Program-made: the position numbers and the translations under genes | Assembly (NCBI RefSeq): GCF_001045555.1 | Contig: NZ_LFBU01000001.1 | Coordinates: 2,108,001-2,172,000, forward strand | Direction: 5' to 3' | From: Marinobacter subterrani | GTDB lineage: Bacteria; Pseudomonadota; Gammaproteobacteria; Pseudomonadales; Oleiphilaceae | DNA: 64,000 bases | Shown: positions 1 through 64,000 of the stretch, piece by piece | How positions within the stretch are numbered: the first letter of the stretch is position 1 | Layout: each line of letters opens with the position of its first letter | Notes under the pieces: model-generated | What the model saw: only the letters and a program-made list of their open reading frames with translations | Database searches by the model: none | Told to the model about the DNA's origin: nothing

Positions 1-840
1 CGCAAACAGAAAACCGAAGCCCTGATGGAAGCCATGGGGCGGCACCTGGAAAGTCTCGGTGGGCAGTACATTGCAGCGGAAGACTCGGGCACCAGCGTGC
101 CCGACCTCAAGGTGATGGGCCGGCACACCCGCCACGTGGCCGGCATCGCCTCGCGCACCGGATTCGACGGCAACCCCAGCAACGGCGACCCATCACCGGC
201 AACCGCCTACGGCAGCTTTATCGGCCTGAAGGCAGCAGTAAAACACAAACTGGGCCAGGATAACCTGAGCGGGCTGAAGGTGGCCATCCAGGGCATTGGC
301 AATGTCGGTTTCCGGCTGGCCAAACACCTGAAGGAGGCAGGTGCCGAGCTTTGGGTGTACGACATTCACGAAGACAACATGCGGCGCGCGGTGAACCAAC
401 TGGGAGCCAGGCCAGCCACCGCTGAGAACATCCTGTTCCTGCCAGTAGACGTGGTCGCCCCCTGTGCCATGGGCGCAGTACTGAACTCCGCCAGCATTCC
501 GCAACTGCAGGCCCGCATTGTGGCCGGCGCGGCCAATAACCTGCTGGAACACCCGGAGCATGACGCTATGCTGCGGAACCGGGGCATTCTCTATGCGCCC
601 GATTTCGCCATCAACGCCGGTGGCATCATCGATGTGTTTTACGAACGTACCGGCGCCACGCCGGAAACAGTTCGCGCCCACGTCGATACCATCGGCGACA
701 CCCTGACCGAAATCTTCAACCGGTCCGACCGCTCGGGTCGCCCGACCGGGGAGATCGCCAACGAACTGGCGGAAGAACGGTTCAAAAAGCACACCGCCGG
801 AGCCGGTCTGGCACCCGGTCGGTTGGCTCGCACCGGATAA
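1..840 (+). CDS. Leucine dehydrogenase-like amino acid dehydrogenase (5' partial)
   Basis: C-terminal 279 residues of a Glu/Leu/Phe/Val dehydrogenase, closest in motif pattern to leucine dehydrogenase, which converts branched-chain amino acids to 2-oxo acids with NAD+. The frame is open from base 1, so about 75-90 N-terminal residues with the glycine-rich lysine site lie outside the window. Visible are AEDSGTS near residue 28, the Rossmann dinucleotide site GIGNVG near residue 97 and the YAPDFAINAGG segment near 200, all typical of the family. Valine, phenylalanine or glutamate preference cannot be decided from the visible part. A hairpin terminator follows. Confidence 0.85.
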   Translation, partial: RKQKTEALMEAMGRHLESLGGQYIAAEDSGTSVPDLKVMGRHTRHVAGIASRTGFDGNPSNGDPSPATAYGSFIGLKAAVKHKLGQDNLSGLKVAIQGIGNVGFRLAKHLKEAGAELWVYDIHEDNMRRAVNQLGARPATAENILFLPVDVVAPCAMGAVLNSASIPQLQARIVAGAANNLLEHPEHDAMLRNRGILYAPDFAINAGGIIDVFYERTGATPETVRAHVDTIGDTLTEIFNRSDRSGRPTGEIANELAEERFKKHTAGAGLAPGRLARTG

Positions 841-862
841 CCCAACACCGGCGCCCCCCTCC

Positions 863-889
863 GGAAGCTGCAGATGACTGCAGCTTTCC
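863..889 (+). terminator. Rho-independent terminator after the amino acid dehydrogenase
   Basis: GGAAGCTGCAG pairs with CTGCAGCTTTCC around an ATGA loop (one bulged T), followed by GTTT. It begins 22 nt after the stop codon and before the ribosome site of the next gene. Confidence 0.6.
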
Positions 890-931
890 GTTTAAACCCT
901 GATACAAAAACAAATACTCCGGGAGATAGTT

Positions 932-2365
932 ATGTCTGTTACTTCATCAGATTCCGCCAGCCATTCAGGAGCGCTCGAAGGCTCATCGGGCGCGCTTGAA
1001 GGTTCAAACGCGAAGCGCGGGCTCTGGTCATCACGTCTTGCCTTTATTCTTGCGGCCACCGGTTCCGCGGTTGGTCTCGGCAATATCTGGAAGTTCCCCT
1101 ACATCACGGGAGAAAACGGCGGTGGCGCCTTTGTCCTGATGTACCTGATCTGTATTGCCGTGGTCGGCATTCCGATCATGATGGCGGAAGTCATGATCGG
1201 CCGGCGGGGCGGCCGTAGCCCGGTCAGCAGCCTGCGCCTGATCACCGAACGGGACGGCCTCCGTCCGGTCTGGAAAATGATGGGCGCCGTGGGCATCCTC
1301 GCCGGCTTCCTGATTCTCTCGTTCTATTCGGTTATCGGTGGCTGGGCAGTGTCCTACGTGGGCACCGCGGCCAGTGGCCAGCTTACCGGCCAGTCCGCCG
1401 ACGCCATTGGTGCAATCTTCTCGGGGCTGCTCAGTGATCCGATGACCCTGCTGCTGTGGCACAGCGTATTCATGGCCCTGGTGATGGTGGTGGTCGCCCG
1501 TGGTGTCAGCTCAGGCCTTGAACGGGCAGTGACCATCCTGATGCCGGCACTCTTCGTGTTGCTCCTGATCGTGGTCGGTTACGCCATGACCAGCGGCGGC
1601 TTTAGCCGAGCGGCGGCTTTCCTGTTCCAGCCAGACTTCTCGAAGCTCACCACCTCCGGCGTTCTGGTCGCCCTCGGCCACGCCTTCTTTACCCTGAGCC
1701 TGGGTATGGCGGTGATGATGGCATACGGCTCTTACCTGCCCAAGAACATCTCCATTGCCAAAACTTCCATTACCGTGTCCATCATCGACACCGGCGTTGC
1801 ACTGCTCGCGGGCATGGCCATTTTCCCGATCGTGTTCGCCAATGGCCTGGAACCCGGCGCCGGCCCGGGCCTGATTTTCCAGACGCTGCCCCTGGCCTTT
1901 GGCCAGATGCCCATGGGATCGCTGTTTGGCACGCTATTCTTCGTGTTGCTGATTTTTGCCGCCTGGACCTCCGGGATTTCGCTGCTGGAACCCATCGTCG
2001 AATGGCTGGAGGAGCAGAAGGGCATGAACCGCACCGTCAGTACTATCGGCGCAGGCCTTGTCTGCTGGGCGTTGGGTATCGCCTCTATTCTGTCTCTGAA
2101 TCTGTGGGCTGATTTCGCGCCCCTGGGCTTCGTACCGATGCTGGAAGGCAAGACCATCTTCGATCTGCTGGATTTCTTCACCGCCAACATCCTGCTGCCG
2201 CTGGGCGGTCTGCTGGTGGCCATCTTCGCTGGTTGGGTAATGTCCCGCCAGGCCGTGGAGAAGGAACTGGCGCTGTCTCCGGGGGCGTTCCGCCTGTGGC
2301 ATGGCACCCTGCGTTTTGTCACGCCGGTGGCGGTGGCGGCGGTGTTTGTCTATAACCTGATGTGA
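932..2365 (+). CDS. Sodium-dependent transporter, neurotransmitter:sodium symporter (SNF) family
   Basis: Inner-membrane Na+-coupled symporter of 477 residues for an amino acid or related small solute. The N-terminal cytoplasmic tail is followed by the family signature VGLGNIWKFPYITGENGGG in TM1, which forms the unwound Na+/substrate site. About eleven or twelve hydrophobic helices follow, the usual bacterial NSS (LeuT-fold) number. The first 30 residues contain a short imperfect repeat (GALEGSSGALEGSN). A GGAG ribosome site lies 6-7 nt before the ATG. Substrate is not predictable, though the neighbouring amino acid dehydrogenase would suit an amino acid. Confidence 0.9.
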   Translation: MSVTSSDSASHSGALEGSSGALEGSNAKRGLWSSRLAFILAATGSAVGLGNIWKFPYITGENGGGAFVLMYLICIAVVGIPIMMAEVMIGRRGGRSPVSSLRLITERDGLRPVWKMMGAVGILAGFLILSFYSVIGGWAVSYVGTAASGQLTGQSADAIGAIFSGLLSDPMTLLLWHSVFMALVMVVVARGVSSGLERAVTILMPALFVLLLIVVGYAMTSGGFSRAAAFLFQPDFSKLTTSGVLVALGHAFFTLSLGMAVMMAYGSYLPKNISIAKTSITVSIIDTGVALLAGMAIFPIVFANGLEPGAGPGLIFQTLPLAFGQMPMGSLFGTLFFVLLIFAAWTSGISLLEPIVEWLEEQKGMNRTVSTIGAGLVCWALGIASILSLNLWADFAPLGFVPMLEGKTIFDLLDFFTANILLPLGGLLVAIFAGWVMSRQAVEKELALSPGAFRLWHGTLRFVTPVAVAAVFVYNLM

Positions 2366-2378
2366 ACCGCGTGAACAT

Positions 2379-2408
2379 GGGGTCAGATGAAAGCGTTCAT
2401 CTGACCCC
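2379..2408. repeat. REP-like palindrome, copy 1
   Basis: Perfect 13-bp stem GGGGTCAGATGAA/TTCATCTGACCCC with loop AGCG, starting 13 nt after the transporter stop codon. It may also act as a bidirectional terminator for the convergent gene pair. Its exact reverse complement follows 23 nt later. Confidence 0.85.
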
Positions 2409-2431
2409 GACTTGGCGGGTTGAGTGAATGT

Positions 2432-2461
2432 GGGGTCAGATGAACGCTTTCATCTGACCCC
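2432..2461. repeat. REP-like palindrome, copy 2 (inverted)
   Basis: Same 13-bp stem with loop CGCT, so this 30-mer is the exact reverse complement of copy 1. It ends 7 nt before the 3' end of the sirtuin gene on the other strand. The two copies in opposite orientation resemble a bacterial interspersed mosaic element built from two REP units. Confidence 0.85.
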
Positions 2462-2468
2462 GGCTTCG

Positions 2469-3371
2469 TCAAAGTTGCTTGAGCGCCGCGGCCAGGGTTT
2501 CCCCGATACGGGCATTCAGCTTCAGGTCGACCAATGCCTCGGCCCGGGTACGGCCCAGGTTGAGCGTCGCCATGGGCTTGCCCCACTCGTTGGCATACCG
2601 GCAGAAACGGAACCCGGAATACACCATCAGTGACGAACCAATTACCAGCAGGCCATCACTGGCCTTGAGCACATCCAGTGCCCCATACACCCGGTCTTTG
2701 GGCACATAATCGCCGAAAAACACCACATCCGGCTTCAGGATACCCTGGCACTTCGGGCAGTCCGCCGGGCGGAAATCCGAGAAATCCACCTCCAGATCAG
2801 CATCGCCATCCGGTGCTGTATCCGCCGTATACTTCCGGAACCCGGGATTCAGATCGGCGCACCGGTCGTGCACCTCGTCCCGCGGACAACGGTAACCGCA
2901 CGTCATACACACCACCTCATCCGCCCGGCCATGCAGATCCGTCACCGCGCGGGTTCCGGCTCTCTGATGCAGCCGGTCCACGTTCTGGGTGACCACCAGA
3001 CTGCTGTGGTTGAGCAGTTCCAGGTCCGAGATGTAATGATGCGAAAGGTTTGGCGTGGCATTGCGCATCACCGGCCAGCCAATGAGGCTGCGACCCCAGT
3101 AACGTTGGCGGGTGTGGAAGTCTTCCATGAAGGCCTTGTGCTGAACCGGCTGCTTGCGCTTCCAGGCGCCGTCGCCGTCCCGGTAATCCGGAATCCCGGA
3201 ATCGGTACTGACCCCCGCGCCGGTCAGAATCAGCAGCCTGGGATAGCGCTGGATAAACGCCGCCAGCATCTGCCCCGCCTCATCCGGCTCATGCAACACC
3301 GGCGGCTGCTCAGGATCGGGCAGGCGCTGACTGGAGCTGAACGGGCGGCTTCGATGGGTCGTCACAGGCAT
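2469..3371 (-). CDS. Sir2-family NAD-dependent protein deacylase
   Basis: Cytoplasmic sirtuin of 300 residues that removes acyl groups from lysine using NAD+. The NAD site GAGVSTDSGIPDYRD is at residues 51-65, TQNVDRLH at 128-135 with catalytic His147 in DLHG. Zinc cysteines are C155/C158 and C195/C198 with a long insert between the pairs, and GSSL lies near the C-terminus. The GIPDYRD form and the wide zinc module resemble the SIRT4-like class rather than cobB. GGAG precedes the start by about 5 nt. It is separated from the methyltransferase-like gene upstream by only 15 nt, so the two may be cotranscribed. Confidence 0.9.
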   Translation of the reverse strand: MPVTTHRSRPFSSSQRLPDPEQPPVLHEPDEAGQMLAAFIQRYPRLLILTGAGVSTDSGIPDYRDGDGAWKRKQPVQHKAFMEDFHTRQRYWGRSLIGWPVMRNATPNLSHHYISDLELLNHSSLVVTQNVDRLHQRAGTRAVTDLHGRADEVVCMTCGYRCPRDEVHDRCADLNPGFRKYTADTAPDGDADLEVDFSDFRPADCPKCQGILKPDVVFFGDYVPKDRVYGALDVLKASDGLLVIGSSLMVYSGFRFCRYANEWGKPMATLNLGRTRAEALVDLKLNARIGETLAAALKQL

Positions 3372-3386
3372 ACAAACTCCGGTTTT

Positions 3387-4118
3387 TCAACCCGGCTTGC
3401 GGGCCACATACACGGTGTTGAACGATTCCCTGTTCTGGAACGGATTGAAGAAGGATACGACATGGCAGGCAACATCGATGAAGACGTCGTTCAACACGGC
3501 CATGAACTCGTCATCCTCGCCCTCGTTGGACCACATGGCAAACACGCCCCGGGGCTTGAGTTGCCGGGCCATGAGGCGGAGGTTATTGACGGTGTAGAAA
3601 CTGGCGCTGGAGTCGTGCAGCAGGGCCCGGGGTGAGTGGTCGATATCCAGGAGAATGGCATCGAATTGTTTACCGGGGTTCTCCGGATCGAAACCACCGT
3701 TCTCGGGATCGGCAATCGCAAGGTCGAAGAAGCTGCCATGGACGTAGCGGTTCCGTGGATCGGCGTTCAGGTCTTTGCCCAGGGGCACGAGTTCCTGCTG
3801 GTGCCAGCCGATGACGGGCTCCAGGTATTCAACCACCAGCAGCTCGGCAACCCGCTCATGCCTGAGCGCCGCCACGGCGGTGTAACCCAGGCCCAGGCCG
3901 CCGACAACCACACTGAGGTCGTCACCCTCGGTTTCCCTCAGCCCGATATCAGAGAGGGCCACTTCGGCATCCACAAACATGCTGGACATCAGGAATTCCT
4001 CGCCCAGCTTCACTTCATAGATATCCCGGTCACCAATCGCCGGTATCCGCCGCCGGCGAAGAGTGATCTCACCAATCACCGAAGGCTGGCTGTCGATTTG
4101 CTCGAAAAGCAGTCCCAT
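3387..4118 (-). CDS. Spermidine synthase-like SAM-binding domain protein
   Basis: Protein of 243 residues with the Rossmann fold of spermidine synthases: VVGGLGLGYTA at 71-81 is the glycine-rich SAM/dcSAM loop, VVEYLEPV at 95-102 carries the acidic residue for the ribose, and LLDIDHSP at 156-163 is the catalytic-Asp strand. Full polyamine synthases have a longer N-terminal beta domain and a conserved gatekeeper segment that is not obvious here, so the product may be a generic SAM methyltransferase or aminopropyltransferase of unknown substrate. Ribosome site is weak (AGAAGAG). The leader contains a nested palindrome and long hairpin element A. Confidence 0.75.
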   Translation of the reverse strand: MGLLFEQIDSQPSVIGEITLRRRRIPAIGDRDIYEVKLGEEFLMSSMFVDAEVALSDIGLRETEGDDLSVVVGGLGLGYTAVAALRHERVAELLVVEYLEPVIGWHQQELVPLGKDLNADPRNRYVHGSFFDLAIADPENGGFDPENPGKQFDAILLDIDHSPRALLHDSSASFYTVNNLRLMARQLKPRGVFAMWSNEGEDDEFMAVLNDVFIDVACHVVSFFNPFQNRESFNTVYVARKPG

Positions 4119-4202
4119 GTTGCGTGGCTCTTCTGTTCTATTCGAGTTCTCGGGAATCCCAAACTTGGGAGCTTCCCTCTTTTAGCCCGACACTCCGTGC
4201 AG

Positions 4203-4314
4203 GCACGGTTGGGAGGCTGTTTTCAAAACACGCTCCTTGCGGCACATCCCTGTGACGCTTGGGCTCCGCCATCCATGGCTCCGCACAGTTTTGAAAACAG
4301 CCTCCCAACCGTGC
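4203..4314 (-). repeat. Long hairpin element A with conserved loop core
   Basis: Two perfect 27-bp arms (4203-4229 and 4288-4314) enclose a 58-nt loop. Read on the minus strand the loop starts TGTGCGGAGCCATGGATGGC and continues through CAAGCGTCACAGGGATGTGCC. The loop is almost the same as that of element B near 5.0 kb, while the arms differ in sequence yet remain fully complementary. It lies just after the DUF1415 stop codon. A smaller nested palindrome (GGGAATCCCAA/TTGGGAGCTTCCC, 4152-4177) sits between it and the next gene. Confidence 0.85.
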
Positions 4315-4333
4315 TCTCCCCTTACTCCCCTAC

Positions 4334-4891
4334 CTACTCTGAACTTCGCTTGCCAAAACAGGACAGCAGAGTGTTTCGCATCTTTTCCGGACCCAGGTCG
4401 TTCATAAGCGCAATGTTCCGCTCGGGGATCCCGTCCACATCCGGATAGCTGTCAATCGCCGCTTCCAGGCTAGCTTCCCTTAGCAGATGCAACATCGGGA
4501 ACGGTGAACGATTGGTGTAATTCTCCGCCGCATCCGGCTCGGTGCCCGCAAACTGGTAATCTGGATGGAAACTGGCAATCTGGTACACGCCTTCCATATC
4601 CAGGTACGACAACAAACCATCGGCGGCATCGAGAAATTCATTGTAGGGACCAAACTCCCGCAATACACCCGGATGGATCAACAGTGTGGTTTCAATCTCC
4701 GGCTCGTCTTCCAGCCGCTGAAGCTCCGAGTGCAGAGCCTGCAGCAGCTCGTCCTCTGATTCAGCTTCCGACACCACAAACCGCACCCGGTTCCGGACCA
4801 ACTCCCGCTTGGCAAACGGGCACAAATTGTACCCGACAACCACGTCCTCGACCCATTTGCGGGTTGCGCTGATAATCTCTTTCTCACCCAT
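4334..4891 (-). CDS. DUF1415 family protein
   Basis: Cytoplasmic protein of 185 residues with the DUF1415 hallmark WVEDVVVGYNLCPFAKREL at residues 13-31, including Cys24; function of the family is unknown. I place the start at the ATG giving MGEKEIISATRKW because family members begin a few residues before the TRxW motif and an AGGA lies 12 nt upstream. An ATG 24 nt further out (4915) is possible. A longer frame to 4996 is open only because it reads into hairpin element B and should not be used. The gene sits between two inverted copies of the hairpin family and is oriented like its neighbours. Confidence 0.85.
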   Translation of the reverse strand: MGEKEIISATRKWVEDVVVGYNLCPFAKRELVRNRVRFVVSEAESEDELLQALHSELQRLEDEPEIETTLLIHPGVLREFGPYNEFLDAADGLLSYLDMEGVYQIASFHPDYQFAGTEPDAAENYTNRSPFPMLHLLREASLEAAIDSYPDVDGIPERNIALMNDLGPEKMRNTLLSCFGKRSSE

Positions 4892-4938
4892 GCTCTTGAG
4901 GTTTCCTTTATTCATTTGAAGGCCACTCAGAAGTACGA

Positions 4939-5053
4939 GCGGCCGGGCGGGGCTGGCTTCCCAAAACTGTGCGGAGCCATGGATGGCGGAGCTCAAGCGT
5001 CACATGGACGTGCCGAAGGAGCGGGTTTTGGGAAGCCAGCCCCGCCCGGCCGC
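4939..5053 (+). repeat. Long hairpin element B with conserved loop core
   Basis: Two perfect 29-bp arms (4939-4967 and 5025-5053; GCGGCCGGGCGGGGCTGGC at the outer end) enclose a 57-nt loop beginning TGTGCGGAGCCATGGATGGC. The loop matches the reverse complement of element A's loop with only a few substitutions and a small indel, whereas the arms are different but perfectly paired. It lies 17 nt beyond the ABC-F stop codon and upstream of the DUF1415 gene, so it could serve as a terminator for the former. Confidence 0.85.
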
Positions 5054-5070
5054 CACCCCGAGGTCAAAAC

Positions 5071-6657
5071 TCAAAGGTACCCCTGACTCCGAAGATAGTC
5101 ATCATAGCTGCCACTGAAATCAGTAATGCCATCAGACTTCAGCTCAATAATCCGGGTCGCAAGCGAAGAAACAAACTCCCGATCATGACTGACAAAAATC
5201 AGGGTCCCCGGATAGTTCTCCAGCGCCAGGTTCAGCGCCTCGATGGACTCCATATCCAGGTGGTTCGTCGGCTCATCCATCAGCATCACATTCGGCTTCT
5301 GCAGAATCAGCTTGCCGAACAGCATACGCCCTTGCTCGCCGCCCGAGATCACCCGCACAGATTTGCCGATATCGTCCCCGGAGAACAGCATCCGCCCGAG
5401 GGTGCCACGCACCAGCTGCTCACCACCCTTGGTCCACTGGGCCATCCAGTCGCTCAGGGTGTCGTCGGAGTCGAAGTCGGCAGTATGGTCCTGGGCAAAA
5501 TAGCCTACTTCAGCGCTGTCGGTCCATTTTACCTCTCCGGAATCCGGCTCATATTTGCCGGCCAGACATTGCAGCAGGGTGGTCTTGCCGATGCCGTTGG
5601 GGCCGATGATGGCGACCCGTTCACCCGCTTCGATCTGCAGGTTCAGTTTCGACAAGACACATTCTTCACCAAAGCCCTTGTAGAGATCTCTCAGGGTGAC
5701 CGCCTGGCGGTGCAGTTTCTTGCCCTGCTCGAAACGGATAAACGGGCTCACCCGGCTCGAGGGCTTGACCTCTTCCAGCTGAATCTTGTCGATCTGGCGG
5801 GCACGGGAGGTGGCCTGCTTGGCTTTCGAGGCGTTGGCGGAGAAACGGCTGACGAACTGCTGCAGCTCGGCAATCTGGGCCTTTTTCTTGGCGTTGTCCG
5901 ACAGCATGCGCTCGCGGGCCTGGGTGGCGGCGGTCATGTATTCGTCGTAGTTGCCTGGGAACAGGCGCAGCTCGCCATAGTCCAGATCCGCCATGTGGGT
6001 GCACACGCTGTTCAGGAAGTGGCGGTCGTGGGAGATGATGATCATGGTGCTGTTGCGGGCCACCAGGATATTTTCCAGCCAGCGGATGGTGTTGATGTCC
6101 AGGTGGTTGGTGGGCTCGTCCAGCAGCAACACATCAGGATCGGAGAACAGGGCCTGGGCCAGGAGTACCCGCAATTTCCAGCCCGGCGCCAGGGCACTCA
6201 TGGGGCCGTTGTGCTGCTCCAGCGGGATGTCGAGGCCCAGCAGGAGTTCGCCGGCGCGGGCTTCGGCCGTGTAGCCGTCCATCTCGGCAAACTGCACTTC
6301 CAGGTCTGCCACGGCCATGCCGTCTTCCTCGCTCATTTCGGCCAGCGAGTAGATGCGGTCGCGCTCTTTCTTGACGTTCCACAGCTCCTCATGGCCCATG
6401 ATCACGGTGTCGATGACCGAGCTGCTCTCATAGGCGAACTGATCCTGGCGCAATTTACCCAGCCGGACGTTAGGCTCCAGCATGACCTGGCCTGCGGACG
6501 GCTCCAGGTCGCCACCCAGGATTTTCATCAGGGTGGATTTGCCGCAGCCGTTGGCCCCGATCAGGCCGTAGCGATTGCCGTTGCCGAATTTGGCGGACAC
6601 GTTTTCAAACAGGGGCTTGGCCCCGAATTGCATGGTGATATTGGCGGTGGAGATCAA
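5071..6657 (-). CDS. ybiT: ABC-F family ATPase, YbiT type
   Basis: Soluble ATPase of 528 residues with two ABC domains and no membrane part; ABC-F proteins act on the ribosome. Domain 1 has Walker [10 protein letters not shown] near residue 35, the unusual YbiT-type signature [14 protein letters not shown] and [11 protein letters not shown]; domain 2 has [23 protein letters not shown] and [14 protein letters not shown] helical linker rich in basic residues joins them. I chose a TTG start giving [19 protein letters not shown] because it has AGG 8 nt upstream and gives the length of E. coli YbiT (530). The upstream extension to 6816 has no family similarity. Confidence 0.9.
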
Positions 6658-6840
6658 GAAACAAACCTGTCGATGTGAGGCCGGCCGGGCGCCGGCGAAA
6701 AGAAAGCCGGCATTGTACAGGTTTGCAGGCGCAATCGTGAGACCGCAGAAACACGGATAAAAAGCGCTTGCCTCCGACGGGCTGTGCGGGCAGCATTCCG
6801 GTTCTGGTATACCCATTCATCCAACCACAGGACATTGATC

Positions 6841-7119
6841 ATGGCACAGGCAACCGCACGCCACATTCTGGTAGACAGCGAAGCAAAATGTGAAGAACTG
6901 AAGAAAGCCATCGAAGGTGGCCAGGATTTCGCAGAAGTAGCCAAACAGCACTCCTCCTGCCCTTCCGGCCGCAATGGCGGCGACCTGGGCTCCTTTGGCC
7001 CCGGCCAGATGGTCCCCGAGTTCGACAAGGCGGTATTTAACAGCGAACTGAACACCGTGATCGGCCCGGTCAAGACCCAGTTCGGCTACCACCTGCTGGA
7101 AGTGACCAGCCGCAGCTGA
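6841..7119 (+). CDS. ppiC: Peptidyl-prolyl cis-trans isomerase, parvulin (PpiC)
   Basis: Small cytoplasmic single-domain parvulin of 92 residues that catalyses cis-trans isomerisation of X-Pro bonds. Length and sequence follow E. coli PpiC (93 residues): ARHILV at 6-11, CPSGRNGGDLGSFGPGQMVPEFD in the middle, and QFGYHLLEV at the end, carrying the two parvulin histidines and the active-site cysteine. ACAGGA lies 8 nt before the ATG. The stop codon overlaps the start of the next gene by one base, suggesting translational coupling. Confidence 0.95.
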   Translation: MAQATARHILVDSEAKCEELKKAIEGGQDFAEVAKQHSSCPSGRNGGDLGSFGPGQMVPEFDKAVFNSELNTVIGPVKTQFGYHLLEVTSRS

Positions 7120-8069
7120 TGATTCCGGGCACCACACCGGGAATGCCCTGCACCGGTCGGCAGCTTCAGTTGCTGGCCGGTGTAACCTCACTCCTGATTG
7201 CTCCATTTCTGTTTGTTGGTGGCCCGGACTGGTCCTCAGGCCCGGTTTACAAATCGGCCTGGAATCTTGGCCACATCCTGCTCTTTGCCCTTCTGACCCT
7301 CACCGTAAAGCCCTGGCAATGGCTGTACGGCTGGCGTCTCTGGCTGGTGGTGACCGGTGTCCTGCTGGCCATGGGAATCGCCATCGAACTCCTGCAGTAC
7401 GGACAGCACCTCGATATGGAGTGGCGGGATCTGCTCCGAAACCTGATCGGCAGCTGGCTGATTATAGCCTGGCGCCCTCTGCTCGTTTCGGAAAACCGGA
7501 AAGCCGCCGGCAAACAATTGATGGCCGCCATCACCGCGCTTTTGCTGCTGTTTGAACTTGCCTCTGTTGCGCAGGTGGTCGCCCGGCAATTCCAGATGAC
7601 CCGCCAGCTACCCGCCCTCTACGATTTCCGGCTGGACAAGCCCTCAGCCTTCTGGAGCGGGCCACTCACCGCCTCGGAAGCCCACGCACTGGAAGGCTCC
7701 AAAAGCCTGAGAATCGATCTGGGCACGGAAGCCTACTCGGGCGTTTCGCTGGACAACTTTCCGTCCGACTGGCGCGGATTCGCCACCTTGTCCCTGACTC
7801 TGTTCAATCCCGGCACCCGCCCCCTTTCGATGACCCTTCGGATCAACGATGTGGAACATGACCGGAGCGCCAATGCCTACAATGACCGCTTCAACTCCCG
7901 GCTGGATCTGCAGCCCGGCGTCAACACCGTCACAATACCGCTGGCAGCCATAGAGCAGGCGCCGGAGCAGCGCTCCATGGATATGAGTGAGGTGCGCAGG
8001 CTCGGGCTGTTTGCCACGCGCCTGCCCGAGCCCAGGTCGGTTTACCTGCTGGCATTGACGCTTGACTGA
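7119..8069 (+). CDS. VanZ-like membrane protein with C-terminal jelly-roll-like domain
   Basis: Membrane protein of 316 residues. The first 150 residues form a VanZ-like unit of four hydrophobic segments, with KSAWNLGHILLFALL, the polar IELLQYGQ and RDLLRNLIGSW spaced as in VanZ proteins. After a further hydrophobic segment the C-terminal 160 residues (YDFRLDKPSAFWSG to YLLALTLD) look like an all-beta carbohydrate-binding or jelly-roll domain that would lie outside the cytoplasm. Role unknown; a cell-envelope polymer is a reasonable guess. It starts on the ppiC stop codon and its last 28 nt overlap the convergent next gene. Confidence 0.75.
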   Translation: MIPGTTPGMPCTGRQLQLLAGVTSLLIAPFLFVGGPDWSSGPVYKSAWNLGHILLFALLTLTVKPWQWLYGWRLWLVVTGVLLAMGIAIELLQYGQHLDMEWRDLLRNLIGSWLIIAWRPLLVSENRKAAGKQLMAAITALLLLFELASVAQVVARQFQMTRQLPALYDFRLDKPSAFWSGPLTASEAHALEGSKSLRIDLGTEAYSGVSLDNFPSDWRGFATLSLTLFNPGTRPLSMTLRINDVEHDRSANAYNDRFNSRLDLQPGVNTVTIPLAAIEQAPEQRSMDMSEVRRLGLFATRLPEPRSVYLLALTLD

Positions 8070-9244
8070 TCCAGCGTCCAGGGATTGGCGGTGATCGGCT
8101 CAGCCCCGCTCCCGGTCACCAGGATGGTTTCACTGCAGCCGATGCCCCATTGCCCCGGCACCCGCAGGCAAATCGGGAGATGGAACACCATGCCGGAGCT
8201 GAACTCCGTGTTGCCGCCCCGGGCGATGAACCCCGAACCCTCCACCCAGGACGGCGGGAACTGGGCGCCAACGGTGTAACCGAAAACGCCGGAAAAGAAC
8301 ACTGTGTCGGCCAGGGATGCCAGGGCTTTCTCTGCAGCCTGGGCGGCGGAGTCAAAGGCCACGCCCGGTTTTACTGCCGCCAGCAGGGCATCGACAATGC
8401 GCCGGCAGCCGTCGAATACCCTGCGCATTTCCCGGGTCGGCGTGCCGGCCACCACGGTCTGCATCATGGGCGCTGTGTAGCGCTGCCAGGCCGACCCGAA
8501 CTCCAGAAACACCGGTTCGCCCTGCTCTATCCGGTAGCGTTTGTGGTTGGTGTGAATGATGCTGCTGCGCCGGCCGGTGGTAACAATGGGTTGCATGCTC
8601 ATGAACTCACTACCAGCCTCAAGGAGCGCCCGGGCACCAACAGCCGCGATGTCATTATCCGTTAACCCCGGCCGAACCGCCGCAGCCGCCGCTTTCAAAC
8701 CTTCTCCGGTGATACGCGCACTCTCCCGCAGGAACTCGATCTCACCGGCCGATTTGACAATGCGCAGCTTCTTGACCAGCCCCCCGCTATCAATAAACCG
8801 GACGCTGGAAAGCCGCGCCTTCAGGCCTTCCAGCACACCCTGGCGGAGCGATCCGTGCCAGGCATCAATGCCTACAATATCCGCCGACCCGTTCAGGACA
8901 TCTATCAGCGGCGACAGCACCTCACCAATGCCTTCCCACCGGTAGCCGTGCACGCTGGTAACCCGGGTTGTCACCATAGCCGGCCCCATTTCGATGGAGG
9001 GCACCTGCAACAGCATCGTTGAGCCGGTGATCAGCAGGGCGACATGAACAGACACCTCAAAGGTGCTATAGCCGGTCAGGTAAAAAATATCGGAAGGGTC
9101 GGTGAGCAGCAACGCGTCCATGTCTTCAACGGCCATCCGGTCCCGCACACGGGCCAGCCGATGATCAAATTCTTCCGCACCGAAGGGGCATTCAGAGCCC
9201 CGCAGTTGTGCCGGAAGCGCTTTCTGATACGCGTTAAAATCCAT
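8042..9244 (-). CDS. M24-family (creatinase/aminopeptidase-fold) protein with altered metal site
   Basis: Protein of 400 residues: an N-terminal creatinase-type domain (1-160) and a C-terminal pita-bread domain (170-390). Overall it resembles Xaa-Pro peptidases, creatinase and ectoine hydrolase. The usual metal ligands appear to be lost: the prolidase IDAG...GDxTRT segment reads FLEFGSAWQRYTAPMMQT, so the two aspartates are Glu and Pro. This argues for a metal-independent hydrolase like creatinase rather than an aminopeptidase. GGAGGT lies 6 nt before the ATG, an excellent ribosome site. No ectoine degradation genes are nearby, so DoeA is not claimed. Confidence 0.8.
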   Translation of the reverse strand: MDFNAYQKALPAQLRGSECPFGAEEFDHRLARVRDRMAVEDMDALLLTDPSDIFYLTGYSTFEVSVHVALLITGSTMLLQVPSIEMGPAMVTTRVTSVHGYRWEGIGEVLSPLIDVLNGSADIVGIDAWHGSLRQGVLEGLKARLSSVRFIDSGGLVKKLRIVKSAGEIEFLRESARITGEGLKAAAAAVRPGLTDNDIAAVGARALLEAGSEFMSMQPIVTTGRRSSIIHTNHKRYRIEQGEPVFLEFGSAWQRYTAPMMQTVVAGTPTREMRRVFDGCRRIVDALLAAVKPGVAFDSAAQAAEKALASLADTVFFSGVFGYTVGAQFPPSWVEGSGFIARGGNTEFSSGMVFHLPICLRVPGQWGIGCSETILVTGSGAEPITANPWTLDQSSVNASR

Positions 9245-9328
9245 GGTCGCACCTCCTCGGTTACTCTTACCAAGGAGCGTGGACCCTAATGTGCACTTTC
9301 ACAACTTCTGGAAGACGTTCAGCCGTAT

Positions 9329-10162
9329 TTACTGGCTTTTGGCGGCAGGCGCCGGTGAAAGAAACTGCGTCAACTGGCGCCCCACGGATTCAATCGGGTC
9401 GGTAATCGCCTGCTGGATGCTGTTGGTCACAACCCTCGAGAACGCCGCTCCGGCGGGGCTTTCCAGAAATTCCAGATACAGATTCATCTCCTGGTCACCG
9501 ATCTTCTCGTAGGTGTAGAGATAACTGTCATACACCTGCTGGCCAATGACACCGGTCAGCATGCTGCGCTGGCTTTCGATGCGCTGGCGGAGCTGCTCGT
9601 AATTGGCCGAATCACTGCTGAATGCGGCCATCGCGGTTGCCAGCCCGAGCTGCACGGCGATGGACGTATCCACTGCGCTTTCAGTAGCCCGGGAGGCGCG
9701 GTCAAAGCGATCAAACATCTCCGCCTTGGCGGTGCCTTTGTACTTGCTGTTCAGCTCCGGAGCTCGGGCCTGGATCTCGGGCCAGACCGAAGGCGCCGAG
9801 GCGGCAATCTCGGCGGCCGAGATCTTCCTGGCAACCGGCGTTTCATACCAGTTCTGCACGGCTTCAAGCTGTGCGTCCGTCAGCTCTTTTTGCAAATCCG
9901 TAACAATCTGCTGCTCGATATCCGCGGCATTGAAGCTGTTGCTCACCACATTCCCGATGGTATCGGCCACCATTGGCGGCAACTGGCCACTGCGTTTCAG
10001 GCCATCCCGAATGCCCTGGCTCATCATGGCGGGGTATCGGGCAACAATGTCGTCCACCGGCGAGGCCTCAAGCGCCTGGCGGGCCTCGGTAGTGGCCTGG
10101 GCCGTACCGGCAAAAAGCATGGCGGTGACTAAAAGAGGTTTAATTAGGGGAAAGTGCTTCAT
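9329..10162 (-). CDS. DUF2059 domain exported protein
   Basis: Probable periplasmic protein of 277 residues with a signal peptide (MKHFPLIKPLLVTAMLFAGTAQA, cut after about residue 23 or 24). The rest is mainly helical; the segment LTDAQLEAVQNWYETPVARKISAAE near residues 93-117 and the later YLEFLESPAGAAFSRVV are the paired DUF2059 motifs, so the domain appears twice in degenerate form. Function is unknown. It is divergent from the transglycosylase gene, with start regions about 100 nt apart. Confidence 0.75.
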   Translation of the reverse strand: MKHFPLIKPLLVTAMLFAGTAQATTEARQALEASPVDDIVARYPAMMSQGIRDGLKRSGQLPPMVADTIGNVVSNSFNAADIEQQIVTDLQKELTDAQLEAVQNWYETPVARKISAAEIAASAPSVWPEIQARAPELNSKYKGTAKAEMFDRFDRASRATESAVDTSIAVQLGLATAMAAFSSDSANYEQLRQRIESQRSMLTGVIGQQVYDSYLYTYEKIGDQEMNLYLEFLESPAGAAFSRVVTNSIQQAITDPIESVGRQLTQFLSPAPAAKSQ

Positions 10163-10261
10163 TTACCTATCATCCCGAGTATGGCGTTGATTCCCTTATG
10201 CCATGGGTGTGATGCATGCAGCAAGCGATCCCGCGATCCCGGAGATGACGGTTTGGTAGGA

Positions 10262-10969
10262 ATGCGGAAAAGACGGGGCCGAAAAGCCAAACGCAGCCGG
10301 ACAGGCATCGAGAAATGGAAAAGCCGCGCCAGGTGGTACGGGCTTCCGGTACTGGGCTTGCTGATGGGGACCTGGGCCACCCTGCGTTTCAGCCTGCTGG
10401 CACCGGATCCACCCGCCAATCCGGAAAACCTGTGTGAAATCTTTCGCGAGCATACGGTCTGGTATGACTACGCCAGCGAATCCGAGCAGCGCTGGGGAAC
10501 CCCCATCGCGACACAGATGGCGTTTGTCTATTACGAATCGTCTTTCCGCAGCCACGCCCGCCCGCCGCGCACGCTGCTATGGGGCTTTATCCCCTGGACC
10601 CGGCCGACAACCGCCTATGGCTACGCCCAGGCGCTCGACCCGGCCTGGCAGGAATACCTGCAGGCCAACGGTGAGGACTGGTTTACCGTTCGCACCGATA
10701 TGGAATACGCACTGGATTTTGTCGGTTGGTACAACTACCTGAGCCACCAGCAGCTCGGCATCGCCTTCACCGCACCACGAAACCTGTACCTCGCCTATCA
10801 CGAGGGCCGGGGCGGATATGTCCGTGGGAGCTACCAGCAAAAGCCCGACGTGACAGATCTGGCATCCCGGGTTCAAACCCGCGCTTTCCGCTACGACAAT
10901 CAACTGAAAACCTGCGAACAGGAATTCCAGTGCTGGCGCTGGTACCAGTTCTGGCCGTTCTGTGGATGA
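10262..10969 (+). CDS. Membrane-anchored lytic transglycosylase-like protein
   Basis: Protein of 235 residues with a very basic N-terminus (MRKRRGRKAKRSR), one transmembrane anchor (WYGLPVLGLLMGTWATL) and an SLT-type lysozyme fold. Catalytic Glu is in YYESSFRSH; AYGYAQALDPAWQEY and YLAYHEGRGGY are the later family motifs. It would cleave peptidoglycan glycan strands at the outer face of the inner membrane. A TTG nine nt upstream (10253) has GGAG at the best distance and may be the real start; the ATG is used here conservatively. Ends 6 nt from the convergent LysR gene. Confidence 0.8.
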   Translation: MRKRRGRKAKRSRTGIEKWKSRARWYGLPVLGLLMGTWATLRFSLLAPDPPANPENLCEIFREHTVWYDYASESEQRWGTPIATQMAFVYYESSFRSHARPPRTLLWGFIPWTRPTTAYGYAQALDPAWQEYLQANGEDWFTVRTDMEYALDFVGWYNYLSHQQLGIAFTAPRNLYLAYHEGRGGYVRGSYQQKPDVTDLASRVQTRAFRYDNQLKTCEQEFQCWRWYQFWPFCG

Positions 10970-10975
10970 CGCCGG

Positions 10976-11875
10976 TTAAACCGCTGCCTTGATTTCCAGT
11001 TGAGGTTCGAGGGCCTGCAGCCGCTCCACCAGATATTCCATCACAATCCGGACACGGGCCATCTGCTGGGTGTCCTGGTTGACATGCAACCACAAATCCA
11101 CACTTTCGCCATCCAGCGGATCGGAGAGGCGGCGAAGCTCGCGGGTGCCCTCACCCAGGTAGCAGGGCAACACCGCCAGTCCGGCGCCGGCCCTGGCCAG
11201 TGCGTGCATGGATTGCAGGCTGTTGCAGCGAATAACCGAGGTCACGCTCTTCAGGTGCTTCCGATACCACCGGCCCGTCGCCAGATGACTGAAGGTTTCG
11301 TCGGGAATAATCCAGAGACAACTCTCCGGATGGTTTTCGAGATCCATGTTGCGATTGCGCCGGCAATATTTCGCGGCGCCATATACCGCTGATTCGATGG
11401 CGGCAATCCGCTCCCCTTCCAGGGTCGCCTGGGGCTTGTTTTCCGGCCGAAGCGTGAGGTCCGCTTCCCGGTGGCTGAGGTTGGCCACGTCGTTGTCGGT
11501 GAGGATTTCCAGTTCAATGTCCGGAAATTCCCGCACCAGCTCCGCCAGGATCGGGCTGAGCAATTCGTTCATCATGGCGTCTTCGGCGGCCAGGCGCACC
11601 TTACCAACTGGCGCGGAGTCCTGACCGACCAGTTTGCGCTCAAGATTTTCCATCTCGACCGCCAGTCGCTCGGCCTCCCGAAACGCCGTTTCGCCCGCGG
11701 GTGTAAGCTGCAAGCCATCCCGGCTTCGTTCAAAAAACTGCACACCCAGCGACTCCTCCATCTGGTCAAGCCGCCGCAAAACTGTGGTTTGGTGCACACC
11801 CAGTAATTCTCCAGCCTTGGCGAGCGTGCCACCTATTGCCAGAGCTCTTATGTATCGAAGATAATCCCAGTCCAT
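10976..11875 (-). CDS. LysR-family transcriptional regulator
   Basis: Regulator of 299 residues with the winged HTH at 1-60 (GTLAKAGELLGVHQTTVLRRLDQMEE) and a periplasmic-binding-like effector domain from about 90 to 290. The form of the HTH, with VHQTTVLRR, is that of the LysR group often placed next to short membrane or metabolic genes; target unknown. It is divergent from a small gene, and the shared region carries inverted TTTGCA/TGCAAA half sites that are candidates for binding. Confidence 0.9.
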   Translation of the reverse strand: MDWDYLRYIRALAIGGTLAKAGELLGVHQTTVLRRLDQMEESLGVQFFERSRDGLQLTPAGETAFREAERLAVEMENLERKLVGQDSAPVGKVRLAAEDAMMNELLSPILAELVREFPDIELEILTDNDVANLSHREADLTLRPENKPQATLEGERIAAIESAVYGAAKYCRRNRNMDLENHPESCLWIIPDETFSHLATGRWYRKHLKSVTSVIRCNSLQSMHALARAGAGLAVLPCYLGEGTRELRRLSDPLDGESVDLWLHVNQDTQQMARVRIVMEYLVERLQALEPQLEIKAAV

Positions 11876-11886
11876 AGTTACTGCAT

Positions 11887-11930
11887 ATTTGCAACGCGAG
11901 TACGGATTTTAACGTATTCAAGCTGCAAAT
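11887..11930. promoter_or_regulatory. Candidate LysR binding region
   Basis: ATTTGCA (11887-11893) and TGCAAAT (11924-11930) form an inverted repeat with a 30-nt gap in the AT-rich region between the LysR gene and the divergent small gene. Assignment to this LysR protein is inference. Confidence 0.35.
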
Positions 11931-12010
11931 AAGAACCCTTAGAATAGTTTGTAAATTAAAGGTAGATCCCTAACTAACCCACCCAATGAATTGAAAAGGA
12001 GGAAGGCGCT

Positions 12011-12205
12011 ATGACTCAGAACCATATCGCAACCGTAAACCCGCTGCCGTCCAGTATCCTCCACAACAGTGCTGAGGTCAGGCGCCAGTATACCCGTGCT
12101 GCGGCAAAGCAGGCGGTTCAGTTTTTCAGCCGCAAGATGCGGAGCTTCAACCGGAAAGCAGCAACCGTTGCGCCGGACATGACACAGATGCAGGGCGGCC
12201 ACTGA
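12011..12205 (+). CDS. Small basic hypothetical protein
   Basis: Open frame of 64 residues, unrecognised. It has a strong ribosome site (GGAGG, 8 nt before the ATG), is divergent from the LysR gene and is followed within 80 nt by a terminator, all of which favour real translation. The product is basic in the middle (RRQYTRAAAKQAVQFFSRKM) and has no signal peptide or membrane segment. A LysR-controlled small protein is plausible but unproven. Confidence 0.55.
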   Translation: MTQNHIATVNPLPSSILHNSAEVRRQYTRAAAKQAVQFFSRKMRSFNRKAATVAPDMTQMQGGH

Positions 12206-12283
12206 GCCAACCTGTAAGCCTGACATGAGAGCGAGGAACGCGCAGGCCGGAAACACAGGCTGGGCGCGAGCCACAGGGATTTG

Positions 12284-12321
12284 AAAACGCCGGTGAGACC
12301 CGAGGGAGTCACCGGCGTTTT
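12284..12321. terminator. Bidirectional rho-independent terminator
   Basis: AAAACGCCGGTGA pairs perfectly with TCACCGGCGTTTT around a 12-nt loop. The T-run on either strand is provided by the stem itself, so it can stop the small gene and the convergent acyl-CoA ligase gene, which ends 12 nt away. Confidence 0.85.
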
Positions 12322-12332
12322 ACGTTGGACCA

Positions 12333-14015
12333 TCAGAATTCCCAGACCACTTTTTTCTTCTGGCTGAACCAGCCGTCCATTTGCTGGTTGTAGAAGTCTT
12401 CAATCACATTCCGTTTGATCTTCATGGTTGGCGTTAGCATGCCGTTCTCCATGGTCCAGGGTTCCATAACCACCACCACGAATGCCACTTTTTCGTGGGC
12501 TTCACACCCGGCGTTGACCGCATCCAGTTGCGCAGCCAGTTCCTGCTCCAGCACTCCCCGGTCCGCCCCGGCCAAAAGTTCCGCCCGCGCCTCATCAGAC
12601 AACAGAATCATCATGCAGGGCTGCGGCTGGTTGGCACCGGCAACACAGACCACTTCAGCCCAGGGGTGGCTAAACCGGCTCTCAATGGGAACCGGCACAA
12701 CGTACTTGCCTTTCGAGGTCTTGAACAGGTCTTTTACCCGCCCGGTAATCCGGAGCGTGCCGTCCCGGTCAATCTCGCCCATGTCTCCGGTTTTCAGGAA
12801 GCCGTCCTCTGTGACGTCCTCCCGGGTCTTTTCCTCATTCTTGTAGTACCCCAGCATCTGCCCGGGGCTCTTCACCTGGATCTCGCCAGCCTCGCCAATG
12901 CGATGTTCGACACCGGGATTGGCCATACCGACCGAGCCGGCCCTGGCCTGTCCCGGGCGATTGGCGTGGGAATAGCCGAAGTTCTCGGACATCCCGTAGA
13001 CCTCCAGCAATTCCAACCCGAGGTTGCGGTACCAGTTGACGATCTCCGCTGACAGTGGCGCGGCTCCCGTCAGGGCGGCCCGGCAGTGGTCCAGCCCCAA
13101 CTGTCTGAGAACCTTCTTCTTAACGGCGCCACCAATAATAGGTAGATTGAACAGCAGCTTCTGCTTTTTCGGCGGCAGCTTTGCGTTAATGCCAAGGTAG
13201 AACTTCATCCATAAGCGCGGTACCGAGAAAAACAGCGTCGGCCGTGCCCGCTGCAGGTCCGCCTGAAAGGTTTCCAGGGAATTGGCGAAGTACAGGTGAA
13301 AGCCGTAACACAGGGACTGGGTTTCCACCGCAGCCCGCTCGGCCACGTGGGCCAGCGGCAGATAAGAGAGCATGCGTTCATCGGAGGAGACCGGAAACAG
13401 TTGCTGCAGCCCGTCGGCCACCGAAATCATGGTGCGGAAACTGTGCATCACCCCTTTGGGCCGGCCAGTACTGCCGGAAGTGTAAACAATGGTCGCGAGC
13501 TTGTCCGAGGCTGGCAGCCTGGGCTCGGCAGGTGTCTGGCCAGCAATGATTTCGAGCCATCCGGGCGTGTCGTCCCGTGGCGACATGGGCAGGGAAATGA
13601 TCGGCAGGTCTTCAGGAATGTGGTTCCTGATGTCGTTCCAGCCATCAGCGGTGCCATCGAGCTTGCCCAGGAACAGCAGCTTCGCCTCGGAGTGCTCAAG
13701 CACGTAGGCCGCCGTTTCTCCGTTAAGAGTAGGGTACAGCGGCACCGACACGTGCCCGGCGGCCCAGATAGCCAGATCCGCCAGAACCCAGTGCGCGCTG
13801 TTCTTGCCCAAAATGCCGATGTTGCTCGGCTCAGGCAGGTTCAGGCTGTTCAGGTGGGCCGCCATGCAGGACACCTGGTCAGCAGCCTGTTTCCAGCTGA
13901 TATCCTCAACACGGCCATCGGGGTATGGCTGAGTCAGGTATACGCTATCGGGCGTTTCATCAGCCCAGTAGTAAAGACAGTGCAATGACGTCTGCTTGCA
14001 GGGATCTACCGCCAT
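12333..14015 (-). CDS. AMP-dependent acyl-CoA synthetase (long-chain fatty acid:CoA ligase-like)
   Basis: Adenylate-forming enzyme of 560 residues that activates a carboxylic acid with ATP and CoA. The P-loop-like motif IVYTSGSTGRPKGVMHS is near residues 172-188, VYGMSENFGYSH near 335 and TGDMGEIDRDGTLRITGRVKDLFKTSKGKYV near 420-450, all as in long-chain ligases. The C-terminal part is slightly short compared with typical 600-residue FadD-like or eukaryotic-type ACSL proteins. AAAGGAG lies 7 nt before the ATG. Substrate chain length cannot be read from sequence. Confidence 0.88.
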   Translation of the reverse strand: MAVDPCKQTSLHCLYYWADETPDSVYLTQPYPDGRVEDISWKQAADQVSCMAAHLNSLNLPEPSNIGILGKNSAHWVLADLAIWAAGHVSVPLYPTLNGETAAYVLEHSEAKLLFLGKLDGTADGWNDIRNHIPEDLPIISLPMSPRDDTPGWLEIIAGQTPAEPRLPASDKLATIVYTSGSTGRPKGVMHSFRTMISVADGLQQLFPVSSDERMLSYLPLAHVAERAAVETQSLCYGFHLYFANSLETFQADLQRARPTLFFSVPRLWMKFYLGINAKLPPKKQKLLFNLPIIGGAVKKKVLRQLGLDHCRAALTGAAPLSAEIVNWYRNLGLELLEVYGMSENFGYSHANRPGQARAGSVGMANPGVEHRIGEAGEIQVKSPGQMLGYYKNEEKTREDVTEDGFLKTGDMGEIDRDGTLRITGRVKDLFKTSKGKYVVPVPIESRFSHPWAEVVCVAGANQPQPCMMILLSDEARAELLAGADRGVLEQELAAQLDAVNAGCEAHEKVAFVVVVMEPWTMENGMLTPTMKIKRNVIEDFYNQQMDGWFSQKKKVVWEF

Positions 14016-14227
14016 GAATGGCTCCTTTTTTGTTATTGTCCTTCAGAATCCGGGTCTGCCTCATACTAGCCGCATTCCCCGCCCGCTCAATAGCATTAAA
14101 TGCCCGTGCGATTGGCCAATTCATCCTCCGGTGAGATCTGTCTCTCAGAACCTTGCGTGACTTCCGTCAAGTTTGATCTACAGTCAGGGGTGGGGCGTAA
14201 GAGAATTCATCACTGCAGGAGATGACT

Positions 14228-14335
14228 ATGAGAACATCAGCCCGCTCTTCCCTGATCTTTCCGGCCTGGGGCGTCATCCTGGTAGGTTCCGGCGCATTTC
14301 TGTACTGCGCCTATGCAGGCCTGCTGGGAGCCTGA
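14228..14335 (+). CDS. Single-span membrane microprotein (35 residues)
   Basis: Short frame with AGGAG 6 nt before the second of two in-frame ATG codons. The product is a basic, serine-rich N-terminus (MRTSARSSL) and one hydrophobic span (PAWGVILVGSGAFLYCAYAGLL), so an N-in single-pass inner-membrane peptide. Too short for most gene finders. It ends 20 nt before the convergent Lrp gene. No known family recognised; a subunit-like or regulatory microprotein is possible. Confidence 0.5.
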   Translation: MRTSARSSLIFPAWGVILVGSGAFLYCAYAGLLGA

Positions 14336-14355
14336 ACACCGGTAACCAGCTACCG

Positions 14356-14784
14356 CTAACGGCGGAATTTCGTTTCCAGCACCACGGCCGAGTTGGTTCG
14401 CTCCACACCTTCAAGGTTACCGATATTGTCCAGAACGGCGCTCAGTTCCTCCAGGGACTGGGCCTGAACGATGGCGATCAGATCGTACTCGCCACTCACG
14501 GAAAACAGCTGCGCTACCTGGCTGATCTGCTCCAGGGCCATGTTGGTTCGGGCTGTCAGTTTCTGAACAACCTTGATGGACACATGGGCCTCAACCTGGC
14601 TGGCCGAGAACGCCCCACCCAACTGAATCGAATAGCCCCGAATGACACCACTGGCCTCCAGGCGGGCGATCCGGTTCTGCACCGTTGAACGGGACACATG
14701 CATCGCCCGGGCCAGCTCGGTGATGCTGGCCCGGGCATTACGGCGGAGCAGCATCAGCAGTTTCTGATCCTGTGAATTTATCAT
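14356..14784 (-). CDS. Lrp/AsnC-family transcriptional regulator
   Basis: Regulator of 142 residues: HTH at about 1-55 (NARASITELARAMHVSRSTVQNRIARLEASGVIRGY) and RAM effector domain after it with SGEYDLIAIVQAQS. The start used (MINSQDQKLL) has GGA 9 nt upstream; upstream ATGs are unsupported. It is divergent from astA with 117 nt between starts, which suggests amino-acid-responsive control of astA and the DUF1338 gene. Confidence 0.9.
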   Translation of the reverse strand: MINSQDQKLLMLLRRNARASITELARAMHVSRSTVQNRIARLEASGVIRGYSIQLGGAFSASQVEAHVSIKVVQKLTARTNMALEQISQVAQLFSVSGEYDLIAIVQAQSLEELSAVLDNIGNLEGVERTNSAVVLETKFRR

Positions 14785-14901
14785 TTTGTTGTTTCCGCTT
14801 TTTATTTTGACTTGATTGTAGATCATATCACTCATTTTGAAGCTGCACTTTGTCGTTCTCTGAACTCATACTGGGCCCAAACAATGCTCAGGATGCCGGC
14901 C

Positions 14902-16020
14902 ATGATTATCCGACCCATCACCTCCCGTGATCTCGACCCCCTGTACGCCATCGCCGTTGAATCCGGCCCCGGGTTTACCTCCCTGCTGCCAGACCGGGAT
15001 GCCCTTGCCCGGAAAATTGACCATTCGGTATCGAGCTTTGGCAGAACCGTCACAACACCCGGCGACGAGCACTACCTTTTTGTGCTGGAAGACAGCATGA
15101 CCGGTGAGATCCTCGGCACCACCGGGATTGACGCTGCCGCCGGCCTGAAGCGACCGCTCATTCATTTTCGCCGCAACACGATCATTCCTCACGCCCGTGG
15201 CCCCCGGATGAAGCACGCAGACGAGAGCCTGACCCGGTGCCAGCACTACACCGGCTGCACTGAAATCTGTTCCCTTTACCTGCGGCCCGGGTTTCGTCGG
15301 GCCAATGCCGGCAAGCTTCTTTCCCGGGTGCGTTTCCTGTTCATGGCCCTGCACCCTGGGCGGTTCTCCGACACCGTGATTGCCGAAATGCGGGGCGTCT
15401 CGGACCAGGCCGGCCATTCGCCGTTCTGGAACTGGCTGAAGCACCACGTTGCCGACCTGGACTTTGCCTCGGCCACGCAACTTGCCTGCTCTGCACACGC
15501 CGGCTTTGTTGAGGAATTCATTCCCGCCACGCCGTTCTATACTCAACACATGAACCCTGAAGCCCGGGCGGTTATCGGCCAGGTTCATGAAGACACCCGC
15601 CCGGCCCGGCACATGCTGGAACGCGAAGGCTTCCGGCATCGTGGCTTTGTCGATCTGCTGGATGGTGGGCCGACCCTGGAATGCCCGAAGGCGGAGATCG
15701 CCAGCGTGCGCAATACTCACATGGGCAAAATTGAGCTCCAGGCGGGAGGGGAGAAACTCCGGGAAAACATTGAAGGCCCTGATGCCATGCCGGCCATTCT
15801 TGCCAACGCCGGCTGCTCCGGCTTCCGGGCAACGGTAACCGACCAGGTTCACCGGTCCGGCGACTGCCTGATGGTGCCCGCCCGGTTAGCGGAAAATCTG
15901 GGCCTGGACGCCGGCAGCCTGGCCAGCTACCTTCCCCTGGCCGGAAGCCGCCAGCAGGCAGACATCGGACAACAGGCCAGCCAACCGCTGGCCCACGAGG
16001 AGATTCGCTATGCATTCTGA
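14902..16020 (+). CDS. astA: Arginine N-succinyltransferase
   Basis: First enzyme of the arginine succinyltransferase route: transfers succinyl from succinyl-CoA to the arginine alpha-amino group. 372 residues. Family landmarks are the MIIRPITSRDLDPLYAIA start, TSLLPDRDAL, CSLYLRPGFRRANAGKLLSRVRFLFMA near 130, EMRGVSDQAGHSPFWNWLKHH near 170 and the GPTLECPK segment near 285. AGG lies 9 nt before the chosen ATG. The gene is an orphan here: no astB, C, D or E follows, only the overlapping DUF1338 gene. The C-terminus is about 30 residues longer than usual. Confidence 0.9.
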   Translation: MIIRPITSRDLDPLYAIAVESGPGFTSLLPDRDALARKIDHSVSSFGRTVTTPGDEHYLFVLEDSMTGEILGTTGIDAAAGLKRPLIHFRRNTIIPHARGPRMKHADESLTRCQHYTGCTEICSLYLRPGFRRANAGKLLSRVRFLFMALHPGRFSDTVIAEMRGVSDQAGHSPFWNWLKHHVADLDFASATQLACSAHAGFVEEFIPATPFYTQHMNPEARAVIGQVHEDTRPARHMLEREGFRHRGFVDLLDGGPTLECPKAEIASVRNTHMGKIELQAGGEKLRENIEGPDAMPAILANAGCSGFRATVTDQVHRSGDCLMVPARLAENLGLDAGSLASYLPLAGSRQQADIGQQASQPLAHEEIRYAF

Positions 16021-16816
16021 CCCGGACACCCTTTTTGCCCGGCTCTGGGATTCCTACCGGCAGGTGACGCCCTCTGCCGAACGCATCCACAAAATCCTGG
16101 GGGCCGAGGAAGGCCAGGCCATCATCAACGACCACATAGCACTTCGCACCTTCAATCTGGACCCGGTGCGGCTGGAGGCCCTGGCTGAGCACTTTTTGAG
16201 CCTGGGTTACCAGCAAGGTGGCGAGTACCATTTCGAGGCGAAGAAACTCTATGCCCGGCATTATGAGCACCCTTCGGGAAACCTCCCCAAAGTATTTATT
16301 TCAGAGCTGCTTGTTGAGCAGTGCTCGCCTTCGTTGCAGGCAACGGTGTCGAAGCTGATTGCCCAGGTCAGTCCCGACGCGGTGACAGCCGATGATTTCC
16401 TGTACTCCGGCAGCCACTGGGCCATTGATTACGCTACCTACCGGGAACTCCTCGAAGAGAGTGAGTACGCTGCCTGGATGGCCGCCTGGGGCTACCGGGC
16501 CAACCACTTCACGGTCAGCATCAACCATCTGGAACATTTCCGCACGGTACCGGACATCAACCAGTTGCTGAAAGACCATGGCTACACCGTGAATGCATCA
16601 GGCGGGGAAGTGAAGGGCTCTCCGGAAGAGCTGCTGGAGCAGTCGTCAACCATGGCAGACCGGGTACCGGTCGTCTTTACCGACAAGACCGTGACGATCC
16701 CGAGCTGCTTTTACGAGTTCGCGCTGCGCTATGCCAAACCCGACGGTGTGCTATACACAGGATTTGTAGCGGCCTCGGCAGACAAGATTTTTGAGAGCAC
16801 CAACGCCGGATCCTGA
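16010..16816 (+). CDS. DUF1338 / 2-oxoadipate dioxygenase-decarboxylase-like protein
   Basis: Protein of 268 residues of the DUF1338 family, whose characterised member HglS is an Fe(II)-dependent 2-oxoadipate dioxygenase/decarboxylase in lysine breakdown. Candidate metal ligands are His42 in NDHIALRTF, the His in NHFTVSINH near 165 and the Glu in SCFYEFALRY near 233. It is much shorter than HglS (about 460 residues), so the substrate may differ. It overlaps the end of astA by 11 nt and has GAGGAG before the ATG, so the two are cotranscribed and probably act in the same amino acid pathway. Confidence 0.8.
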   Translation: MHSDPDTLFARLWDSYRQVTPSAERIHKILGAEEGQAIINDHIALRTFNLDPVRLEALAEHFLSLGYQQGGEYHFEAKKLYARHYEHPSGNLPKVFISELLVEQCSPSLQATVSKLIAQVSPDAVTADDFLYSGSHWAIDYATYRELLEESEYAAWMAAWGYRANHFTVSINHLEHFRTVPDINQLLKDHGYTVNASGGEVKGSPEELLEQSSTMADRVPVVFTDKTVTIPSCFYEFALRYAKPDGVLYTGFVAASADKIFESTNAGS

Positions 16817-17038
16817 CCCTGCCAGAACCCGGCTGGGAGCCATTGACACTGCCGGTTCCCCGACGGTCTGAGCTCTGCTTACCAGCCGTTACAAGCCGGT
16901 AACTTTTTTACAACGGTGACCACCGCATTATCTGACTACTTTTTAGTCACGGGCGGTGACTGACACAGCCCTCGAACGCCAAAACAATAAAACGGACAAC
17001 GGGCGGAGGATCAGGGACCCCGTTGTTGAGGAGGAAAA

Positions 17039-17704
17039 ATGTCCACATCCGTTAACCACCTCGACGAGCGGACGCGGGATTCCGCCGAGCTGCTTGAAGA
17101 GATCATGCCGACGGCCATTACCCTCGCCATGATGCTGCGCCACCGGAAGATGGCGGCCTGGCTGCGAACCGAATTTGATGGCTATCAGGATCTGGAGGCC
17201 GCCCCGCCCTATCGCCGCCAGTTGCACGGACATATCGTTGCCAAGTCACCCCAGTATGGCTGGATCCCTGCGCCAATGGACGATCAGCAGAAGGAGGAGT
17301 TTGGCTATATGGACCTTCCCGAAGGCGTAAAAAGCCTCGAAAAGATCTGCCTGAACTGCAAGAAGGGCAGCGGCAATCGGGTTCTGCTGGCCAAGGAAGA
17401 CATGGCTGTTTTGCAGAAGCAGATCAACCTGACGGCCGAACTGGCGATCAATCTCAGCCGGGACGTCTACTGCCGCCTGCTGCGAATTGTCCGGGCCTCC
17501 ATCTATCTCTGGACCCAGGAGCTCATAGCCGCAGGCCTGGCCGGCGAACACAACCACTACAGCCCGGAGGAGCGGGCGAAAGTGGCGCAACTGGATGACC
17601 CCGAGACGTTCTGGCGCCGGGCCATGGAAGAGGTGGGCGCATTGCCGATTCCGGACGTTCGCGAGGTTGGATTCTTCGAACGGGTGTTCGGGCGCGCAGG
17701 CTAA
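17039..17704 (+). CDS. AbiTii-like N-terminal domain protein
   Basis: Protein of 221 residues. The N-terminal pattern LAMMLRHRKMAAWLRTEFDGYQD...PPYRR followed by PQYGWIPAPM and LPEGVKSLEK resembles the AbiTii domain, found in many proteins of phage-defence neighbourhoods and named after an abortive infection type II protein. The rest is helical with no nuclease or nucleotide site that I recognise; C106 and the CLNCKK motif near 103-108 are the only cysteines of note. GGAGG precedes the ATG by 6 nt. No other defence gene is adjacent, so a defence role is only a hypothesis. Confidence 0.55.
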   Translation: MSTSVNHLDERTRDSAELLEEIMPTAITLAMMLRHRKMAAWLRTEFDGYQDLEAAPPYRRQLHGHIVAKSPQYGWIPAPMDDQQKEEFGYMDLPEGVKSLEKICLNCKKGSGNRVLLAKEDMAVLQKQINLTAELAINLSRDVYCRLLRIVRASIYLWTQELIAAGLAGEHNHYSPEERAKVAQLDDPETFWRRAMEEVGALPIPDVREVGFFERVFGRAG

Positions 17705-17721
17705 GGCCTGCCCCCGGCACC

Positions 17722-18489
17722 TTACAGCACGCTGACAATACCAACGCCGCTCACCACCAGCAGCACCGTCCCCAGCACACGGAAAAAGACCGGTGTCTCG
17801 GCCCGGAGAATGCGGTCGTGGGCATAGAGCCCGATAACATGACCCACGGCCGCACACGGCAGCAGCCAGAGATGGTGAATGAGCTGGAGATCCACGCCCG
17901 CCCAGATAAAGGCGCCCATCTTGATCAGCACCAGAATAAACCAGAGCGCGAACAGCGTATCCCGAAGTTTCTCCTTGGGCAGGTGCTGCGCGGCGACCGC
18001 GATGATCAACGGCGCGCCGATCAGGGAGGTACCACTGATATAGCCCCCTGCCATCAGGAATATCGTATCAACGGTTTTGCTGCCGCTACGGAACGGCCGG
18101 TTAATGATGTAGGACACCGAGTAAAGCGCGACAATCACGAAAATAATGGCACTGAGGACGTCGGACGGCAGGGTGATCAGGCCGAATACGCCAATCAGCT
18201 TGGGTACGATCATGATCCCGAGGATCCGCGAGAGGTACTTCCAGTCAACGGTGCTGACGCCGGGGGATTCTCCAGACCGGGTCCGGTTGTTCATCCAGAT
18301 TGTCAGAGAAGAAAACACCAGCAGGTGAACCGCAATAATCGGAAGAAACACCAGAGGCTTATCGAGAACCAGCAGAAGAAACGGCAGCGACAGGACCGCA
18401 CCGCCAAACCCGAGGCCTGACCGGACAAAACCGCTCCAGACAAAAATCAGGGCAATCAGCAGGTATTGATAGTTTGCGAGGTCTGACAT
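17722..18489 (-). CDS. TauE/SafE-family sulfite/anion exporter
   Basis: Inner-membrane protein of 255 residues with about eight hydrophobic spans in two repeats. The first repeat has GFVRSGLGFGGAVLSLPFLLLV, the second GGYISGTSLIGAPLIIAVAA, the usual glycine-rich TauE/SafE positions. Family members export sulfite, sulfoacetate or related organosulfonates. AGGA lies 5 nt before the ATG. The tsdBA-like genes 5 kb away make a sulfur-anion substrate attractive, but there is no direct linkage. Confidence 0.85.
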   Translation of the reverse strand: MSDLANYQYLLIALIFVWSGFVRSGLGFGGAVLSLPFLLLVLDKPLVFLPIIAVHLLVFSSLTIWMNNRTRSGESPGVSTVDWKYLSRILGIMIVPKLIGVFGLITLPSDVLSAIIFVIVALYSVSYIINRPFRSGSKTVDTIFLMAGGYISGTSLIGAPLIIAVAAQHLPKEKLRDTLFALWFILVLIKMGAFIWAGVDLQLIHHLWLLPCAAVGHVIGLYAHDRILRAETPVFFRVLGTVLLVVSGVGIVSVL

Positions 18490-18575
18490 GGAAATCCTGT
18501 AAAAAAATGGACCGGTTCTTTACGAAATTGTTCTAATCTCTGGTCTTTGCAAAGAAAAATAAACGGAGAATGTTA

Positions 18576-20453
18576 ATGGCCCTGTCCTGGAAACAGAAGT
18601 TCATGCTGTTGATTGTTGCCACGCTGATCGGGTTGGCGATTGCCACCATGGCGTCCCTGAGCGGACTCGGCAAAGTGTCGGAGGCCTATGAGGCCCGGGG
18701 AAAGGCCCGGGCCTATGAATCCGCGTCTCTTTCGCTGCTGAACGACTGGCTCGCCCTTGAGCGATTGAGCGAGAGCCTGACGCCCGATCAGGTGGCAAGC
18801 TATCAGGCCCAGCTCGAGTCTCTGGGTGCCCAGTCTCTGGCGCTGAGTGAGTCGGCCACCGCCCTGCCTGATGAGGCCATCGCCGGTATCGCCAAGCAGG
18901 TGCGCGATCAGGTCGCCGAGTATACCCGACTTCGTTCCGAATGGCTGGCCCTCAACCGGCAACTGGGGCTGACCCCGGACGACGGTTTACGGGCAACAAT
19001 GTCCACGGCCATCGATGAAGGCCTGCGGAAGATCAGCATCTCGATCTTCAACGACGACATCAATATTATCGCGTCAAATTACCGGGATTACCTTGCTACG
19101 TTTGGCGCCTCCTACGCCCAGGCCACCCGCGAAGCCATAGAGCGCATGCAGGCCACGGTTCGGGATATGGAATGGCAGGAAATCGACATTGGCAAATCCG
19201 TGCAGGCCTTCTCCGATGCCTTTGGCCGGGCGGAAAAGCTGATTGCCTCGCTGTCTGCCCTCGAAAGCCAACTGGCCGACACCGGCGCCAGCATTCGCAG
19301 CCTGATCAGCGAGCAGAACAACCTGCTTCGAACCGAGCTTATCGTCACCACCAGCCAGCGTGCCGAGGAAGCGCGAGCATCCTCCACCTGGCTGATCATC
19401 GCAACTTCGGCCGTGGTTCTGATCATCCTGATCATCACACTGACGGCGGCCTCCAGAACCCTGGTAAAGCGACTCAATGATGCGGTTAATCTGCTCACCA
19501 GGGTCGCGGGTGGCGATCTGAGCCAACGGCTCGAACCCGGCAAAAATCCCAACGATGAGTTCAACCGGCTGGGACAGGCGGCCAACACGATGCTGGACGA
19601 TGTGTCCCGCGTGATTGGCCAGGTGGTTGAAGGCAACCGGACACTCTCCAGCCTGCAGGTTGAACTGGACACCCTGGTGGATCAGATGGGGCGCAACGGT
19701 GAGCAGGTGGAAGATGAGACCGAACAAACCGCCACCGCCGTTCAGGAAATTTCCCACACCGCCGTGGACATTGCCAGGTATACCCAGTCGGTTAACGACG
19801 CCGTACAAAACGCCAACGACGCGGCCCATTCCGGCGCCGACATCGTCCGGCGCAGCGCCACAACCATGAGCGAGCTGGCCGAGCGGATCCAGAGAACCCA
19901 CGACCAGGTTGGCCAGTTGAGCAAAACCGGTGAAAAGGTCAACTCCATCGTCGGTGTCATCAACGGCCTCGCCGAACAGACCAATCTGCTTGCCCTGAAT
20001 GCCGCCATTGAGGCGGCCCGTGCCGGTGAGGCCGGGCGCGGCTTTTCCGTGGTCGCGGACGAAGTCCGGTCCCTGGCGGAAAAAACAGTCTCCGCCACCA
20101 ATGGCATTGCCGAAATCGTGGAGTCTCTCAATCGTGAAACTTCCGCCATTACCAGACTGATGAAGGAAGGCCTGGAGTCCGCCGGTGAGGGAGAGGGCAG
20201 CTCGAAGGAGGCGGCGAACTCCATCGAGCAGATTACCGGCTCGATCCGGCAACTGGCCGGCGACATGAACCAGGTGGTTTCGTCCGTCGAGGGCATATCG
20301 ACCACCACCGAGGAAATTGCCCAGAAAGTCGAGCAGATCCATGGCCACACCCGGGAAACCTCGGATATTCGCCAGAAGCTCAACGCTCACATTGACCGGC
20401 TATCTTCCCAGGTGGCGGCCCTGACCCAGGCCTCCCAGGGCTTCCGGCTGTAA
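18576..20453 (+). CDS. Methyl-accepting chemotaxis protein
   Basis: Chemoreceptor of 625 residues. TM1 ([15 protein letters not shown]) at about 10-30, a helical periplasmic domain to residue 270, TM2 ([18 protein letters not shown]), a HAMP domain near 295-350, and the signalling hairpin tip [32 protein letters not shown] near 480. The periplasmic region is long and all-helical, like four-helix or HBM sensor domains, so no Cache ligand motif is evident. It ends in FRL without a CheR-tethering pentapeptide. GGAG lies 7 nt before the second in-frame ATG, used here. Confidence 0.92.
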
Positions 20454-20778
20454 CCGGCCAGAAGGCGAAACCTCTGGCTGTACCGCACTGGCTGCGGCGT
20501 TAGGGTACCCGGTACAGTACATTTAATCTGGGGTGGGAACATGCTGCATCTGTTGTTTCGCCCGTCCCACCCACGCCTACCAGCCCCTCGAGCGGGACCA
20601 GAAAATTACCCGCCAGCCTCGCCAACTGGTTTATGCTACGTTTACCCCATGAGGAGGAGCCCCTGCTCCGCGACCTGTTCCGCAGGCCCGGCGGGGAACA
20701 AATGGGACTTTGGTAACGTCAGTTTTCAAATCAATCCTCTTAAACCACCATTGCCCATGGACGAGGCGGAGAAAACAC
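20454..20778. other. Intergenic region without a convincing gene
   Basis: 325 nt between the chemoreceptor and the L,D-transpeptidase. It holds a GGTACC palindrome near 20505 and a frame from 20541 that overlaps the transpeptidase start region; that frame is proline- and arginine-rich and looks non-coding. The transpeptidase promoter presumably lies in the AT-richer stretch near 20720-20745. Confidence 0.4.
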
Positions 20779-22506
20779 ATGCATGGAACCCGCCGGTTTT
20801 GCGTTACGGCACCGATCATGGCGGCACTGGTCGCCACCCTCTGGCTGCCGCTCTGCTCGGCAGCGGAAGAAGCCATCGTTGAGCGAATCGAATCCCTTAA
20901 TGCCGGCTTTCCGGTAAAGACCCTTGGCGACCGGCTCATGGCAGACAAGGCCTTGTCCGCGTTCTACAGCGCCAGGGCCTATGAGCCCGCCTGGCAGTCG
21001 CCCGAACTCCGGCGCCAGTTGATCAGCGCGGTAGAGCACGCCAGCGATGACGGGCTGAATCCCGCGGACTATCACGCAGGCATCCTGTCGGAACTAGCAT
21101 TGCGACCCATGAGCGACTTCACCCCCGAACTCAGGGCTGATCTGGACCTGCTGTTCTCCGATGCCTTCCTGATGCTCAGCTCCCACATGCTCGAGGGCAA
21201 GGTCAACCCGCAAACGATTCATGCGGAATGGACAGCGAACCGGCGCCACAAGGCCATGGAATCCGTTCTCGCTGACGCCCTGGCCCGCGAAGACATTACC
21301 GGGGCCCTGGATGGCCTGCGGCCGGCCGACCCTGCCTACCGCAGGCTGATGACCGCACGGCGGGGCCTGACTGCCCTGCTGGGACAGTTATGGCTGCCTC
21401 TGGATTGGCAGCCGACAATCCGCCCCGGTGCCAGGGATGACAGGTTGCCCGAGGTTCGCAACCGGCTTGAAGCGCTGGGTGACCTGCCCCCTCAACCGGA
21501 TAGCTCCGGCGATCCCCTGCGGTATGACGCCCCCCTGGAGCAGGCAATTGCGCGGTTCCAGGCGCGTCACGGGCTGGAACCCGACGGCCTGATCGGGCGC
21601 GACACCTTCCGGGCCCTGGATCTGATGCCCGTCGAGCGCCTGCGCCAGATTGATGCCACCCTTGAGCGCTGGCGCTGGTTGCCCGAATCCCTGGGCGACA
21701 CCTATGTCCTGGTCAACATCGCCGGCTACGAACTGAAAATGGTGAAAAACGGCGAGGAGGTGCTGCGCAAGCGGGTGATTGTCGGGCAACCTTTCCGGCA
21801 GACCCCGGTGTTCAGCGACCGAATCCGTTACCTGGTATTCAATCCCAGCTGGACGGTTCCGCGCAAGCTGATGATCCAGGACCAGCTACCTCAGATTATC
21901 CACGATCCAGAATACCTCTCACGCCTCAATATCAGCGTTTATCGCGGGTGGGGAGCAGACCGGGAAAAAGTCGATCCGGCGACCATCGACTGGCAATCAC
22001 TGAACCGGAATAACTTCCCTTACCAACTGGTTCAGGAGCCCGGCCCGAAGAATGCGCTGGGGCAAGTGAAGTTCATGTTCCCCAACCAGTACGACGTCTA
22101 CCTACACGATACGCCGGGGCGCGGCCTCTTTGCCCGGGCCGCGCGTTCCTTCAGTTCCGGCTGTATCCGGGTCGAACAACCGTTCGATCTGGCGGAGCGG
22201 CTGCTGGCGAGTGCGCGGGATTGGCCGCGCCAGCGAATCGACAGCCTGGTGGCGACAGCAGAATCGCAAACCGTGGTATTGCCAGCACCCGTGCCGGTGC
22301 ATATCCAGTACTGGACCTCTTGGATAGACGCCGAAGGCCGCCTGCAGTTCCGGAATGACATCTACAACCGCGATACCCGGCTGATCCAGCAACTCCGACA
22401 ACCGGCATCCGGTGAAGGCCAACATCTGACGCCGGTTACTGCCTCCGAAAACGCTCCAATACTTCCTTCCACTGCCAAAAGGAGTGATCCACCAAAGCTG
22501 GATTGA
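20779..22506 (+). CDS. L,D-transpeptidase of the YcbB/LdtD type
   Basis: Exported cell-wall enzyme of 575 residues that forms or exchanges 3-3 crosslinks between meso-diaminopimelate residues. Signal peptide or anchor MHGTRRFCVTAPIMAALVATLWLP, a helical scaffold domain, a peptidoglycan-binding repeat (AIARFQARHGLEPDGLIGRDTFRAL) near 255-282, then the YkuD domain with the catalytic SSGCIRVEQ near residue 460. The arrangement matches E. coli YcbB (615 residues). GGAG lies 7 nt before the ATG chosen; the longer frame to 20710 lacks a ribosome site. Confidence 0.9.
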   Translation: MHGTRRFCVTAPIMAALVATLWLPLCSAAEEAIVERIESLNAGFPVKTLGDRLMADKALSAFYSARAYEPAWQSPELRRQLISAVEHASDDGLNPADYHAGILSELALRPMSDFTPELRADLDLLFSDAFLMLSSHMLEGKVNPQTIHAEWTANRRHKAMESVLADALAREDITGALDGLRPADPAYRRLMTARRGLTALLGQLWLPLDWQPTIRPGARDDRLPEVRNRLEALGDLPPQPDSSGDPLRYDAPLEQAIARFQARHGLEPDGLIGRDTFRALDLMPVERLRQIDATLERWRWLPESLGDTYVLVNIAGYELKMVKNGEEVLRKRVIVGQPFRQTPVFSDRIRYLVFNPSWTVPRKLMIQDQLPQIIHDPEYLSRLNISVYRGWGADREKVDPATIDWQSLNRNNFPYQLVQEPGPKNALGQVKFMFPNQYDVYLHDTPGRGLFARAARSFSSGCIRVEQPFDLAERLLASARDWPRQRIDSLVATAESQTVVLPAPVPVHIQYWTSWIDAEGRLQFRNDIYNRDTRLIQQLRQPASGEGQHLTPVTASENAPILPSTAKRSDPPKLD

Positions 22507-22561
22507 CAATATTGCCAAAAGGAATATCCTAATTTCTTTTGTTTATTATTGGAGGCGAACA

Positions 22562-23218
22562 ATGACAATCCTCTCCCAATGGATTCTTGCTGGCGCCCTT
22601 ATCGGCCTGGCGACCGGAGTCAACGCTGCCGGCGGCGACCCAGAAAAGGGCGCACAACTGGCAGCCCAGGGTGATGGCACTGGTGCCCCCTGTGCGGCGT
22701 GCCACGGCGCCGATGGGTCCGGCAACAACGCCGCCGGCTTCCCTCGCCTGGCGGGCCTTGATTCCGGGTACCTGGCCAAGCAGATGCTGGACTACAACGC
22801 CGGAAAGCGGATAAACCCGGTAATGCAGCCCAATATCAACAACTTCGACGCACAGCAGATACGCGATCTGGCGGCGTATTACGCTGCCATGCCCGTTCCA
22901 CAAACCTCAACGCCTGCAACGGTCAGTGAGGATGTGCTGGCACTGGGCGAAAAGCTTGCCAACCAGGGTGACTGGGGCAACTACATTCCTCCGTGTTCTT
23001 CCTGCCATGGCCCCGGCAACCGCGGTGTCGGTGCAACCTTTCCGGCCATTGCCGGGCAACACCCGAATTACATCCGGTCCCAGATCAATGCCTGGAAAAA
23101 CAACCAGCGGAACAACGATCCGAACAAGCTGATGACGGCAGTCGCAGAGCGGTTGACCGACGAACAGATTGATGCCGTGGCCGCTTATCTGGGCAGCCAG
23201 AGTGCAACCGCTGAATAA
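22562..23218 (+). CDS. tsdB: Diheme c-type cytochrome, TsdB-like electron acceptor
   Basis: Periplasmic cytochrome of 218 residues, signal peptide to about residue 23. Two heme sites, CAACH at 44-48 and CSSCH at 145-149, one in each cytochrome c4-like half, with NPVMQP and PNKLMTAV as likely axial methionines. GGAGG is 7 nt before the ATG. It ends 14 nt before the TsdA-like gene, the same order as tsdBA, where TsdB takes electrons from thiosulfate dehydrogenase and passes them to terminal oxidases. A generic cytochrome c4 is the alternative. Confidence 0.75.
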   Translation: MTILSQWILAGALIGLATGVNAAGGDPEKGAQLAAQGDGTGAPCAACHGADGSGNNAAGFPRLAGLDSGYLAKQMLDYNAGKRINPVMQPNINNFDAQQIRDLAAYYAAMPVPQTSTPATVSEDVLALGEKLANQGDWGNYIPPCSSCHGPGNRGVGATFPAIAGQHPNYIRSQINAWKNNQRNNDPNKLMTAVAERLTDEQIDAVAAYLGSQSATAE

Positions 23219-23232
23219 CAGGAGGCAGAGCC

Positions 23233-24213
23233 ATGACACTCAAGCACACGATTTCCCTGCTCGCCGGCCTGCTGGTGGCCATTACGTTGGCACGCGCCGA
23301 ACCGGAGGTTCCGGTTGATCTGCCGGCTTTCAAGGAAGGCCAGTACGTTCACCAGGCGCCCACGGTGCAGGACCTGATCGCGAATGAGAACATTCACCCG
23401 GAACTCAAAAAGGTCATCCTCAAGGGCCGGGACATGTTCATGAACACCCAGCAGCTTCGCGGCAAATACGTGTTCAATGACCTGAACTGCAAATCCTGCC
23501 ACATGGGTGAGGGGCGCATGAACTGGTCGGGGCCGGTCTGGCCGGCGGCAACGACCCTGCCGGATTTCCGGGGCAAGAACCAGCATGTAAATTCCCTGGA
23601 AGAACGCATTGCCGGCTGCTTCGCGTTCTCCATGAACGGGAAGCCGCCACCCTATGGCAGCGACGATATGCTGGCCATGGTGGCGTATCATAAATGGCTT
23701 GCCACGGGTGCGCCGGTGTATGAAAAGAATATTGGTGGCCGCGGGTTCAGTCATCTGGGCCGGGAAAAACCTGAGCTGAGCTACCAGCGGGGCAAAGAGG
23801 TTTATCTGGAAAACTGCGCGGTATGCCACGGCGAGAACGGCCAGGGACAGAAAAAGGATGGCGCGGTTGTCTTCCCGCCCTTGTGGGGCAACGGCTCCTA
23901 CAACTGGGGCGCCGGTATGACCCGGATCTTCACGGCGGCCTCGTTCATCAAGAACAACATGCCGCTCGGGAAACCGGGCTCGCTAACCGATGACGAGGCC
24001 TGGCAGGTTGCCAACTTCATCAACTCCCAGGAACGACCACAGGACCCGCGCTACACCGGTAATGTGAAGGAGACCCGTGAGAAATATCTGAACTTCCACA
24101 AACACACGAACTATGGAACAGTAGTAAACGGTGATTTACTGGGCGATCACGACAATACTGGCGACAAGCCTTTCCTCAAACCGGATGTTTTGCGGCCCCG
24201 AACGTTCGAATAA
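23233..24213 (+). CDS. tsdA: Thiosulfate dehydrogenase (TsdA-like diheme cytochrome)
   Basis: Periplasmic diheme cytochrome of 326 residues after a signal peptide cut near residue 22. Heme sites are CKSCH at 86-90 and CAVCH at 185-189. The segment LEERIAGCFAFSMNGKPPP places Cys129 where TsdA has its unusual axial cysteine ligand of heme 1, and NNMPLG holds a candidate heme 2 methionine. TsdA oxidises two thiosulfates to tetrathionate or runs in reverse. It follows the TsdB-like cytochrome. A SoxA-like role is less likely because no sox genes are present. Confidence 0.78.
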   Translation: MTLKHTISLLAGLLVAITLARAEPEVPVDLPAFKEGQYVHQAPTVQDLIANENIHPELKKVILKGRDMFMNTQQLRGKYVFNDLNCKSCHMGEGRMNWSGPVWPAATTLPDFRGKNQHVNSLEERIAGCFAFSMNGKPPPYGSDDMLAMVAYHKWLATGAPVYEKNIGGRGFSHLGREKPELSYQRGKEVYLENCAVCHGENGQGQKKDGAVVFPPLWGNGSYNWGAGMTRIFTAASFIKNNMPLGKPGSLTDDEAWQVANFINSQERPQDPRYTGNVKETREKYLNFHKHTNYGTVVNGDLLGDHDNTGDKPFLKPDVLRPRTFE

Positions 24214-24258
24214 GGTCACAACGGGCAGGTAACAGGAAGGCAAGGTTCAGGAGATTTT

Positions 24259-24714
24259 ATGCCACGGGTACTGCCTTTCCTTTTTGCACTGCTTCTGCTA
24301 AACGGCTGCCAGCTATGGCCCTCCGGGACGGAGGGCAATATTCCCGCGGACCGAATCCTGCTCAGCGCACAGCACTGCCTGAGTGAATACCTTGAAGAAC
24401 AGGACAGGATCCATTTTGGCCCGTGCCTGAAGATTATCTCAGTTAACGGCGAGAAGCCCGTGGTCAGGCAGGGTGGCTTCATCGAGCTGCCGGTGGCCAC
24501 GGCGCTGCGCCTGCAGACCACCTGTGTCTACCGCCATGCCGATGGCACGCCGATTCCCGCCACGGTGAGCACTGCCCCGTTTGAGATACAGACCAACACC
24601 TTCCCTTCCGGCGGACAGCGCTGGTATCTGCACGCGCACAGGCAGGCCCGTGGCGTGACGGGTTGCGAGCCAACCCTGGCCAGGTCCCTCTATCCCACGT
24701 ACAAAACGGATTAG
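24259..24714 (+). CDS. Small lipoprotein, function unknown
   Basis: 151 residues with a lipoprotein signal peptide (LFALLLLNGC, lipidated Cys17). The mature part has four further cysteines (C38, C56, C93, C134 by approximate count) that could form two disulfides, and short beta-rich segments. No family recognised. GGAG lies 8 nt before the ATG. It follows tsdA by 45 nt on the same strand and may be the last gene of that unit. Confidence 0.7.
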   Translation: MPRVLPFLFALLLLNGCQLWPSGTEGNIPADRILLSAQHCLSEYLEEQDRIHFGPCLKIISVNGEKPVVRQGGFIELPVATALRLQTTCVYRHADGTPIPATVSTAPFEIQTNTFPSGGQRWYLHAHRQARGVTGCEPTLARSLYPTYKTD

Positions 24715-24718
24715 GCCA

Positions 24719-25143
24719 GTGCCCCCCGATTCCGCCACCTCCCCCGGCAACCATGACCATCACCTCCGGCTTCACGATGGCCGCCAACTGGCCTATACCG
24801 ACCTGGGCGACTCTCTCGGGCATCCACTGCAATTCGGACACGGCATGCCCGGATGCCGGCTGGAGGGCCAGTTTCTCCACGCCCAGGCGCAGCGCCACGG
24901 GTTCCGCGTCATCACGCCGGATCGCCCGGGATCGGACGGTCGGATTACCGGGAGCGGCAGACCCTGCTGGAATACCCAGACGACATTCGACAGCTGATCG
25001 ATGCCCTGAACCTGCCGCGCTTTTGCCATCTCGGCTGGTCCAGCGGCGGCTCCCGGGTCGGGCCCGGCCTGAGCGGCCGTCGGGCCATGTCATCGGACAA
25101 TCCTCCTGACCAGAACAATCGTTCAAAAATCCTGACAGGCTGA
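24719..25143 (+). pseudogene. Decayed alpha/beta hydrolase gene
   Basis: An N-terminal frame reads LHDGRQLAYTDLGDSLGHPLQFGHGMPG...GFRVITPDRPG, then the coding continues in the next frame as GIGRSDYRERQTLLEYPDDIRQLIDALNLPRFCHLGWSSGGSR, containing the nucleophile elbow GWSSGG. One G appears lost at the GGG near 24928-24930. After SGGSR the expected second half of the hydrolase, with the acid and histidine, is absent. Both a frameshift and a large 3' deletion make it non-functional. Confidence 0.8.
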
Positions 25144-25223
25144 GTCGATATTCTTCGCTTTAAGTAAGCGCACCTTGGCCGGATAGTAGATGCCCAACAA
25201 TTCACTGACACGTGAGGGTATCT

Positions 25224-26324
25224 ATGAGCGACGTGATGCAATCCAACAAATTCAAATCCATCGAGCTACCTAACCGGTTCGCCCTGGCCCCCATGACACG
25301 CACCAGCGCAGAACCCGACGGCACACCCAACAGCCTGATGGCCGACCATTACGAAGGCTATGCCAAAGGCGGATTCGGCCTGTTGATCACCGAAGGCACC
25401 TACACCGACGACAAGGCCAGCCAGGGTTATGCCAACCAGCCTGGCATCATCAACGAAGCCCAGATAGCCGGCTGGAAAACCATCGTTGACCGTGTGCATG
25501 CCGCTGGCAGCAAGTTCATGGTTCAGCTGATGCATGCGGGGGCCCAGTTCCAGGCCAACCATTACACCGATCAGCCAATGGGTCCGAGCGCGGTAATGCC
25601 CAAAGGCGCTCCGCTGGGCTTTTACGGCGACCAGACACAATGGCAAACGCCGGAAGCAATGACCGAGGCCGATATTAAAGCGGCGGTTGATGGCTTCGCG
25701 CAGTCTGCTGCCAATGCCAGGGCCGCCGGTTTTGACGGTATCGAGATTCACGGTGCCAACGGTTACCTGCTCAACCAGTTCCTGAGCACCCATTTCAACA
25801 CGCGGGACGACAACTACGGTGGCGCACTGGAGAACCGCCTGCGACTGGTGACAAAGGTGGTCCGTGCGGTACGCAAGGCGGTGGGTGCAGACTACCCGGT
25901 CGGCATCCGGCTCTCGCAGGGTACGGTAACCGATCCCGACTACCAGCTCCCCGAAGGCGCAGCCGGATTCCGCCAGATCGTCGAGGCGGTACGCGATGCC
26001 GGGGCCGATTTCGTCCATACCACCGATGGCGACGTCAACCGGCACCACTTTACCGACGGCGATCAGAGCCTGGCCAGTGTCGCGGCGGCCGTTGAGGGCA
26101 TTGAGCTGATCATCAACGGCAACATCGATGAAACCAACTACCAGGATGTCGCCAACCAGTTCCCGGGCGCCCTGCTGGCAGTGGGTAAGAAGGCCCTCGC
26201 CAATCCGGACTTTGTCCAGCGACTGAAGGATGGCAAGGAAATAGCGGACATCGACTTCGCCATGCTGCAGCCCAAGGCCACCATCGGTAACGAACTGGCC
26301 TGGCGCAGGCAGAACGCCGCCTGA
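25224..26324 (+). CDS. Old yellow enzyme-family NADH:flavin oxidoreductase
   Basis: FMN enzyme of 366 residues that reduces activated alkenes such as enones or nitro compounds with NAD(P)H. TIM-barrel landmarks are NRFALAPMTRTSAEPDG near 18-34, VQLMHAGAQ near 97, DGIEIHGANGYLLNQFLST near 170 and the phosphate site near the C-terminus (INGNID...LLAVGKKALANPDFV). The common HxAH is HGAN here, which is a known OYE variation for the substrate-binding pair. GAGGG lies 6 nt before the ATG. Stands alone between a pseudogene and a ZIP transporter. Confidence 0.88.
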   Translation: MSDVMQSNKFKSIELPNRFALAPMTRTSAEPDGTPNSLMADHYEGYAKGGFGLLITEGTYTDDKASQGYANQPGIINEAQIAGWKTIVDRVHAAGSKFMVQLMHAGAQFQANHYTDQPMGPSAVMPKGAPLGFYGDQTQWQTPEAMTEADIKAAVDGFAQSAANARAAGFDGIEIHGANGYLLNQFLSTHFNTRDDNYGGALENRLRLVTKVVRAVRKAVGADYPVGIRLSQGTVTDPDYQLPEGAAGFRQIVEAVRDAGADFVHTTDGDVNRHHFTDGDQSLASVAAAVEGIELIINGNIDETNYQDVANQFPGALLAVGKKALANPDFVQRLKDGKEIADIDFAMLQPKATIGNELAWRRQNAA

Positions 26325-26391
26325 TCAGCCCAGTCATAACCGAAGTCAGTGCCCGCTGCTATGCTGAAGCTACAAGCCAACAGGAGCATGA

Positions 26392-27177
26392 ATGACGTCT
26401 GACATCGGTATTGTCTGGCTGGGCACCCTGGCCAGCCTGTTCGCCGGCCTGGCCACGGGTGTCGGTGCCCTGGCGATTTTCCTGGTACGTTCCGTCAGTC
26501 ACCGGCTCCGGGATGGCATGCTGGCCGCGGCCGCCGGCGTAATGCTGGCGGCCTCCTTCTTTTCCCTGCTGTTACCAGGGCTTGAATACGGCGAAAAGAT
26601 CACCGGGCAGTCGTGGAGCGCGGCGCTCATTGTGATCTTCGGCTTGCTGTCTGGTGCCACGGCCCTGCTCTTCGTGCATCAGAAGCTCCCGCACCAGCAT
26701 TTCGAGCTGGGCCGGGAGGGAGCAGATGTCTCCTATATCCGCGGAATCTGGCTGTTCATTATCGCCATAACGCTACACAACTTCCCCGAGGGAATGGCGG
26801 TTGGCGTCGGTTTTGCGGGCGGCGATATCAACAACGGGTATGTGCTTGCCATGGGCATCGGCCTGCAGAATATCCCCGAGGGCCTGGCCGTGGCCTTTTC
26901 CCTGCTGGCCATCGATTACTCCCGGCCCAGGGCCTTTGGCATTGCCCTGCTGACCGGCCTCGCCGAGCCCTTGGGCGGCGCCTTTGGTGCCACCCTGGTC
27001 TGGCTGGCCGAACCCCTGATGCCCTGGACGCTCGGCTTCGCGGCCGGCGCCATGCTGTTTATCATCAGCAACGAAATCATTCCGGAAACCCACCACCGGC
27101 AGTGGAAGATCATGTCCACCTTCTGCCTGCTGGGCGGGTTTGCAGTCATGATGTTTCTGGATGCCACTCTTGGCTAG
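26392..27177 (+). CDS. ZIP-family divalent metal transporter
   Basis: Inner-membrane protein of 261 residues with eight hydrophobic spans. The metal sites HNFPEGMAVGVG in TM4 and QNIPEGLAVAFS in TM5 are the ZIP signature, and HQKLPHQHFE lies in the histidine-containing TM3-TM4 loop. It would import zinc or another divalent cation, like ZupT (257 residues). AGGAG lies 5 nt before the ATG. Its stop codon overlaps the 3' end of the convergent LysR gene by 4 nt. Confidence 0.92.
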   Translation: MTSDIGIVWLGTLASLFAGLATGVGALAIFLVRSVSHRLRDGMLAAAAGVMLAASFFSLLLPGLEYGEKITGQSWSAALIVIFGLLSGATALLFVHQKLPHQHFELGREGADVSYIRGIWLFIIAITLHNFPEGMAVGVGFAGGDINNGYVLAMGIGLQNIPEGLAVAFSLLAIDYSRPRAFGIALLTGLAEPLGGAFGATLVWLAEPLMPWTLGFAAGAMLFIISNEIIPETHHRQWKIMSTFCLLGGFAVMMFLDATLG

Positions 27178-28085
27178 GCTGCGGCAGCCAGGCTCCAGAC
27201 TCCGGCCAGCACCTCCAGGGCCTCCGCAATCAGCGGCTCCTCCTGCCGGTCCCGGTGCCAGATAAAGCTCAGTGCACAGGGCAACTGCACCCCTTCGGCA
27301 ATCACCAGGCCGCGCTCCTGGCGCTCCGTCATGGCCAGGGCATCCCGGGCGAGGCTCAGGCCAACCCCGGCGCGAACCAGGTCCAGCATGCAGGCTTCCT
27401 GATCGACCTGGGCGACCCCGTGTGGTGTCAGCCCCAGCGGTTCCAGGACAACCTTGAGCAACCGGTGGTGCACCGAATCCTCCGGCGTAACAATCCAGGG
27501 CATGGCAGCCAGCCCGGGCCAATCCGCCGAAGCAATCCGTGGCCCCCAGCCGGCCGGTGCGACCACGTAATAGTGAAACCGGGTGAGCTCCCGGTGCGCC
27601 ACCTCAGGTGCCAGGGCCCCGGGGCCCACACCGGGCGGGGCCAGAAAGAATCCGACATCCAGCCGGCCATCGCGGACCTGCTCCAGCACGCTGCCACTCA
27701 TCCCCTGCCGAAGCTCCGTTTCCAGTTGCGGCGCCCGCTCCACCAGCCGGTGCAAAAAGGCGCCCAGGCGAATGAATTCAGGGTCCACAATGGTGCCAAT
27801 TCTCAACCGCCCCCGGAGGGTGCTGTGCAGTGCCCGGGCGCTCTGCTCAAAGGCCGCAAGCGTTGCCAGCGCCTTTTCGGCCGAAGGCAACAGGGCCTGA
27901 CCGTCGGGTGTCAGCACCAGGCCCTGGGGCTTGCGCAGGAACAGTTTCAGATCCAGCTCATCCTGCAGTTGCTTGAGTTTCAGGCTGACGGCCGGCTGGG
28001 TCAGGTGGAGACGCTGCGCCGCCCGGGACACACTGCCCTCACGGGCAACCGTAACGAACGCCCGAAGGCTCTGAAGTGGGAACAT
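27174..28085 (-). CDS. LysR-family transcriptional regulator
   Basis: Regulator of 303 residues, HTH at 5-60 (GSVSRAAQRLHLTQPAVSLKLKQLQDEL) and an effector domain beginning GRLRIGTIVDPEF near 92. It is divergent from mmsA, which makes that gene and the GMC oxidoreductase likely targets. I use the second Met (MFPLQSLRAF) as start, as LysR proteins begin about four residues before the LRAF segment. A perfect 19-bp palindrome lies 26 nt upstream of it. Confidence 0.9.
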   Translation of the reverse strand: MFPLQSLRAFVTVAREGSVSRAAQRLHLTQPAVSLKLKQLQDELDLKLFLRKPQGLVLTPDGQALLPSAEKALATLAAFEQSARALHSTLRGRLRIGTIVDPEFIRLGAFLHRLVERAPQLETELRQGMSGSVLEQVRDGRLDVGFFLAPPGVGPGALAPEVAHRELTRFHYYVVAPAGWGPRIASADWPGLAAMPWIVTPEDSVHHRLLKVVLEPLGLTPHGVAQVDQEACMLDLVRAGVGLSLARDALAMTERQERGLVIAEGVQLPCALSFIWHRDRQEEPLIAEALEVLAGVWSLAAAA

Positions 28086-28110
28086 GAACCGCCTCATCTG
28101 CGTCGATATG

Positions 28111-28129
28111 ATATAAGTTAAACTTATAT
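28111..28129. promoter_or_regulatory. Perfect palindrome, candidate LysR operator
   Basis: ATATAAGTT-A-AACTTATAT, nine perfect base pairs on each side of one central A, located between the LysR start codon and the divergent mmsA gene. It contains the ATAA-N7-TTAT pattern of T-N11-A type LysR boxes. Position close to the LysR start suits autoregulation. Confidence 0.6.
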
Positions 28130-28273
28130 TACGAATTTGGAAATCTCAATTGCTTTGGCCCCTGAATCACCCTAGCCTGTTCAATCCATGATCGATGAAA
28201 ATCCCAAAGGCGTCTCAAAATACTAATAATCGGCGCATCCCAAAGGGTTCACACGGAAACTATCGAGGCACTT

Positions 28274-29785
<1,512 letters not shown>

Positions 29786-29813
29786 CGACGGAACCAGCTG
29801 TGGAGAACAGGCC

Positions 29814-31484
29814 ATGTCCGACAACAAAAGCGCACAGGGACACCAGGAATTCGATTACATCGTGATCGGCGCCGGCACCGCGGGCTGCCTGCTTGCCAAC
29901 CGCCTGAGCGCCGATCCGGCCAACCGGGTACTGCTGATCGAGGCGGGCGGCAGGGACAACTACCACTGGATCCACATCCCCGTCGGCTACCTGTACTGCA
30001 TTGACAACCCGCGCACCGACTGGCGCTTCCGCACCGAGCCGGCGCCCGGCCTCAACGGCCGTTCGCTGATCTATCCGAGGGGCAAGACCCTGGGCGGCTG
30101 CTCCAGCATCAACGGCATGCTCTACATTCGCGGCCAGGCGCGGGACTACAATCAGTGGGCAAGCATCACCGGGGAAGATGCATGGGCCTGGGATAACTGC
30201 CTGCCCGACTTCATGCGCCACGAGGACCACTACCGGCTGGATGAGGGCGGCGATGCCGACCCGGATCATCACAACTATCATGGCCATGGCGGCGAATGGC
30301 GCGTGGAGCACCAGCGTCTGAAATGGAAAGTACTGGAAGACTTCGCCACCGCCTGCGTTGAAGCCGGCATTCCCCGGACCCGGGATTTCAATCGGGGTGA
30401 TAACGAGGGTGTCGACTATTTTGAGGTGAATCAGCGCGCCGGCTGGCGCTGGAACACCTCCAAGGCCTTTCTTCGGAGCGCGGAAAAACGCCTCAACCTT
30501 ACCCTCTGGCACTCCACTCATGTAATGCGCCTGGAAACCGAAACCTCCGGAGCCGTCCCCCGATGCACCGGTGTCCGCGTAGAGCGACCCGGAGAAGGCG
30601 AGGTCATCGCCCGCGCGACGCGGGAAGTCATTCTCTCCGCCGGCGCCATTGGCTCGCCGCAGCTGCTGCAGTTGTCGGGTATTGGCCCGGCCGGGCTGCT
30701 CAACGAACATGGCATTAAGGTGGTTGCCGATCTGCCCGGCGTCGGTGAGAACCTGCAGGATCACCTGCAGATCCGCTCGGTGTACAAGGTGAAGGGTGTC
30801 ACCACCCTGAACACCATGGCCAATTCGCTGATTGGCAAGGCCCGCATCGGCCTGGAGTACCTGCTCACCCGTTCCGGGCCCATGAGCATGGCGCCTTCCC
30901 AGTTGTGCCTGTTCACTCGCAGCTCCGAGGAGTACAAACACGCCAACATTGAATACCACGTGCAACCCCTGAGTCTCGACGCCTTCGGCCAGCCATTGCA
31001 CGATTTCCCCGCCATCACGGCCAGCGTCTGCAACCTGAACCCCACCAGCCGGGGCACGGTACGCATTCGCAGCAAGGATCCAAAACAGGCCCCGGCAATT
31101 GCCCCGAACTACCTGAGCACCCCCGAAGACCGGAAGGTGGCGGCCGATTCACTGCGAGTCACCCGGCGCATCGCCGGGCAGCCGACGTTCATGCAGTATC
31201 AGCCCGAGGAGTTCAAACCGGGCCTGCAGTATCAGACCGACGATGAGCTGGCCAAACTGGCGGGCGATATCGGCACCACCATTTTTCACCCGGTGGGCAC
31301 CACCCGCATGGGGCGCCCTGAGGATGGCATGGCCGTGGTCGATCCACACCTGCGGGTTCGGGGTATCGCCGGCCTGCGAGTGGTCGATGCCGGCGTAATG
31401 CCCACCATCACCAGCGGCAACACCAACTCCCCCACCCTGATGATTGCCGAGAAAGCCGCCCGCTGGATCCTGGCCGGTGATTAG
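29814..31484 (+). CDS. GMC-family FAD-dependent alcohol/choline dehydrogenase-like
   Basis: Flavoprotein of 556 residues that oxidises an alcohol, probably passing electrons to quinone as in AlkJ or BetA. FAD site IVIGAGTAGCLLANRLS at about 16-32, GGCSSINGMLYIRGQ near 90, and the catalytic His region FHPVGTTRMG followed by VDAGVMPTITSGNTNSPTLMIAEKAA at the C-terminus. GGAG lies 8 nt before the ATG. Linkage to mmsA suggests oxidation of a 3-hydroxyacid or diol to the semialdehyde that MmsA then converts. Confidence 0.88.
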   Translation: MSDNKSAQGHQEFDYIVIGAGTAGCLLANRLSADPANRVLLIEAGGRDNYHWIHIPVGYLYCIDNPRTDWRFRTEPAPGLNGRSLIYPRGKTLGGCSSINGMLYIRGQARDYNQWASITGEDAWAWDNCLPDFMRHEDHYRLDEGGDADPDHHNYHGHGGEWRVEHQRLKWKVLEDFATACVEAGIPRTRDFNRGDNEGVDYFEVNQRAGWRWNTSKAFLRSAEKRLNLTLWHSTHVMRLETETSGAVPRCTGVRVERPGEGEVIARATREVILSAGAIGSPQLLQLSGIGPAGLLNEHGIKVVADLPGVGENLQDHLQIRSVYKVKGVTTLNTMANSLIGKARIGLEYLLTRSGPMSMAPSQLCLFTRSSEEYKHANIEYHVQPLSLDAFGQPLHDFPAITASVCNLNPTSRGTVRIRSKDPKQAPAIAPNYLSTPEDRKVAADSLRVTRRIAGQPTFMQYQPEEFKPGLQYQTDDELAKLAGDIGTTIFHPVGTTRMGRPEDGMAVVDPHLRVRGIAGLRVVDAGVMPTITSGNTNSPTLMIAEKAARWILAGD

Positions 31485-31522
31485 TAACTGAACTGGTTGC
31501 AGTTTCCAGGTTTTTGCGTGAG

Positions 31523-31550
31523 ATCAGGCTGCTAGAATTGGCAGCCTGAT
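31523..31550. terminator. Hairpin between GMC oxidoreductase and LysE-type genes
   Basis: ATCAGGCTGC pairs perfectly with GCAGCCTGAT around an 8-nt loop. No T-run follows, so it may be a weak terminator for the upstream gene or a structure in the leader of the next gene, whose ATG is 25 nt away. Confidence 0.4.
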
Positions 31551-31574
31551 TCACTGACAAAGGACTGATCCGCC

Positions 31575-32195
31575 ATGACACTCGCCACCTGGCTGACCGT
31601 GGTAACCATCTGCATTCTGGGCGCCATGTCACCCGGGCCCTCGCTGGCACTGGTACTGAAACAGACCCTGACGGGCGGGCGTCGCAACGGTGTGGTGACA
31701 GCCCTGTGCCACGGAGTCGGGGTCGGTATCTATGCGTTTCTGAGCATACTTGGGCTGGCGGCAATCATCACCGCCTCTCCCACCGCCTTCTCGATCCTGC
31801 AGTGGGGTGGTGCACTCTATCTGGCCTGGCTGGGTGTCAGGGGGCTGATGGCAAGGCAGCAGACCAACGACGACCTGCCCGAGCCGCCAACCACCCGAAG
31901 CGCCGCCCGGGATGGTTTTCTCATTGCCTTCTTCAACCCGAAAATCGCGGTGTTTTTTCTGGCCCTGTTCAGCCAGGTGGTCGGCACCGACACCAGTTTG
32001 CTCGGCAAGTTCGGTTATGCCGCCACGGCACTGGTCATCGACACCAGCTGGTATCTGATCGTCGCCTGGCTGTTCTCCAACCCGAAATGGCTGGCACTGC
32101 TCCGGCAGAAAGCGGTCTGGTTCGAACGCATTTTTGGCGCCATTCTGGTGGGGCTGGCCGGGCGCATGGTGTCGGGCATTCTGAACGGTAAATAA
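31575..32195 (+). CDS. LysE/RhtB-family exporter
   Basis: Inner-membrane exporter of 206 residues with six hydrophobic spans. It begins with the family pattern MSPGPSLALVLKQTLTGGRRNGVVTALCHGVGVGIYAFLS, and the middle has FLIAFFNPKIAVFFLALFSQVV. Family members export amino acids such as lysine, threonine or homoserine lactone. AAAGGA lies about 10 nt before the ATG. Substrate unknown. Confidence 0.9.
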   Translation: MTLATWLTVVTICILGAMSPGPSLALVLKQTLTGGRRNGVVTALCHGVGVGIYAFLSILGLAAIITASPTAFSILQWGGALYLAWLGVRGLMARQQTNDDLPEPPTTRSAARDGFLIAFFNPKIAVFFLALFSQVVGTDTSLLGKFGYAATALVIDTSWYLIVAWLFSNPKWLALLRQKAVWFERIFGAILVGLAGRMVSGILNGK

Positions 32196-32208
32196 CGGGG
32201 CCGCCCTG

Positions 32209-32880
32209 TCAGCCGGCCAGTGAGACAATATCGTGGTATTCGCGGGTCTGGTCCACCCGCTCGGCAACCGGCTCCGCGGCCAGGCTGCAGACTTCATTGA
32301 CCATCGCTCGGGCCACCGTCGCGGCCTCGATGCCCCGGTATTTTTCCAGGGGCCCGATCAGCGCCCGGTTGATCAGCGGCATGGCCTTGATGCCCAGGGC
32401 CTCCGCGCGACGCTGCTCCCTGCGATCACCCAGTAGCAGGCTGGGGTGGTAAATGGCGAGGTATGGGTAGCCGAGCTCGCGCACCGCATCCTCAAGCTCC
32501 CCTTTCACCCGGTTGTAAAAAATGGTTGAAGACGACGAGGCGCCGATGGCCGACATCAGAATAAACGCCCTCGCCCCCTGCGACCTGCCAAGTTCCGCCG
32601 CTTTCAGGGGATAGCCCAGGTCCGCCTCTCGGAATGCGGACTGGGAGCCGGCCTTGTTGATGGTCGTTCCAAGGCAGCAGACAATCACATCCACCTTGAA
32701 CAGATCCGCATGATCCGCCATCCGGCCAAAGTCGATTTCATGCTGCTCCAGTTTCTCGTGCAGGGTCGGCAATTGATGGCGGACCAGCGCAACCACGCGG
32801 GAAACCTCGTCTTTGGCCAGCAAACCTTCCAGCACCTTGCCACCGGTAAGCCCCGTAGCACCCAATAGCATCACGTTCAT
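32209..32880 (-). CDS. NAD(P)-binding atypical short-chain dehydrogenase (HTATIP2-like)
   Basis: Rossmann-fold protein of 223 residues. LLGATGLTGGKVLEGLL at 5-21 is the dinucleotide loop of atypical SDRs, CCLGTTINKAGSQSAF near 68-83 and FILMSAIGASSSSTIFYNRVKGELE near 105-130, with Tyr-x3-Lys (YNRVK) as in active SDRs. The pattern resembles bacterial homologues of TIP30/HTATIP2. Substrate unknown. It lies convergent to the LysE-type gene, 13 nt apart. Confidence 0.8.
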   Translation of the reverse strand: MNVMLLGATGLTGGKVLEGLLAKDEVSRVVALVRHQLPTLHEKLEQHEIDFGRMADHADLFKVDVIVCCLGTTINKAGSQSAFREADLGYPLKAAELGRSQGARAFILMSAIGASSSSTIFYNRVKGELEDAVRELGYPYLAIYHPSLLLGDRREQRRAEALGIKAMPLINRALIGPLEKYRGIEAATVARAMVNEVCSLAAEPVAERVDQTREYHDIVSLAG

Positions 32881-32994
32881 AGCAACCTCTCCCCTGGCAA
32901 ACCAGTCCCCATCCTATCAAAGACCCGCGGCAACAGGCGCGTCGTTCCGCGGACGTTCAGGGTCGGACGGTGGGAGCTGAGCTACCGGCCGGGC

Positions 32995-33021
32995 AAAAAA
33001 AACACCGGGCAGGGCCCGGTG
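32995..33021 (-). terminator. Rho-independent terminator of the tctCBA operon
   Basis: Read on the minus strand, an 8-bp stem CACCGGGC/GCCCGGTG with a 3-nt loop is followed by eight T. It lies about 45 nt beyond the tctA stop codon. Confidence 0.85.
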
Positions 33022-33066
33022 CAAAAACTGACAACAGATCGTCAGATGGGAGCAATTCAGGCCGCG

Positions 33067-34593
33067 TCAGTCGCTGACCGGGCCCTCCTTCATGGCCGCC
33101 TGCATGCGCCGGCGCAGAATCGGCCCCACCAGTGCAGGCAGTACCAGGCCAAGGCCGGCTACCAGCCAGAACCCGATCGCCAGCGGGCTGGACCACAGCA
33201 CCATCCAGTCACCGTCGGAGATAATCAGCGCATGACCGAGGTTTTTCTCCATTTCCGGGCCTAGCAGAAGGCCGAGAATGATCGGCACCAGGGGAATGTC
33301 CAGCTTGCGCAGGAAGTAGCCAGCCACACCAAAGGCCACCATGAAGTAAAGATCAAAGGTGCTGTGACTGATCGAGTAAACCCCCACGAACGCCACCATG
33401 GTTACGATGGGCAGCAGGTACATGGGCGGTATCGATAGCAGCCTGACGAAAATACCCACCATCGGGATATTCAGCACCAGCAGCAGCACGTTGCCAATCA
33501 GCAGCGCGGCGATCACGCCCCAGACTATATCGGCGTTCTGGGTGAACATCAGCGGGCCCGGCGTCACGTTCAGGGAGATCAGCATCGCCAGCAGCACGGC
33601 GGTGGTGCCACTGCCCGGCACACCCAGGGTGAGCATGGGCACCAGCGCACCGGATGAAGCGCCATTGTTACCCGCCTCTGGCGCTACCACGCCACGGATA
33701 TCACCTTTGCCAAAATTGCCTTTCCGGCCTACCACCTGCTTCTCCAGGGTGTAAGCGATAAAACTGCCCAGAGAGGCGCCGGCGCCAGGCAGAACACCGG
33801 CAATAAAGCCAAGAACGCCGCCCCGCAATTGAGTCGGAATGGTGCTGACCAGTTCCCGGAAGCTCAAGGTCAGCTTGCCCACGATCATCTTTTTGCGGCC
33901 GCCGCCCATGCGGGCCTCAACAAAGAACAGCAGTTCGGAGATGGCGAACAGGCCGACGATGGCCAGGATGAAGTCAATGCCCTCGTACAGCTCCAGAATA
34001 CCGAAGGTGTAGCGCTGGGTACCGGTTGCGATATCAATACCGACGGTGGAGATCATGATGCCCAGGGTCGCTGCAATCACCGTTTTCATGGGGTTTTTAC
34101 CGGTGATACCACCAAGGGTCGCAAACGCCAGCATGAACAGCGCAAAGTACTCCGCCGGGCCGAACGTCAGGGCAAATTTCGCCAGTATCGGGGCCAGCAT
34201 GATCAGGCCGATGGTACCGATCAGGCCACCAGTGAACGACGCCACGGCGGAAATGGCCAGGGCATCCGCCGCCCGGCCTTGCTGCGCCATCGGATAGCCA
34301 TCCAGGCAGGTCATCATGGCCGGCTCATCACCCGGGATGTTCAACAGGATCGAGGAAATCCGCCCGCCGTACATGGCACCGGCATACACCGAGGTCAGCA
34401 GGATCATCGCGGTTTCCGGCGGTAAACCCAGGGTGAATGCCAGCGGAATCATGATGGCAACACCGTTGGCCGGGCCCAGGCCCGGCAAACAGCCAATCAG
34501 GGTGCCCACAAAGGCGCCGAACAGCGCGTACATCAGGTTGTAGGGGGTCAGCGCAACGGCAAACCCATCCATCAGAAAGCCAAGGGTTTCCAT
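33067..34593 (-). CDS. tctA: Tripartite tricarboxylate transporter, large membrane subunit
   Basis: Inner-membrane channel of 508 residues with about 11-12 hydrophobic spans. GTLIGCLPGLGPANGVAIMIPLAFTLGLPPETAMILLTSVYAGAMYGGRISSILLNIPG in the first half and GVLPGAGASLGSFIAYTLEKQV in the second are the internal-repeat signatures of TctA. With TctB and TctC it imports tricarboxylates or other organic acids on the ion gradient. Its start overlaps the tctB stop codon. Confidence 0.93.
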   Translation of the reverse strand: METLGFLMDGFAVALTPYNLMYALFGAFVGTLIGCLPGLGPANGVAIMIPLAFTLGLPPETAMILLTSVYAGAMYGGRISSILLNIPGDEPAMMTCLDGYPMAQQGRAADALAISAVASFTGGLIGTIGLIMLAPILAKFALTFGPAEYFALFMLAFATLGGITGKNPMKTVIAATLGIMISTVGIDIATGTQRYTFGILELYEGIDFILAIVGLFAISELLFFVEARMGGGRKKMIVGKLTLSFRELVSTIPTQLRGGVLGFIAGVLPGAGASLGSFIAYTLEKQVVGRKGNFGKGDIRGVVAPEAGNNGASSGALVPMLTLGVPGSGTTAVLLAMLISLNVTPGPLMFTQNADIVWGVIAALLIGNVLLLVLNIPMVGIFVRLLSIPPMYLLPIVTMVAFVGVYSISHSTFDLYFMVAFGVAGYFLRKLDIPLVPIILGLLLGPEMEKNLGHALIISDGDWMVLWSSPLAIGFWLVAGLGLVLPALVGPILRRRMQAAMKEGPVSD

Positions 34594-35039
34594 CAGTTCA
34601 CCTCCAGCAGGCCGCCGGGCAGACTCAGATCCAGGCCGTAATTAAACAGCAGGAACACCACAACGGCACTGATCAGACCGGTCAGAAAGGCCCGCAGCGG
34701 CGAACCACCCATGCGCCAGCTGAGGGTACCCACCGCCAGGGTGGTGGAAATCACGAATCCCAGGGGCTCCAGCAGCAGGGTGTACACCACCAGTACCACC
34801 AGCGAAATCATCAGCTCCAGGAGGGATTTGCCCACCGGCCAGTGCGCGTCCGGATCCGGCTTGATCATCAAGTACAGGCTGCCCGCCACCAGCACTACCG
34901 AAAGGATGGTCGGGAAGGTTTCCGGGCCAACCCCTTCGGCACCGCCGAACGGCTCGGGCCACTGTTGGGCGGCCCAGCCATAGGCCACGGCGAGGACCAA
35001 AAGGCCCAGGCCGAGGATTCGATCACCAGCACCTGTCAT
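34593..35039 (-). CDS. tctB: Tripartite tricarboxylate transporter, small membrane subunit
   Basis: Membrane protein of 148 residues with four hydrophobic spans (ILGLGLLVLAVAYGWAA, TILSVVLVAGSLYLMI, LMISLVVLVVYTLLLEPLGFVISTTLAVGTL, LTGLISAVVVFLLFNYGL), the TctB layout. Its ATG overlaps the tctC stop as ATGA and its stop overlaps the tctA ATG, so all three subunits are translationally coupled. Confidence 0.9.
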   Translation of the reverse strand: MTGAGDRILGLGLLVLAVAYGWAAQQWPEPFGGAEGVGPETFPTILSVVLVAGSLYLMIKPDPDAHWPVGKSLLELMISLVVLVVYTLLLEPLGFVISTTLAVGTLSWRMGGSPLRAFLTGLISAVVVFLLFNYGLDLSLPGGLLEVN

Positions 35040-36013
35040 TTCAGCAATCCGATATCACGGGACAGTTGCTCAATTTCCTGAACCTGCTTGTGGACAAACT
35101 CGCCAAACTTGTCCGCAGGCGGATGGAATGGAATCAGGCCATTGCTTTTCATGACCTTCTTCCACTCTTCGCTGGCGTACAGGGTGTCGATGGCATTGAC
35201 CCAGTACTCCTTGGCCGCCTCATCAGCGCCCTTGGGCATGTAGAAGCCGCGCCAGTTCGGACCAACGGAATCGATACCCTGCTCCTGGGCTGTCGGAATA
35301 TCACTGAACTTGCCGGGCAGGCGCTCTTCGGCGAGAACAGCCAGCACTCGCAAGTCGCCGGACTCCATGAAGCCGGTGGCTTCCGAAATATCCCCGGTAA
35401 AGGCATCGACCTGGCCGCCGACCACCTGGGTCATGGCCTCGCCACCGTTGTTGTAGGACAGATAGGGAATGCGCGGCAGATCATCTACGCCAGCGGCTTT
35501 GGCGGTAATCAGCACCTTCAGGTGATCCCAGCCACCCCGGGCACTGCCACCGGCAAACTTGACCGACCGGGGGTCGGCACTGACGGCCGCCATCAGGTCT
35601 TTGAGGTTCTTGTATTCAGAATCCTTGCCTACGGCGATGACGCCATAATCGGCACCCAGCGCGCCCACCCAGGTCACCATATCGGCGTTCATGCCCGGGA
35701 ACTGTTTCTGGGCCAGGCGGGTGGTGGTGGCGGTGGAGGCCGCAACCAGCAATTCATTCTCTTCGGCCCGTTTGCTCACGGTGTGGGCGTAGGCAACACC
35801 GCCGCCGGCGCCGGCCATATTGACGGTTTGCACGCTACCATCAACCAGGCCAAGCTCCTGCATCACATTGCCCGCGCTCCGGCAGGTAAAGTCCCAGCCG
35901 CCGCCAGGATCAGACGGTGCGATACATTCAACTTTCCCGGTTGGCTCCCAGGCCAGGGCAGACATACTGACGGCGGCCGCCGCCACAAAAGACAGGGTAC
36001 GTTTGATCAACAT
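35036..36013 (-). CDS. tctC: Tripartite tricarboxylate transporter substrate-binding protein
   Basis: Periplasmic solute-binding protein of 325 residues, signal peptide MLIKRTLSFVAAAAVSMSALA. The Bug/TctC pattern is clear: ECIAPSDPGGGWDFTCRSAGNVMQE near 29-53, KRAEENELLVAASTAT, and the later GPNWRGFYMPKGADEAAKEYW. It captures citrate or a related carboxylate and delivers it to TctAB. GAGG lies 7 nt before the ATG. First gene of the operon, divergent from its likely sensor kinase. Confidence 0.92.
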   Translation of the reverse strand: MLIKRTLSFVAAAAVSMSALAWEPTGKVECIAPSDPGGGWDFTCRSAGNVMQELGLVDGSVQTVNMAGAGGGVAYAHTVSKRAEENELLVAASTATTTRLAQKQFPGMNADMVTWVGALGADYGVIAVGKDSEYKNLKDLMAAVSADPRSVKFAGGSARGGWDHLKVLITAKAAGVDDLPRIPYLSYNNGGEAMTQVVGGQVDAFTGDISEATGFMESGDLRVLAVLAEERLPGKFSDIPTAQEQGIDSVGPNWRGFYMPKGADEAAKEYWVNAIDTLYASEEWKKVMKSNGLIPFHPPADKFGEFVHKQVQEIEQLSRDIGLLK

Positions 36014-36242
36014 TGTGTTACCTCATGCTTGTTGTTGTGTTCGCTCCCGAGGCAGGCCTGTTGGCAAGGCCGATGGGGCGACTCGCAACCAGATTAAAAG
36101 CAGGCGGGCGTAATCTTGAAGTTTGTGGGCGTATCGCCTTTAAAGAACCTAATGACCGTTTTGTGCATAAAGTTCACGGGCAATCATTGCCGGTGTGCTT
36201 TACCCTGTGCAGCAAACGACAACAACACCAGCAGTCCGTGCC

Positions 36243-37862
36243 GTGCTCAGAAAGACCAAGCTTAAAACCCGGATGATTCTCACCCTCGGGCTCGTCGGAA
36301 CTTTGCAGACGATCCTCATTGGCGTGTTTGCCGGTTACTACCTGAGTGAATCCCTGTACGACGAGATCGGCCAGCGGGCCCTGATGGTGGCCAAGACGGT
36401 GGCCGCCACACCGGCTGTCATTTCCGGCATCCAGAGCCGCGATGTGGCCGGCCTGAACAAACTGGCCGCCCGGCTGGCGGAAACCAATGAGGCGCTGTTC
36501 ATCGTGATCGGTGATCACAATGCCATCCGCCTCGCACACCCCGACCCGGCCCGGCTGGGTCACTCCATGGCCGACGACGACGGCGATTATGGCCGCAAGG
36601 CTCTGGTCCACGGCCAGGCGTATGTCGCCAGGGCCCTGGGCAGCCTGGGTGAGTCCATGCGAGGCAAGGCGCCAGTGGTGGTGCCAGCCACCGGCGAGAT
36701 CATCGGCATCGTGTCGGTGGGCTACAGCCTGGCCCAGGTTGAAGCGACCATCGAACGCTACAATTTTGTACTCTACGGTGTGATCAGCGTAATGCTGATG
36801 ATCAGCATCGTCGCCGCCATCGTGATTGCCGGCCGGTTCAAGCGCGCCATTTTTGGCCTCGAGCCGGAAGAAATCGCCCGGCTGTTCCAGGAGCGGGACG
36901 CTACCTTGCAGTCGGTGCGCGAGGGCATTATTGCCATTAACCGCGAGGGGCTGATCACCACGGTCAACCGGACCGCCCTGGACACCCTGGGGCTGGACCC
37001 GGAAACGCCCCTGGCCGGGCAACCCATCCTCTCTGTTCTGCCGGAAAGTGACCTGCTGTCGGTGCTGACATCCGGCACTCCGGATTTCGACCGGGAGGTG
37101 TGGCTGCGGGGCCGGCAGATGATCGTGAACCGGCTCCCGGTTCGTGAAGGCAGCGACATCATCGGCGTCGTGGCCAGCTTCCGGCTGCGGGATGAGGTCG
37201 ACCAGGTCAGCCGCCAGCTCACCCGCATCCAGCAATACGCGGACACCCTGCGCAGCCAGACCCATGAGTACTCCAACAAACTGCACACCATTGCCGGCCT
37301 GATCCAGATTGGCGCCACTGATGAAGCACTGGCACTGATTGGCAGCGAAGTAAGCGACCACCAGGCACTGATTCACCTGTTGCTGGACGCCGTGCCAGAT
37401 CCGGTGGTTGCAGGATGCCTGCTGGGCAAATACAACCGGGCCCGAGAGATGGGCCTGCACCTGGACATCGACCCTGACAGCCAGATGGCCGACATTCCCG
37501 AACGGCTGCCCCGGGACCAGCTGGTCAGTGCGCTTGGCAACCTGATTGACAACGCGCTGGAAGCAAGCCGGTCCCACACCGGCGAAGGGGGGCGGGTGCA
37601 ACTCTCGATGACCGATCTCGGGCAGGAACTGATCTTCGAGGTGGAAGACCAGGGCCCCGGCATTCCCGAGGCAGCCCAGCACAAAATCTTCGAGAAGGGC
37701 TTCAGCAGCAAGGAGGGCAATGAACACGGTATCGGGTTATACCTCGTCCGGCTGTTCCTCAATCGCTGGGGGGGCTCGGTCACCGTTGAAAACCTGTCCG
37801 CAGGCGGCAGCCGCTTTACTCTATACTTACCCAAAACGCCGGAAGCGAGGACGCCCAGTTGA
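36243..37862 (+). CDS. CitA/DcuS-type sensor histidine kinase for tricarboxylates
   Basis: Inner-membrane kinase. TM1 (ILTLGLVGTLQTILIGVFAGYYL), a Cache-type periplasmic domain (LYDEIGQRALMVAKTVA...HPDPARLG), TM2 (VLYGVISVMLMISIVAAIVIAG), a PAS domain (LQSVREGIIAINREGLITTVNRTA), the phospho-acceptor in THEYSNKLHTIAGL and a HATPase with NLIDNALEAS, EDQGPGIP and EHGIGLYLVR. This is the CitA/DcuS family, not the OmpR-linked TctE family. The start is uncertain: GTG at 36195, GTG at 36243 and ATG at 36273 are all in frame and none has a strong ribosome site. It is divergent from tctC and overlaps its response regulator. Confidence 0.88.
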   Translation: MLRKTKLKTRMILTLGLVGTLQTILIGVFAGYYLSESLYDEIGQRALMVAKTVAATPAVISGIQSRDVAGLNKLAARLAETNEALFIVIGDHNAIRLAHPDPARLGHSMADDDGDYGRKALVHGQAYVARALGSLGESMRGKAPVVVPATGEIIGIVSVGYSLAQVEATIERYNFVLYGVISVMLMISIVAAIVIAGRFKRAIFGLEPEEIARLFQERDATLQSVREGIIAINREGLITTVNRTALDTLGLDPETPLAGQPILSVLPESDLLSVLTSGTPDFDREVWLRGRQMIVNRLPVREGSDIIGVVASFRLRDEVDQVSRQLTRIQQYADTLRSQTHEYSNKLHTIAGLIQIGATDEALALIGSEVSDHQALIHLLLDAVPDPVVAGCLLGKYNRAREMGLHLDIDPDSQMADIPERLPRDQLVSALGNLIDNALEASRSHTGEGGRVQLSMTDLGQELIFEVEDQGPGIPEAAQHKIFEKGFSSKEGNEHGIGLYLVRLFLNRWGGSVTVENLSAGGSRFTLYLPKTPEARTPS

Positions 37863-38548
37863 TTCCCATTCGACTCCTGATCATCGAAGATGACCGCAAA
37901 ATTGCGGAGATTCAGCGGCGATTCGTGGAGCGCCTGGAACAGGTCGAACTCTGCGGCATCGCCCATACCCTGGCCGATGCCAGGGACCAGATTGATGTGC
38001 TGGCACCGGACCTGATCCTGCTGGATGTGTACTTTCCGGACGGCAATGGCCTGGAGCTGTTACGGGAACTGCGCGCCACCGACAGCGGCAGTGATGTCAT
38101 CCTGATCACCGCCGCCAAGGAAGTCGAAACCCTGCGCAGCGCTCTGCGTGGCGGTGTGTTCGACTACATCCTCAAGCCGTTGGTCTTCGAGCGCCTGCAG
38201 GAAGCCGTGACCCGCTACCGGGAGCACCTGGAGCGGCTCTCCGGCCTGCAGCAGGTGGCCCAGAAGGAAGTGGATGCCCTGCTCCCCAGAAATACAGGGG
38301 ACGACAGCCGAAGGTCAGACTCACGCCTGCCCAAGGGCATTGATGGCCTGACCCTGGACAAGATCCGGGAAGTGATGGCCGACGGCAGCCACCGCAGTGC
38401 CGAGGAAGTAGGCGGCGCCATCGGAGCCTCGCGCACCACCGCCCGCCGTTACCTGGAATATCTGGTGGGCGCCGGCGAACTGTCGGCGGAAGTCACCTAC
38501 GGTAGTGTCGGGCGGCCGGAACGACGATACTGTGCCAACACACACTAA
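37859..38548 (+). CDS. CitB/DcuR-type response regulator
   Basis: Response regulator of 229 residues. Receiver domain 1-120 with acidic pair IIEDD at 8-12, phospho-acceptor Asp in DLILLDVYFPDGNG near 55 and KPLVF at about 107. The C-terminal HTH (SAEEVGGAIGASRTTARRYLEYLVGAGELSAEVTYG) is the CitB/DpiA type. The start is TTG inside the kinase stop codon (TTGA), so translation is coupled. It should activate tctCBA in response to external tricarboxylate. Confidence 0.9.
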   Translation: MIPIRLLIIEDDRKIAEIQRRFVERLEQVELCGIAHTLADARDQIDVLAPDLILLDVYFPDGNGLELLRELRATDSGSDVILITAAKEVETLRSALRGGVFDYILKPLVFERLQEAVTRYREHLERLSGLQQVAQKEVDALLPRNTGDDSRRSDSRLPKGIDGLTLDKIREVMADGSHRSAEEVGGAIGASRTTARRYLEYLVGAGELSAEVTYGSVGRPERRYCANTH

Positions 38549-38571
38549 TCGTGAAGATACCGGAGTCTCGC

Positions 38572-39363
38572 TTGAAGTCACTGATCCTCGGTCTCCTGGC
38601 CCTCACCCTGCTCACCGGCTGCCAGGAGTCACCCACCGGCCGAAACCGGCTGGCCCTGGTGCCTGATGCCGTCATGGCCGATATGGGCCAGGACGGCTTC
38701 GTGCAGATGAAGCAACAGAACCCGGTGATTACCCGGCCGGATATCATCCGCAGGGTACAATGCATTACCCGGGAACTGCTGGCTGCCGCCGAAGCGCAGT
38801 ACCCCAGTGCCCCCATGCCGGAGTCCTGGGAAGTTGCCGTGTTCGACAACGCCACGCCCAATGCCTTCGCCCTGCCGGGGGGTAAAATCGGGGTGCACTC
38901 CGGACTGCTTCGGGTGGCTGAAAACGAGGCGCAACTGGCCGCTGTCATCGGCCATGAAATCGCCCACGTACTGGCAAGCCACGGCAACGAGCGGCTGACC
39001 CAGCAACTGGGCCTGGAAGCAGGCATGATGCTGGTGGGCCTGTTCACAGAAGGTGAAATCGCGGAAGACCAGATCCAGCAGGCCCTGGGTATTGGCGCTC
39101 AGTTGGGCATTACCCTGCCCTTCAGCCGTGCCCACGAGGAAGAAGCGGACCTGATGGGCCTGAAGATCATGGCCCGGGCCGGATTTGCGCCAGAGCAGAG
39201 TGTCCGGTTATGGCAGAACATGGCGCAGGCGTCAGGTGCGCAGCCTATGGAGTTTCTCTCCACCCATCCCAACCACGACAGCCGGATTGAGTCACTCAGA
39301 AGTCGGATGAGCACCGCCAATGAGCTGTTCAGCCAGGTAAAGCCAGCCAACTGCCAGATCTGA
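38572..39363 (+). CDS. M48-family metalloprotease lipoprotein
   Basis: Zinc metalloprotease of 263 residues. I choose a TTG start (MKSLILGLLALTLLTGC) because it has GGAG 6 nt upstream and gives an ideal lipoprotein signal peptide with lipidated Cys17; a GTG at 38551 is the other option. Zinc motif HEIAHVLASHGNER lies mid-protein and the third ligand Glu in EEEADLMGLKIMARAGF about 60 residues later. It resembles LoiP/YcaL and BepA-like outer-membrane quality-control proteases but lacks TPR repeats. Confidence 0.88.
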   Translation: MKSLILGLLALTLLTGCQESPTGRNRLALVPDAVMADMGQDGFVQMKQQNPVITRPDIIRRVQCITRELLAAAEAQYPSAPMPESWEVAVFDNATPNAFALPGGKIGVHSGLLRVAENEAQLAAVIGHEIAHVLASHGNERLTQQLGLEAGMMLVGLFTEGEIAEDQIQQALGIGAQLGITLPFSRAHEEEADLMGLKIMARAGFAPEQSVRLWQNMAQASGAQPMEFLSTHPNHDSRIESLRSRMSTANELFSQVKPANCQI

Positions 39364-39433
39364 TTGCCAGGCAGTCAGCGTAAAATTGACTATCATCAAT
39401 AACAGCGGCCAAAGAAGAAGTGAGGCACTGCCC

Positions 39434-39946
39434 ATGGTGGAGCACTTACCCTGCCCGGACGGCCTCCGGTTACTGCTTACCCCGAACCATTCCATGAGCT
39501 GGCGCGGCAACCTCCGGATCTGGCTTGGCCTGTTTGCCATTTCTGCCGGCATTGCCACGGGTTTCAGTCTCGCCGGGGCCTGGGTGATCATGCCGTTTGC
39601 CGGCCTGGAACTGATTGCCCTGGCGTCGGGCATCTACCTGACATCCCGGCAATGCCAGCGTCGGGAAGTGCTTACCATTGACGAGACCGACATTCACATC
39701 GAGAAGGGCATGAGACGGAAGCACTCGGAGTGGACCCTGCCGAGACCCTATGCCCGGCTCCGGCTGAATGCGCCACCGCACCCCTTTGCGCCGGCCAAGC
39801 TTGCGCTCACCCATCGGGATACCTGCGTACCACTGGGACAATTCCTCAACATTGACGACACTGCGATTCTCGTCGAACTTCTCGAAGCCCGTGGCGTGGC
39901 GATAGAACGCAAAGAGCCCGATCCGCAGATCGGGCTCTGGTTCTGA
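39434..39946 (+). CDS. DUF2244 family membrane protein
   Basis: 170 residues with two central hydrophobic spans (LRIWLGLFAISAGIATGFSLAGAWVIMPFAGLELIALASGIYL) flanked by hydrophilic ends, the DUF2244 layout. Function of the family is not known; relatives are often near cytochrome oxidase genes, which is not the case here. GAGG lies about 10 nt before the ATG. The last codons (EPDPQIGLWF) lie inside a terminator hairpin. Confidence 0.75.
   Translation: MVEHLPCPDGLRLLLTPNHSMSWRGNLRIWLGLFAISAGIATGFSLAGAWVIMPFAGLELIALASGIYLTSRQCQRREVLTIDETDIHIEKGMRRKHSEWTLPRPYARLRLNAPPHPFAPAKLALTHRDTCVPLGQFLNIDDTAILVELLEARGVAIERKEPDPQIGLWF
39913..39938. terminator. Terminator hairpin inside the 3' end of the DUF2244 gene
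   Basis: AGAGCCCGATC pairs perfectly with GATCGGGCTCT around CGCA. On the plus strand it ends 8 nt before the end of the coding region; on the minus strand it is 23 nt beyond the next gene and followed by TTTGCG, so it can serve both convergent genes. Confidence 0.7.
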
Positions 39947-39960
39947 GGCTTGCCCGGAAG

Positions 39961-40185
39961 CTATTTCAGGGGGCGGGTCTGCTTACGGGCCAGAACGTAG
40001 TAGACCAGACTGATAACACCACAGGCTACCAGGATCCAGCCGGCGCCCTCGGCCATGTCGGTATCCCCACTTCCGAGCCCGATCAGCACCACGATACCAA
40101 TGATGATGCTGTAGATGGCTGCCGCAAACAGAATGATCAGGCTTTTGCGTGGTTCGTGCTTCACTACCGTTTTCGGATCTTCCAT
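39961..40185 (-). CDS. Small two-span membrane protein
   Basis: 74 residues: charged N-terminus (MEDPKTVVKHEPRKS), two hydrophobic spans (LIILFAAAIYSIIIGIVVLIGLG and GWILVACGVISLVYYVLA) and a basic C-terminus. GGAG lies 9 nt before the ATG and a terminator hairpin follows, supporting a real gene. No family recognised with certainty; it may be a YdcZ-like or general stress membrane peptide. Confidence 0.7.
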   Translation of the reverse strand: MEDPKTVVKHEPRKSLIILFAAAIYSIIIGIVVLIGLGSGDTDMAEGAGWILVACGVISLVYYVLARKQTRPLK

Positions 40186-40336
40186 AGTCGGTTCTCCAGT
40201 TCAGTCGATGCGCGAGCAGGCTGAAAACACCTGCCTTTTTGTGCAACGCTCTACTGGAGAATGTAGGTCATTTCCTGATCATTCAAGGCCTTGTGGCATA
40301 GTCGATAACGCTTATGTATTTGTCTCGGCGACCCTT

Positions 40337-41119
40337 TTACTCGTAGCTGGCCACGATCTTTTCGATGTCGCCGGCCTTTCGGGCCTCATCCAGCGCCTTC
40401 TGGAGGTCTGCCACAATAGCGGGGTCCGTGTTGGTGCTGAAGGCGAGGTACATTGGCGTTTCCCGGAATACCAGCACCGGTTTCAGGCCGGTAATGCCAT
40501 GCTCTTCCTTTGCCACCAGTGGCCCTACCAGGCCGTCAGTCACCCACAGATCTGCCTGCCCCAGCGTCAGGCGACGGGGATTCACATCACCCGATACATC
40601 CATAACAACGTTGAAGCCCTGGCTAACCAGGTACTCGGACATGACATCGCCCTTGTAGCCGGCAATTTTCAAACCCTTGGCATCCTCCAGAGAATCCAGT
40701 TTGATGTCAGAGTCAGGAGCGGCGAACAGGGTCCATTTGATCGATGCCAGCGGGCCCACCCACTGAAACAGATCTTCCCGTTCCTCGGTGCGGGCCGTGC
40801 AGAATAGTCCATGATTCTCTCGACCCTGAACCCAGTTGTAGGCGTAGCTCCAGGCCCGCATCTTCATTACATAGTCATAATCCACCCGCGCCAGCATGGC
40901 CTTGACCATATCGGTACAGATGCCGGTGATGTCGTCTTCATTGTGGGCGAAATTCTTTCCGGATTCAGAGGCATTATATGGGGGGTAGTTTTCGGTAAAA
41001 ATATAAAGGCGTTCTGCGGCAAAGGCCGTCTGGCCAAGCGTTGCCAGGGCCAGAATCAAGGCACCGGACTTAACGGCTTTCATGATCATTGAGGAGAGAG
41101 CGGCAGGTTCAGTGGGCAT
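40337..41119 (-). CDS. Periplasmic amino-acid-binding-like protein (SBP_bac_3 type)
   Basis: 260 residues with a signal peptide ending TLGQTAFAAE near residue 35. The mature part begins LYIFTENYPPYNA and continues GICTDMVKAMLAR, the usual start of cluster 3 solute-binding proteins; later KGLKIAGYKGDVMSEYLVSQGF and ADLWVTDGLVG fit. I keep the first ATG because AAAGGA lies 7 nt upstream, though an internal Met (41083) would give a more standard signal peptide. No ABC permease is adjacent, so it may be an orphan receptor-type binding protein. Confidence 0.8.
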   Translation of the reverse strand: MPTEPAALSSMIMKAVKSGALILALATLGQTAFAAERLYIFTENYPPYNASESGKNFAHNEDDITGICTDMVKAMLARVDYDYVMKMRAWSYAYNWVQGRENHGLFCTARTEEREDLFQWVGPLASIKWTLFAAPDSDIKLDSLEDAKGLKIAGYKGDVMSEYLVSQGFNVVMDVSGDVNPRRLTLGQADLWVTDGLVGPLVAKEEHGITGLKPVLVFRETPMYLAFSTNTDPAIVADLQKALDEARKAGDIEKIVASYE

Positions 41120-41289
41120 TCTTTTGTCCTTTCGGAGATTCAGGTGAAGTAAAGATCAAGCGCCTGGAATCAGTTAACCGATACCATGGCCAACAACATG
41201 GTTGCAAAAGCGACACTCTGGCACAAAATGACAGCCATTGTGGTTGCTTTTGCCAGTAAAGGCCATGATTAACCTTTCGGCAAAAAAAG

Positions 41290-42207
41290 TCAGTGACAAA
41301 ACGTATCCGGAATCCCGGCGGCCGCCTCACCCGCATCCCCCGTGCTGACCACGGTAGGCCCGATCACCCTCAGGCTTCCTCTGGAACAGGTCACGTCCAG
41401 TGGCGTTTTGGTGACCACATCGCCATCCGCCGTCACGGTTTTCGGCTTTGTCGTCTGCACCGAGCAATGCTGACCTTTCATGTGGATGATGGTGCTGGTG
41501 CGGCTGGGCGCCCGCTTACTGAGCCGAACCATCAGGAAGGTAAACAGGAGCTGAAAAACCGGCCGGGGCCGCACTGCGATGACATCCAGTTGGCCGTCGT
41601 TGGCGGAGGCCTCCGGAATTTCATTGCCGCCGCCAAAAAAAGCTCCGCTGGCTACGGCAATAGTCAGCCATCGCCCGGAGACCACGCCCTTTTCGCAGCG
41701 GATCGTCGCACGGAAGCCGCGTTTGGCATCCAGCCTGCGCAGCAATTCCAGACCGTAAGTGAATCGCCCGAAAAACTTCTTCCCGGCGCCTCCGGACTCC
41801 CGGGCAGGCAGGGTGCCAAAACCCACGTGGGCCACGTTGAGGAAGATACCCTCACCATAGTCCGCCACGTCCACCGTTTGCGTGGTGCCGCTGGCGATCA
41901 GTTCACACAGGTCCTCCGGCCGGGACGGAAGGTCAAGATTCCGGGCGAAATCGTTGGCGGTGCCGGACGGCAGAATGGCCAGGGTGGCGCCTTTTTCCCG
42001 GCACAGGCGGGCGGCCATATTCACCGACCCGTCACCGCCGGCGATGATCACCGTATCCTGCTCCCGAATCTGCGCTTCCCAACCTGTTTCTTCAAAATCA
42101 CAGCATTCAGGGTTTCGGATGCCAGCGTCGGCCAGATGCGCCAGCCAGAACTCCCGGTCTCGCTCGCCATCACCCGCTTTGGGGTTGCACACCAGCCAGT
42201 AGGTCAT
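41290..42207 (-). CDS. Diacylglycerol/sphingosine-type lipid kinase
   Basis: Cytoplasmic or membrane-associated lipid kinase of 305 residues. MTYWLVCNPKAGDG at the start, the ATP loop AGGDGSVNMAA at 56-66 and PSGTANDFARNL at 80-91 are the catalytic signature of the DAGK/LCB5/YegS family. The C-terminal beta-sandwich includes ADGDVVTKTPLDV. It would phosphorylate a lipid hydroxyl, substrate unknown. A much longer open frame runs upstream to 43113 but is antisense to the dehalogenase and not used. Divergent from the dehalogenase gene, 84 nt apart. Confidence 0.88.
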   Translation of the reverse strand: MTYWLVCNPKAGDGERDREFWLAHLADAGIRNPECCDFEETGWEAQIREQDTVIIAGGDGSVNMAARLCREKGATLAILPSGTANDFARNLDLPSRPEDLCELIASGTTQTVDVADYGEGIFLNVAHVGFGTLPARESGGAGKKFFGRFTYGLELLRRLDAKRGFRATIRCEKGVVSGRWLTIAVASGAFFGGGNEIPEASANDGQLDVIAVRPRPVFQLLFTFLMVRLSKRAPSRTSTIIHMKGQHCSVQTTKPKTVTADGDVVTKTPLDVTCSRGSLRVIGPTVVSTGDAGEAAAGIPDTFCH

Positions 42208-42291
42208 TGCGCTTGTCTCTCCCTTGACATGAGATTCGGGGTACGTTGCCATAGCCATTCCCTCACAATAGCGAAGAAAAAGGCAAGTACC

Positions 42292-43182
42292 ATGGATTTT
42301 GTCAGGACACCGGAAGACCGATTTGAACGCCTGCTGGATTATCCCTTTGAACCGCACTACGTGGAGCTGGGCGGCCTGCGCATGCACTTTGTGGATGAGG
42401 GCCCGACGGACGCCAACCCGGTTCTCATGATGCACGGAGAACCGTCCTGGTCCTACCTCTACCGCCATATGATTCCCGTGTGTGCAGCGGCCGGCCATAG
42501 GGTTATTGCGCCAGACCTGATCGGTTTCGGCAAATCCGACAAACCAACCACCATGGACGCCTACTCCTACCAACAGCATATGGACTGGATGCAGGCATTC
42601 ATTGATAAACTGGAGTTGAACAATATCACCCTGGTCTGCCAGGACTGGGGATCGCTTCTCGGCCTGCGGCTCGCGGCGGAAAACCCGGACCGTTTCCGGG
42701 CCATCGTGGTCGGCAACGGAATGCTGCCCACCGGAGACCAGAAAGCGCCGCCGGCGTTCAAGGTCTGGAAGAACTTTGCGCTGCACAGTCCCTGGTTCCC
42801 GATTGCCCGGATTATCAATACCGGATCCTTCCGCAAACTCGGTCCGGATGAGCTGCGAGCCTATGACGCGCCCTTTCCGGGCAAGAAATACAAGGCCGGC
42901 GCCCGCGCCTTCCCACGTTTGGTGCCGATGCATCCCGACGACCCGGCGAGCGAGGCCAACCGGAATGCCTGGAAGGTTTTGGAGCGTTGGGAAAAACCGT
43001 TTCTCACAACCTTCAGCAATGGCGACCCGATAACTCGCGGGGGTGATGCCTACATGCAAAAGCGGATTCCGGGCGCCAGAGACCAGCCCCATGTAACCCT
43101 GAAAGGCGGGCATTTCCTGCAGGAAGATTCGCCGGTCGCCTTTGCCCGGGCGATCAACAATCTGCTGGCCACGCTGTCCTGA
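42292..43182 (+). CDS. Haloalkane dehalogenase
   Basis: Alpha/beta hydrolase of 296 residues that cleaves carbon-halogen bonds to alcohol and halide. HGEPSWSYLYRHM at 48-60 carries the oxyanion Glu and halide-binding Trp, the nucleophile is Asp118 in VCQDWGSLLGLR where esterases have Ser, GDPITRGGD supplies the acid and GGHFLQEDSP at 272 the catalytic His. Length and motifs match subfamily HLD-I (DhlA/DhmA). Activity on a given halogenated compound cannot be read from sequence. The frame continues open 1 kb upstream, but only from this ATG does it resemble the family. Confidence 0.9.
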   Translation: MDFVRTPEDRFERLLDYPFEPHYVELGGLRMHFVDEGPTDANPVLMMHGEPSWSYLYRHMIPVCAAAGHRVIAPDLIGFGKSDKPTTMDAYSYQQHMDWMQAFIDKLELNNITLVCQDWGSLLGLRLAAENPDRFRAIVVGNGMLPTGDQKAPPAFKVWKNFALHSPWFPIARIINTGSFRKLGPDELRAYDAPFPGKKYKAGARAFPRLVPMHPDDPASEANRNAWKVLERWEKPFLTTFSNGDPITRGGDAYMQKRIPGARDQPHVTLKGGHFLQEDSPVAFARAINNLLATLS

Positions 43183-43191
43183 AAGCCAACC

Positions 43192-44082
43192 TCAGTTCTG
43201 GCCGGCCGGTACCCGGAGCCGGTAGTGCCAGGACGACCAGCTATACAGGCCGAGGGCAATCCAGATCACCAGGAAGCTGGCCAACTGGACTTCGCTCAGG
43301 GGTTCTCCGAAGACCAGCAGGGCAATCAGGAACTGTAACGTCGGGTTGATATACATCAGGAAGCCGATGGTCGCCAGTCTCAGACGACGGGCCGCGCCGG
43401 CAAACAGCAGCAGGGGTATGGCCGTAACCATGCCGCTGGCCATCAGCAGGGCGCCAATATAGGCACTGTCGCCGAAGTGGGAGATGCCCTCACCCACCAG
43501 CCAGCCGAAGGTCAGAAGACCCAGCGGCAACAGCAGCATGGTTTCCACGAACAGGCCGGACAGGCCATCCAGAACCACCTGCTTGCGAACCAGCCCGTAG
43601 GTGCCGAAGCTGCAGGCCAGCACCAGCGAAATCCAGGGCAGCTCACCCAGGAGGACCAACTGGATCAGGATGCCAATACCGGCAAGAATCACCGCCGCCA
43701 TCTGCCAGGGTCCCATGCGCTCACGGAGCACCAGCATGCCCAGGGCAACGTTGACCAGCGGGGTCAGGAAATAGCCGAGACTGGCCTGCAGCACATGGCG
43801 GGTTTCCACCGCATAAATGTAGACTCCCCAGTTGATGGCAATAAGCACCGCGCAGGCCAGTACCCGCCAGAGCTGGGCTGGATTGCCAAGGGCCGCCCTG
43901 ACCGCCTGCCAGCGCCGCAAGCCGCTGATGACCAGGGCCAGGAAAACACAGGACCAGATAATCCGGTGAATCAGGACCTCATACGCCGGCACCCCTTCGA
44001 ACAGGGCAAAGAACAGGGGGAAACAGCCCCAGATGGTGTAGGCGCTCAGGCCATACCAGACGCCTTTGGTCACTTCCGTCAT
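43192..44082 (-). CDS. rarD: RarD-type EamA transporter
   Basis: Ten-span drug/metabolite-superfamily membrane protein of 296 residues. The start (MTEVTKGVWYGLSAYTIWGCFPLFFALF) and the segment EVLIHRIIWSCVFLALV follow E. coli RarD, whose transport substrate is not established. AGGAG lies about 10 nt before this ATG; the frame extends 30 nt further to a TTG without support. It follows another DMT gene by 26 nt, so the pair forms one unit, and ends 9 nt from the convergent dehalogenase. Confidence 0.85.
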   Translation of the reverse strand: MTEVTKGVWYGLSAYTIWGCFPLFFALFEGVPAYEVLIHRIIWSCVFLALVISGLRRWQAVRAALGNPAQLWRVLACAVLIAINWGVYIYAVETRHVLQASLGYFLTPLVNVALGMLVLRERMGPWQMAAVILAGIGILIQLVLLGELPWISLVLACSFGTYGLVRKQVVLDGLSGLFVETMLLLPLGLLTFGWLVGEGISHFGDSAYIGALLMASGMVTAIPLLLFAGAARRLRLATIGFLMYINPTLQFLIALLVFGEPLSEVQLASFLVIWIALGLYSWSSWHYRLRVPAGQN

Positions 44083-44108
44083 GTGTTCTCGACTCCTGGG
44101 GATCCTTG

Positions 44109-45005
44109 TCAAGCCGGTTTTTTCTGGGTAACCACCAGAGCCACACCGACAATCGCAATCAGCCCGCCGGTCATGGCGAGCCCGCCAAGACGCTCCTCAA
44201 ACAACAGCCAGGCCTCAAGCGCAGTGACCGGCGGCACCAGGTAAAACAGGCTGGCGACCTGTGATGCCGCACCCCGGCGGATTAACCACATCAACAGCAG
44301 GACAGCGCCGATGGATAACCCGATCACCAGCCAGGCCATGGACAGCTTGAGTTGCAGGCTCCACTCCACCTCCCGGGTTTCCAGGGCGAAGGCTCCGAGT
44401 GCAAACAGGGCGGCGGCTGCCGCAAATTGAATCAGCGTGCCCGCCACCAGATCCGCGCCGGTGCCATGGCGCTTCTGGTAGACGGTGCCCATGGATATGC
44501 CGGCAAGGGCGAACGCTGCCCAGAGCAGGCTCCAGGGCGAGAAGCCCGGGGCCTGGCTGTTGATTCCGAACTTTTCGACAAGCACCAGAGCCACGCCCAC
44601 CAGGCCCAGGACAAGCCCGAGCCACTGCCGGGCGCTGACCGCCTCCTTGAGGATCACCACAGCCGCCGCTGCCGTCACCAGGGGCTGCAGGCCCACGATC
44701 AGGGAAACGATACCGGACGCCATGCCATCCTGGATCGCGTAGTACACGCCGCCGAGGTAACAGCCATGCACCAGCATCCCGGTAACCGCAAGATGGCCGG
44801 CAGCCCGCCAGCCCGGCCAGCGGGTTTTCATGATCCAGGCCAGCCCGGCCAGCAATACCAGGGTCAGCAGCATGCGGATCAGCAGCAGCGTAAACGGCTC
44901 AGCAAACGGCAGACCGTATTTGGCGCCGATGAAACCGGTACTCCACAGCCAGACGAACAGTGCTGGCACAAAAAACGAGTAGAACAGTGAGGGCATGGAA
45001 CTCAA
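44109..45005 (-). CDS. DMT-superfamily EamA transporter
   Basis: 298 residues with ten hydrophobic spans in two EamA repeats; the first begins FVPALFVWLWSTGFIGAKYGLPFAEPFTLLLIRM and the second SLLWAAFALAGISMGTVYQKRHG. Members export amino acids, nucleobase or other metabolites; substrate unknown. First gene of a two-gene unit with rarD. Confidence 0.85.
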   Translation of the reverse strand: MSSMPSLFYSFFVPALFVWLWSTGFIGAKYGLPFAEPFTLLLIRMLLTLVLLAGLAWIMKTRWPGWRAAGHLAVTGMLVHGCYLGGVYYAIQDGMASGIVSLIVGLQPLVTAAAAVVILKEAVSARQWLGLVLGLVGVALVLVEKFGINSQAPGFSPWSLLWAAFALAGISMGTVYQKRHGTGADLVAGTLIQFAAAAALFALGAFALETREVEWSLQLKLSMAWLVIGLSIGAVLLLMWLIRRGAASQVASLFYLVPPVTALEAWLLFEERLGGLAMTGGLIAIVGVALVVTQKKPA

Positions 45006-45099
45006 CCGGGGTCGATGTATCTGTCAGTCAGCTTACTTTATAAGTTAGCAGGCAAACAAAACAGATACAGAAAACCGGTTTCACGACCAGTACAGTTGG

Positions 45100-47295
45100 T
45101 CAGCGGCCGATGCCGGGGAGACGGACTTCGATAGGGGGCTCATCCAGGTGCCAACGCCCGTCCCAGGTGACTTCCGGCACCCCACCGGGCCTGGGCTCGA
45201 TGGTTATCGATAGGGTTCCGAAACTGGTCGGCGCCGGGCCGAAGCGGATCGGTTTATCCTGCTCCAGCCAGCGCGGGGGAATGCCCGCACAGAGAATCAG
45301 GCGGTCGCCCTCCTCCCGCACAAAGCAGTTACGCACCATCAGCACCCACTCGGCCGAGGCCCAGACATGGTGCCCGTCGCCCATGCAGCCGCCCCCGGTA
45401 CCGGGGTGAATAGCCTCTGGCCACTGCCCGGTGGGCGATGCCAGCCTGGCCACCGCGTCCATAAGGCCAAGGAAGCGGGGGTCACCGGCCCGCAGGAGCA
45501 CCTGGGCGACATGCAGGGTCAGGTAGGCGTTCAGGCCGGAGTGGATCATGTCCTGGTAAAACGCGCCTTTCACGAAGCACTTTTCCAGCAGGAATTCGGC
45601 ACAGTCCAGCAGCCGTGGATCGTCCGGTCGGCACAACTGGGTGGGATAGCCCATCGCCAGTGAACCGATGGCACCGGCATCCAGACGCCGATAGGGAGAA
45701 GCCGGCATGCCTGGCCGCTTCAGGCGCTGTTCACAGGTTGCCAGGCTGCGGTCAACGGTCTGGGTGAACTCCCGGGCACTGGCACCGAAATGCTCGCTGG
45801 CTTCCCGGTCAACCGGCCTGAGCAGCGTCTCGGCGGCTTTCAGGCCGGCGATTCCCCAGAAATCGTCCCAGTAGTAATAGTCGTTAGGCCCGAGGTGTTC
45901 GGCACTGAAGCCCGCGGGCAACAGGCCGGCATGAGGCTTGTCGAGGGTATCACTCAGGCGCTTGTGCTCGATCCAGCGCGCGCCCTTGCGCACCGGCTCC
46001 CGCCACTCCAGGTGCAGGGGCCGGCCGGTCAGTTCGTGGAAGCGCCGTAGAATCCAGAGCACCTCGCCATTGGCATCCCACTCCCCTTCCTGGGAGCGGA
46101 AATAGCCGTTTTGCAGCTGCCGGTCGGGGAACTGGGACAGCGCCCGTTCGGCCCGGTCGGTCAGGCCGGCACAGAGCAGGGCATGAATAATGAACGCGGC
46201 GTCGCGGAACCAGAACCGCTTGTAGGTATAGGGCCCCGGGTAGACGTCTTCCGGGGAATGCAGCACCAGGGAGTGCAGGGCCGCATCGTAGAGAAATTGC
46301 CAGGACTCATCCGGGCACTCCAGCCGGGCATGGCCCTTCAGGGCGGATGGCCAGCCGTCGGCGCGAACCGCCAGCGCGGTGTCGTCTGCCAGCGGAACGG
46401 TCACCGTGAGCTCGGAGGTTTCTCCGGCCCGTAACGGAAACAGCGCCGCCGCTGTTACCATACCCACGTTGCACAGCCCCTGGCTCTGGTCCTCCTTGTC
46501 CAGGAGATGAATCCGGACATCGCCCTGCCGGTAGTCCGAAACATGATGCCGGGTGGCGGGGCGGCTGAAGAACACGGTCTGCTTTCCGTCAATGGTCCAG
46601 GCATTGCGCTGCTCAGACAGCCTGACCCGATGGATAAAACTGATGCCCTCCGGGTTGGCGGGGCGCAGGGCGAGTACCAGATTGCCGGATATGTCTGAAC
46701 GGGCCGTCACCGCCAGTTCACACACCGGCCGGCCGTTTTCCACCACCACCCGGGAACGAGTGGTGAGCGTCAGGCCATCGAGTTCGGAATCGGTCACGAT
46801 GCACGGGCCACCGGCAAGCTCCTGGTGTTGTCGGGCGGTCTTGCTGCGCGAAGGCAGAAGGCAGCGACCGTCGTCAGCCAGCACCCAGGCATCCAGCGAC
46901 CAGCTGTCAAGGAATGGTGTCAGCAGCCCCCGGGGATCAACAACCGGCAATTCGGCCACGTCCGGCTGCCCGATGGCGGTCCAGTTACGGTTACTCAGGT
47001 TGATATGGGTAATGGAAAACGCCCGGGGTATGAACGCTACATCCTCCGGGTCAAACTGCCGCTCAATCCAGTAGGGCCAGACCCAGTCGAGGTTGTGCTG
47101 GATTACCCGGCTGTTGATCAGCCCCCGGGCATGGAACACCACCCCGGCCCGGAGCAGTTCAATCGGCTCGCCAACCTCTGATGGCTGGGCAAAGCTGTGC
47201 AGTTTCCCCAGCAGCGCAATCGGATCGAGAAAGCCGTGGCGATGGGCCATGCGTTTGACCAGATAGCGCCATGGCAACCACTTCATCCAGCTCAT
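45100..47295 (-). CDS. Glycogen-debranching/six-hairpin glycosidase-like protein
   Basis: 731 residues. The N-terminal half (about 1-320) is beta-rich; the second half has the repeating helical pattern of an alpha/alpha-six toroid, with YKRFWFRDAAFIIHALL, NGEVLWILRRFHELTG, NDYYYWDDFWGIAGLKAAE and DGHHVWASAEWVLMVRN, which are typical of GH15/GH63/amylo-1,6-glucosidase-like enzymes. Asp in FRDA and Glu/Asp in YWDDFW or WASAEW are candidate catalytic residues. No signal peptide, so a cytoplasmic carbohydrate is likely. The 5' end is expressed with the upstream TVP38 gene through a 4-nt overlap. Confidence 0.7.
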   Translation of the reverse strand: MSWMKWLPWRYLVKRMAHRHGFLDPIALLGKLHSFAQPSEVGEPIELLRAGVVFHARGLINSRVIQHNLDWVWPYWIERQFDPEDVAFIPRAFSITHINLSNRNWTAIGQPDVAELPVVDPRGLLTPFLDSWSLDAWVLADDGRCLLPSRSKTARQHQELAGGPCIVTDSELDGLTLTTRSRVVVENGRPVCELAVTARSDISGNLVLALRPANPEGISFIHRVRLSEQRNAWTIDGKQTVFFSRPATRHHVSDYRQGDVRIHLLDKEDQSQGLCNVGMVTAAALFPLRAGETSELTVTVPLADDTALAVRADGWPSALKGHARLECPDESWQFLYDAALHSLVLHSPEDVYPGPYTYKRFWFRDAAFIIHALLCAGLTDRAERALSQFPDRQLQNGYFRSQEGEWDANGEVLWILRRFHELTGRPLHLEWREPVRKGARWIEHKRLSDTLDKPHAGLLPAGFSAEHLGPNDYYYWDDFWGIAGLKAAETLLRPVDREASEHFGASAREFTQTVDRSLATCEQRLKRPGMPASPYRRLDAGAIGSLAMGYPTQLCRPDDPRLLDCAEFLLEKCFVKGAFYQDMIHSGLNAYLTLHVAQVLLRAGDPRFLGLMDAVARLASPTGQWPEAIHPGTGGGCMGDGHHVWASAEWVLMVRNCFVREEGDRLILCAGIPPRWLEQDKPIRFGPAPTSFGTLSITIEPRPGGVPEVTWDGRWHLDEPPIEVRLPGIGR

Positions 47296-48026
47296 TCACG
47301 CGGCTCCTTTTCCGTTGGCTCGGTCTCAACCCTATACCGGGCCAGTGCCCGGCGGGCGAGGCGATTGAGAAACACCACCGCGATGACACTGCCCACGAAT
47401 CCGGCACCGTAAATCGCCCATTCCAGCGGCGTTCGGCCAGACTCCCGCGCACCCATGGTCGACAGGTCTGCGGCGAGCGAGCCCAGGTAGACGTTGTGAA
47501 GCGAGAACGGAATAACGCCGAGGAACGTACCCGCAACAAAACCGCCAAAAGAAAAATTCGTGAGCCCGAACAGAAAGTTGGACAGCTTGCCCGGGAAGAA
47601 GGGAATCAGCCGCGTCAGCAGCACAATTTTCCAGCCATGGGGCGCCATCTCGTTGTTCACCACGGCGAGCCGGGCCCGTTTGCGGATATACACGTGGGCG
47701 TGTTCACCGAGAAAGTACCGGGCAATCAGGAACGCCAACGCAGCGCCGATGGTGGTTCCGACCACCACATAGGTAGTGCCCTCCAGTACCCCGAACACGA
47801 ACCCGGCGCCCGTAGTCAGCAGTACGCCCGGGAGCAGAAGCACCACGGCAAGCACCATGATGCCGATGAACAGAACCGCCGCCCAGAGCCCCTGGCTATC
47901 GAACCAACGCAACAGATCCAGGACCTGTTGGTGAACCCCAAGCGCATAGAGCAGGCCAACGATCAGCCCGACGCCGGCGATGCTGCCACCCATCCACAGC
48001 AGAGGTGATGTTTTCCAGTTACCCAT
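47292..48026 (-). CDS. TVP38/TMEM64 (DedA-related) membrane protein
   Basis: Inner-membrane protein of 244 residues with five or six hydrophobic spans. The VTT-domain core is GVLLTTGAGFVFGVLEGTTYVVVGTTIGAALAFLIARYFLG near 69-110 and RLIPFFPGKLSNFLFGLTNFSFGGFVAGTFLGVIP near 145-180, with the usual GxxxG and R-x-x-PF-P residues. Family members are implicated in lipid scrambling or undecaprenyl-phosphate handling. Overlaps the glycosidase-like gene by ATGA, so both are coupled. Confidence 0.88.
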   Translation of the reverse strand: MGNWKTSPLLWMGGSIAGVGLIVGLLYALGVHQQVLDLLRWFDSQGLWAAVLFIGIMVLAVVLLLPGVLLTTGAGFVFGVLEGTTYVVVGTTIGAALAFLIARYFLGEHAHVYIRKRARLAVVNNEMAPHGWKIVLLTRLIPFFPGKLSNFLFGLTNFSFGGFVAGTFLGVIPFSLHNVYLGSLAADLSTMGARESGRTPLEWAIYGAGFVGSVIAVVFLNRLARRALARYRVETEPTEKEPRE

Positions 48027-48087
48027 GCTTCCACCCTAACGCGGGAACGCACCGGGGCTCAAAGGATCGGGCAGACACCCGCCTGTT

Positions 48088-48327
48088 TCAGGGGTTGCTG
48101 AGAATCGCCTGGAGCTTCTGGGTCAGCTCCACCGCCTCCGCCCCGAGCGACGTCAGGTAGCCACCGTCCCTCTGGCTGATCAACCCTTTGGCATACAGGT
48201 TCTCCGCGGCCGTTACGGTTTCCGGCGCCGCCGAATGGGCGTGCACCTTAAGCCCTTCCTGAGTCGAGGTGGACGGGAACTGGCCCAGGAGATTGAGTTC
48301 CGCAAGGTGATCAACAGAGAATGGCAT
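48088..48327 (-). CDS. TIGR02647 family small protein
   Basis: 79-residue cytoplasmic protein whose pattern MPFSVDHLAELNLL...STQEGLKVH...AAENLYAKGLISQRDGGYLTSLG matches the conserved TIGR02647 family of Pseudomonas and relatives. Function unknown. Divergent from the pseudouridine synthase gene with 54 nt between starts. Confidence 0.8.
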   Translation of the reverse strand: MPFSVDHLAELNLLGQFPSTSTQEGLKVHAHSAAPETVTAAENLYAKGLISQRDGGYLTSLGAEAVELTQKLQAILSNP

Positions 48328-48381
48328 GGCATTTCCTCGTATTATGGTCGGGGTTTACATTCAGCATAGCCGATTCACACC

Positions 48382-49077
48382 ATGAAGCTTTCCCGAATTA
48401 TCAGCAACCGGAATGATATCAGCCGCAAGCAGGCCAACTGGCTGATTGCCTCTGGCCGGGTGGCGGTGAATGATGTCACCTGCCGGGAACCGGCTGCCGA
48501 GGTTAACCGGTTTTCGAGCGTTACCCTTAACGGACAGACCCTGCAGGCTGGCGAACCCTGCCATTACCTCATGCTCCATAAACCGGCGGGCTACCTGAGT
48601 GCAACCCTTGATGCGACCCACACAACGGTCATGGAACTGATCGCCCCGGAATTGCATCCGGACCTGCACATCGCCGGCCGGCTCGACCGCGCCAGCACCG
48701 GGTTGCTGATTCTCACCAATGACGGCGCCTGGTCGAGGCAACTGACCGAGCCCCGGATAAAAATCCCGAAAGTCTATCGGGTAACCACCGAGCACCCGAT
48801 CGCACCGGAGACACAGGCGCGCTTTATCGAAGGCATCTGGTTTGCATTCGAGCAACTGACCACCTCACCGGCGCAACTGGACATCCTGGCGCCCCGTGAA
48901 GCGCGGGTAACCATCTACGAAGGCCGCTACCATCAGGTGAAGCGCATGTTCCATGCCGTCGGCAACCGTGTTACCTCGCTGCACCGGGAAAGCATGGGCG
49001 GCATTGAGCTGGACAGCAACCTGCCTCCGGGCGCCTACCGCGCGCTGACACCGGGTGAGATCCGGTCAATCCACTGA
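48382..49077 (+). CDS. rsuA: RsuA-family 16S rRNA pseudouridine synthase
   Basis: 231 residues; isomerises a uridine in small-subunit rRNA to pseudouridine. An S4 RNA-binding domain at 1-55 precedes the synthase domain with MLHKPAGYLSAT near 64 and the catalytic Asp102 in HIAGRLDRASTGLLILTNDG; GRYHQVKRMFHAVGNRVTSLHRE near 180 closes the active site. Length equals E. coli RsuA (231). The exact target base is inferred from family. Confidence 0.85.
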   Translation: MKLSRIISNRNDISRKQANWLIASGRVAVNDVTCREPAAEVNRFSSVTLNGQTLQAGEPCHYLMLHKPAGYLSATLDATHTTVMELIAPELHPDLHIAGRLDRASTGLLILTNDGAWSRQLTEPRIKIPKVYRVTTEHPIAPETQARFIEGIWFAFEQLTTSPAQLDILAPREARVTIYEGRYHQVKRMFHAVGNRVTSLHRESMGGIELDSNLPPGAYRALTPGEIRSIH

Positions 49078-49132
49078 AAACCGGAACGCCTCTCCCGTAA
49101 CCTGAAATCCGATGAATCAACCGGGAGCTACC

Positions 49133-49352
49133 ATGACAACCGTGAACATCGTCTCCGACATTGCCTGTCCCTGGTGCGATCCAGGACTCAGACCGCTACG
49201 CCGATGTGGTGCGCGAAGACGAGGCCAGGTACCAGCAGGCCGGCGTTTCCGCGGTGCCTGCGTATATTGTGAATGAACAGTACCTGATCTCCGGCGCCCA
49301 GGAACCGGACGCGCTGGTCAGGGCGTTTCGGGAGATTGCTTCGGAACACTGA
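49133..49352 (+). pseudogene. Remnant of a FrnE-like DsbA-family oxidoreductase gene
   Basis: It starts MTTVNIVSDIACPWC, the first strand and active-site start of FrnE-like thioredoxin-fold proteins, then jumps near 49178 and out of frame to the C-terminal end: IQDSDRYADVVREDEARYQQAGVSAVPAYIVNEQYLISGAQEPDALVRAFREIASEH. About 140 codons are missing and the two parts are in different frames. GGGAG lies before the ATG. The deletion lies beside the AT-richer EAL-gene segment. Confidence 0.85.
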
Positions 49353-49395
49353 GCAGGGCGCGCGCCAGCTCCATGCCGATGCCGATGATTGCAGG

Positions 49396-49428
49396 GGTTA
49401 TCCTCCCACTAAAAATGGGAGGATAACC
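49396..49428. terminator. Perfect hairpin overlapping the EAL gene stop codon
   Basis: GGTTATCCTCCCA and TGGGAGGATAACC form 13 perfect base pairs around CTAAAAA. The stop codon of the minus-strand EAL gene lies in the loop, so its last four codons are part of the stem. The minus-strand loop is TTTTTAG and no T-run follows, so termination is uncertain. Confidence 0.55.
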
Positions 49429-51121
49429 GGTCGTTTGCCCATTGCTGATACTCAGACAAGGCAAGAGGCCTCGAGTAGTGAAAGCCCTGAGCCAGGTCCG
49501 CTCCCAGATCGGCGACTATCTTCATTTGCTGCGCTGTCTCAATGCCCTCTACGGTCACCTCGAGCTTTAATGCCTTGGCCATCGATATCATGGATTCCAT
49601 GATCGTTCGGGCTTCTGCGCTGACTTCCAGGTTGTTGACAAAAGCCCGGTCGATTTTCAATCCGGACAGCGGCAGGTTGGTCAGGTACTGAAATGAAGAA
49701 TAGCCTGTGCCGAAGTCGTCCAGACTGACCTTAAAGCCTTGATCGCGCAGATTGCCAACGGCCTCTCGTGCTTGCTCCGGGTCCTGAATCAGTGCGCCTT
49801 CTGTAATTTCAATTTCTAATGATTCGGGACTTACTCCGTATGAAGAAACCAACCTCCCCAGATCATTAATTAGCGAGGGGTTCATCAAGTTGTTAATCGC
49901 GAAGTTAACGCTGACTGGCATAAGATTCTGCGACTTGATGTTTATGCATGCTCTCGCGATCACGAATCGCGTCACAGGGTCTATCAATGTCGTACTTTCC
50001 ACCTTTGGCATGAACAGCCCGGGCATAACCATTTTATTTTCATGATTGAACCAGCGCAGCAAAGCTTCTGAACCAACGTGTTGGCCGGTCCGCAGACATA
50101 TTTTGGGCTGGTGGAATAGCTGAAATTCCTGATTGGCCAAGCCATCTCGGACACGCGCTATAAGCTGTACCCGCTCAGCAGTTTTCTGGTCAAACATCGG
50201 ATCGTAACGTCGGTAGGAAACATTATTCTCCATCGCTACCGACAAGCCGGTTCGCGCGCGGTTGATAACAATCTCGGGATTCTGATCGCTTTCTCGAATA
50301 AGGTAGCTTCCGGCAACAATCTGAACACGCAGTGAAATGCCTTTTACAATTGTTTCTTCTTCACCAACTCTCTGAGCCACGTCAAAAATGAAGCCCACTT
50401 CTTCTTGAGCGCGGACTTCCTCCTGAGATACAACAGAAAATAGAATTGCCAGCTCCGATTTGCTGAATCGGTAAACCTGGTGGGAAACTCGGATGTTGTA
50501 GCTGATGCGTTCGGCCAGGTCTCTCACGACTTGCTCAGCCGTCTCAGCGCCCATCGACTGCAAAATTTCCCACAGATCCTGCATCCGGACCAATAGTATC
50601 GCTGATGAGGGAGCCCCATTCTGATTCGCTTTTCGAAGTAACCGTTCGAGATCACGGCTGAGGGCAGCTTGAGTCCAAAGTCCGGTTTTGTGATCGATTT
50701 CAAGTGCAAGAAGGCGGCGATGATTGGCCTGTCTCAGGCTTTGGAACAGCCCTGCCGAAAAAACACCGATAAGAAGGAAAAAGGCTATACGAGCCAGCCA
50801 GTTGGCCGTTGACTGGTGAGTGCCAGCTGAGACATCCAGAGGCATCCATGGGCCCAGAAGGAGCCCTGCTGTTATCGAGCTCAGGACTGCTCCAGCTAAT
50901 CCAAACCAGACGGCGGTTAACAATACCGGTAGCAGCATTACATAGGGGTAGGCGTAGCCTGTACCGCCGGTGAAGTGCACAACCCAGGTGCCGAGGGCTA
51001 AAAAGCTGACAATAACCAGTAGCCTGCAAACCGTTCTAGCAAATGCTGACAACTGTGGCCATTTCTGCGAGTGCCATATGGTTTCGAAGGTAGGAAGATA
51101 ACTACTAGTTTCTCTAGTCAT
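49409..51121 (-). CDS. Membrane c-di-GMP phosphodiesterase (degenerate GGDEF, intact EAL)
   Basis: 570 residues. N-terminal membrane part with about four spans (LLVIVSFLALGTWVVHF, VMLLPVLLTAVWFGLAGAVLSSITAGLLLG, IAFFLLIGVFSAGLFQSL), then a GGDEF-like domain in which the signature reads SKSEL, so no cyclase activity, and an EAL domain near 320-565 that keeps EALLRW, INNLMNPS, IEITEGAL, DDFGTGYSS, LKIDR, EGIET and QGFHYSRPL. It should hydrolyse c-di-GMP to pGpG. GGGAG lies 4-5 nt before the ATG. Base composition is visibly AT-richer than all neighbours, a sign of recent transfer. Confidence 0.88.
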   Translation of the reverse strand: MTRETSSYLPTFETIWHSQKWPQLSAFARTVCRLLVIVSFLALGTWVVHFTGGTGYAYPYVMLLPVLLTAVWFGLAGAVLSSITAGLLLGPWMPLDVSAGTHQSTANWLARIAFFLLIGVFSAGLFQSLRQANHRRLLALEIDHKTGLWTQAALSRDLERLLRKANQNGAPSSAILLVRMQDLWEILQSMGAETAEQVVRDLAERISYNIRVSHQVYRFSKSELAILFSVVSQEEVRAQEEVGFIFDVAQRVGEEETIVKGISLRVQIVAGSYLIRESDQNPEIVINRARTGLSVAMENNVSYRRYDPMFDQKTAERVQLIARVRDGLANQEFQLFHQPKICLRTGQHVGSEALLRWFNHENKMVMPGLFMPKVESTTLIDPVTRFVIARACINIKSQNLMPVSVNFAINNLMNPSLINDLGRLVSSYGVSPESLEIEITEGALIQDPEQAREAVGNLRDQGFKVSLDDFGTGYSSFQYLTNLPLSGLKIDRAFVNNLEVSAEARTIMESMISMAKALKLEVTVEGIETAQQMKIVADLGADLAQGFHYSRPLALSEYQQWANDRLSSHF

Positions 51122-51456
51122 TTGACTCCCGTGTGAATAAATCAATCTTACAAATTCCAGATAGTACATTCACTTGCAATCATGGAGTTGTATCAGCGAC
51201 CTTCTTTGCCAACCGGGACCCACCACTACCAGCGTAGTTTAAAAAAGAACCGTTGCTATGTAAAAAAATGTTACATAACTCGCTGGCAGGACATTTGCCT
51301 TTTGCCTTGGATCTAACAGCAATTCAGACCTCTCGCTGCTTCGGCAAACGAAGGCAGGAAGTTAGGCATTGATAATGTCGTAGCGCTCTTATTCATTGGA
51401 ATTAGACCCGGTACCTGAAGTGTAACTGTGCCCCCCATTTCCACAGCATCATCGTG
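51122..51456. other. AT-rich intergenic segment upstream of the EAL gene
   Basis: 335 nt with no gene. It holds an inverted repeat TATGTAA-N7-TTACATA (51257-51277) and several A-runs, and probably contains the EAL gene promoter. Composition returns to that of the rest of the window near 51430, close to the end of the shikimate kinase gene. Confidence 0.5.
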
Positions 51457-51981
51457 CTACTGGACAATCGGTGCCAGGCCCGCCATGACCGCATCGCACA
51501 CCTGCTCCTGGTTACGGCCCGCACCCGGCACCGTCAGGTCGGCCCAGAAGGAGTAGAGCTGAAAGCGTTCCGCGAACAGTTCCGCCAGGGACTGATCCGG
51601 CCGGCGGGAAATGCCCCGCATGCTGTGATCACCGATGCGTTCGATCACCAGTTCCAGCGGGATATCCAGAAACACCAGGGTGCCGCTGGACCGAAGGTAT
51701 TCCATGGCCGGGGCGCTGTAGACCGCACTGCCGCCTGTACTGATCACCTTGTGGCGTACGTCCAGCTTCAGCAGCACCTGCTCTTCGAGATGCCGCAGGG
51801 CCCCATAGCCGTCCTGGTCGACAATGTCCTGCAGGGTGCGGCCGGCTTGTTCCTGAATCAGCAGGTCGGTATCAATGAAGCCAAGCCCGAGCCGCTTGGC
51901 CAGGAGTACGCCGACGGTACTCTTGCCGCTGCCGGGCATACCGATAAGGACAAGGTTTCCGGAACTGCTCTGGTGATCCAC
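51457..51981 (-). CDS. Shikimate kinase-like protein
   Basis: P-loop kinase of 174 residues that would phosphorylate shikimate in chorismate synthesis. Walker A GMPGSGKSTVG follows NLVLI at residues 9-13, the DTD shikimate-binding motif is in FIDTDLLI, and STGGSAVYS and RPDQSLAELFAERFQLY correspond to the GGG and lid/RxxxY elements. The usual GGG is GGS. I use a GTG start (MDHQSS) with GGGA 8 nt upstream, giving the length of AroK; an ATG at 52032 also has a GGGA and cannot be excluded. It stands alone without aroB, so it may be a second copy or a gluconate-type relative. Confidence 0.75.
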   Translation of the reverse strand: MDHQSSSGNLVLIGMPGSGKSTVGVLLAKRLGLGFIDTDLLIQEQAGRTLQDIVDQDGYGALRHLEEQVLLKLDVRHKVISTGGSAVYSAPAMEYLRSSGTLVFLDIPLELVIERIGDHSMRGISRRPDQSLAELFAERFQLYSFWADLTVPGAGRNQEQVCDAVMAGLAPIVQ

Positions 51982-52145
51982 GATTGTTTCCCGGTGAATG
52001 AGAACTGGCCGACAATACGCAGAACGTAACATTTTTCCCACAATGCCCGCGCTTTATTCCGGCCCGCAAGGCCGTATAATTCCTCAGGGCCGGCCTGAAA
52101 GTACAGGGCGAACCGGCAGATAACCGCATCTTTCACGAGTGAATA

Positions 52146-52847
52146 ATGATAACCGGCAGAACCCTACTGATCCCGTCACTGGCTGCTTTTCTGCTCGGGC
52201 TGTCCGCACCGGCCCTGGCAGACAGCATCCAGCGTATTGTGCACCCGGACGGCACTGTCGAATTCACCAATGTGAAGAGCAAGAACCAGCCCAGGGCCTC
52301 CACTGGCAACGATACGGTCTATCGCTACCAGGATGAAAACGGTGTTGTCGCCTACAGCAGCGCTCAGCCGGCGGGAGCGGAGTTCGATGTCATCCGCTTC
52401 CAGTGCTACGCCTGTGATCCGGATTCCACCGTCGACTGGCGCAAAACGCCGCTGTTCACCAAGCCGTTCCGTTCCGAAATACAGACCGCGGCCCGGGAAT
52501 TCGGGGTCGATCCGGCGCTGGTGCGCGCGGTCATTCATGCCGAATCCGCGTTCAACGAGAAAGCACTGTCGCCGGTCGGCGCACAGGGGCTGATGCAATT
52601 GATGCCGGGCACCGCCGAGGAGCTCGGTGTCCACAACGCCCTGGAAGCGGCGGAGAACATTCGTGGTGGGGTGAATTATCTGGCGAACATGCTGGAGCGG
52701 TTCAACGGCGACATCCGGCTGGCCACCGCGGCCTATAACGCCGGGCCCGCAGCCGTCAGCCGGTACCAGGGAGTGCCGCCCTACGCGGAAACCAAAGCCT
52801 ATGTAGAGCGGGTCGGCATTCTACACGAACGCTACGCCGCCCGGTAA
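52146..52847 (+). CDS. Lytic transglycosylase with N-terminal DUF4124-like region
   Basis: Exported protein of 233 residues, signal peptide MITGRTLLIPSLAAFLLGLSAPALA. Residues 26-80 show the DUF4124-like pattern IQRIVHPDGTVEFTNV and YRYQDENGVVAYSSAQP. The SLT domain has HAESAFNEKALSPVGAQGLMQLMPGTAEELGV near 135-166 with the catalytic Glu in AESAF, and ATAAYNAGPAAVSRYQGVPPYAETKAYVERV at the end. It cleaves peptidoglycan to anhydromuropeptides. Ribosome site weak. Confidence 0.92.
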   Translation: MITGRTLLIPSLAAFLLGLSAPALADSIQRIVHPDGTVEFTNVKSKNQPRASTGNDTVYRYQDENGVVAYSSAQPAGAEFDVIRFQCYACDPDSTVDWRKTPLFTKPFRSEIQTAAREFGVDPALVRAVIHAESAFNEKALSPVGAQGLMQLMPGTAEELGVHNALEAAENIRGGVNYLANMLERFNGDIRLATAAYNAGPAAVSRYQGVPPYAETKAYVERVGILHERYAAR

Positions 52848-52909
52848 CCACCGCGCCTGCCAGGGCTTGCCGGGCAGGAACGAAGGTGACCGGTTAGCGG
52901 CCCGGAGGC

Positions 52910-55900
52910 TTACTCTGAAGCCGCAATCAGGCTGGCGTTACCGCCGGCTGCAGTGGTGTCCACACACAGATGGCGTTCGATCACGAACCGCTGATCCAGG
53001 GTATGCTCGGTAATCAGCGGCAGCAATGCGCCGTCACGCTTGGCAAGCGCTTCACGATACTGCTTTAGCAGCGTCTGTCCGGCGCAGCTCACCACCGCCT
53101 CAAAGCCATTGACGGTTGCCAGAGCCTCCGGCTCCAGCAGCCCCTCAACACCGGCAATCGGCAGACCCGCCTTGGCAGCTTTGTCGATGGTGTCCTGCAC
53201 GCCCGGGGCAATCACCACTACCTTGTTACCCTGGGACAACGCGGTTCCGGCCTGTTCCAGGGCGGTTTCCCGATCCGGCCCCAGGCACAGCACCACACCA
53301 CGGGCGTGATTGGACAGGCGATTGGTCTCGCCCGTTGGCCCCGGCAGGGCTTCCACATGGGCGTCCAGCGGTGCGGCAACGTCCCCGAAGATTGGCTTGA
53401 GCGCGTCAAGACGGGCGTCCGGCTTCGGTGCCGTCAGTTTGTCCAACTGGCCGATCAGCTTTTGCAACTGCTTGGCATCCACCTTCTTCGCGCCGGAATC
53501 CGCCTCACGCTCAACCGTCTTGCCCTTCAGGAACCGGCGGACGTATTGCGGGCCGCCGGCCTTGGGACCTGTGCCGGACAGACCCTCACCGCCGAACGGC
53601 TGGGAGCCGACGATGGCGCCGATCTGGTTCCGGTTCACATAGGTGTTACCGACCTTGATCCGGCTGGTAATCCGCTCGACCCGGCGGTCTACCCGGGTGT
53701 GCAGGCCGAAGGTGAGGCCGTAGCCCTTGGCATTGATCGAATCCACCACCTTGTCGATGTTCTTTGCGTCAAAGGTAGCAACGTGCAGCACCGGCCCGAA
53801 GATTTCCTCTTCCATCTCCTCGATGCCGCTCACGCTCAGTACCGCCGGAGACACAAACAGCCCCTTATCGGGAATCGGAAGCTTCTTCAGGAGCTTGCCA
53901 TTGCGCTCGAACTTGTCGCAGTGATCGACAATCTTCTTGCGAGCGTTCTCGTCGATTACCGGGCCCACATCGGTGGACAGCAGCCAGGGATCGCCAATGC
54001 CCAGCTCTTCCATGGCGCCATACAGCATCTCCAGAAGGTTGTCGGCAATGTCTTTCTGCACGTACAGCATGCGCAGCGCCGAACAACGCTGACCGGCACT
54101 CTGGAAAGAAGAGGCCAGTACGTCACGCACCACCTGCTCCGGCAGCGCCGTGGAATCCACGATCATGGCGTTCAGGCCGCCGGTTTCCGCCACCAGCGGG
54201 GCATCGGGCGCCATGTTCTCGGTCATTACCTTGTTGATGCGCTGGGCCGTTGCGGTAGAGCCCGTGAAGCACACACCGGTTACACGGGAATCGGAGGTCA
54301 GCGCCGCACCCACGGTTGCGCCGGTGCCTGGCAGTAACTGGATGGCATCTCTGGGAATACCCGCCTGGTACATCAGTTCCACTGCCCGGACGGCCAGCAA
54401 GGACGTCTGCTCGGCCGGCTTGGCAACAACGGTGTTGCCCGCCGCCAGGTTCGCCAGAATCTGCCCGGTAAAGATCGCCAGCGGGAAGTTCCAGGGCGAG
54501 ATGCAGCAGATCACTCCGCGGGGGTCGCCGCTGTTCTTGTAGCGGATCGCCTCATTGGCGTAATACTGGGAGAAGTCCACCGCCTCACGGACCTCGGCGA
54601 CGGCATCCAGCAGCGACTTGCCCGCCTCGCGGGTGGTCAGGGCGAACAGCTCGTCGACGTTTTCCTCGTAAAGGTCGCCCACCTTGCGAACGCAGGCCGC
54701 ACGCTCTTCGACGGACTTCTGTGACCAGCTCTTGAAGCCTTCCGCAGCCGCCGCGATGGCGACATCCACATCGGCGTCCGAGGCCTGGGTGACATGCCCC
54801 ACCAGATCATCCGGGTCGGCCGGGTTGCGCACCACCTGCACCTCGGTGCCGGCAACCTCGCCGGCAATCAGCGGGCCGCCTTTCCAGCGGTAGTCCTTGT
54901 AGGCCCCGCGGCCCTTTTCAATCGCCTCTACGGTCACCGGATCAGTGATGTCCCAGCCCTTGGAGTTGCGACGGTTCTCGCCAAAAATATTGAACGGATG
55001 CACGATTGCCTTGCTGGAAATGTTTTTGCCCATTTCCTCGACGCTGACAATCGGATCCTTGGCGATCTCTTCCGGCGTAATGCGCTTGTCGACAATCTGG
55101 TTCACAAAGGAACTGTTGGCCCCGTTTTCCAGCAGACGGCGCACCAGGTACGCCAGCAGATCCTTGTGCGGCCCCACCGGCGCGTAAATGCGGCACGGCA
55201 CGCCGCTGACTTTCAGTACCTCGCTGTGCAGGGACTCGCCCATGCCGTGCAAGCGCTGGAATTCGTAGTTATCGACGCCTTTGGTCTTGGCCATTTCCAG
55301 AATGGCGGAAACCGAGTGGGCGTTGTGGGTGGCAAACTGCGGGTAGATGCGTTTGGTCATGTTCAGCAGTTTGGTGGCGCAGGACAGGAACGAGACGTCA
55401 CTGCAGGCCTTGCGGGTAAACACCGGGAAGCCGTTCAGGCCCATCACCTGGGCGCGCTTGATTTCGGCATCCCAGTACGCCCCCTTGACCAGGCGCACCA
55501 TGAACTTGCGGTCGTACTTCTCGGCCAGGCCATACAGCCAGTCAATCACAAACGACGAGCGCTTGCCGTAGGCCTGAACCACCACGCCGAAGCCATCCCA
55601 ACGGGCCAGCTCGGGATCGGACACCAGCGACTCAATCACATCCAGGGACAGGTCAAGACGATCCTGCTCCTCGGCGTCGATATTGAACCCCATGTTGGCG
55701 GCAGCCGCCTTCTTGACCAGGTCGCGGGCCCGCGGCAGCAACTCGTTCATCACCCGCTCCTTGTTGCCGTATTCGTAACGGGCCAGCAGGGCGGACAGCT
55801 TGACGGAAATGCCGGGGTTCTTGCGGACATCGCCCTTGCTCGCCTTGGCGATGCTGTCGATGGCGTTGGAATAGGATTCGTAATAGCGCCGGGCATCGGC

Positions 55901-56539
55901 GTCTGTGCGAGCGGCCTCGCCCAGCATGTCATAGGAGTAGGTATAGCCCCTGGCCATGTACTCCTTGGCTTCATCCTGGGCTTCGTCGATATCACGGCCC
56001 AGCACGAACTGGCGTCCCATTTCTTTCATCGCCTGGCCGGCCACAGTACGGATCACCGGCTCGCCGAAACGCTTGAGCAGTTTGCGCAGGGTATCGCCTA
56101 CGGTGGTGCGCTCGGAGTCCTTCAGCAGGTTGCTGGTCATCAGCAGGGCAACGGTGGCTGTGTTGATGAGCGAGGACGACGCCTTGCCCACATGGCTGCC
56201 CCAGGCGCCGGAGGTAATCTTGTCTTCGATCAGCTCGTGAATGGTGGTGTTGTCCGGCACGCGCAGCAACGCCTCGGCCAGACACATCAGGGCAACGCCT
56301 TCCTTGGTGGTCAGGCCGTATTCCGCCAGGAACTTTTCCATGATGGTGGACTTGGCGCTCTTGCGAACATCACGCACCAGGCCCGCCGCGCGGGCTGAAA
56401 TGGCGTCCCGCTCAGCCTGGGACAGCTGGGCGCCAGCAATCATCTCGTGAATCACCTTGTGCTCATCAGCAAGAATGTAGTCACGGATCGCCTGCCGGCT
56501 GTCAACAAGCTCCGGCGTCTCTGATTGCTGCGGTCTCAT
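52910..56539 (-). CDS. putA: Bifunctional proline dehydrogenase / glutamate-semialdehyde dehydrogenase
   Basis: 1209 residues that oxidise proline to P5C with FAD and then to glutamate with NAD+. The N-terminus is helical and lacks the ribbon-helix-helix DNA-binding domain, so it is not an autorepressor. The PRODH barrel (about 130-440) has MVRLVKGAYWDAEIKRAQ and YAPVGPHKDLLAYLVRRLLENGANSSFVNQ; the P5CDH part (about 560-1010) has SPWNFPLAIFTGQ, AETGGLNAMIVDS and the nucleophile in QSAGQRCSALRM. A C-terminal Rossmann-like domain follows. GAGGG lies 8 nt before the ATG. It is downstream of the glutamate dehydrogenase gene, separated by an AT-rich gap that probably holds its own promoter. Confidence 0.95.
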   Translation of the reverse strand: MRPQQSETPELVDSRQAIRDYILADEHKVIHEMIAGAQLSQAERDAISARAAGLVRDVRKSAKSTIMEKFLAEYGLTTKEGVALMCLAEALLRVPDNTTIHELIEDKITSGAWGSHVGKASSSLINTATVALLMTSNLLKDSERTTVGDTLRKLLKRFGEPVIRTVAGQAMKEMGRQFVLGRDIDEAQDEAKEYMARGYTYSYDMLGEAARTDADARRYYESYSNAIDSIAKASKGDVRKNPGISVKLSALLARYEYGNKERVMNELLPRARDLVKKAAAANMGFNIDAEEQDRLDLSLDVIESLVSDPELARWDGFGVVVQAYGKRSSFVIDWLYGLAEKYDRKFMVRLVKGAYWDAEIKRAQVMGLNGFPVFTRKACSDVSFLSCATKLLNMTKRIYPQFATHNAHSVSAILEMAKTKGVDNYEFQRLHGMGESLHSEVLKVSGVPCRIYAPVGPHKDLLAYLVRRLLENGANSSFVNQIVDKRITPEEIAKDPIVSVEEMGKNISSKAIVHPFNIFGENRRNSKGWDITDPVTVEAIEKGRGAYKDYRWKGGPLIAGEVAGTEVQVVRNPADPDDLVGHVTQASDADVDVAIAAAAEGFKSWSQKSVEERAACVRKVGDLYEENVDELFALTTREAGKSLLDAVAEVREAVDFSQYYANEAIRYKNSGDPRGVICCISPWNFPLAIFTGQILANLAAGNTVVAKPAEQTSLLAVRAVELMYQAGIPRDAIQLLPGTGATVGAALTSDSRVTGVCFTGSTATAQRINKVMTENMAPDAPLVAETGGLNAMIVDSTALPEQVVRDVLASSFQSAGQRCSALRMLYVQKDIADNLLEMLYGAMEELGIGDPWLLSTDVGPVIDENARKKIVDHCDKFERNGKLLKKLPIPDKGLFVSPAVLSVSGIEEMEEEIFGPVLHVATFDAKNIDKVVDSINAKGYGLTFGLHTRVDRRVERITSRIKVGNTYVNRNQIGAIVGSQPFGGEGLSGTGPKAGGPQYVRRFLKGKTVEREADSGAKKVDAKQLQKLIGQLDKLTAPKPDARLDALKPIFGDVAAPLDAHVEALPGPTGETNRLSNHARGVVLCLGPDRETALEQAGTALSQGNKVVVIAPGVQDTIDKAAKAGLPIAGVEGLLEPEALATVNGFEAVVSCAGQTLLKQYREALAKRDGALLPLITEHTLDQRFVIERHLCVDTTAAGGNASLIAASE

Positions 56540-56708
56540 AGCTGTACCCTCTTAGTTGTTTGTCTCCCCCGCATTCTACCGAGATCAACAAAGACTATTT
56601 GTCTATAAAAACCAGGCGAGCACACCATTACGTCTTTTTTAGATGGTTAAATTTTAATATTTCCCTCAGAAAACATTAATTTTCAGGTACTCCGCCTGTC
56701 ATGTTCGG
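56540..56708 (-). promoter_or_regulatory. AT-rich putA promoter region
   Basis: 169 nt between the NAD-GDH and putA genes, much AT-richer than its surroundings (TTAAATTTTAATATT near 56645-56660). It includes an AGAC-TATTT-GTCT inverted repeat (56592-56604). Lrp-type regulators prefer such DNA, and an Lrp gene lies at the other end of the cluster. No clear -35/-10 pair was picked. Confidence 0.4.
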
Positions 56709-59700
56709 CTATCCGGTTTTTGCCGCCAGCTCTCTCAGCATGCCGTGAGCCACGGAGAAAACGGCACAATCCACATCGGTCGCGGTCTGCATATCGCTCA
56801 GCATGCGCTCCCACCGGCCGAGCAACGCCTGCTTGTCGTTTCGCCATGCCTCCAGCCGTTCCGCCGGGGTTGCACTACCCGCTACCGGCTCGAAAAACAC
56901 GCTGAGCGTGAGTGTCCTCAACTGGTGATCAAGCTCATCCCGGTAATGGATGGTCGCCAGCACCTGCCAGTGGCCGCTTGCCCGGAAGGTCCGCATTTGC
57001 CTGTCGAGCCAGGTCAGCTTGAGGCTTTCACCAAGCCTGAAATACACCCAGGCAACGGCTTCCAGGCTCTGCCCCAGCTGACGGGAAATCTCGATCATAT
57101 CCATCAGCCAGTAACGGCTCTCTGCGGACGCGCACCAGGCCGACAGGTCCTGCGGAACCTTGCGCTCACAATATTCAGCATAGCTGTCCTGCCAGCGACT
57201 TGCAGGAATCACCGAGCCGAGACGCTCCTGCGAAGCCAGTACATCTGCCAGTGGCGCCCGGTAATGCTCAATGCAGGACGTCGGATCCAGCGCCTGCCGC
57301 CGGTTCTTCAACAGCCAGCTGGTGCTGCGGGTTACCAGCCGAATGGCATCGGCAAACAGCTCTGCCTGCACATCGGCGCTGATCTTGCCATCCAGCGATT
57401 CTATGGCTTCCCAGTGGGCGTCTACGTCATGAATGCGCAGGGAGATCAGGTAGGCGGCGGCAATCCGGCCGGGGTCTGCGCCTGTGGCACTGCGAACCCG
57501 GTCAAACCAGGTGATGCCCATGCGGTTTACCAGATCATTGGCGATCTGGGTTGCGGCGATTTCCGCCCGCAGCGGATGCGTGTCCACCGCTTCGGGAAAT
57601 GCCGCCAACAGGGACACCGGGAAGGCCGAGTGCAGTGCCGAGTTAAACCGGGAGTCCTGCACGATCGGTGAGGCTACCAACGCCTGCTTCAGCTCAATCT
57701 TGGCGTAGGACACCAGCACCGCCAATTCCGGCCGGGTCAGGCCCGCACCCCGATCACGGCGGGCCTGCAGCTCTTCCTCGGAAGGAAGAAATTCCAGGCC
57801 GCGATCCAGCCTACCCTCGGCCTCCAGCCGTCGCATCAGCCGCTCATACTGGTCGGCGCTGGCAACCGCCCGCTTCCCGGCAAGGCTCAACGCCATGGCC
57901 TGCCGGTAATTGTTTCGCAACACCAGCTCGGCGACCTCCGGGGTCATTGCCCGGAGCAGTCCGTTGCGCTCAGGCAGTGTCATGCGCTGCCGGTGCACCA
58001 GATCATTGAGCAGGATCTTGATATTGACCTCGTGGTCCGAGCAGTCCACACCGCCGGCATTATCGATGAAATCGGTATTGGCCGAGCCACCAAGACGCGC
58101 AAAATCAATCCGCGCCCGCTGGGTCACCCCGAGGTTCCCCCCTTCCCCAAGCACCTTGCAGCGCAACTGGTTGCTGTCGATCCGGAGCGCATCATTGGCC
58201 TTGTCACCCACCTCTTCGTGGGTCTCGGAAGGCGCCTTCACATAGGTGCCAATGCCACCGTTCCACAGCATGTCGACCGGGGCCTTCAGCATGGCACTGA
58301 TCAGCTCCGCAGGCGGCAACGATCGCGCCTTGATGCCCAGCACCCGCCGCATGGCCGCCGACACCGGAATGGATTTCATGGACCGGGAGAAAACACCGCC
58401 CCCCTCGCTGATCAGCCCGGTGTCGTAGTCGGCCCAGGTGGAGCCCGGCAGGTTGAACAGGCGTTGACGCTCACGGAATGCGGCTGCGACATCGGGTTTG
58501 GGATCGATGAAGATGTGCTGGTGGTTGAAGGCGCCGATCAGGCGGATCCGGTCTGAGAGCAGCATGCCGTTACCGAATACATCCCCGGCCATATCGCCGA
58601 TACCGACCACGGTGAACTCGTCCGCCTGGGTGTCGGTGCCTCGCTCCAGAAAATGCCGCTTCACCGATTCCCAGGCGCCCCGGGCGGTAATACCCATTTT
58701 CTTGTGGTCATAGCCTTCGCTGCCGCCCGAGGCGAAGGCATCGCCCAGCCAGAAGCCGTATTCCGCGGCAAGCATGTTGGCAATGTCGGAAAAGGTGGCG
58801 GTCCCCTTGTCGGCCGCAACCACCAGGTAGGTGTCGTCGGCGTCGTAACGAACCACATTTTCCGGGGGTACGACCCTGCCATCGACCAGGTTGTCGGTGA
58901 TGTCCAGAAGCCCCCGGATAAAGGTCTGGTAGCAGGCCACCCCCTCTTCCCGCAAGGCCTCCCGTGAGGCGTCCTGCGGTGGCTGCTTCACCACGAAGCC
59001 GCCCTTGGCACCGGCCGGCACGATGACCGAGTTCTTCACTTGCTGGGCTTTGACAAGCCCGAGAATCTCGGTGCGGTAATCCTCTATCCGGTCAGACCAC
59101 CGCAGACCGCCCCGGGCGACCGGGCCCGCCCTGAGATGCACCCCTTCTATCCGCGGCGAGTAGACAAAGATCTCGAATTTCGGCCGCGGGCGCGGGATAT
59201 CCGGTATGGAGGACGGGTCCAGCTTGAGCGAGAGGTAACTCCGGAAGCCACCGCCTTCCTGGCGCTGGAAATAATTGGTCCGGAGCGTGGCCCGGATCAG
59301 CACGAAAAAGCGCCGGAGAATCCGGTCATCGTCGAGGCTTGCGACCGCTTCAAGCGCACCAAGTATTTCCGCCCCGATCCTGTCAGCCGTGGCCTGGCCT
59401 TTCTTTTTGAGCTGCAGCTCCGGGTCAAACCGTTTCTGGAAGTAACTGACCAGCAGGGAGGTAATGTCCGGGTGGCGCGCCAGGGTCTCGGCGATAAAGG
59501 GCTGGCTGAAGCCGAAACGCAGCTGCTTGATATAGCGGGCGTAGGCCCGCAACAGCGCCACCTCACGCCAGCCGAGGCCGCACAGCATGGTCAGCTGGTT
59601 GAATTCGTCGTTTTCCGCAAAGCCATTCCAGATCTCCCGGAACGCCCCCTGGATCAGCGGCCTGGCGGTATCCAGATCGGCACCCCGGCAGCTGGCGTGG

Positions 59701-60212
59701 AGTTCCACGGTAAAGTCACTGACGCCGAAGGCTTCACCATCCCGGCGCCGCACCGGATAGGGGTGCTCCCCGAGCACCCGCATACCCAGGTTCTCCAGGA
59801 TCGGGATGACATCGGACAGCACAACCGCCTGCCCCTGGCTGTACAGCTTGAAGTGGAACCCGGTTTCGGAGGCATCCCTTGGCTGGTAAAAACGCATGGG
59901 CACATCGGTGCTGACGGCGATGGACTGGATCTGTTCGATATCAGCCAGAGCCTCCGCTACCGGGAACCTGGCCCGGTACGTGGAGGGGAATCCGCCGCTG
60001 AATACCTGAGCGTAACGCTCGCCGAGGGATTCGCCAAAAACCCGCACCAGCTCGGCGCGCAGATCCTCGTCCCAGGAGCCGGACTCCTGCACCATCCGGG
60101 CGACAAGCTCACGCAGCTCAAGGGAGTCATCACTATCGGGAGACTGGCTCTGTAGCACATCCGCAAGCTGTTCCAGCAGGGTTTGTTCTTGTAGGGCGCG
60201 GGAATCGGTCAT
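56709..60212 (-). CDS. gdhB: NAD-specific glutamate dehydrogenase, short large-GDH form
   Basis: 1167 residues; oxidises glutamate to 2-oxoglutarate and ammonia with NAD+. Family motifs are PVARGGLRWSDRIEDYRTEILGLVKAQ near 364-390, VPAGAKGGFVVKQ at 398-410 with the catalytic lysine, DDTYLVVAADKGTATFSDIAN and VVGIGDMAGDVFGNGML near 560. Most gammaproteobacterial large GDHs have about 1600 residues; here roughly 440 N-terminal residues (ACT-like regulatory part) are absent, and the frame begins naturally with GGAGAG before the ATG, so it resembles the smaller (about 115-130 kDa) class. It is upstream of putA and divergent from an Lrp gene. Confidence 0.9.
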   Translation of the reverse strand: MTDSRALQEQTLLEQLADVLQSQSPDSDDSLELRELVARMVQESGSWDEDLRAELVRVFGESLGERYAQVFSGGFPSTYRARFPVAEALADIEQIQSIAVSTDVPMRFYQPRDASETGFHFKLYSQGQAVVLSDVIPILENLGMRVLGEHPYPVRRRDGEAFGVSDFTVELHASCRGADLDTARPLIQGAFREIWNGFAENDEFNQLTMLCGLGWREVALLRAYARYIKQLRFGFSQPFIAETLARHPDITSLLVSYFQKRFDPELQLKKKGQATADRIGAEILGALEAVASLDDDRILRRFFVLIRATLRTNYFQRQEGGGFRSYLSLKLDPSSIPDIPRPRPKFEIFVYSPRIEGVHLRAGPVARGGLRWSDRIEDYRTEILGLVKAQQVKNSVIVPAGAKGGFVVKQPPQDASREALREEGVACYQTFIRGLLDITDNLVDGRVVPPENVVRYDADDTYLVVAADKGTATFSDIANMLAAEYGFWLGDAFASGGSEGYDHKKMGITARGAWESVKRHFLERGTDTQADEFTVVGIGDMAGDVFGNGMLLSDRIRLIGAFNHQHIFIDPKPDVAAAFRERQRLFNLPGSTWADYDTGLISEGGGVFSRSMKSIPVSAAMRRVLGIKARSLPPAELISAMLKAPVDMLWNGGIGTYVKAPSETHEEVGDKANDALRIDSNQLRCKVLGEGGNLGVTQRARIDFARLGGSANTDFIDNAGGVDCSDHEVNIKILLNDLVHRQRMTLPERNGLLRAMTPEVAELVLRNNYRQAMALSLAGKRAVASADQYERLMRRLEAEGRLDRGLEFLPSEEELQARRDRGAGLTRPELAVLVSYAKIELKQALVASPIVQDSRFNSALHSAFPVSLLAAFPEAVDTHPLRAEIAATQIANDLVNRMGITWFDRVRSATGADPGRIAAAYLISLRIHDVDAHWEAIESLDGKISADVQAELFADAIRLVTRSTSWLLKNRRQALDPTSCIEHYRAPLADVLASQERLGSVIPASRWQDSYAEYCERKVPQDLSAWCASAESRYWLMDMIEISRQLGQSLEAVAWVYFRLGESLKLTWLDRQMRTFRASGHWQVLATIHYRDELDHQLRTLTLSVFFEPVAGSATPAERLEAWRNDKQALLGRWERMLSDMQTATDVDCAVFSVAHGMLRELAAKTG

Positions 60213-60371
60213 CGAAACTCTCCGGACTGAATCTACGGTCTTTCGGTATTAGCGTAGCTCACAGTATACGCAAGCCCTGAAAGTCACTTTGGCCGTATAG
60301 TTTCGGAATTGAGGAGTTTTGATTATATTTACCGGGTATTTTAGCCGTTAATCCAGCCTGGAACCGACTCT

Positions 60372-60824
60372 ATGGCCGATTTGGACAGAATTGACCAATC
60401 CATCATTCGCGAATTACAGAAAAATTCCCGGATCACCGTGACCGAACTCGCTTCCCGGGTCGGCCTTTCCAAAACCCCGTGCCAGGTCCGGATGCGCCGC
60501 CTGGAGGAACAGGGTTACATCACCGGTTATACCGCGCTGGTCAACCAGACCAAGCTGGGACTGAGCCACATCGCCTTTGCCCAGGTCACCCTGAATGACA
60601 CCAGCAGTGGCGCACTGACGGCCTTCAACAACGCCGTCAAGCAGTTATCCGCGGTGGAGCAATGCCACATGATTGCCGGCAACTTCGACTATCTTCTGAA
60701 AGTCCGCACCCGGAACATGCAGGAATACCGACAGGTCCTTGGAGAGGAAATATCGGCCCTGCCCCATGTGCTCCAGACCAGCACGTTTGTGGTGATGGAA
60801 AACGTGAAGGATGCGGGCATCTGA
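60372..60824 (+). CDS. Lrp-family regulator, PutR-like
   Basis: 150 residues: HTH 5-60 (NSRITVTELASRVGLSKTPCQVRMRRLEEQGYITGY) and RAM domain with GNFDYLLKVRTRNMQEYRQVLGEEISALPHVLQTSTFVVME. The KTPCxxRxxRLE form is that of PutR, the proline-responsive activator of putA. It is divergent from the NAD-GDH gene with 159 nt between, so it probably controls gdh and putA in response to proline or glutamate. Confidence 0.88.
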   Translation: MADLDRIDQSIIRELQKNSRITVTELASRVGLSKTPCQVRMRRLEEQGYITGYTALVNQTKLGLSHIAFAQVTLNDTSSGALTAFNNAVKQLSAVEQCHMIAGNFDYLLKVRTRNMQEYRQVLGEEISALPHVLQTSTFVVMENVKDAGI

Positions 60825-60848
60825 AGTCACCCGGGCAGCGCCGAACCC

Positions 60849-62820
60849 CTATCTGCCGGAGGCATCTCCCCGACTCAGAAAACGGGGTAAGGTAATTCCC
60901 TGCTGCCCCATCCAGCGATAAACCGTTGGCCGGGATACCCCGAACTGTCTGGCCACCTCTGAAATGTTCCAGTGGTTAGCGTGCAGGGCATTCAGCAGAG
61001 GCGTTGATTCGCTATCACTGGCAGCCAGGTCATTTTCGAGGGGAGGCATGCGGTCAGGCACGCATTCCTCCGGCAAGTCATTGGCTGTGATCTCGCCGCC
61101 GTCACAGGTTGCCTCAGCAAACATCAGTGCATTGACCAGCTGGCGAATGTTCCCTGGCCAGTCGCAGGCCAGAAGTGCGCTCACGGCGTCTGCACGCAAT
61201 CGAACTGCCGATTGCCCCCCCGCCGGCAATCAGGTTATCCAGTACAGAATGAATAACGTGCAGCCGGTCCGCCCTTTGCCGCAGCGGCGGCAGCTTCAGA
61301 GAAGCGCCATTGAGACGATAGTAGAGGTCCGCACGGAAATCACCGCGCTCAATCAACTGCCCCAGATCCTGATGGGTTGCGGCGATGACCCGACAGTTCA
61401 CACGAACGGGCCTGTCCCCACCAATCGGCAGGATCTCCCCTTCAGCGAGGACCCTCAATAGCCGGGTTTGAAGTTGCAGTGGCATGTCCCCAATCTCGTC
61501 AAGGAACAGCGTGCCACCATCCGCTTGCTGGATCAGTCCTCGCATGCCTTTGGTTCGTGCGCCCGTGAAGGCGCCGGCAACGTATCCGAACAGTTCGCTC
61601 TCAATCAACGATTCCGGAATTGCGGCGCAATTAACAGCCACAAACGCCCGTTTGCTCCGATTGCCTGAGTCGTGGATAGCCCGGGCAAGAATCTCCTTCC
61701 CGGTACCGGTCTCACCAAGTATCAGCAGGCCTACGTCCCGATTTCGAAGCCGCTTGGCCAGGCCAAGCGTACGGCGCATGACAGGGTCGTCGGCAGCCAG
61801 CCTATCCAGCCCCGGAACCCGCTCATCCGCTGCGAATGATTCAGGCCCAGCCGACCGGGGGGAGACGATGCGCGGCTGAATCAGCGCAGCAAAGAAGGTG
61901 TCGCCGCTGCCCTGACGACGGAAAGCCCGCACCTGGTCCTCCTGATCAAACGGGATGCTCCAGATATCCTCCAGTTGACAATCGAAAAGCTGAGTCAGGC
62001 CTGGCTTCTGGTCTATGATTTTCTGCCGAGGCATATCGCCAATCAGCGCACGACCCGCAGTATTGCTGGCTTCTACCCGCCCCGCCTCGTCGATGGCGAA
62101 GAGATATTGCCCGTTTACCTGGACGAACTCCCGTGAGGCATCACAGCGGAAAATCACCTGATTACGGTATCTACGGAGGAAGTAGGCGTCTTCAATCATT
62201 CGGGCGTAGAGCTGAGTCAGGTTAAGCGCAAACGTCTGACTGTAGCGGGCCTGCGGCGAGTCCAGTGCGGAAATATCCAACACCGCCAGCAGCTTGCCGG
62301 AGGAGTCGAGGATCGGTGCCGAAGTGCAGGTCAGGCTGATATGAGTCGCATCAAAATGATCAACCCGATGGCAGGTCAGTGCCTGCTGCTCCGCAATACA
62401 GGTTCCAACGGCACAGGTACCAGCATACTGTTCGCTCCAGTCAGCGCCGAGATATAGCCCTGCCTGTCGAAGGCGCCGGTCGGAACGCCTGTCACCCAGG
62501 TACTGGACAGTAATCCCGCGATCGTCGGTCAGCAGCAGCACATACCCCAGATGGGAAATCATCCCATACAACTGTTCGACGCCTGCCCTTGCCACATTCA
62601 GGAACTCGTCCACCGAGTCCTGGTGCTCCCGCAGGGTCTGCTGAGTGACGATACGGGCGCTACGGGGCTGGCTCGGGTCAAGCCCGTAATCCGTTATGCA
62701 GCGCTTCCACGAACGCCCGATCAGCTCCGTCTCGGGGGATGCTGTTGCTGACCGTCTCCCCTCGGCATAGCTGAGAATGGAATCGATGTGGTGACGTTGG
62801 GCAAGTTGTTGCGCGGTCAT
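60849..62820 (-). pseudogene. Sigma54-dependent activator, AcoR-like, frameshifted at a G7 tract
   Basis: The 5' frame encodes an N-terminal sensor (GAF-like, LLTDDRGITVQYLGD, CAVGTCIAEQQALTCHRVDHF), a PAS-like part and an AAA+ domain with GETGTGKE, GAFTGARTKG (sigma54 contact loop) and FLDEIGDMP, then ends prematurely. The 3' frame supplies LLACDWPGNIRQLVNALMF and a Fis HTH (NISEVARQFGVSRPTVYRWM). The switch falls at seven C (minus-strand G7) at 61215-61221; with six, one frame of exactly 657 codons results (LIAGGQSAVRLRADAV). AGGAG lies 6 nt before the start chosen. It is either a sequencing indel, phase variation or a fresh mutation. Divergent from its likely target. Confidence 0.85.
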
Positions 62821-62939
62821 GCAAAGCTCCTGAACCGACGGGCTCTTGTTGGTTGCCATCTGTCGGAGGACTACTGCAATGTCCGCTCAGCTTATACCCT
62901 TACCACCTCCCACCGCATCCTTCTTTAGTACCACTAAAG

Positions 62940-62957
62940 ACGTTACACCTGTAACGT
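62940..62957. promoter_or_regulatory. Upstream activator site 1 (palindrome)
   Basis: ACGTTACA-CC-TGTAACGT, eight perfect base pairs each side. About 170 bp upstream of the predicted sigma54 promoter start and 32 bp (three turns) centre to centre from a second similar palindrome. Candidate binding site for the AcoR-like activator. Confidence 0.7.
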
Positions 62958-62972
62958 CGGAAGGCTCCCGGG

Positions 62973-62990
62973 CATTACAGCTGTAACGTT
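62973..62990. promoter_or_regulatory. Upstream activator site 2 (palindrome)
   Basis: TTACAG/CTGTAA core (62975-62986) flanked by CA and CGTT, sharing the TTACA-N2-TGTAACGTT pattern of site 1 on the right-hand side. The same-face spacing with site 1 fits cooperative binding of an enhancer-binding protein. Confidence 0.7.
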
Positions 62991-63047
62991 CCGCGAACGA
63001 GAGTTGCCGTGAAATTTGCGCAGCCACGGCTTGTGCTCTCTAAAGGA

Positions 63048-63060
63048 CATCAATTATTTC
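63048..63060 (+). promoter_or_regulatory. IHF-like site
   Basis: CATCAATTATTTC matches the IHF consensus WATCAANNNNTTR except at the two ends. It lies between the activator palindromes and the sigma54 box, where IHF bends DNA in such promoters. Confidence 0.4.
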
Positions 63061-63098
63061 AGGAACCTGGACGTCTGCAGCTACTGTTAATCAGGACC

Positions 63099-63114
63099 TG
63101 GCACAGCAGCTGCA
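63099..63114 (+). promoter_or_regulatory. Sigma54 (-24/-12) promoter of the flavoprotein gene
   Basis: TGGCACAGCAGCTGCA has GG and GC at the required 10-bp spacing and matches the consensus TGGCACG-N4-TTGCA at all but two positions. Transcription would start near 63125, giving a leader of about 35 nt before the ATG. Confidence 0.75.
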
Positions 63115-63159
63115 GAAGCCACTTTGCAAACAAAAACAATGCAACAGTGGAGAACGCAA

Positions 63160-64000
63160 ATGACACAACACCCTCTTACCCCTACCGAAAAAGTCGAGCA
63201 ATGGCTCGCCAGTTTCAGTGAAACCCTGCAAACAGACAGCCCCGAACAGGCTGCTGATCACTTTGAGGAAGGCGGGTTCTGGCGGGATCTTGTTTCAATG
63301 ACCTGGAACATCAAGACCCTTGAAGGCCGAGACGAAATCCGGAGCATGCTCGCTACCATGGCGAAAGCCAGGCAGCCCCACAACTGGCAGGTATCCGAGG
63401 AGGCCACCGAACAGAACGGTGTGCTGGAAGCCTGGATCACCTTCGAGACCGATGACGCCTTCGGCAAAGGGCAGTTGCGGCTTCGTGACGGCAAGGCCTG
63501 GACCCTGCTCACCACCATGCAGGAGCTGCGGGACTTCCCGGAGAAACGCAAACACCTGCGCCCCAAGGGCGCCCAGCACGGCGCCAGCAAGTCCCGCAAG
63601 ACCTGGCTCGAGGCCAGACAGGAAGAAGAGCGGGAACTCGGTTACGGCAAACAGCCTTATTGTGTGGTCATCGGTGGTGGCCAGGGTGGCATTGGCCTGG
63701 CAGCCCGCTTACGGCAACTGGATGTGCCCACCATCGTCATCGAGCGTAACCCGAGGCCCGGCGATTCCTGGCGCAACCGTTACAAGTCCCTGTGCCTGCA
63801 CGACCCGGTGTGGTACGACCACATGCCCTACATTCCATTCCCGGAGCACTGGCCAGTCTTCTGCCCCAAGGACAAAGTTGGGGACTGGCTGGAGATGTAC
63901 ACCAAAATCATGGAGCTGAACTACTGGAGCTCGACCGAATGCACCGGCGCCCGCTTTGACGAGGACCGGCAGGAGTGGATCGTTAACGTGGTCCGGGATG
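63160..64000 (+). CDS. SnoaL-like/FMO-type flavin-dependent oxidoreductase (3' partial)
   Basis: First 280 residues of a flavoprotein running off the window. Residues 1-130 resemble a SnoaL/NTF2-like domain (EQAADHFEEGGFWRDLVSMTWNIKTLEGRDEI), then a Rossmann FAD site VVIGGGQGGIGLAARLRQL near 169-187 and ERNPRPGDSWRNRYKSLCLHDP, the start of flavin-containing or Baeyer-Villiger monooxygenases. The later NADPH site and FMO fingerprint would be outside. GGAG lies 7 nt before the ATG, downstream of a sigma54 promoter, so expression should depend on the divergent AcoR-like activator. Confidence 0.82.
   Translation, partial: MTQHPLTPTEKVEQWLASFSETLQTDSPEQAADHFEEGGFWRDLVSMTWNIKTLEGRDEIRSMLATMAKARQPHNWQVSEEATEQNGVLEAWITFETDDAFGKGQLRLRDGKAWTLLTTMQELRDFPEKRKHLRPKGAQHGASKSRKTWLEARQEEERELGYGKQPYCVVIGGGQGGIGLAARLRQLDVPTIVIERNPRPGDSWRNRYKSLCLHDPVWYDHMPYIPFPEHWPVFCPKDKVGDWLEMYTKIMELNYWSSTECTGARFDEDRQEWIVNVVRD

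What the first reader, a model, noticed from the sequence alone, without database searches (positions are those of the whole stretch)
4203..5053. Hairpin family with nearly invariant loop and covarying arms, flanking a DUF1415 gene
Elements at 4203-4314 and 4939-5053 have loops of 57-58 nt that are nearly identical (both contain TGTGCGGAGCCATGGATGGC), in opposite orientations. Their 27- and 29-bp arms differ in sequence, yet each pair is perfectly complementary and shares only the inner CAAAAC/GTTTTG end. Conserved loop plus compensating arm changes is the mark of selection on structure, or of a mobile hairpin whose arms are copied together. Both lie directly 3' of minus-strand genes. This is the strongest candidate here for an undescribed element.
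Basis: partly seen in the sequence, partly recalled or inferred. Interest (0 to 1): 0.72.

Follow-up and report, generated by a model that had tools for sequence, protein, structure and literature searches.

The report
Dispersed twin-loop RNA hairpin family
The two hairpins belong to a large scattered family of DNA elements that appear to act as folded RNA with two loops resembling docking sites for the global regulator CsrA; they are distant relatives of a catalogued but barely understood RNA family, here in over a hundred copies in one marine bacterium.

Summary
The window (a Marinobacter genome) holds 2 of at least 110 copies of one dispersed, strand-oriented hairpin element. It is a sub-threshold relative of Rfam RF01731 "TwoAYGGAY" (36.7 and 33.7 bits, cutoff 43), so the kind is not undescribed. 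Each copy has a long outer stem of its own sequence and a conserved core with two small A-N-GGA-N hairpins 23-25 nt apart. All three helices covary, in Marinobacter and in 24 other genera. In the arms G-U pairs outnumber A-C 48 to 1, also in copies antisense to both neighbouring genes (11 to 0), so one single strand is selected, most simply as RNA. None of 113 copies lies in a gene, and orientation is random. Sites are shared between species, with losses and matched changes in both arms. In another gammaproteobacterium (G467) the element is the interior of a recently moved 165-bp unit with terminal inverted repeats and 8-11 bp target duplications. Best reading: a MITE-borne RNA element that binds CsrA/RsmA when transcribed; binding is inferred, as predicted earlier for TwoAYGGAY (PMC4333381).

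The parts
4203..4314 (-). Element A, whole hairpin: 5' arm 4288-4314, core 4230-4287, 3' arm 4203-4229 (read on the minus strand)
   Evidence: RF01731 match 4190-4328 minus, 33.7 bits; R1 match
4263..4284 (-). Element A hairpin 1, GCGGAGCC-AUGGAU-GGCGGAGC
   Evidence: sequence; fold; alignment A1
4239..4258 (-). Element A hairpin 2, GCGUCAC-AGGGAU-GUGCCGC (loop is A-N-GGA-N, not strictly AYGGAY)
   Evidence: sequence; fold; A1
4939..5053 (+). Element B, whole hairpin: 5' arm 4939-4967, core 4968-5024, 3' arm 5025-5053
   Evidence: RF01731 match 4934-5053 plus, 36.7 bits; R1 match
4971..4992 (+). Element B hairpin 1, GCGGAGCC-AUGGAU-GGCGGAGC
   Evidence: sequence; fold; A1
5001..5012 (+). Element B hairpin 2, CAC-AUGGAC-GUG
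   Evidence: sequence; A1
4334..4891 (-). DUF1415 gene between the two elements; a neighbour, not part of the element
   Evidence: PF07209, E 1e-70; 57 of 61 genus genomes have it

Best explanation
Elements A and B are two copies of a dispersed TwoAYGGAY-type element. SHOWN: it is selected as a folded single strand of fixed polarity (long clamp stem plus two A-N-GGA hairpins); it is intergenic and indifferent to gene orientation; many positions are shared between species but often lost; in a relative (G467) it is the interior of a genuinely mobile MITE. INFERRED: when transcription crosses it in the AYGGAY direction the RNA folds into the clamped double hairpin and one CsrA/RsmA dimer bridges the two GGA loops, marking or shielding that transcript and, summed over a hundred copies, competing for CsrA. 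INFERRED: copies spread as passengers of MITEs mobilised in trans, whose terminal repeats later decay. INFERRED: arms stay complementary through selection plus replication template switching between the arms, which gives each copy its own arm sequence.
For: RF01731 matches along the full model. Covariation: 99.1% of outer-helix cells paired with both-side changes at 24 of 25 pairs in 67 copies; 36 of 36 pairs with both-side changes, 96.5% paired, in 41 matches from 29 genomes of 24 other genera. G-U 48 against A-C 1 in 109 copies. Two A-N-GGA-N motifs in 107 of 109 copies, spaced 23-25 nt in 106 of those 107; GGA of both loops 97-100% in other genera while stems vary. CsrA SELEX consensus RUACARGGAUGU, GGA in hairpin loops, bridging of sites 10-63 nt apart with an optimum above 18 nt (PMC7652899, PMC6692469, passages). 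Published CsrA prediction for TwoAYGGAY (PMC4333381, passages). Mobility: TIR and direct repeats in 8 of 8 complete units of G467.
Against: No binding or expression data. CsrA is in 186 of 195 genomes of the order, so co-occurrence says little; 1 of the 9 genomes without a CsrA match still has one element match. Strict SELEX-like RTACARGGAYGT in only 12 of 109 copies; strict AYGGAY in both loops in only 36 of 109. No preference for sense over antisense placement (32 against 32) fits poorly with a role in particular host mRNAs. No terminal repeats or target duplications above chance in Marinobacter, so its own copies are not shown to have moved.
Confidence: 0.55

Rival explanations
1. A single-stranded DNA mobile hairpin: the folded strand is the substrate of a transposase or recombinase, as REP/BIME elements are of RAYT, and the GGA loops are its recognition marks.
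For: No preference relative to genes; strand-specific selection also fits ssDNA, where G-T is better tolerated than A-C; close pairs divergent in 17 of 17 cases; copy number 3 to 144 within 13 genus genomes.
Against: Y1 transposases do not track copy number: none in G001, G005, G008, G009 with 56-94 copies, 22 in G004 with 6 copies. The one clear mobile case moves by TIRs and target duplications outside the hairpin. Loops and spacing are those of CsrA sites.
Confidence: 0.15
2. Each copy, or each divergent pair, is an independently promoted trans-acting CsrA-sponge sRNA gene, like CsrB or RsmZ.
For: Selection on its own strand whatever the neighbouring genes; published sponge hypothesis for the family (PMC4333381, passages); high-copy GGA-rich sRNAs exist in another marine genus, Alteromonas (PMC5864184, passages).
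Against: No sigma70-like enrichment upstream (9 or more of 12 matches in 10% of 109 against 8% shuffled) and a U-run downstream in 3 of 109; some pair spacers are only 40 bp. Other promoter types were not tested.
Confidence: 0.15
3. A REP-like mRNA stabiliser, RNase III site or terminator, in which only the long stem matters.
For: 27-29 bp perfect stems would be good RNase III substrates or 3' exonuclease barriers (recalled); intergenic placement.
Against: Does not explain two conserved GGA loops with covarying stems. Not an intrinsic terminator.
Confidence: 0.1
4. Mutational by-product: palindromes kept perfect by template switching, with no function.
For: Double changes in arms are 120 transversion-type to 54 transition-type, near the 2:1 of random replacement, with only 13 one-sided changes to or from G-U. 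Template switching homogenises inverted-repeat arms elsewhere (PMC8604942, PMC7202029: abstract starts in a search listing only).
Against: G-U to A-C 48:1 and covarying internal hairpins with conserved loops need selection on one strand.
Confidence: 0.05

Closest known systems
TwoAYGGAY RNA (Rfam RF01731, clan CL00106)
   Same: Outer stem plus two hairpins with A-N-GGA-N loops, full-length model match, non-standard purine pairs in hairpin 1 of some subtypes; outer stem poorly conserved in sequence, as noted in PMC4333381
   Different: All 48 own-genome matches fall below the gathering score; strict AYGGAY in both loops in 36 of 109 copies; dispersal in ~110 copies, divergent pairing and carriage by a MITE are not mentioned in the passages I read on the family
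CsrB/CsrC and RsmX/Y/Z sponge RNAs (recalled; passages)
   Same: GGA in hairpin loops, expected to titrate CsrA/RsmA
   Different: Those are few genes with many sites each and own promoters; here many copies with two sites each and no promoter consensus
REP/BIME elements with RAYT (recalled)
   Same: Dispersed intergenic hairpins, oriented, often in opposed pairs
   Different: No tie to Y1 transposases; long arms differ from copy to copy; two CsrA-type loops
MITEs that carry RNA hairpins, such as Correia/NEMIS and ERIC (recalled)
   Same: In G467 a short unit with TIR and target duplication around a structured interior
   Different: The interior is a double GGA hairpin spread over many genera; no TIR found in Marinobacter

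Membership tests
TwoAYGGAY RF01731 | Score at or above the gathering threshold (43 bits) | tested here: not met
   36.7 and 33.7 bits; best of 48 own-genome matches 42.6; none at gathering thresholds in window plus 11 loci
TwoAYGGAY RF01731 | Outer stem enclosing two hairpins | tested here: met
   Full-length alignment to the model; three covarying helices
TwoAYGGAY RF01731 | Two terminal loops of the form AYGGAY | tested here: inconclusive
   Strict AYGGAY: loop 1 in 61, loop 2 in 64, both in 36 of 109 copies; A-N-GGA-N twice in 107 of 109. Element B strict in both, element A in loop 1 only
TwoAYGGAY RF01731 | Tandem G-A pairs in one stem | tested here: inconclusive
   Seen by eye in hairpin 1 of some copies (GAG/CGA or GGA/GGA) and not in others; not counted
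CsrA/RsmA ligand | GGA in hairpin loops at bridging distance | tested here: met
   107 of 109 copies with two motifs; spacing 23-25 nt in 106 of 107; rule from PMC7652899 passages
CsrA/RsmA ligand | Binds CsrA | not testable with these tools
   Needs an experiment
REP/RAYT | Copy number tracks a Y1 transposase | tested here: not met
MITE | TIR and target-site duplication | tested here: inconclusive
   Met in G467, 8 of 8 complete units; not met in the own genome: flank inverted repeats of 13 or more 0 of 109 against 0 shuffled, direct repeats 1 against 1
Intrinsic terminator | U-run after the stem | tested here: not met
   TTTT within 15 nt in 3 of 109

The most novel reading that the evidence does not exclude
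TwoAYGGAY is a transposon-borne regulatory module: MITEs spread a two-site CsrA clamp through gammaproteobacterial genomes, so that each insertion puts its transcript under CsrA and the genome-wide set buffers free CsrA, while the clamp stem is continually re-sequenced by template switching without losing its pairing. Divergent pairs would make an insertion act on transcripts from either side.
Probability: 0.25. Interest if true: 0.82.

Novelty: new variant of a known kind. Interest (0 to 1): 0.6.

Why it matters
TwoAYGGAY was listed in 2010 without a role (PMC2864571, table row) and in the passages I read none has been shown since. Here it turns out to be a high-copy dispersed element in Marinobacter, present in 41 of 96 genera sampled in its order, and mobile inside a MITE in at least one relative. 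That makes the CsrA hypothesis testable in culturable bacteria, suggests how a global RNA regulator could be wired or buffered by mobile DNA, and supplies over a hundred natural long hairpins per genome for studying how paired arms change while staying paired.

Tried and rejected
Rejected: wholly undescribed family; RAYT/IS200 mobilisation; intrinsic terminator; a sigma70 promoter at each copy; a tie to DUF1415; conversion of arms from other copies of the own genome, since no two of 109 share arms (best 83% over 18 nt, mean 52%). MITE ends in Marinobacter: none above shuffled. Rfam at gathering thresholds over window and 11 loci: no match. Literature: searches listed nothing that I recognised as this repeat (titles and abstract starts; 20 of 70, 9 of 9 and 15 of 492 papers listed), one search found no paper, and the name search found 7 papers, 5 listed. 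Not done: tree-based gain/loss counts, a search for the transposase of the G467 unit, use of the 3' tail motif, RsmY/RsmZ family searches (considered, not run), other promoter types.

Weak points: one search scored 150 of 2023 candidates, so 110 is a lower bound; one search scored 20 and 14 candidates per genome, so only presence is used; gene context rests on my own ORF caller, which moves starts that overlap an element; one search uses the 150 listed best matches; site counts are lower bounds, since my arm finder misses some copies that sees; orthologue pairs are not independent and were restricted to divergence <0.16 and arm-pair identity of at least 0.5; of the seven sites I inspected five; TSD lengths were found by shifting boundaries up to 3 nt to maximise the repeat; the 67 copies behind model R1 were found partly by their arms.

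Full report
WHAT IS THERE. The inverted repeats are exact as described: 27-bp arms 4203-4229/4288-4314 and 29-bp arms 4939-4967/5025-5053. On the strand carrying TGTGCGGAGCCATGGATGGC (minus for the first, plus for the second) each folds into one long stem enclosing small hairpins; z is about -10 for either strand. The elements flank a DUF1415 gene (4334-4891, PF07209), with an ABC_tran-type gene (5071-6816) and a 243-aa gene without a Pfam match (3387-4118) beyond.

HOW MANY. A 20-nt core finds 47 sites in the own genome at up to 3 mismatches, against 0 for the reversed pattern. All 47 have complementary arms (45 with 24-34 bp; 2 with a loop longer by about 80 nt). A covariance model R1 from 67 copies gives 110 matches at E<1e-10, a lower bound since 150 of 2023 candidates were scored. 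The names of the nearest DUF1415 orthologues place the host in Marinobacter; the genome itself is unnamed.

IDENTITY. Rfam at gathering thresholds finds nothing in the window and 11 loci. With an E-value threshold both window elements match RF01731 TwoAYGGAY over its full length at 36.7 and 33.7 bits against a cutoff of 43. Genome-wide there are 48 matches at E<1, none over the cutoff, and 1 of 14 control genomes rings, also below cutoff. The name-giving loops are strictly AYGGAY in both hairpins in 36 of 109 copies only, while A-N-GGA-N holds twice in 107 of 109. I therefore file it as a relative of TwoAYGGAY with the same architecture, not as a member by score. TwoAYGGAY was listed in 2010 as probably an RNA and probably not cis-regulatory (PMC2864571, table row), and predicted in 2014 to be a CsrA-binding RNA, with tandem G-A pairs and a poorly conserved outer stem (PMC4333381, passages). 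Passages in PMC11701678 and PMC11661157 add no function. A search for the name found 7 papers, 5 listed.

STRUCTURE IS SELECTED, ON ONE STRAND. In 67 copies the 25-pair outer helix is 99.1% paired, with both-side changes at 24 of 25 positions; sliding the partner by one base drops the whole structure from 91.0% to 43.5-47.5% paired. These copies were found partly by their arms. In 41 matches from 29 genomes of 24 other genera all 36 pairs have both-side changes and 96.5% of cells pair (this alignment is fitted to the model). There the GGA of both loops is 97-100% conserved while all stems vary (40 rows). Non-Watson-Crick pairs among the 24 inner arm pairs of 109 own copies are G-U 48, A-C 1, other 23. 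The 45 copies picked by core alone give 15 to 1 at 24 pairs, and 5 to 1, not significant, at 20 pairs; other genera give 43 to 7. A C-to-T change makes G-U on one strand and A-C on the other, so this excess means selection on the AYGGAY strand. It holds in copies antisense to both neighbours (11 to 0). A single DNA strand could in principle show the same bias.

PLACEMENT. By my own ORF caller 0 of 113 copies lie inside genes. Relative to neighbours: sense to both 32, antisense to both 32, between convergent genes 26, between divergent genes 23. Close neighbours (gap under 210 bp) are divergent in 17 of 17 cases. Among the 150 listed best matches in 29 other genomes, gaps under 250 bp are divergent 10, convergent 1, tandem 5, of which 4 are one array; that array alternates with a repeat resembling a Pseudomonas REP (the resemblance is recalled). 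There is no promoter-like enrichment upstream and hardly any U-run downstream. The 3' flank is T-poor with weak CACC and AGGCT motifs.

EVOLUTION AT SHARED SITES. Copy number in 13 genus genomes runs from 3 to 144. My arm finder sees the two DUF1415-flanking elements in 36 of 52 and 29 of 48 distinct genomes with synteny, lower bounds; model matches in 30 loci show the same orientation as in the window. Some empty sites keep one arm or only the outer arms (L092, L101, L113), which points to loss by deletion. A second region with seven own copies was compared with seven genomes: every site is filled in some and empty, partial or a remnant in others, including spacers of about 10-15 nt, so gain cannot be excluded. 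Among near orthologue pairs, arm pairs were unchanged 637; changed on both sides with pairing kept 174 (120 transversion-type, 54 transition-type); changed to or from G-U on one side 13; mismatched 9; other changes involving G-U 7. Arms can be identical where one copy has the long loop and the other does not (L093/L095, loops 57 and 138), and at copy 5 G045 and G002, 9.6% divergent overall, have cores differing at two positions but arms that differ over most of their length beyond the inner 12 bp, each well paired. Template switching within the hairpin is the simplest source of matched changes; this is inference.

MOBILITY. In G467 (same class, another order) eight complete units of 163-166 bp, seven of them about 97-100% identical and one about 90%, consist of the element between terminal repeats CAGCAATTCCCAATTTG and CAAACTGGGAATTGCTG, and all eight have perfect direct repeats of 8-11 bp; a ninth copy has lost its left end. 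In G308 the element lies in repeat units of about 330-370 bp with other ends; their target duplications were not analysed. In the own genome no such ends are found, and Y1 transposases do not track copy number.

DISTRIBUTION AND CsrA. R1 matches occur in 77 of 195 genomes and 41 of 96 genera of the order and in 48 of 276 genomes and 44 of 216 genera of the class, own genome included. CsrA is present in 186 of 195; the element is in 76 of these and in 1 of the 9 without. This is compatible with a CsrA role but weak. The loops fit the CsrA rules: GGA in hairpin loops, SELEX RUACARGGAUGU, bridging of sites 10-63 nt apart with an optimum above 18 nt (PMC7652899 and PMC6692469, passages); here the spacing is 23-25 nt in 106 of 107 copies, but the near-complete SELEX form occurs in only 12 of 109.

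CONCLUSION. What the passages I read on TwoAYGGAY do not mention is its high-copy dispersal, strand-polar selection, divergent pairing, matched arm replacement and carriage by a MITE. CsrA binding is the best-supported function and remains untested.

Noticed in passing
L025, L029, L095, L097, L106, L107, L108, L117; own genome C1:216070, 277018, 1966253, 3067310, 3157252: A long-loop variant: about 80 nt with extra hairpins (GCTTCATGCGACAGCCGAACGAC) inserted in the hairpin-2 part of the core; 5 own copies by pattern; present or absent at the same site in different species.
   Followed up: partly
L318 (G100:C1:92500-97500): At least six TwoAYGGAY-type elements in tandem every ~227 bp, alternating with a repeat resembling a Pseudomonas REP.
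   Followed up: partly
Upstream flanks of several own copies, e.g. beside C1:2053782 (L246): A second dispersed inverted repeat (GGATTAG..CTAATCCGACCTACG) often lies next to the elements.
   Followed up: no
L190:1797-1949: A copy in G222 whose hairpin-1 loop is replaced by a longer insert holding an inverted copy of the loop motif.
   Followed up: no
G119, G226, G074: Unusually many CsrA matches per genome (11, 19 and 9).
   Followed up: no
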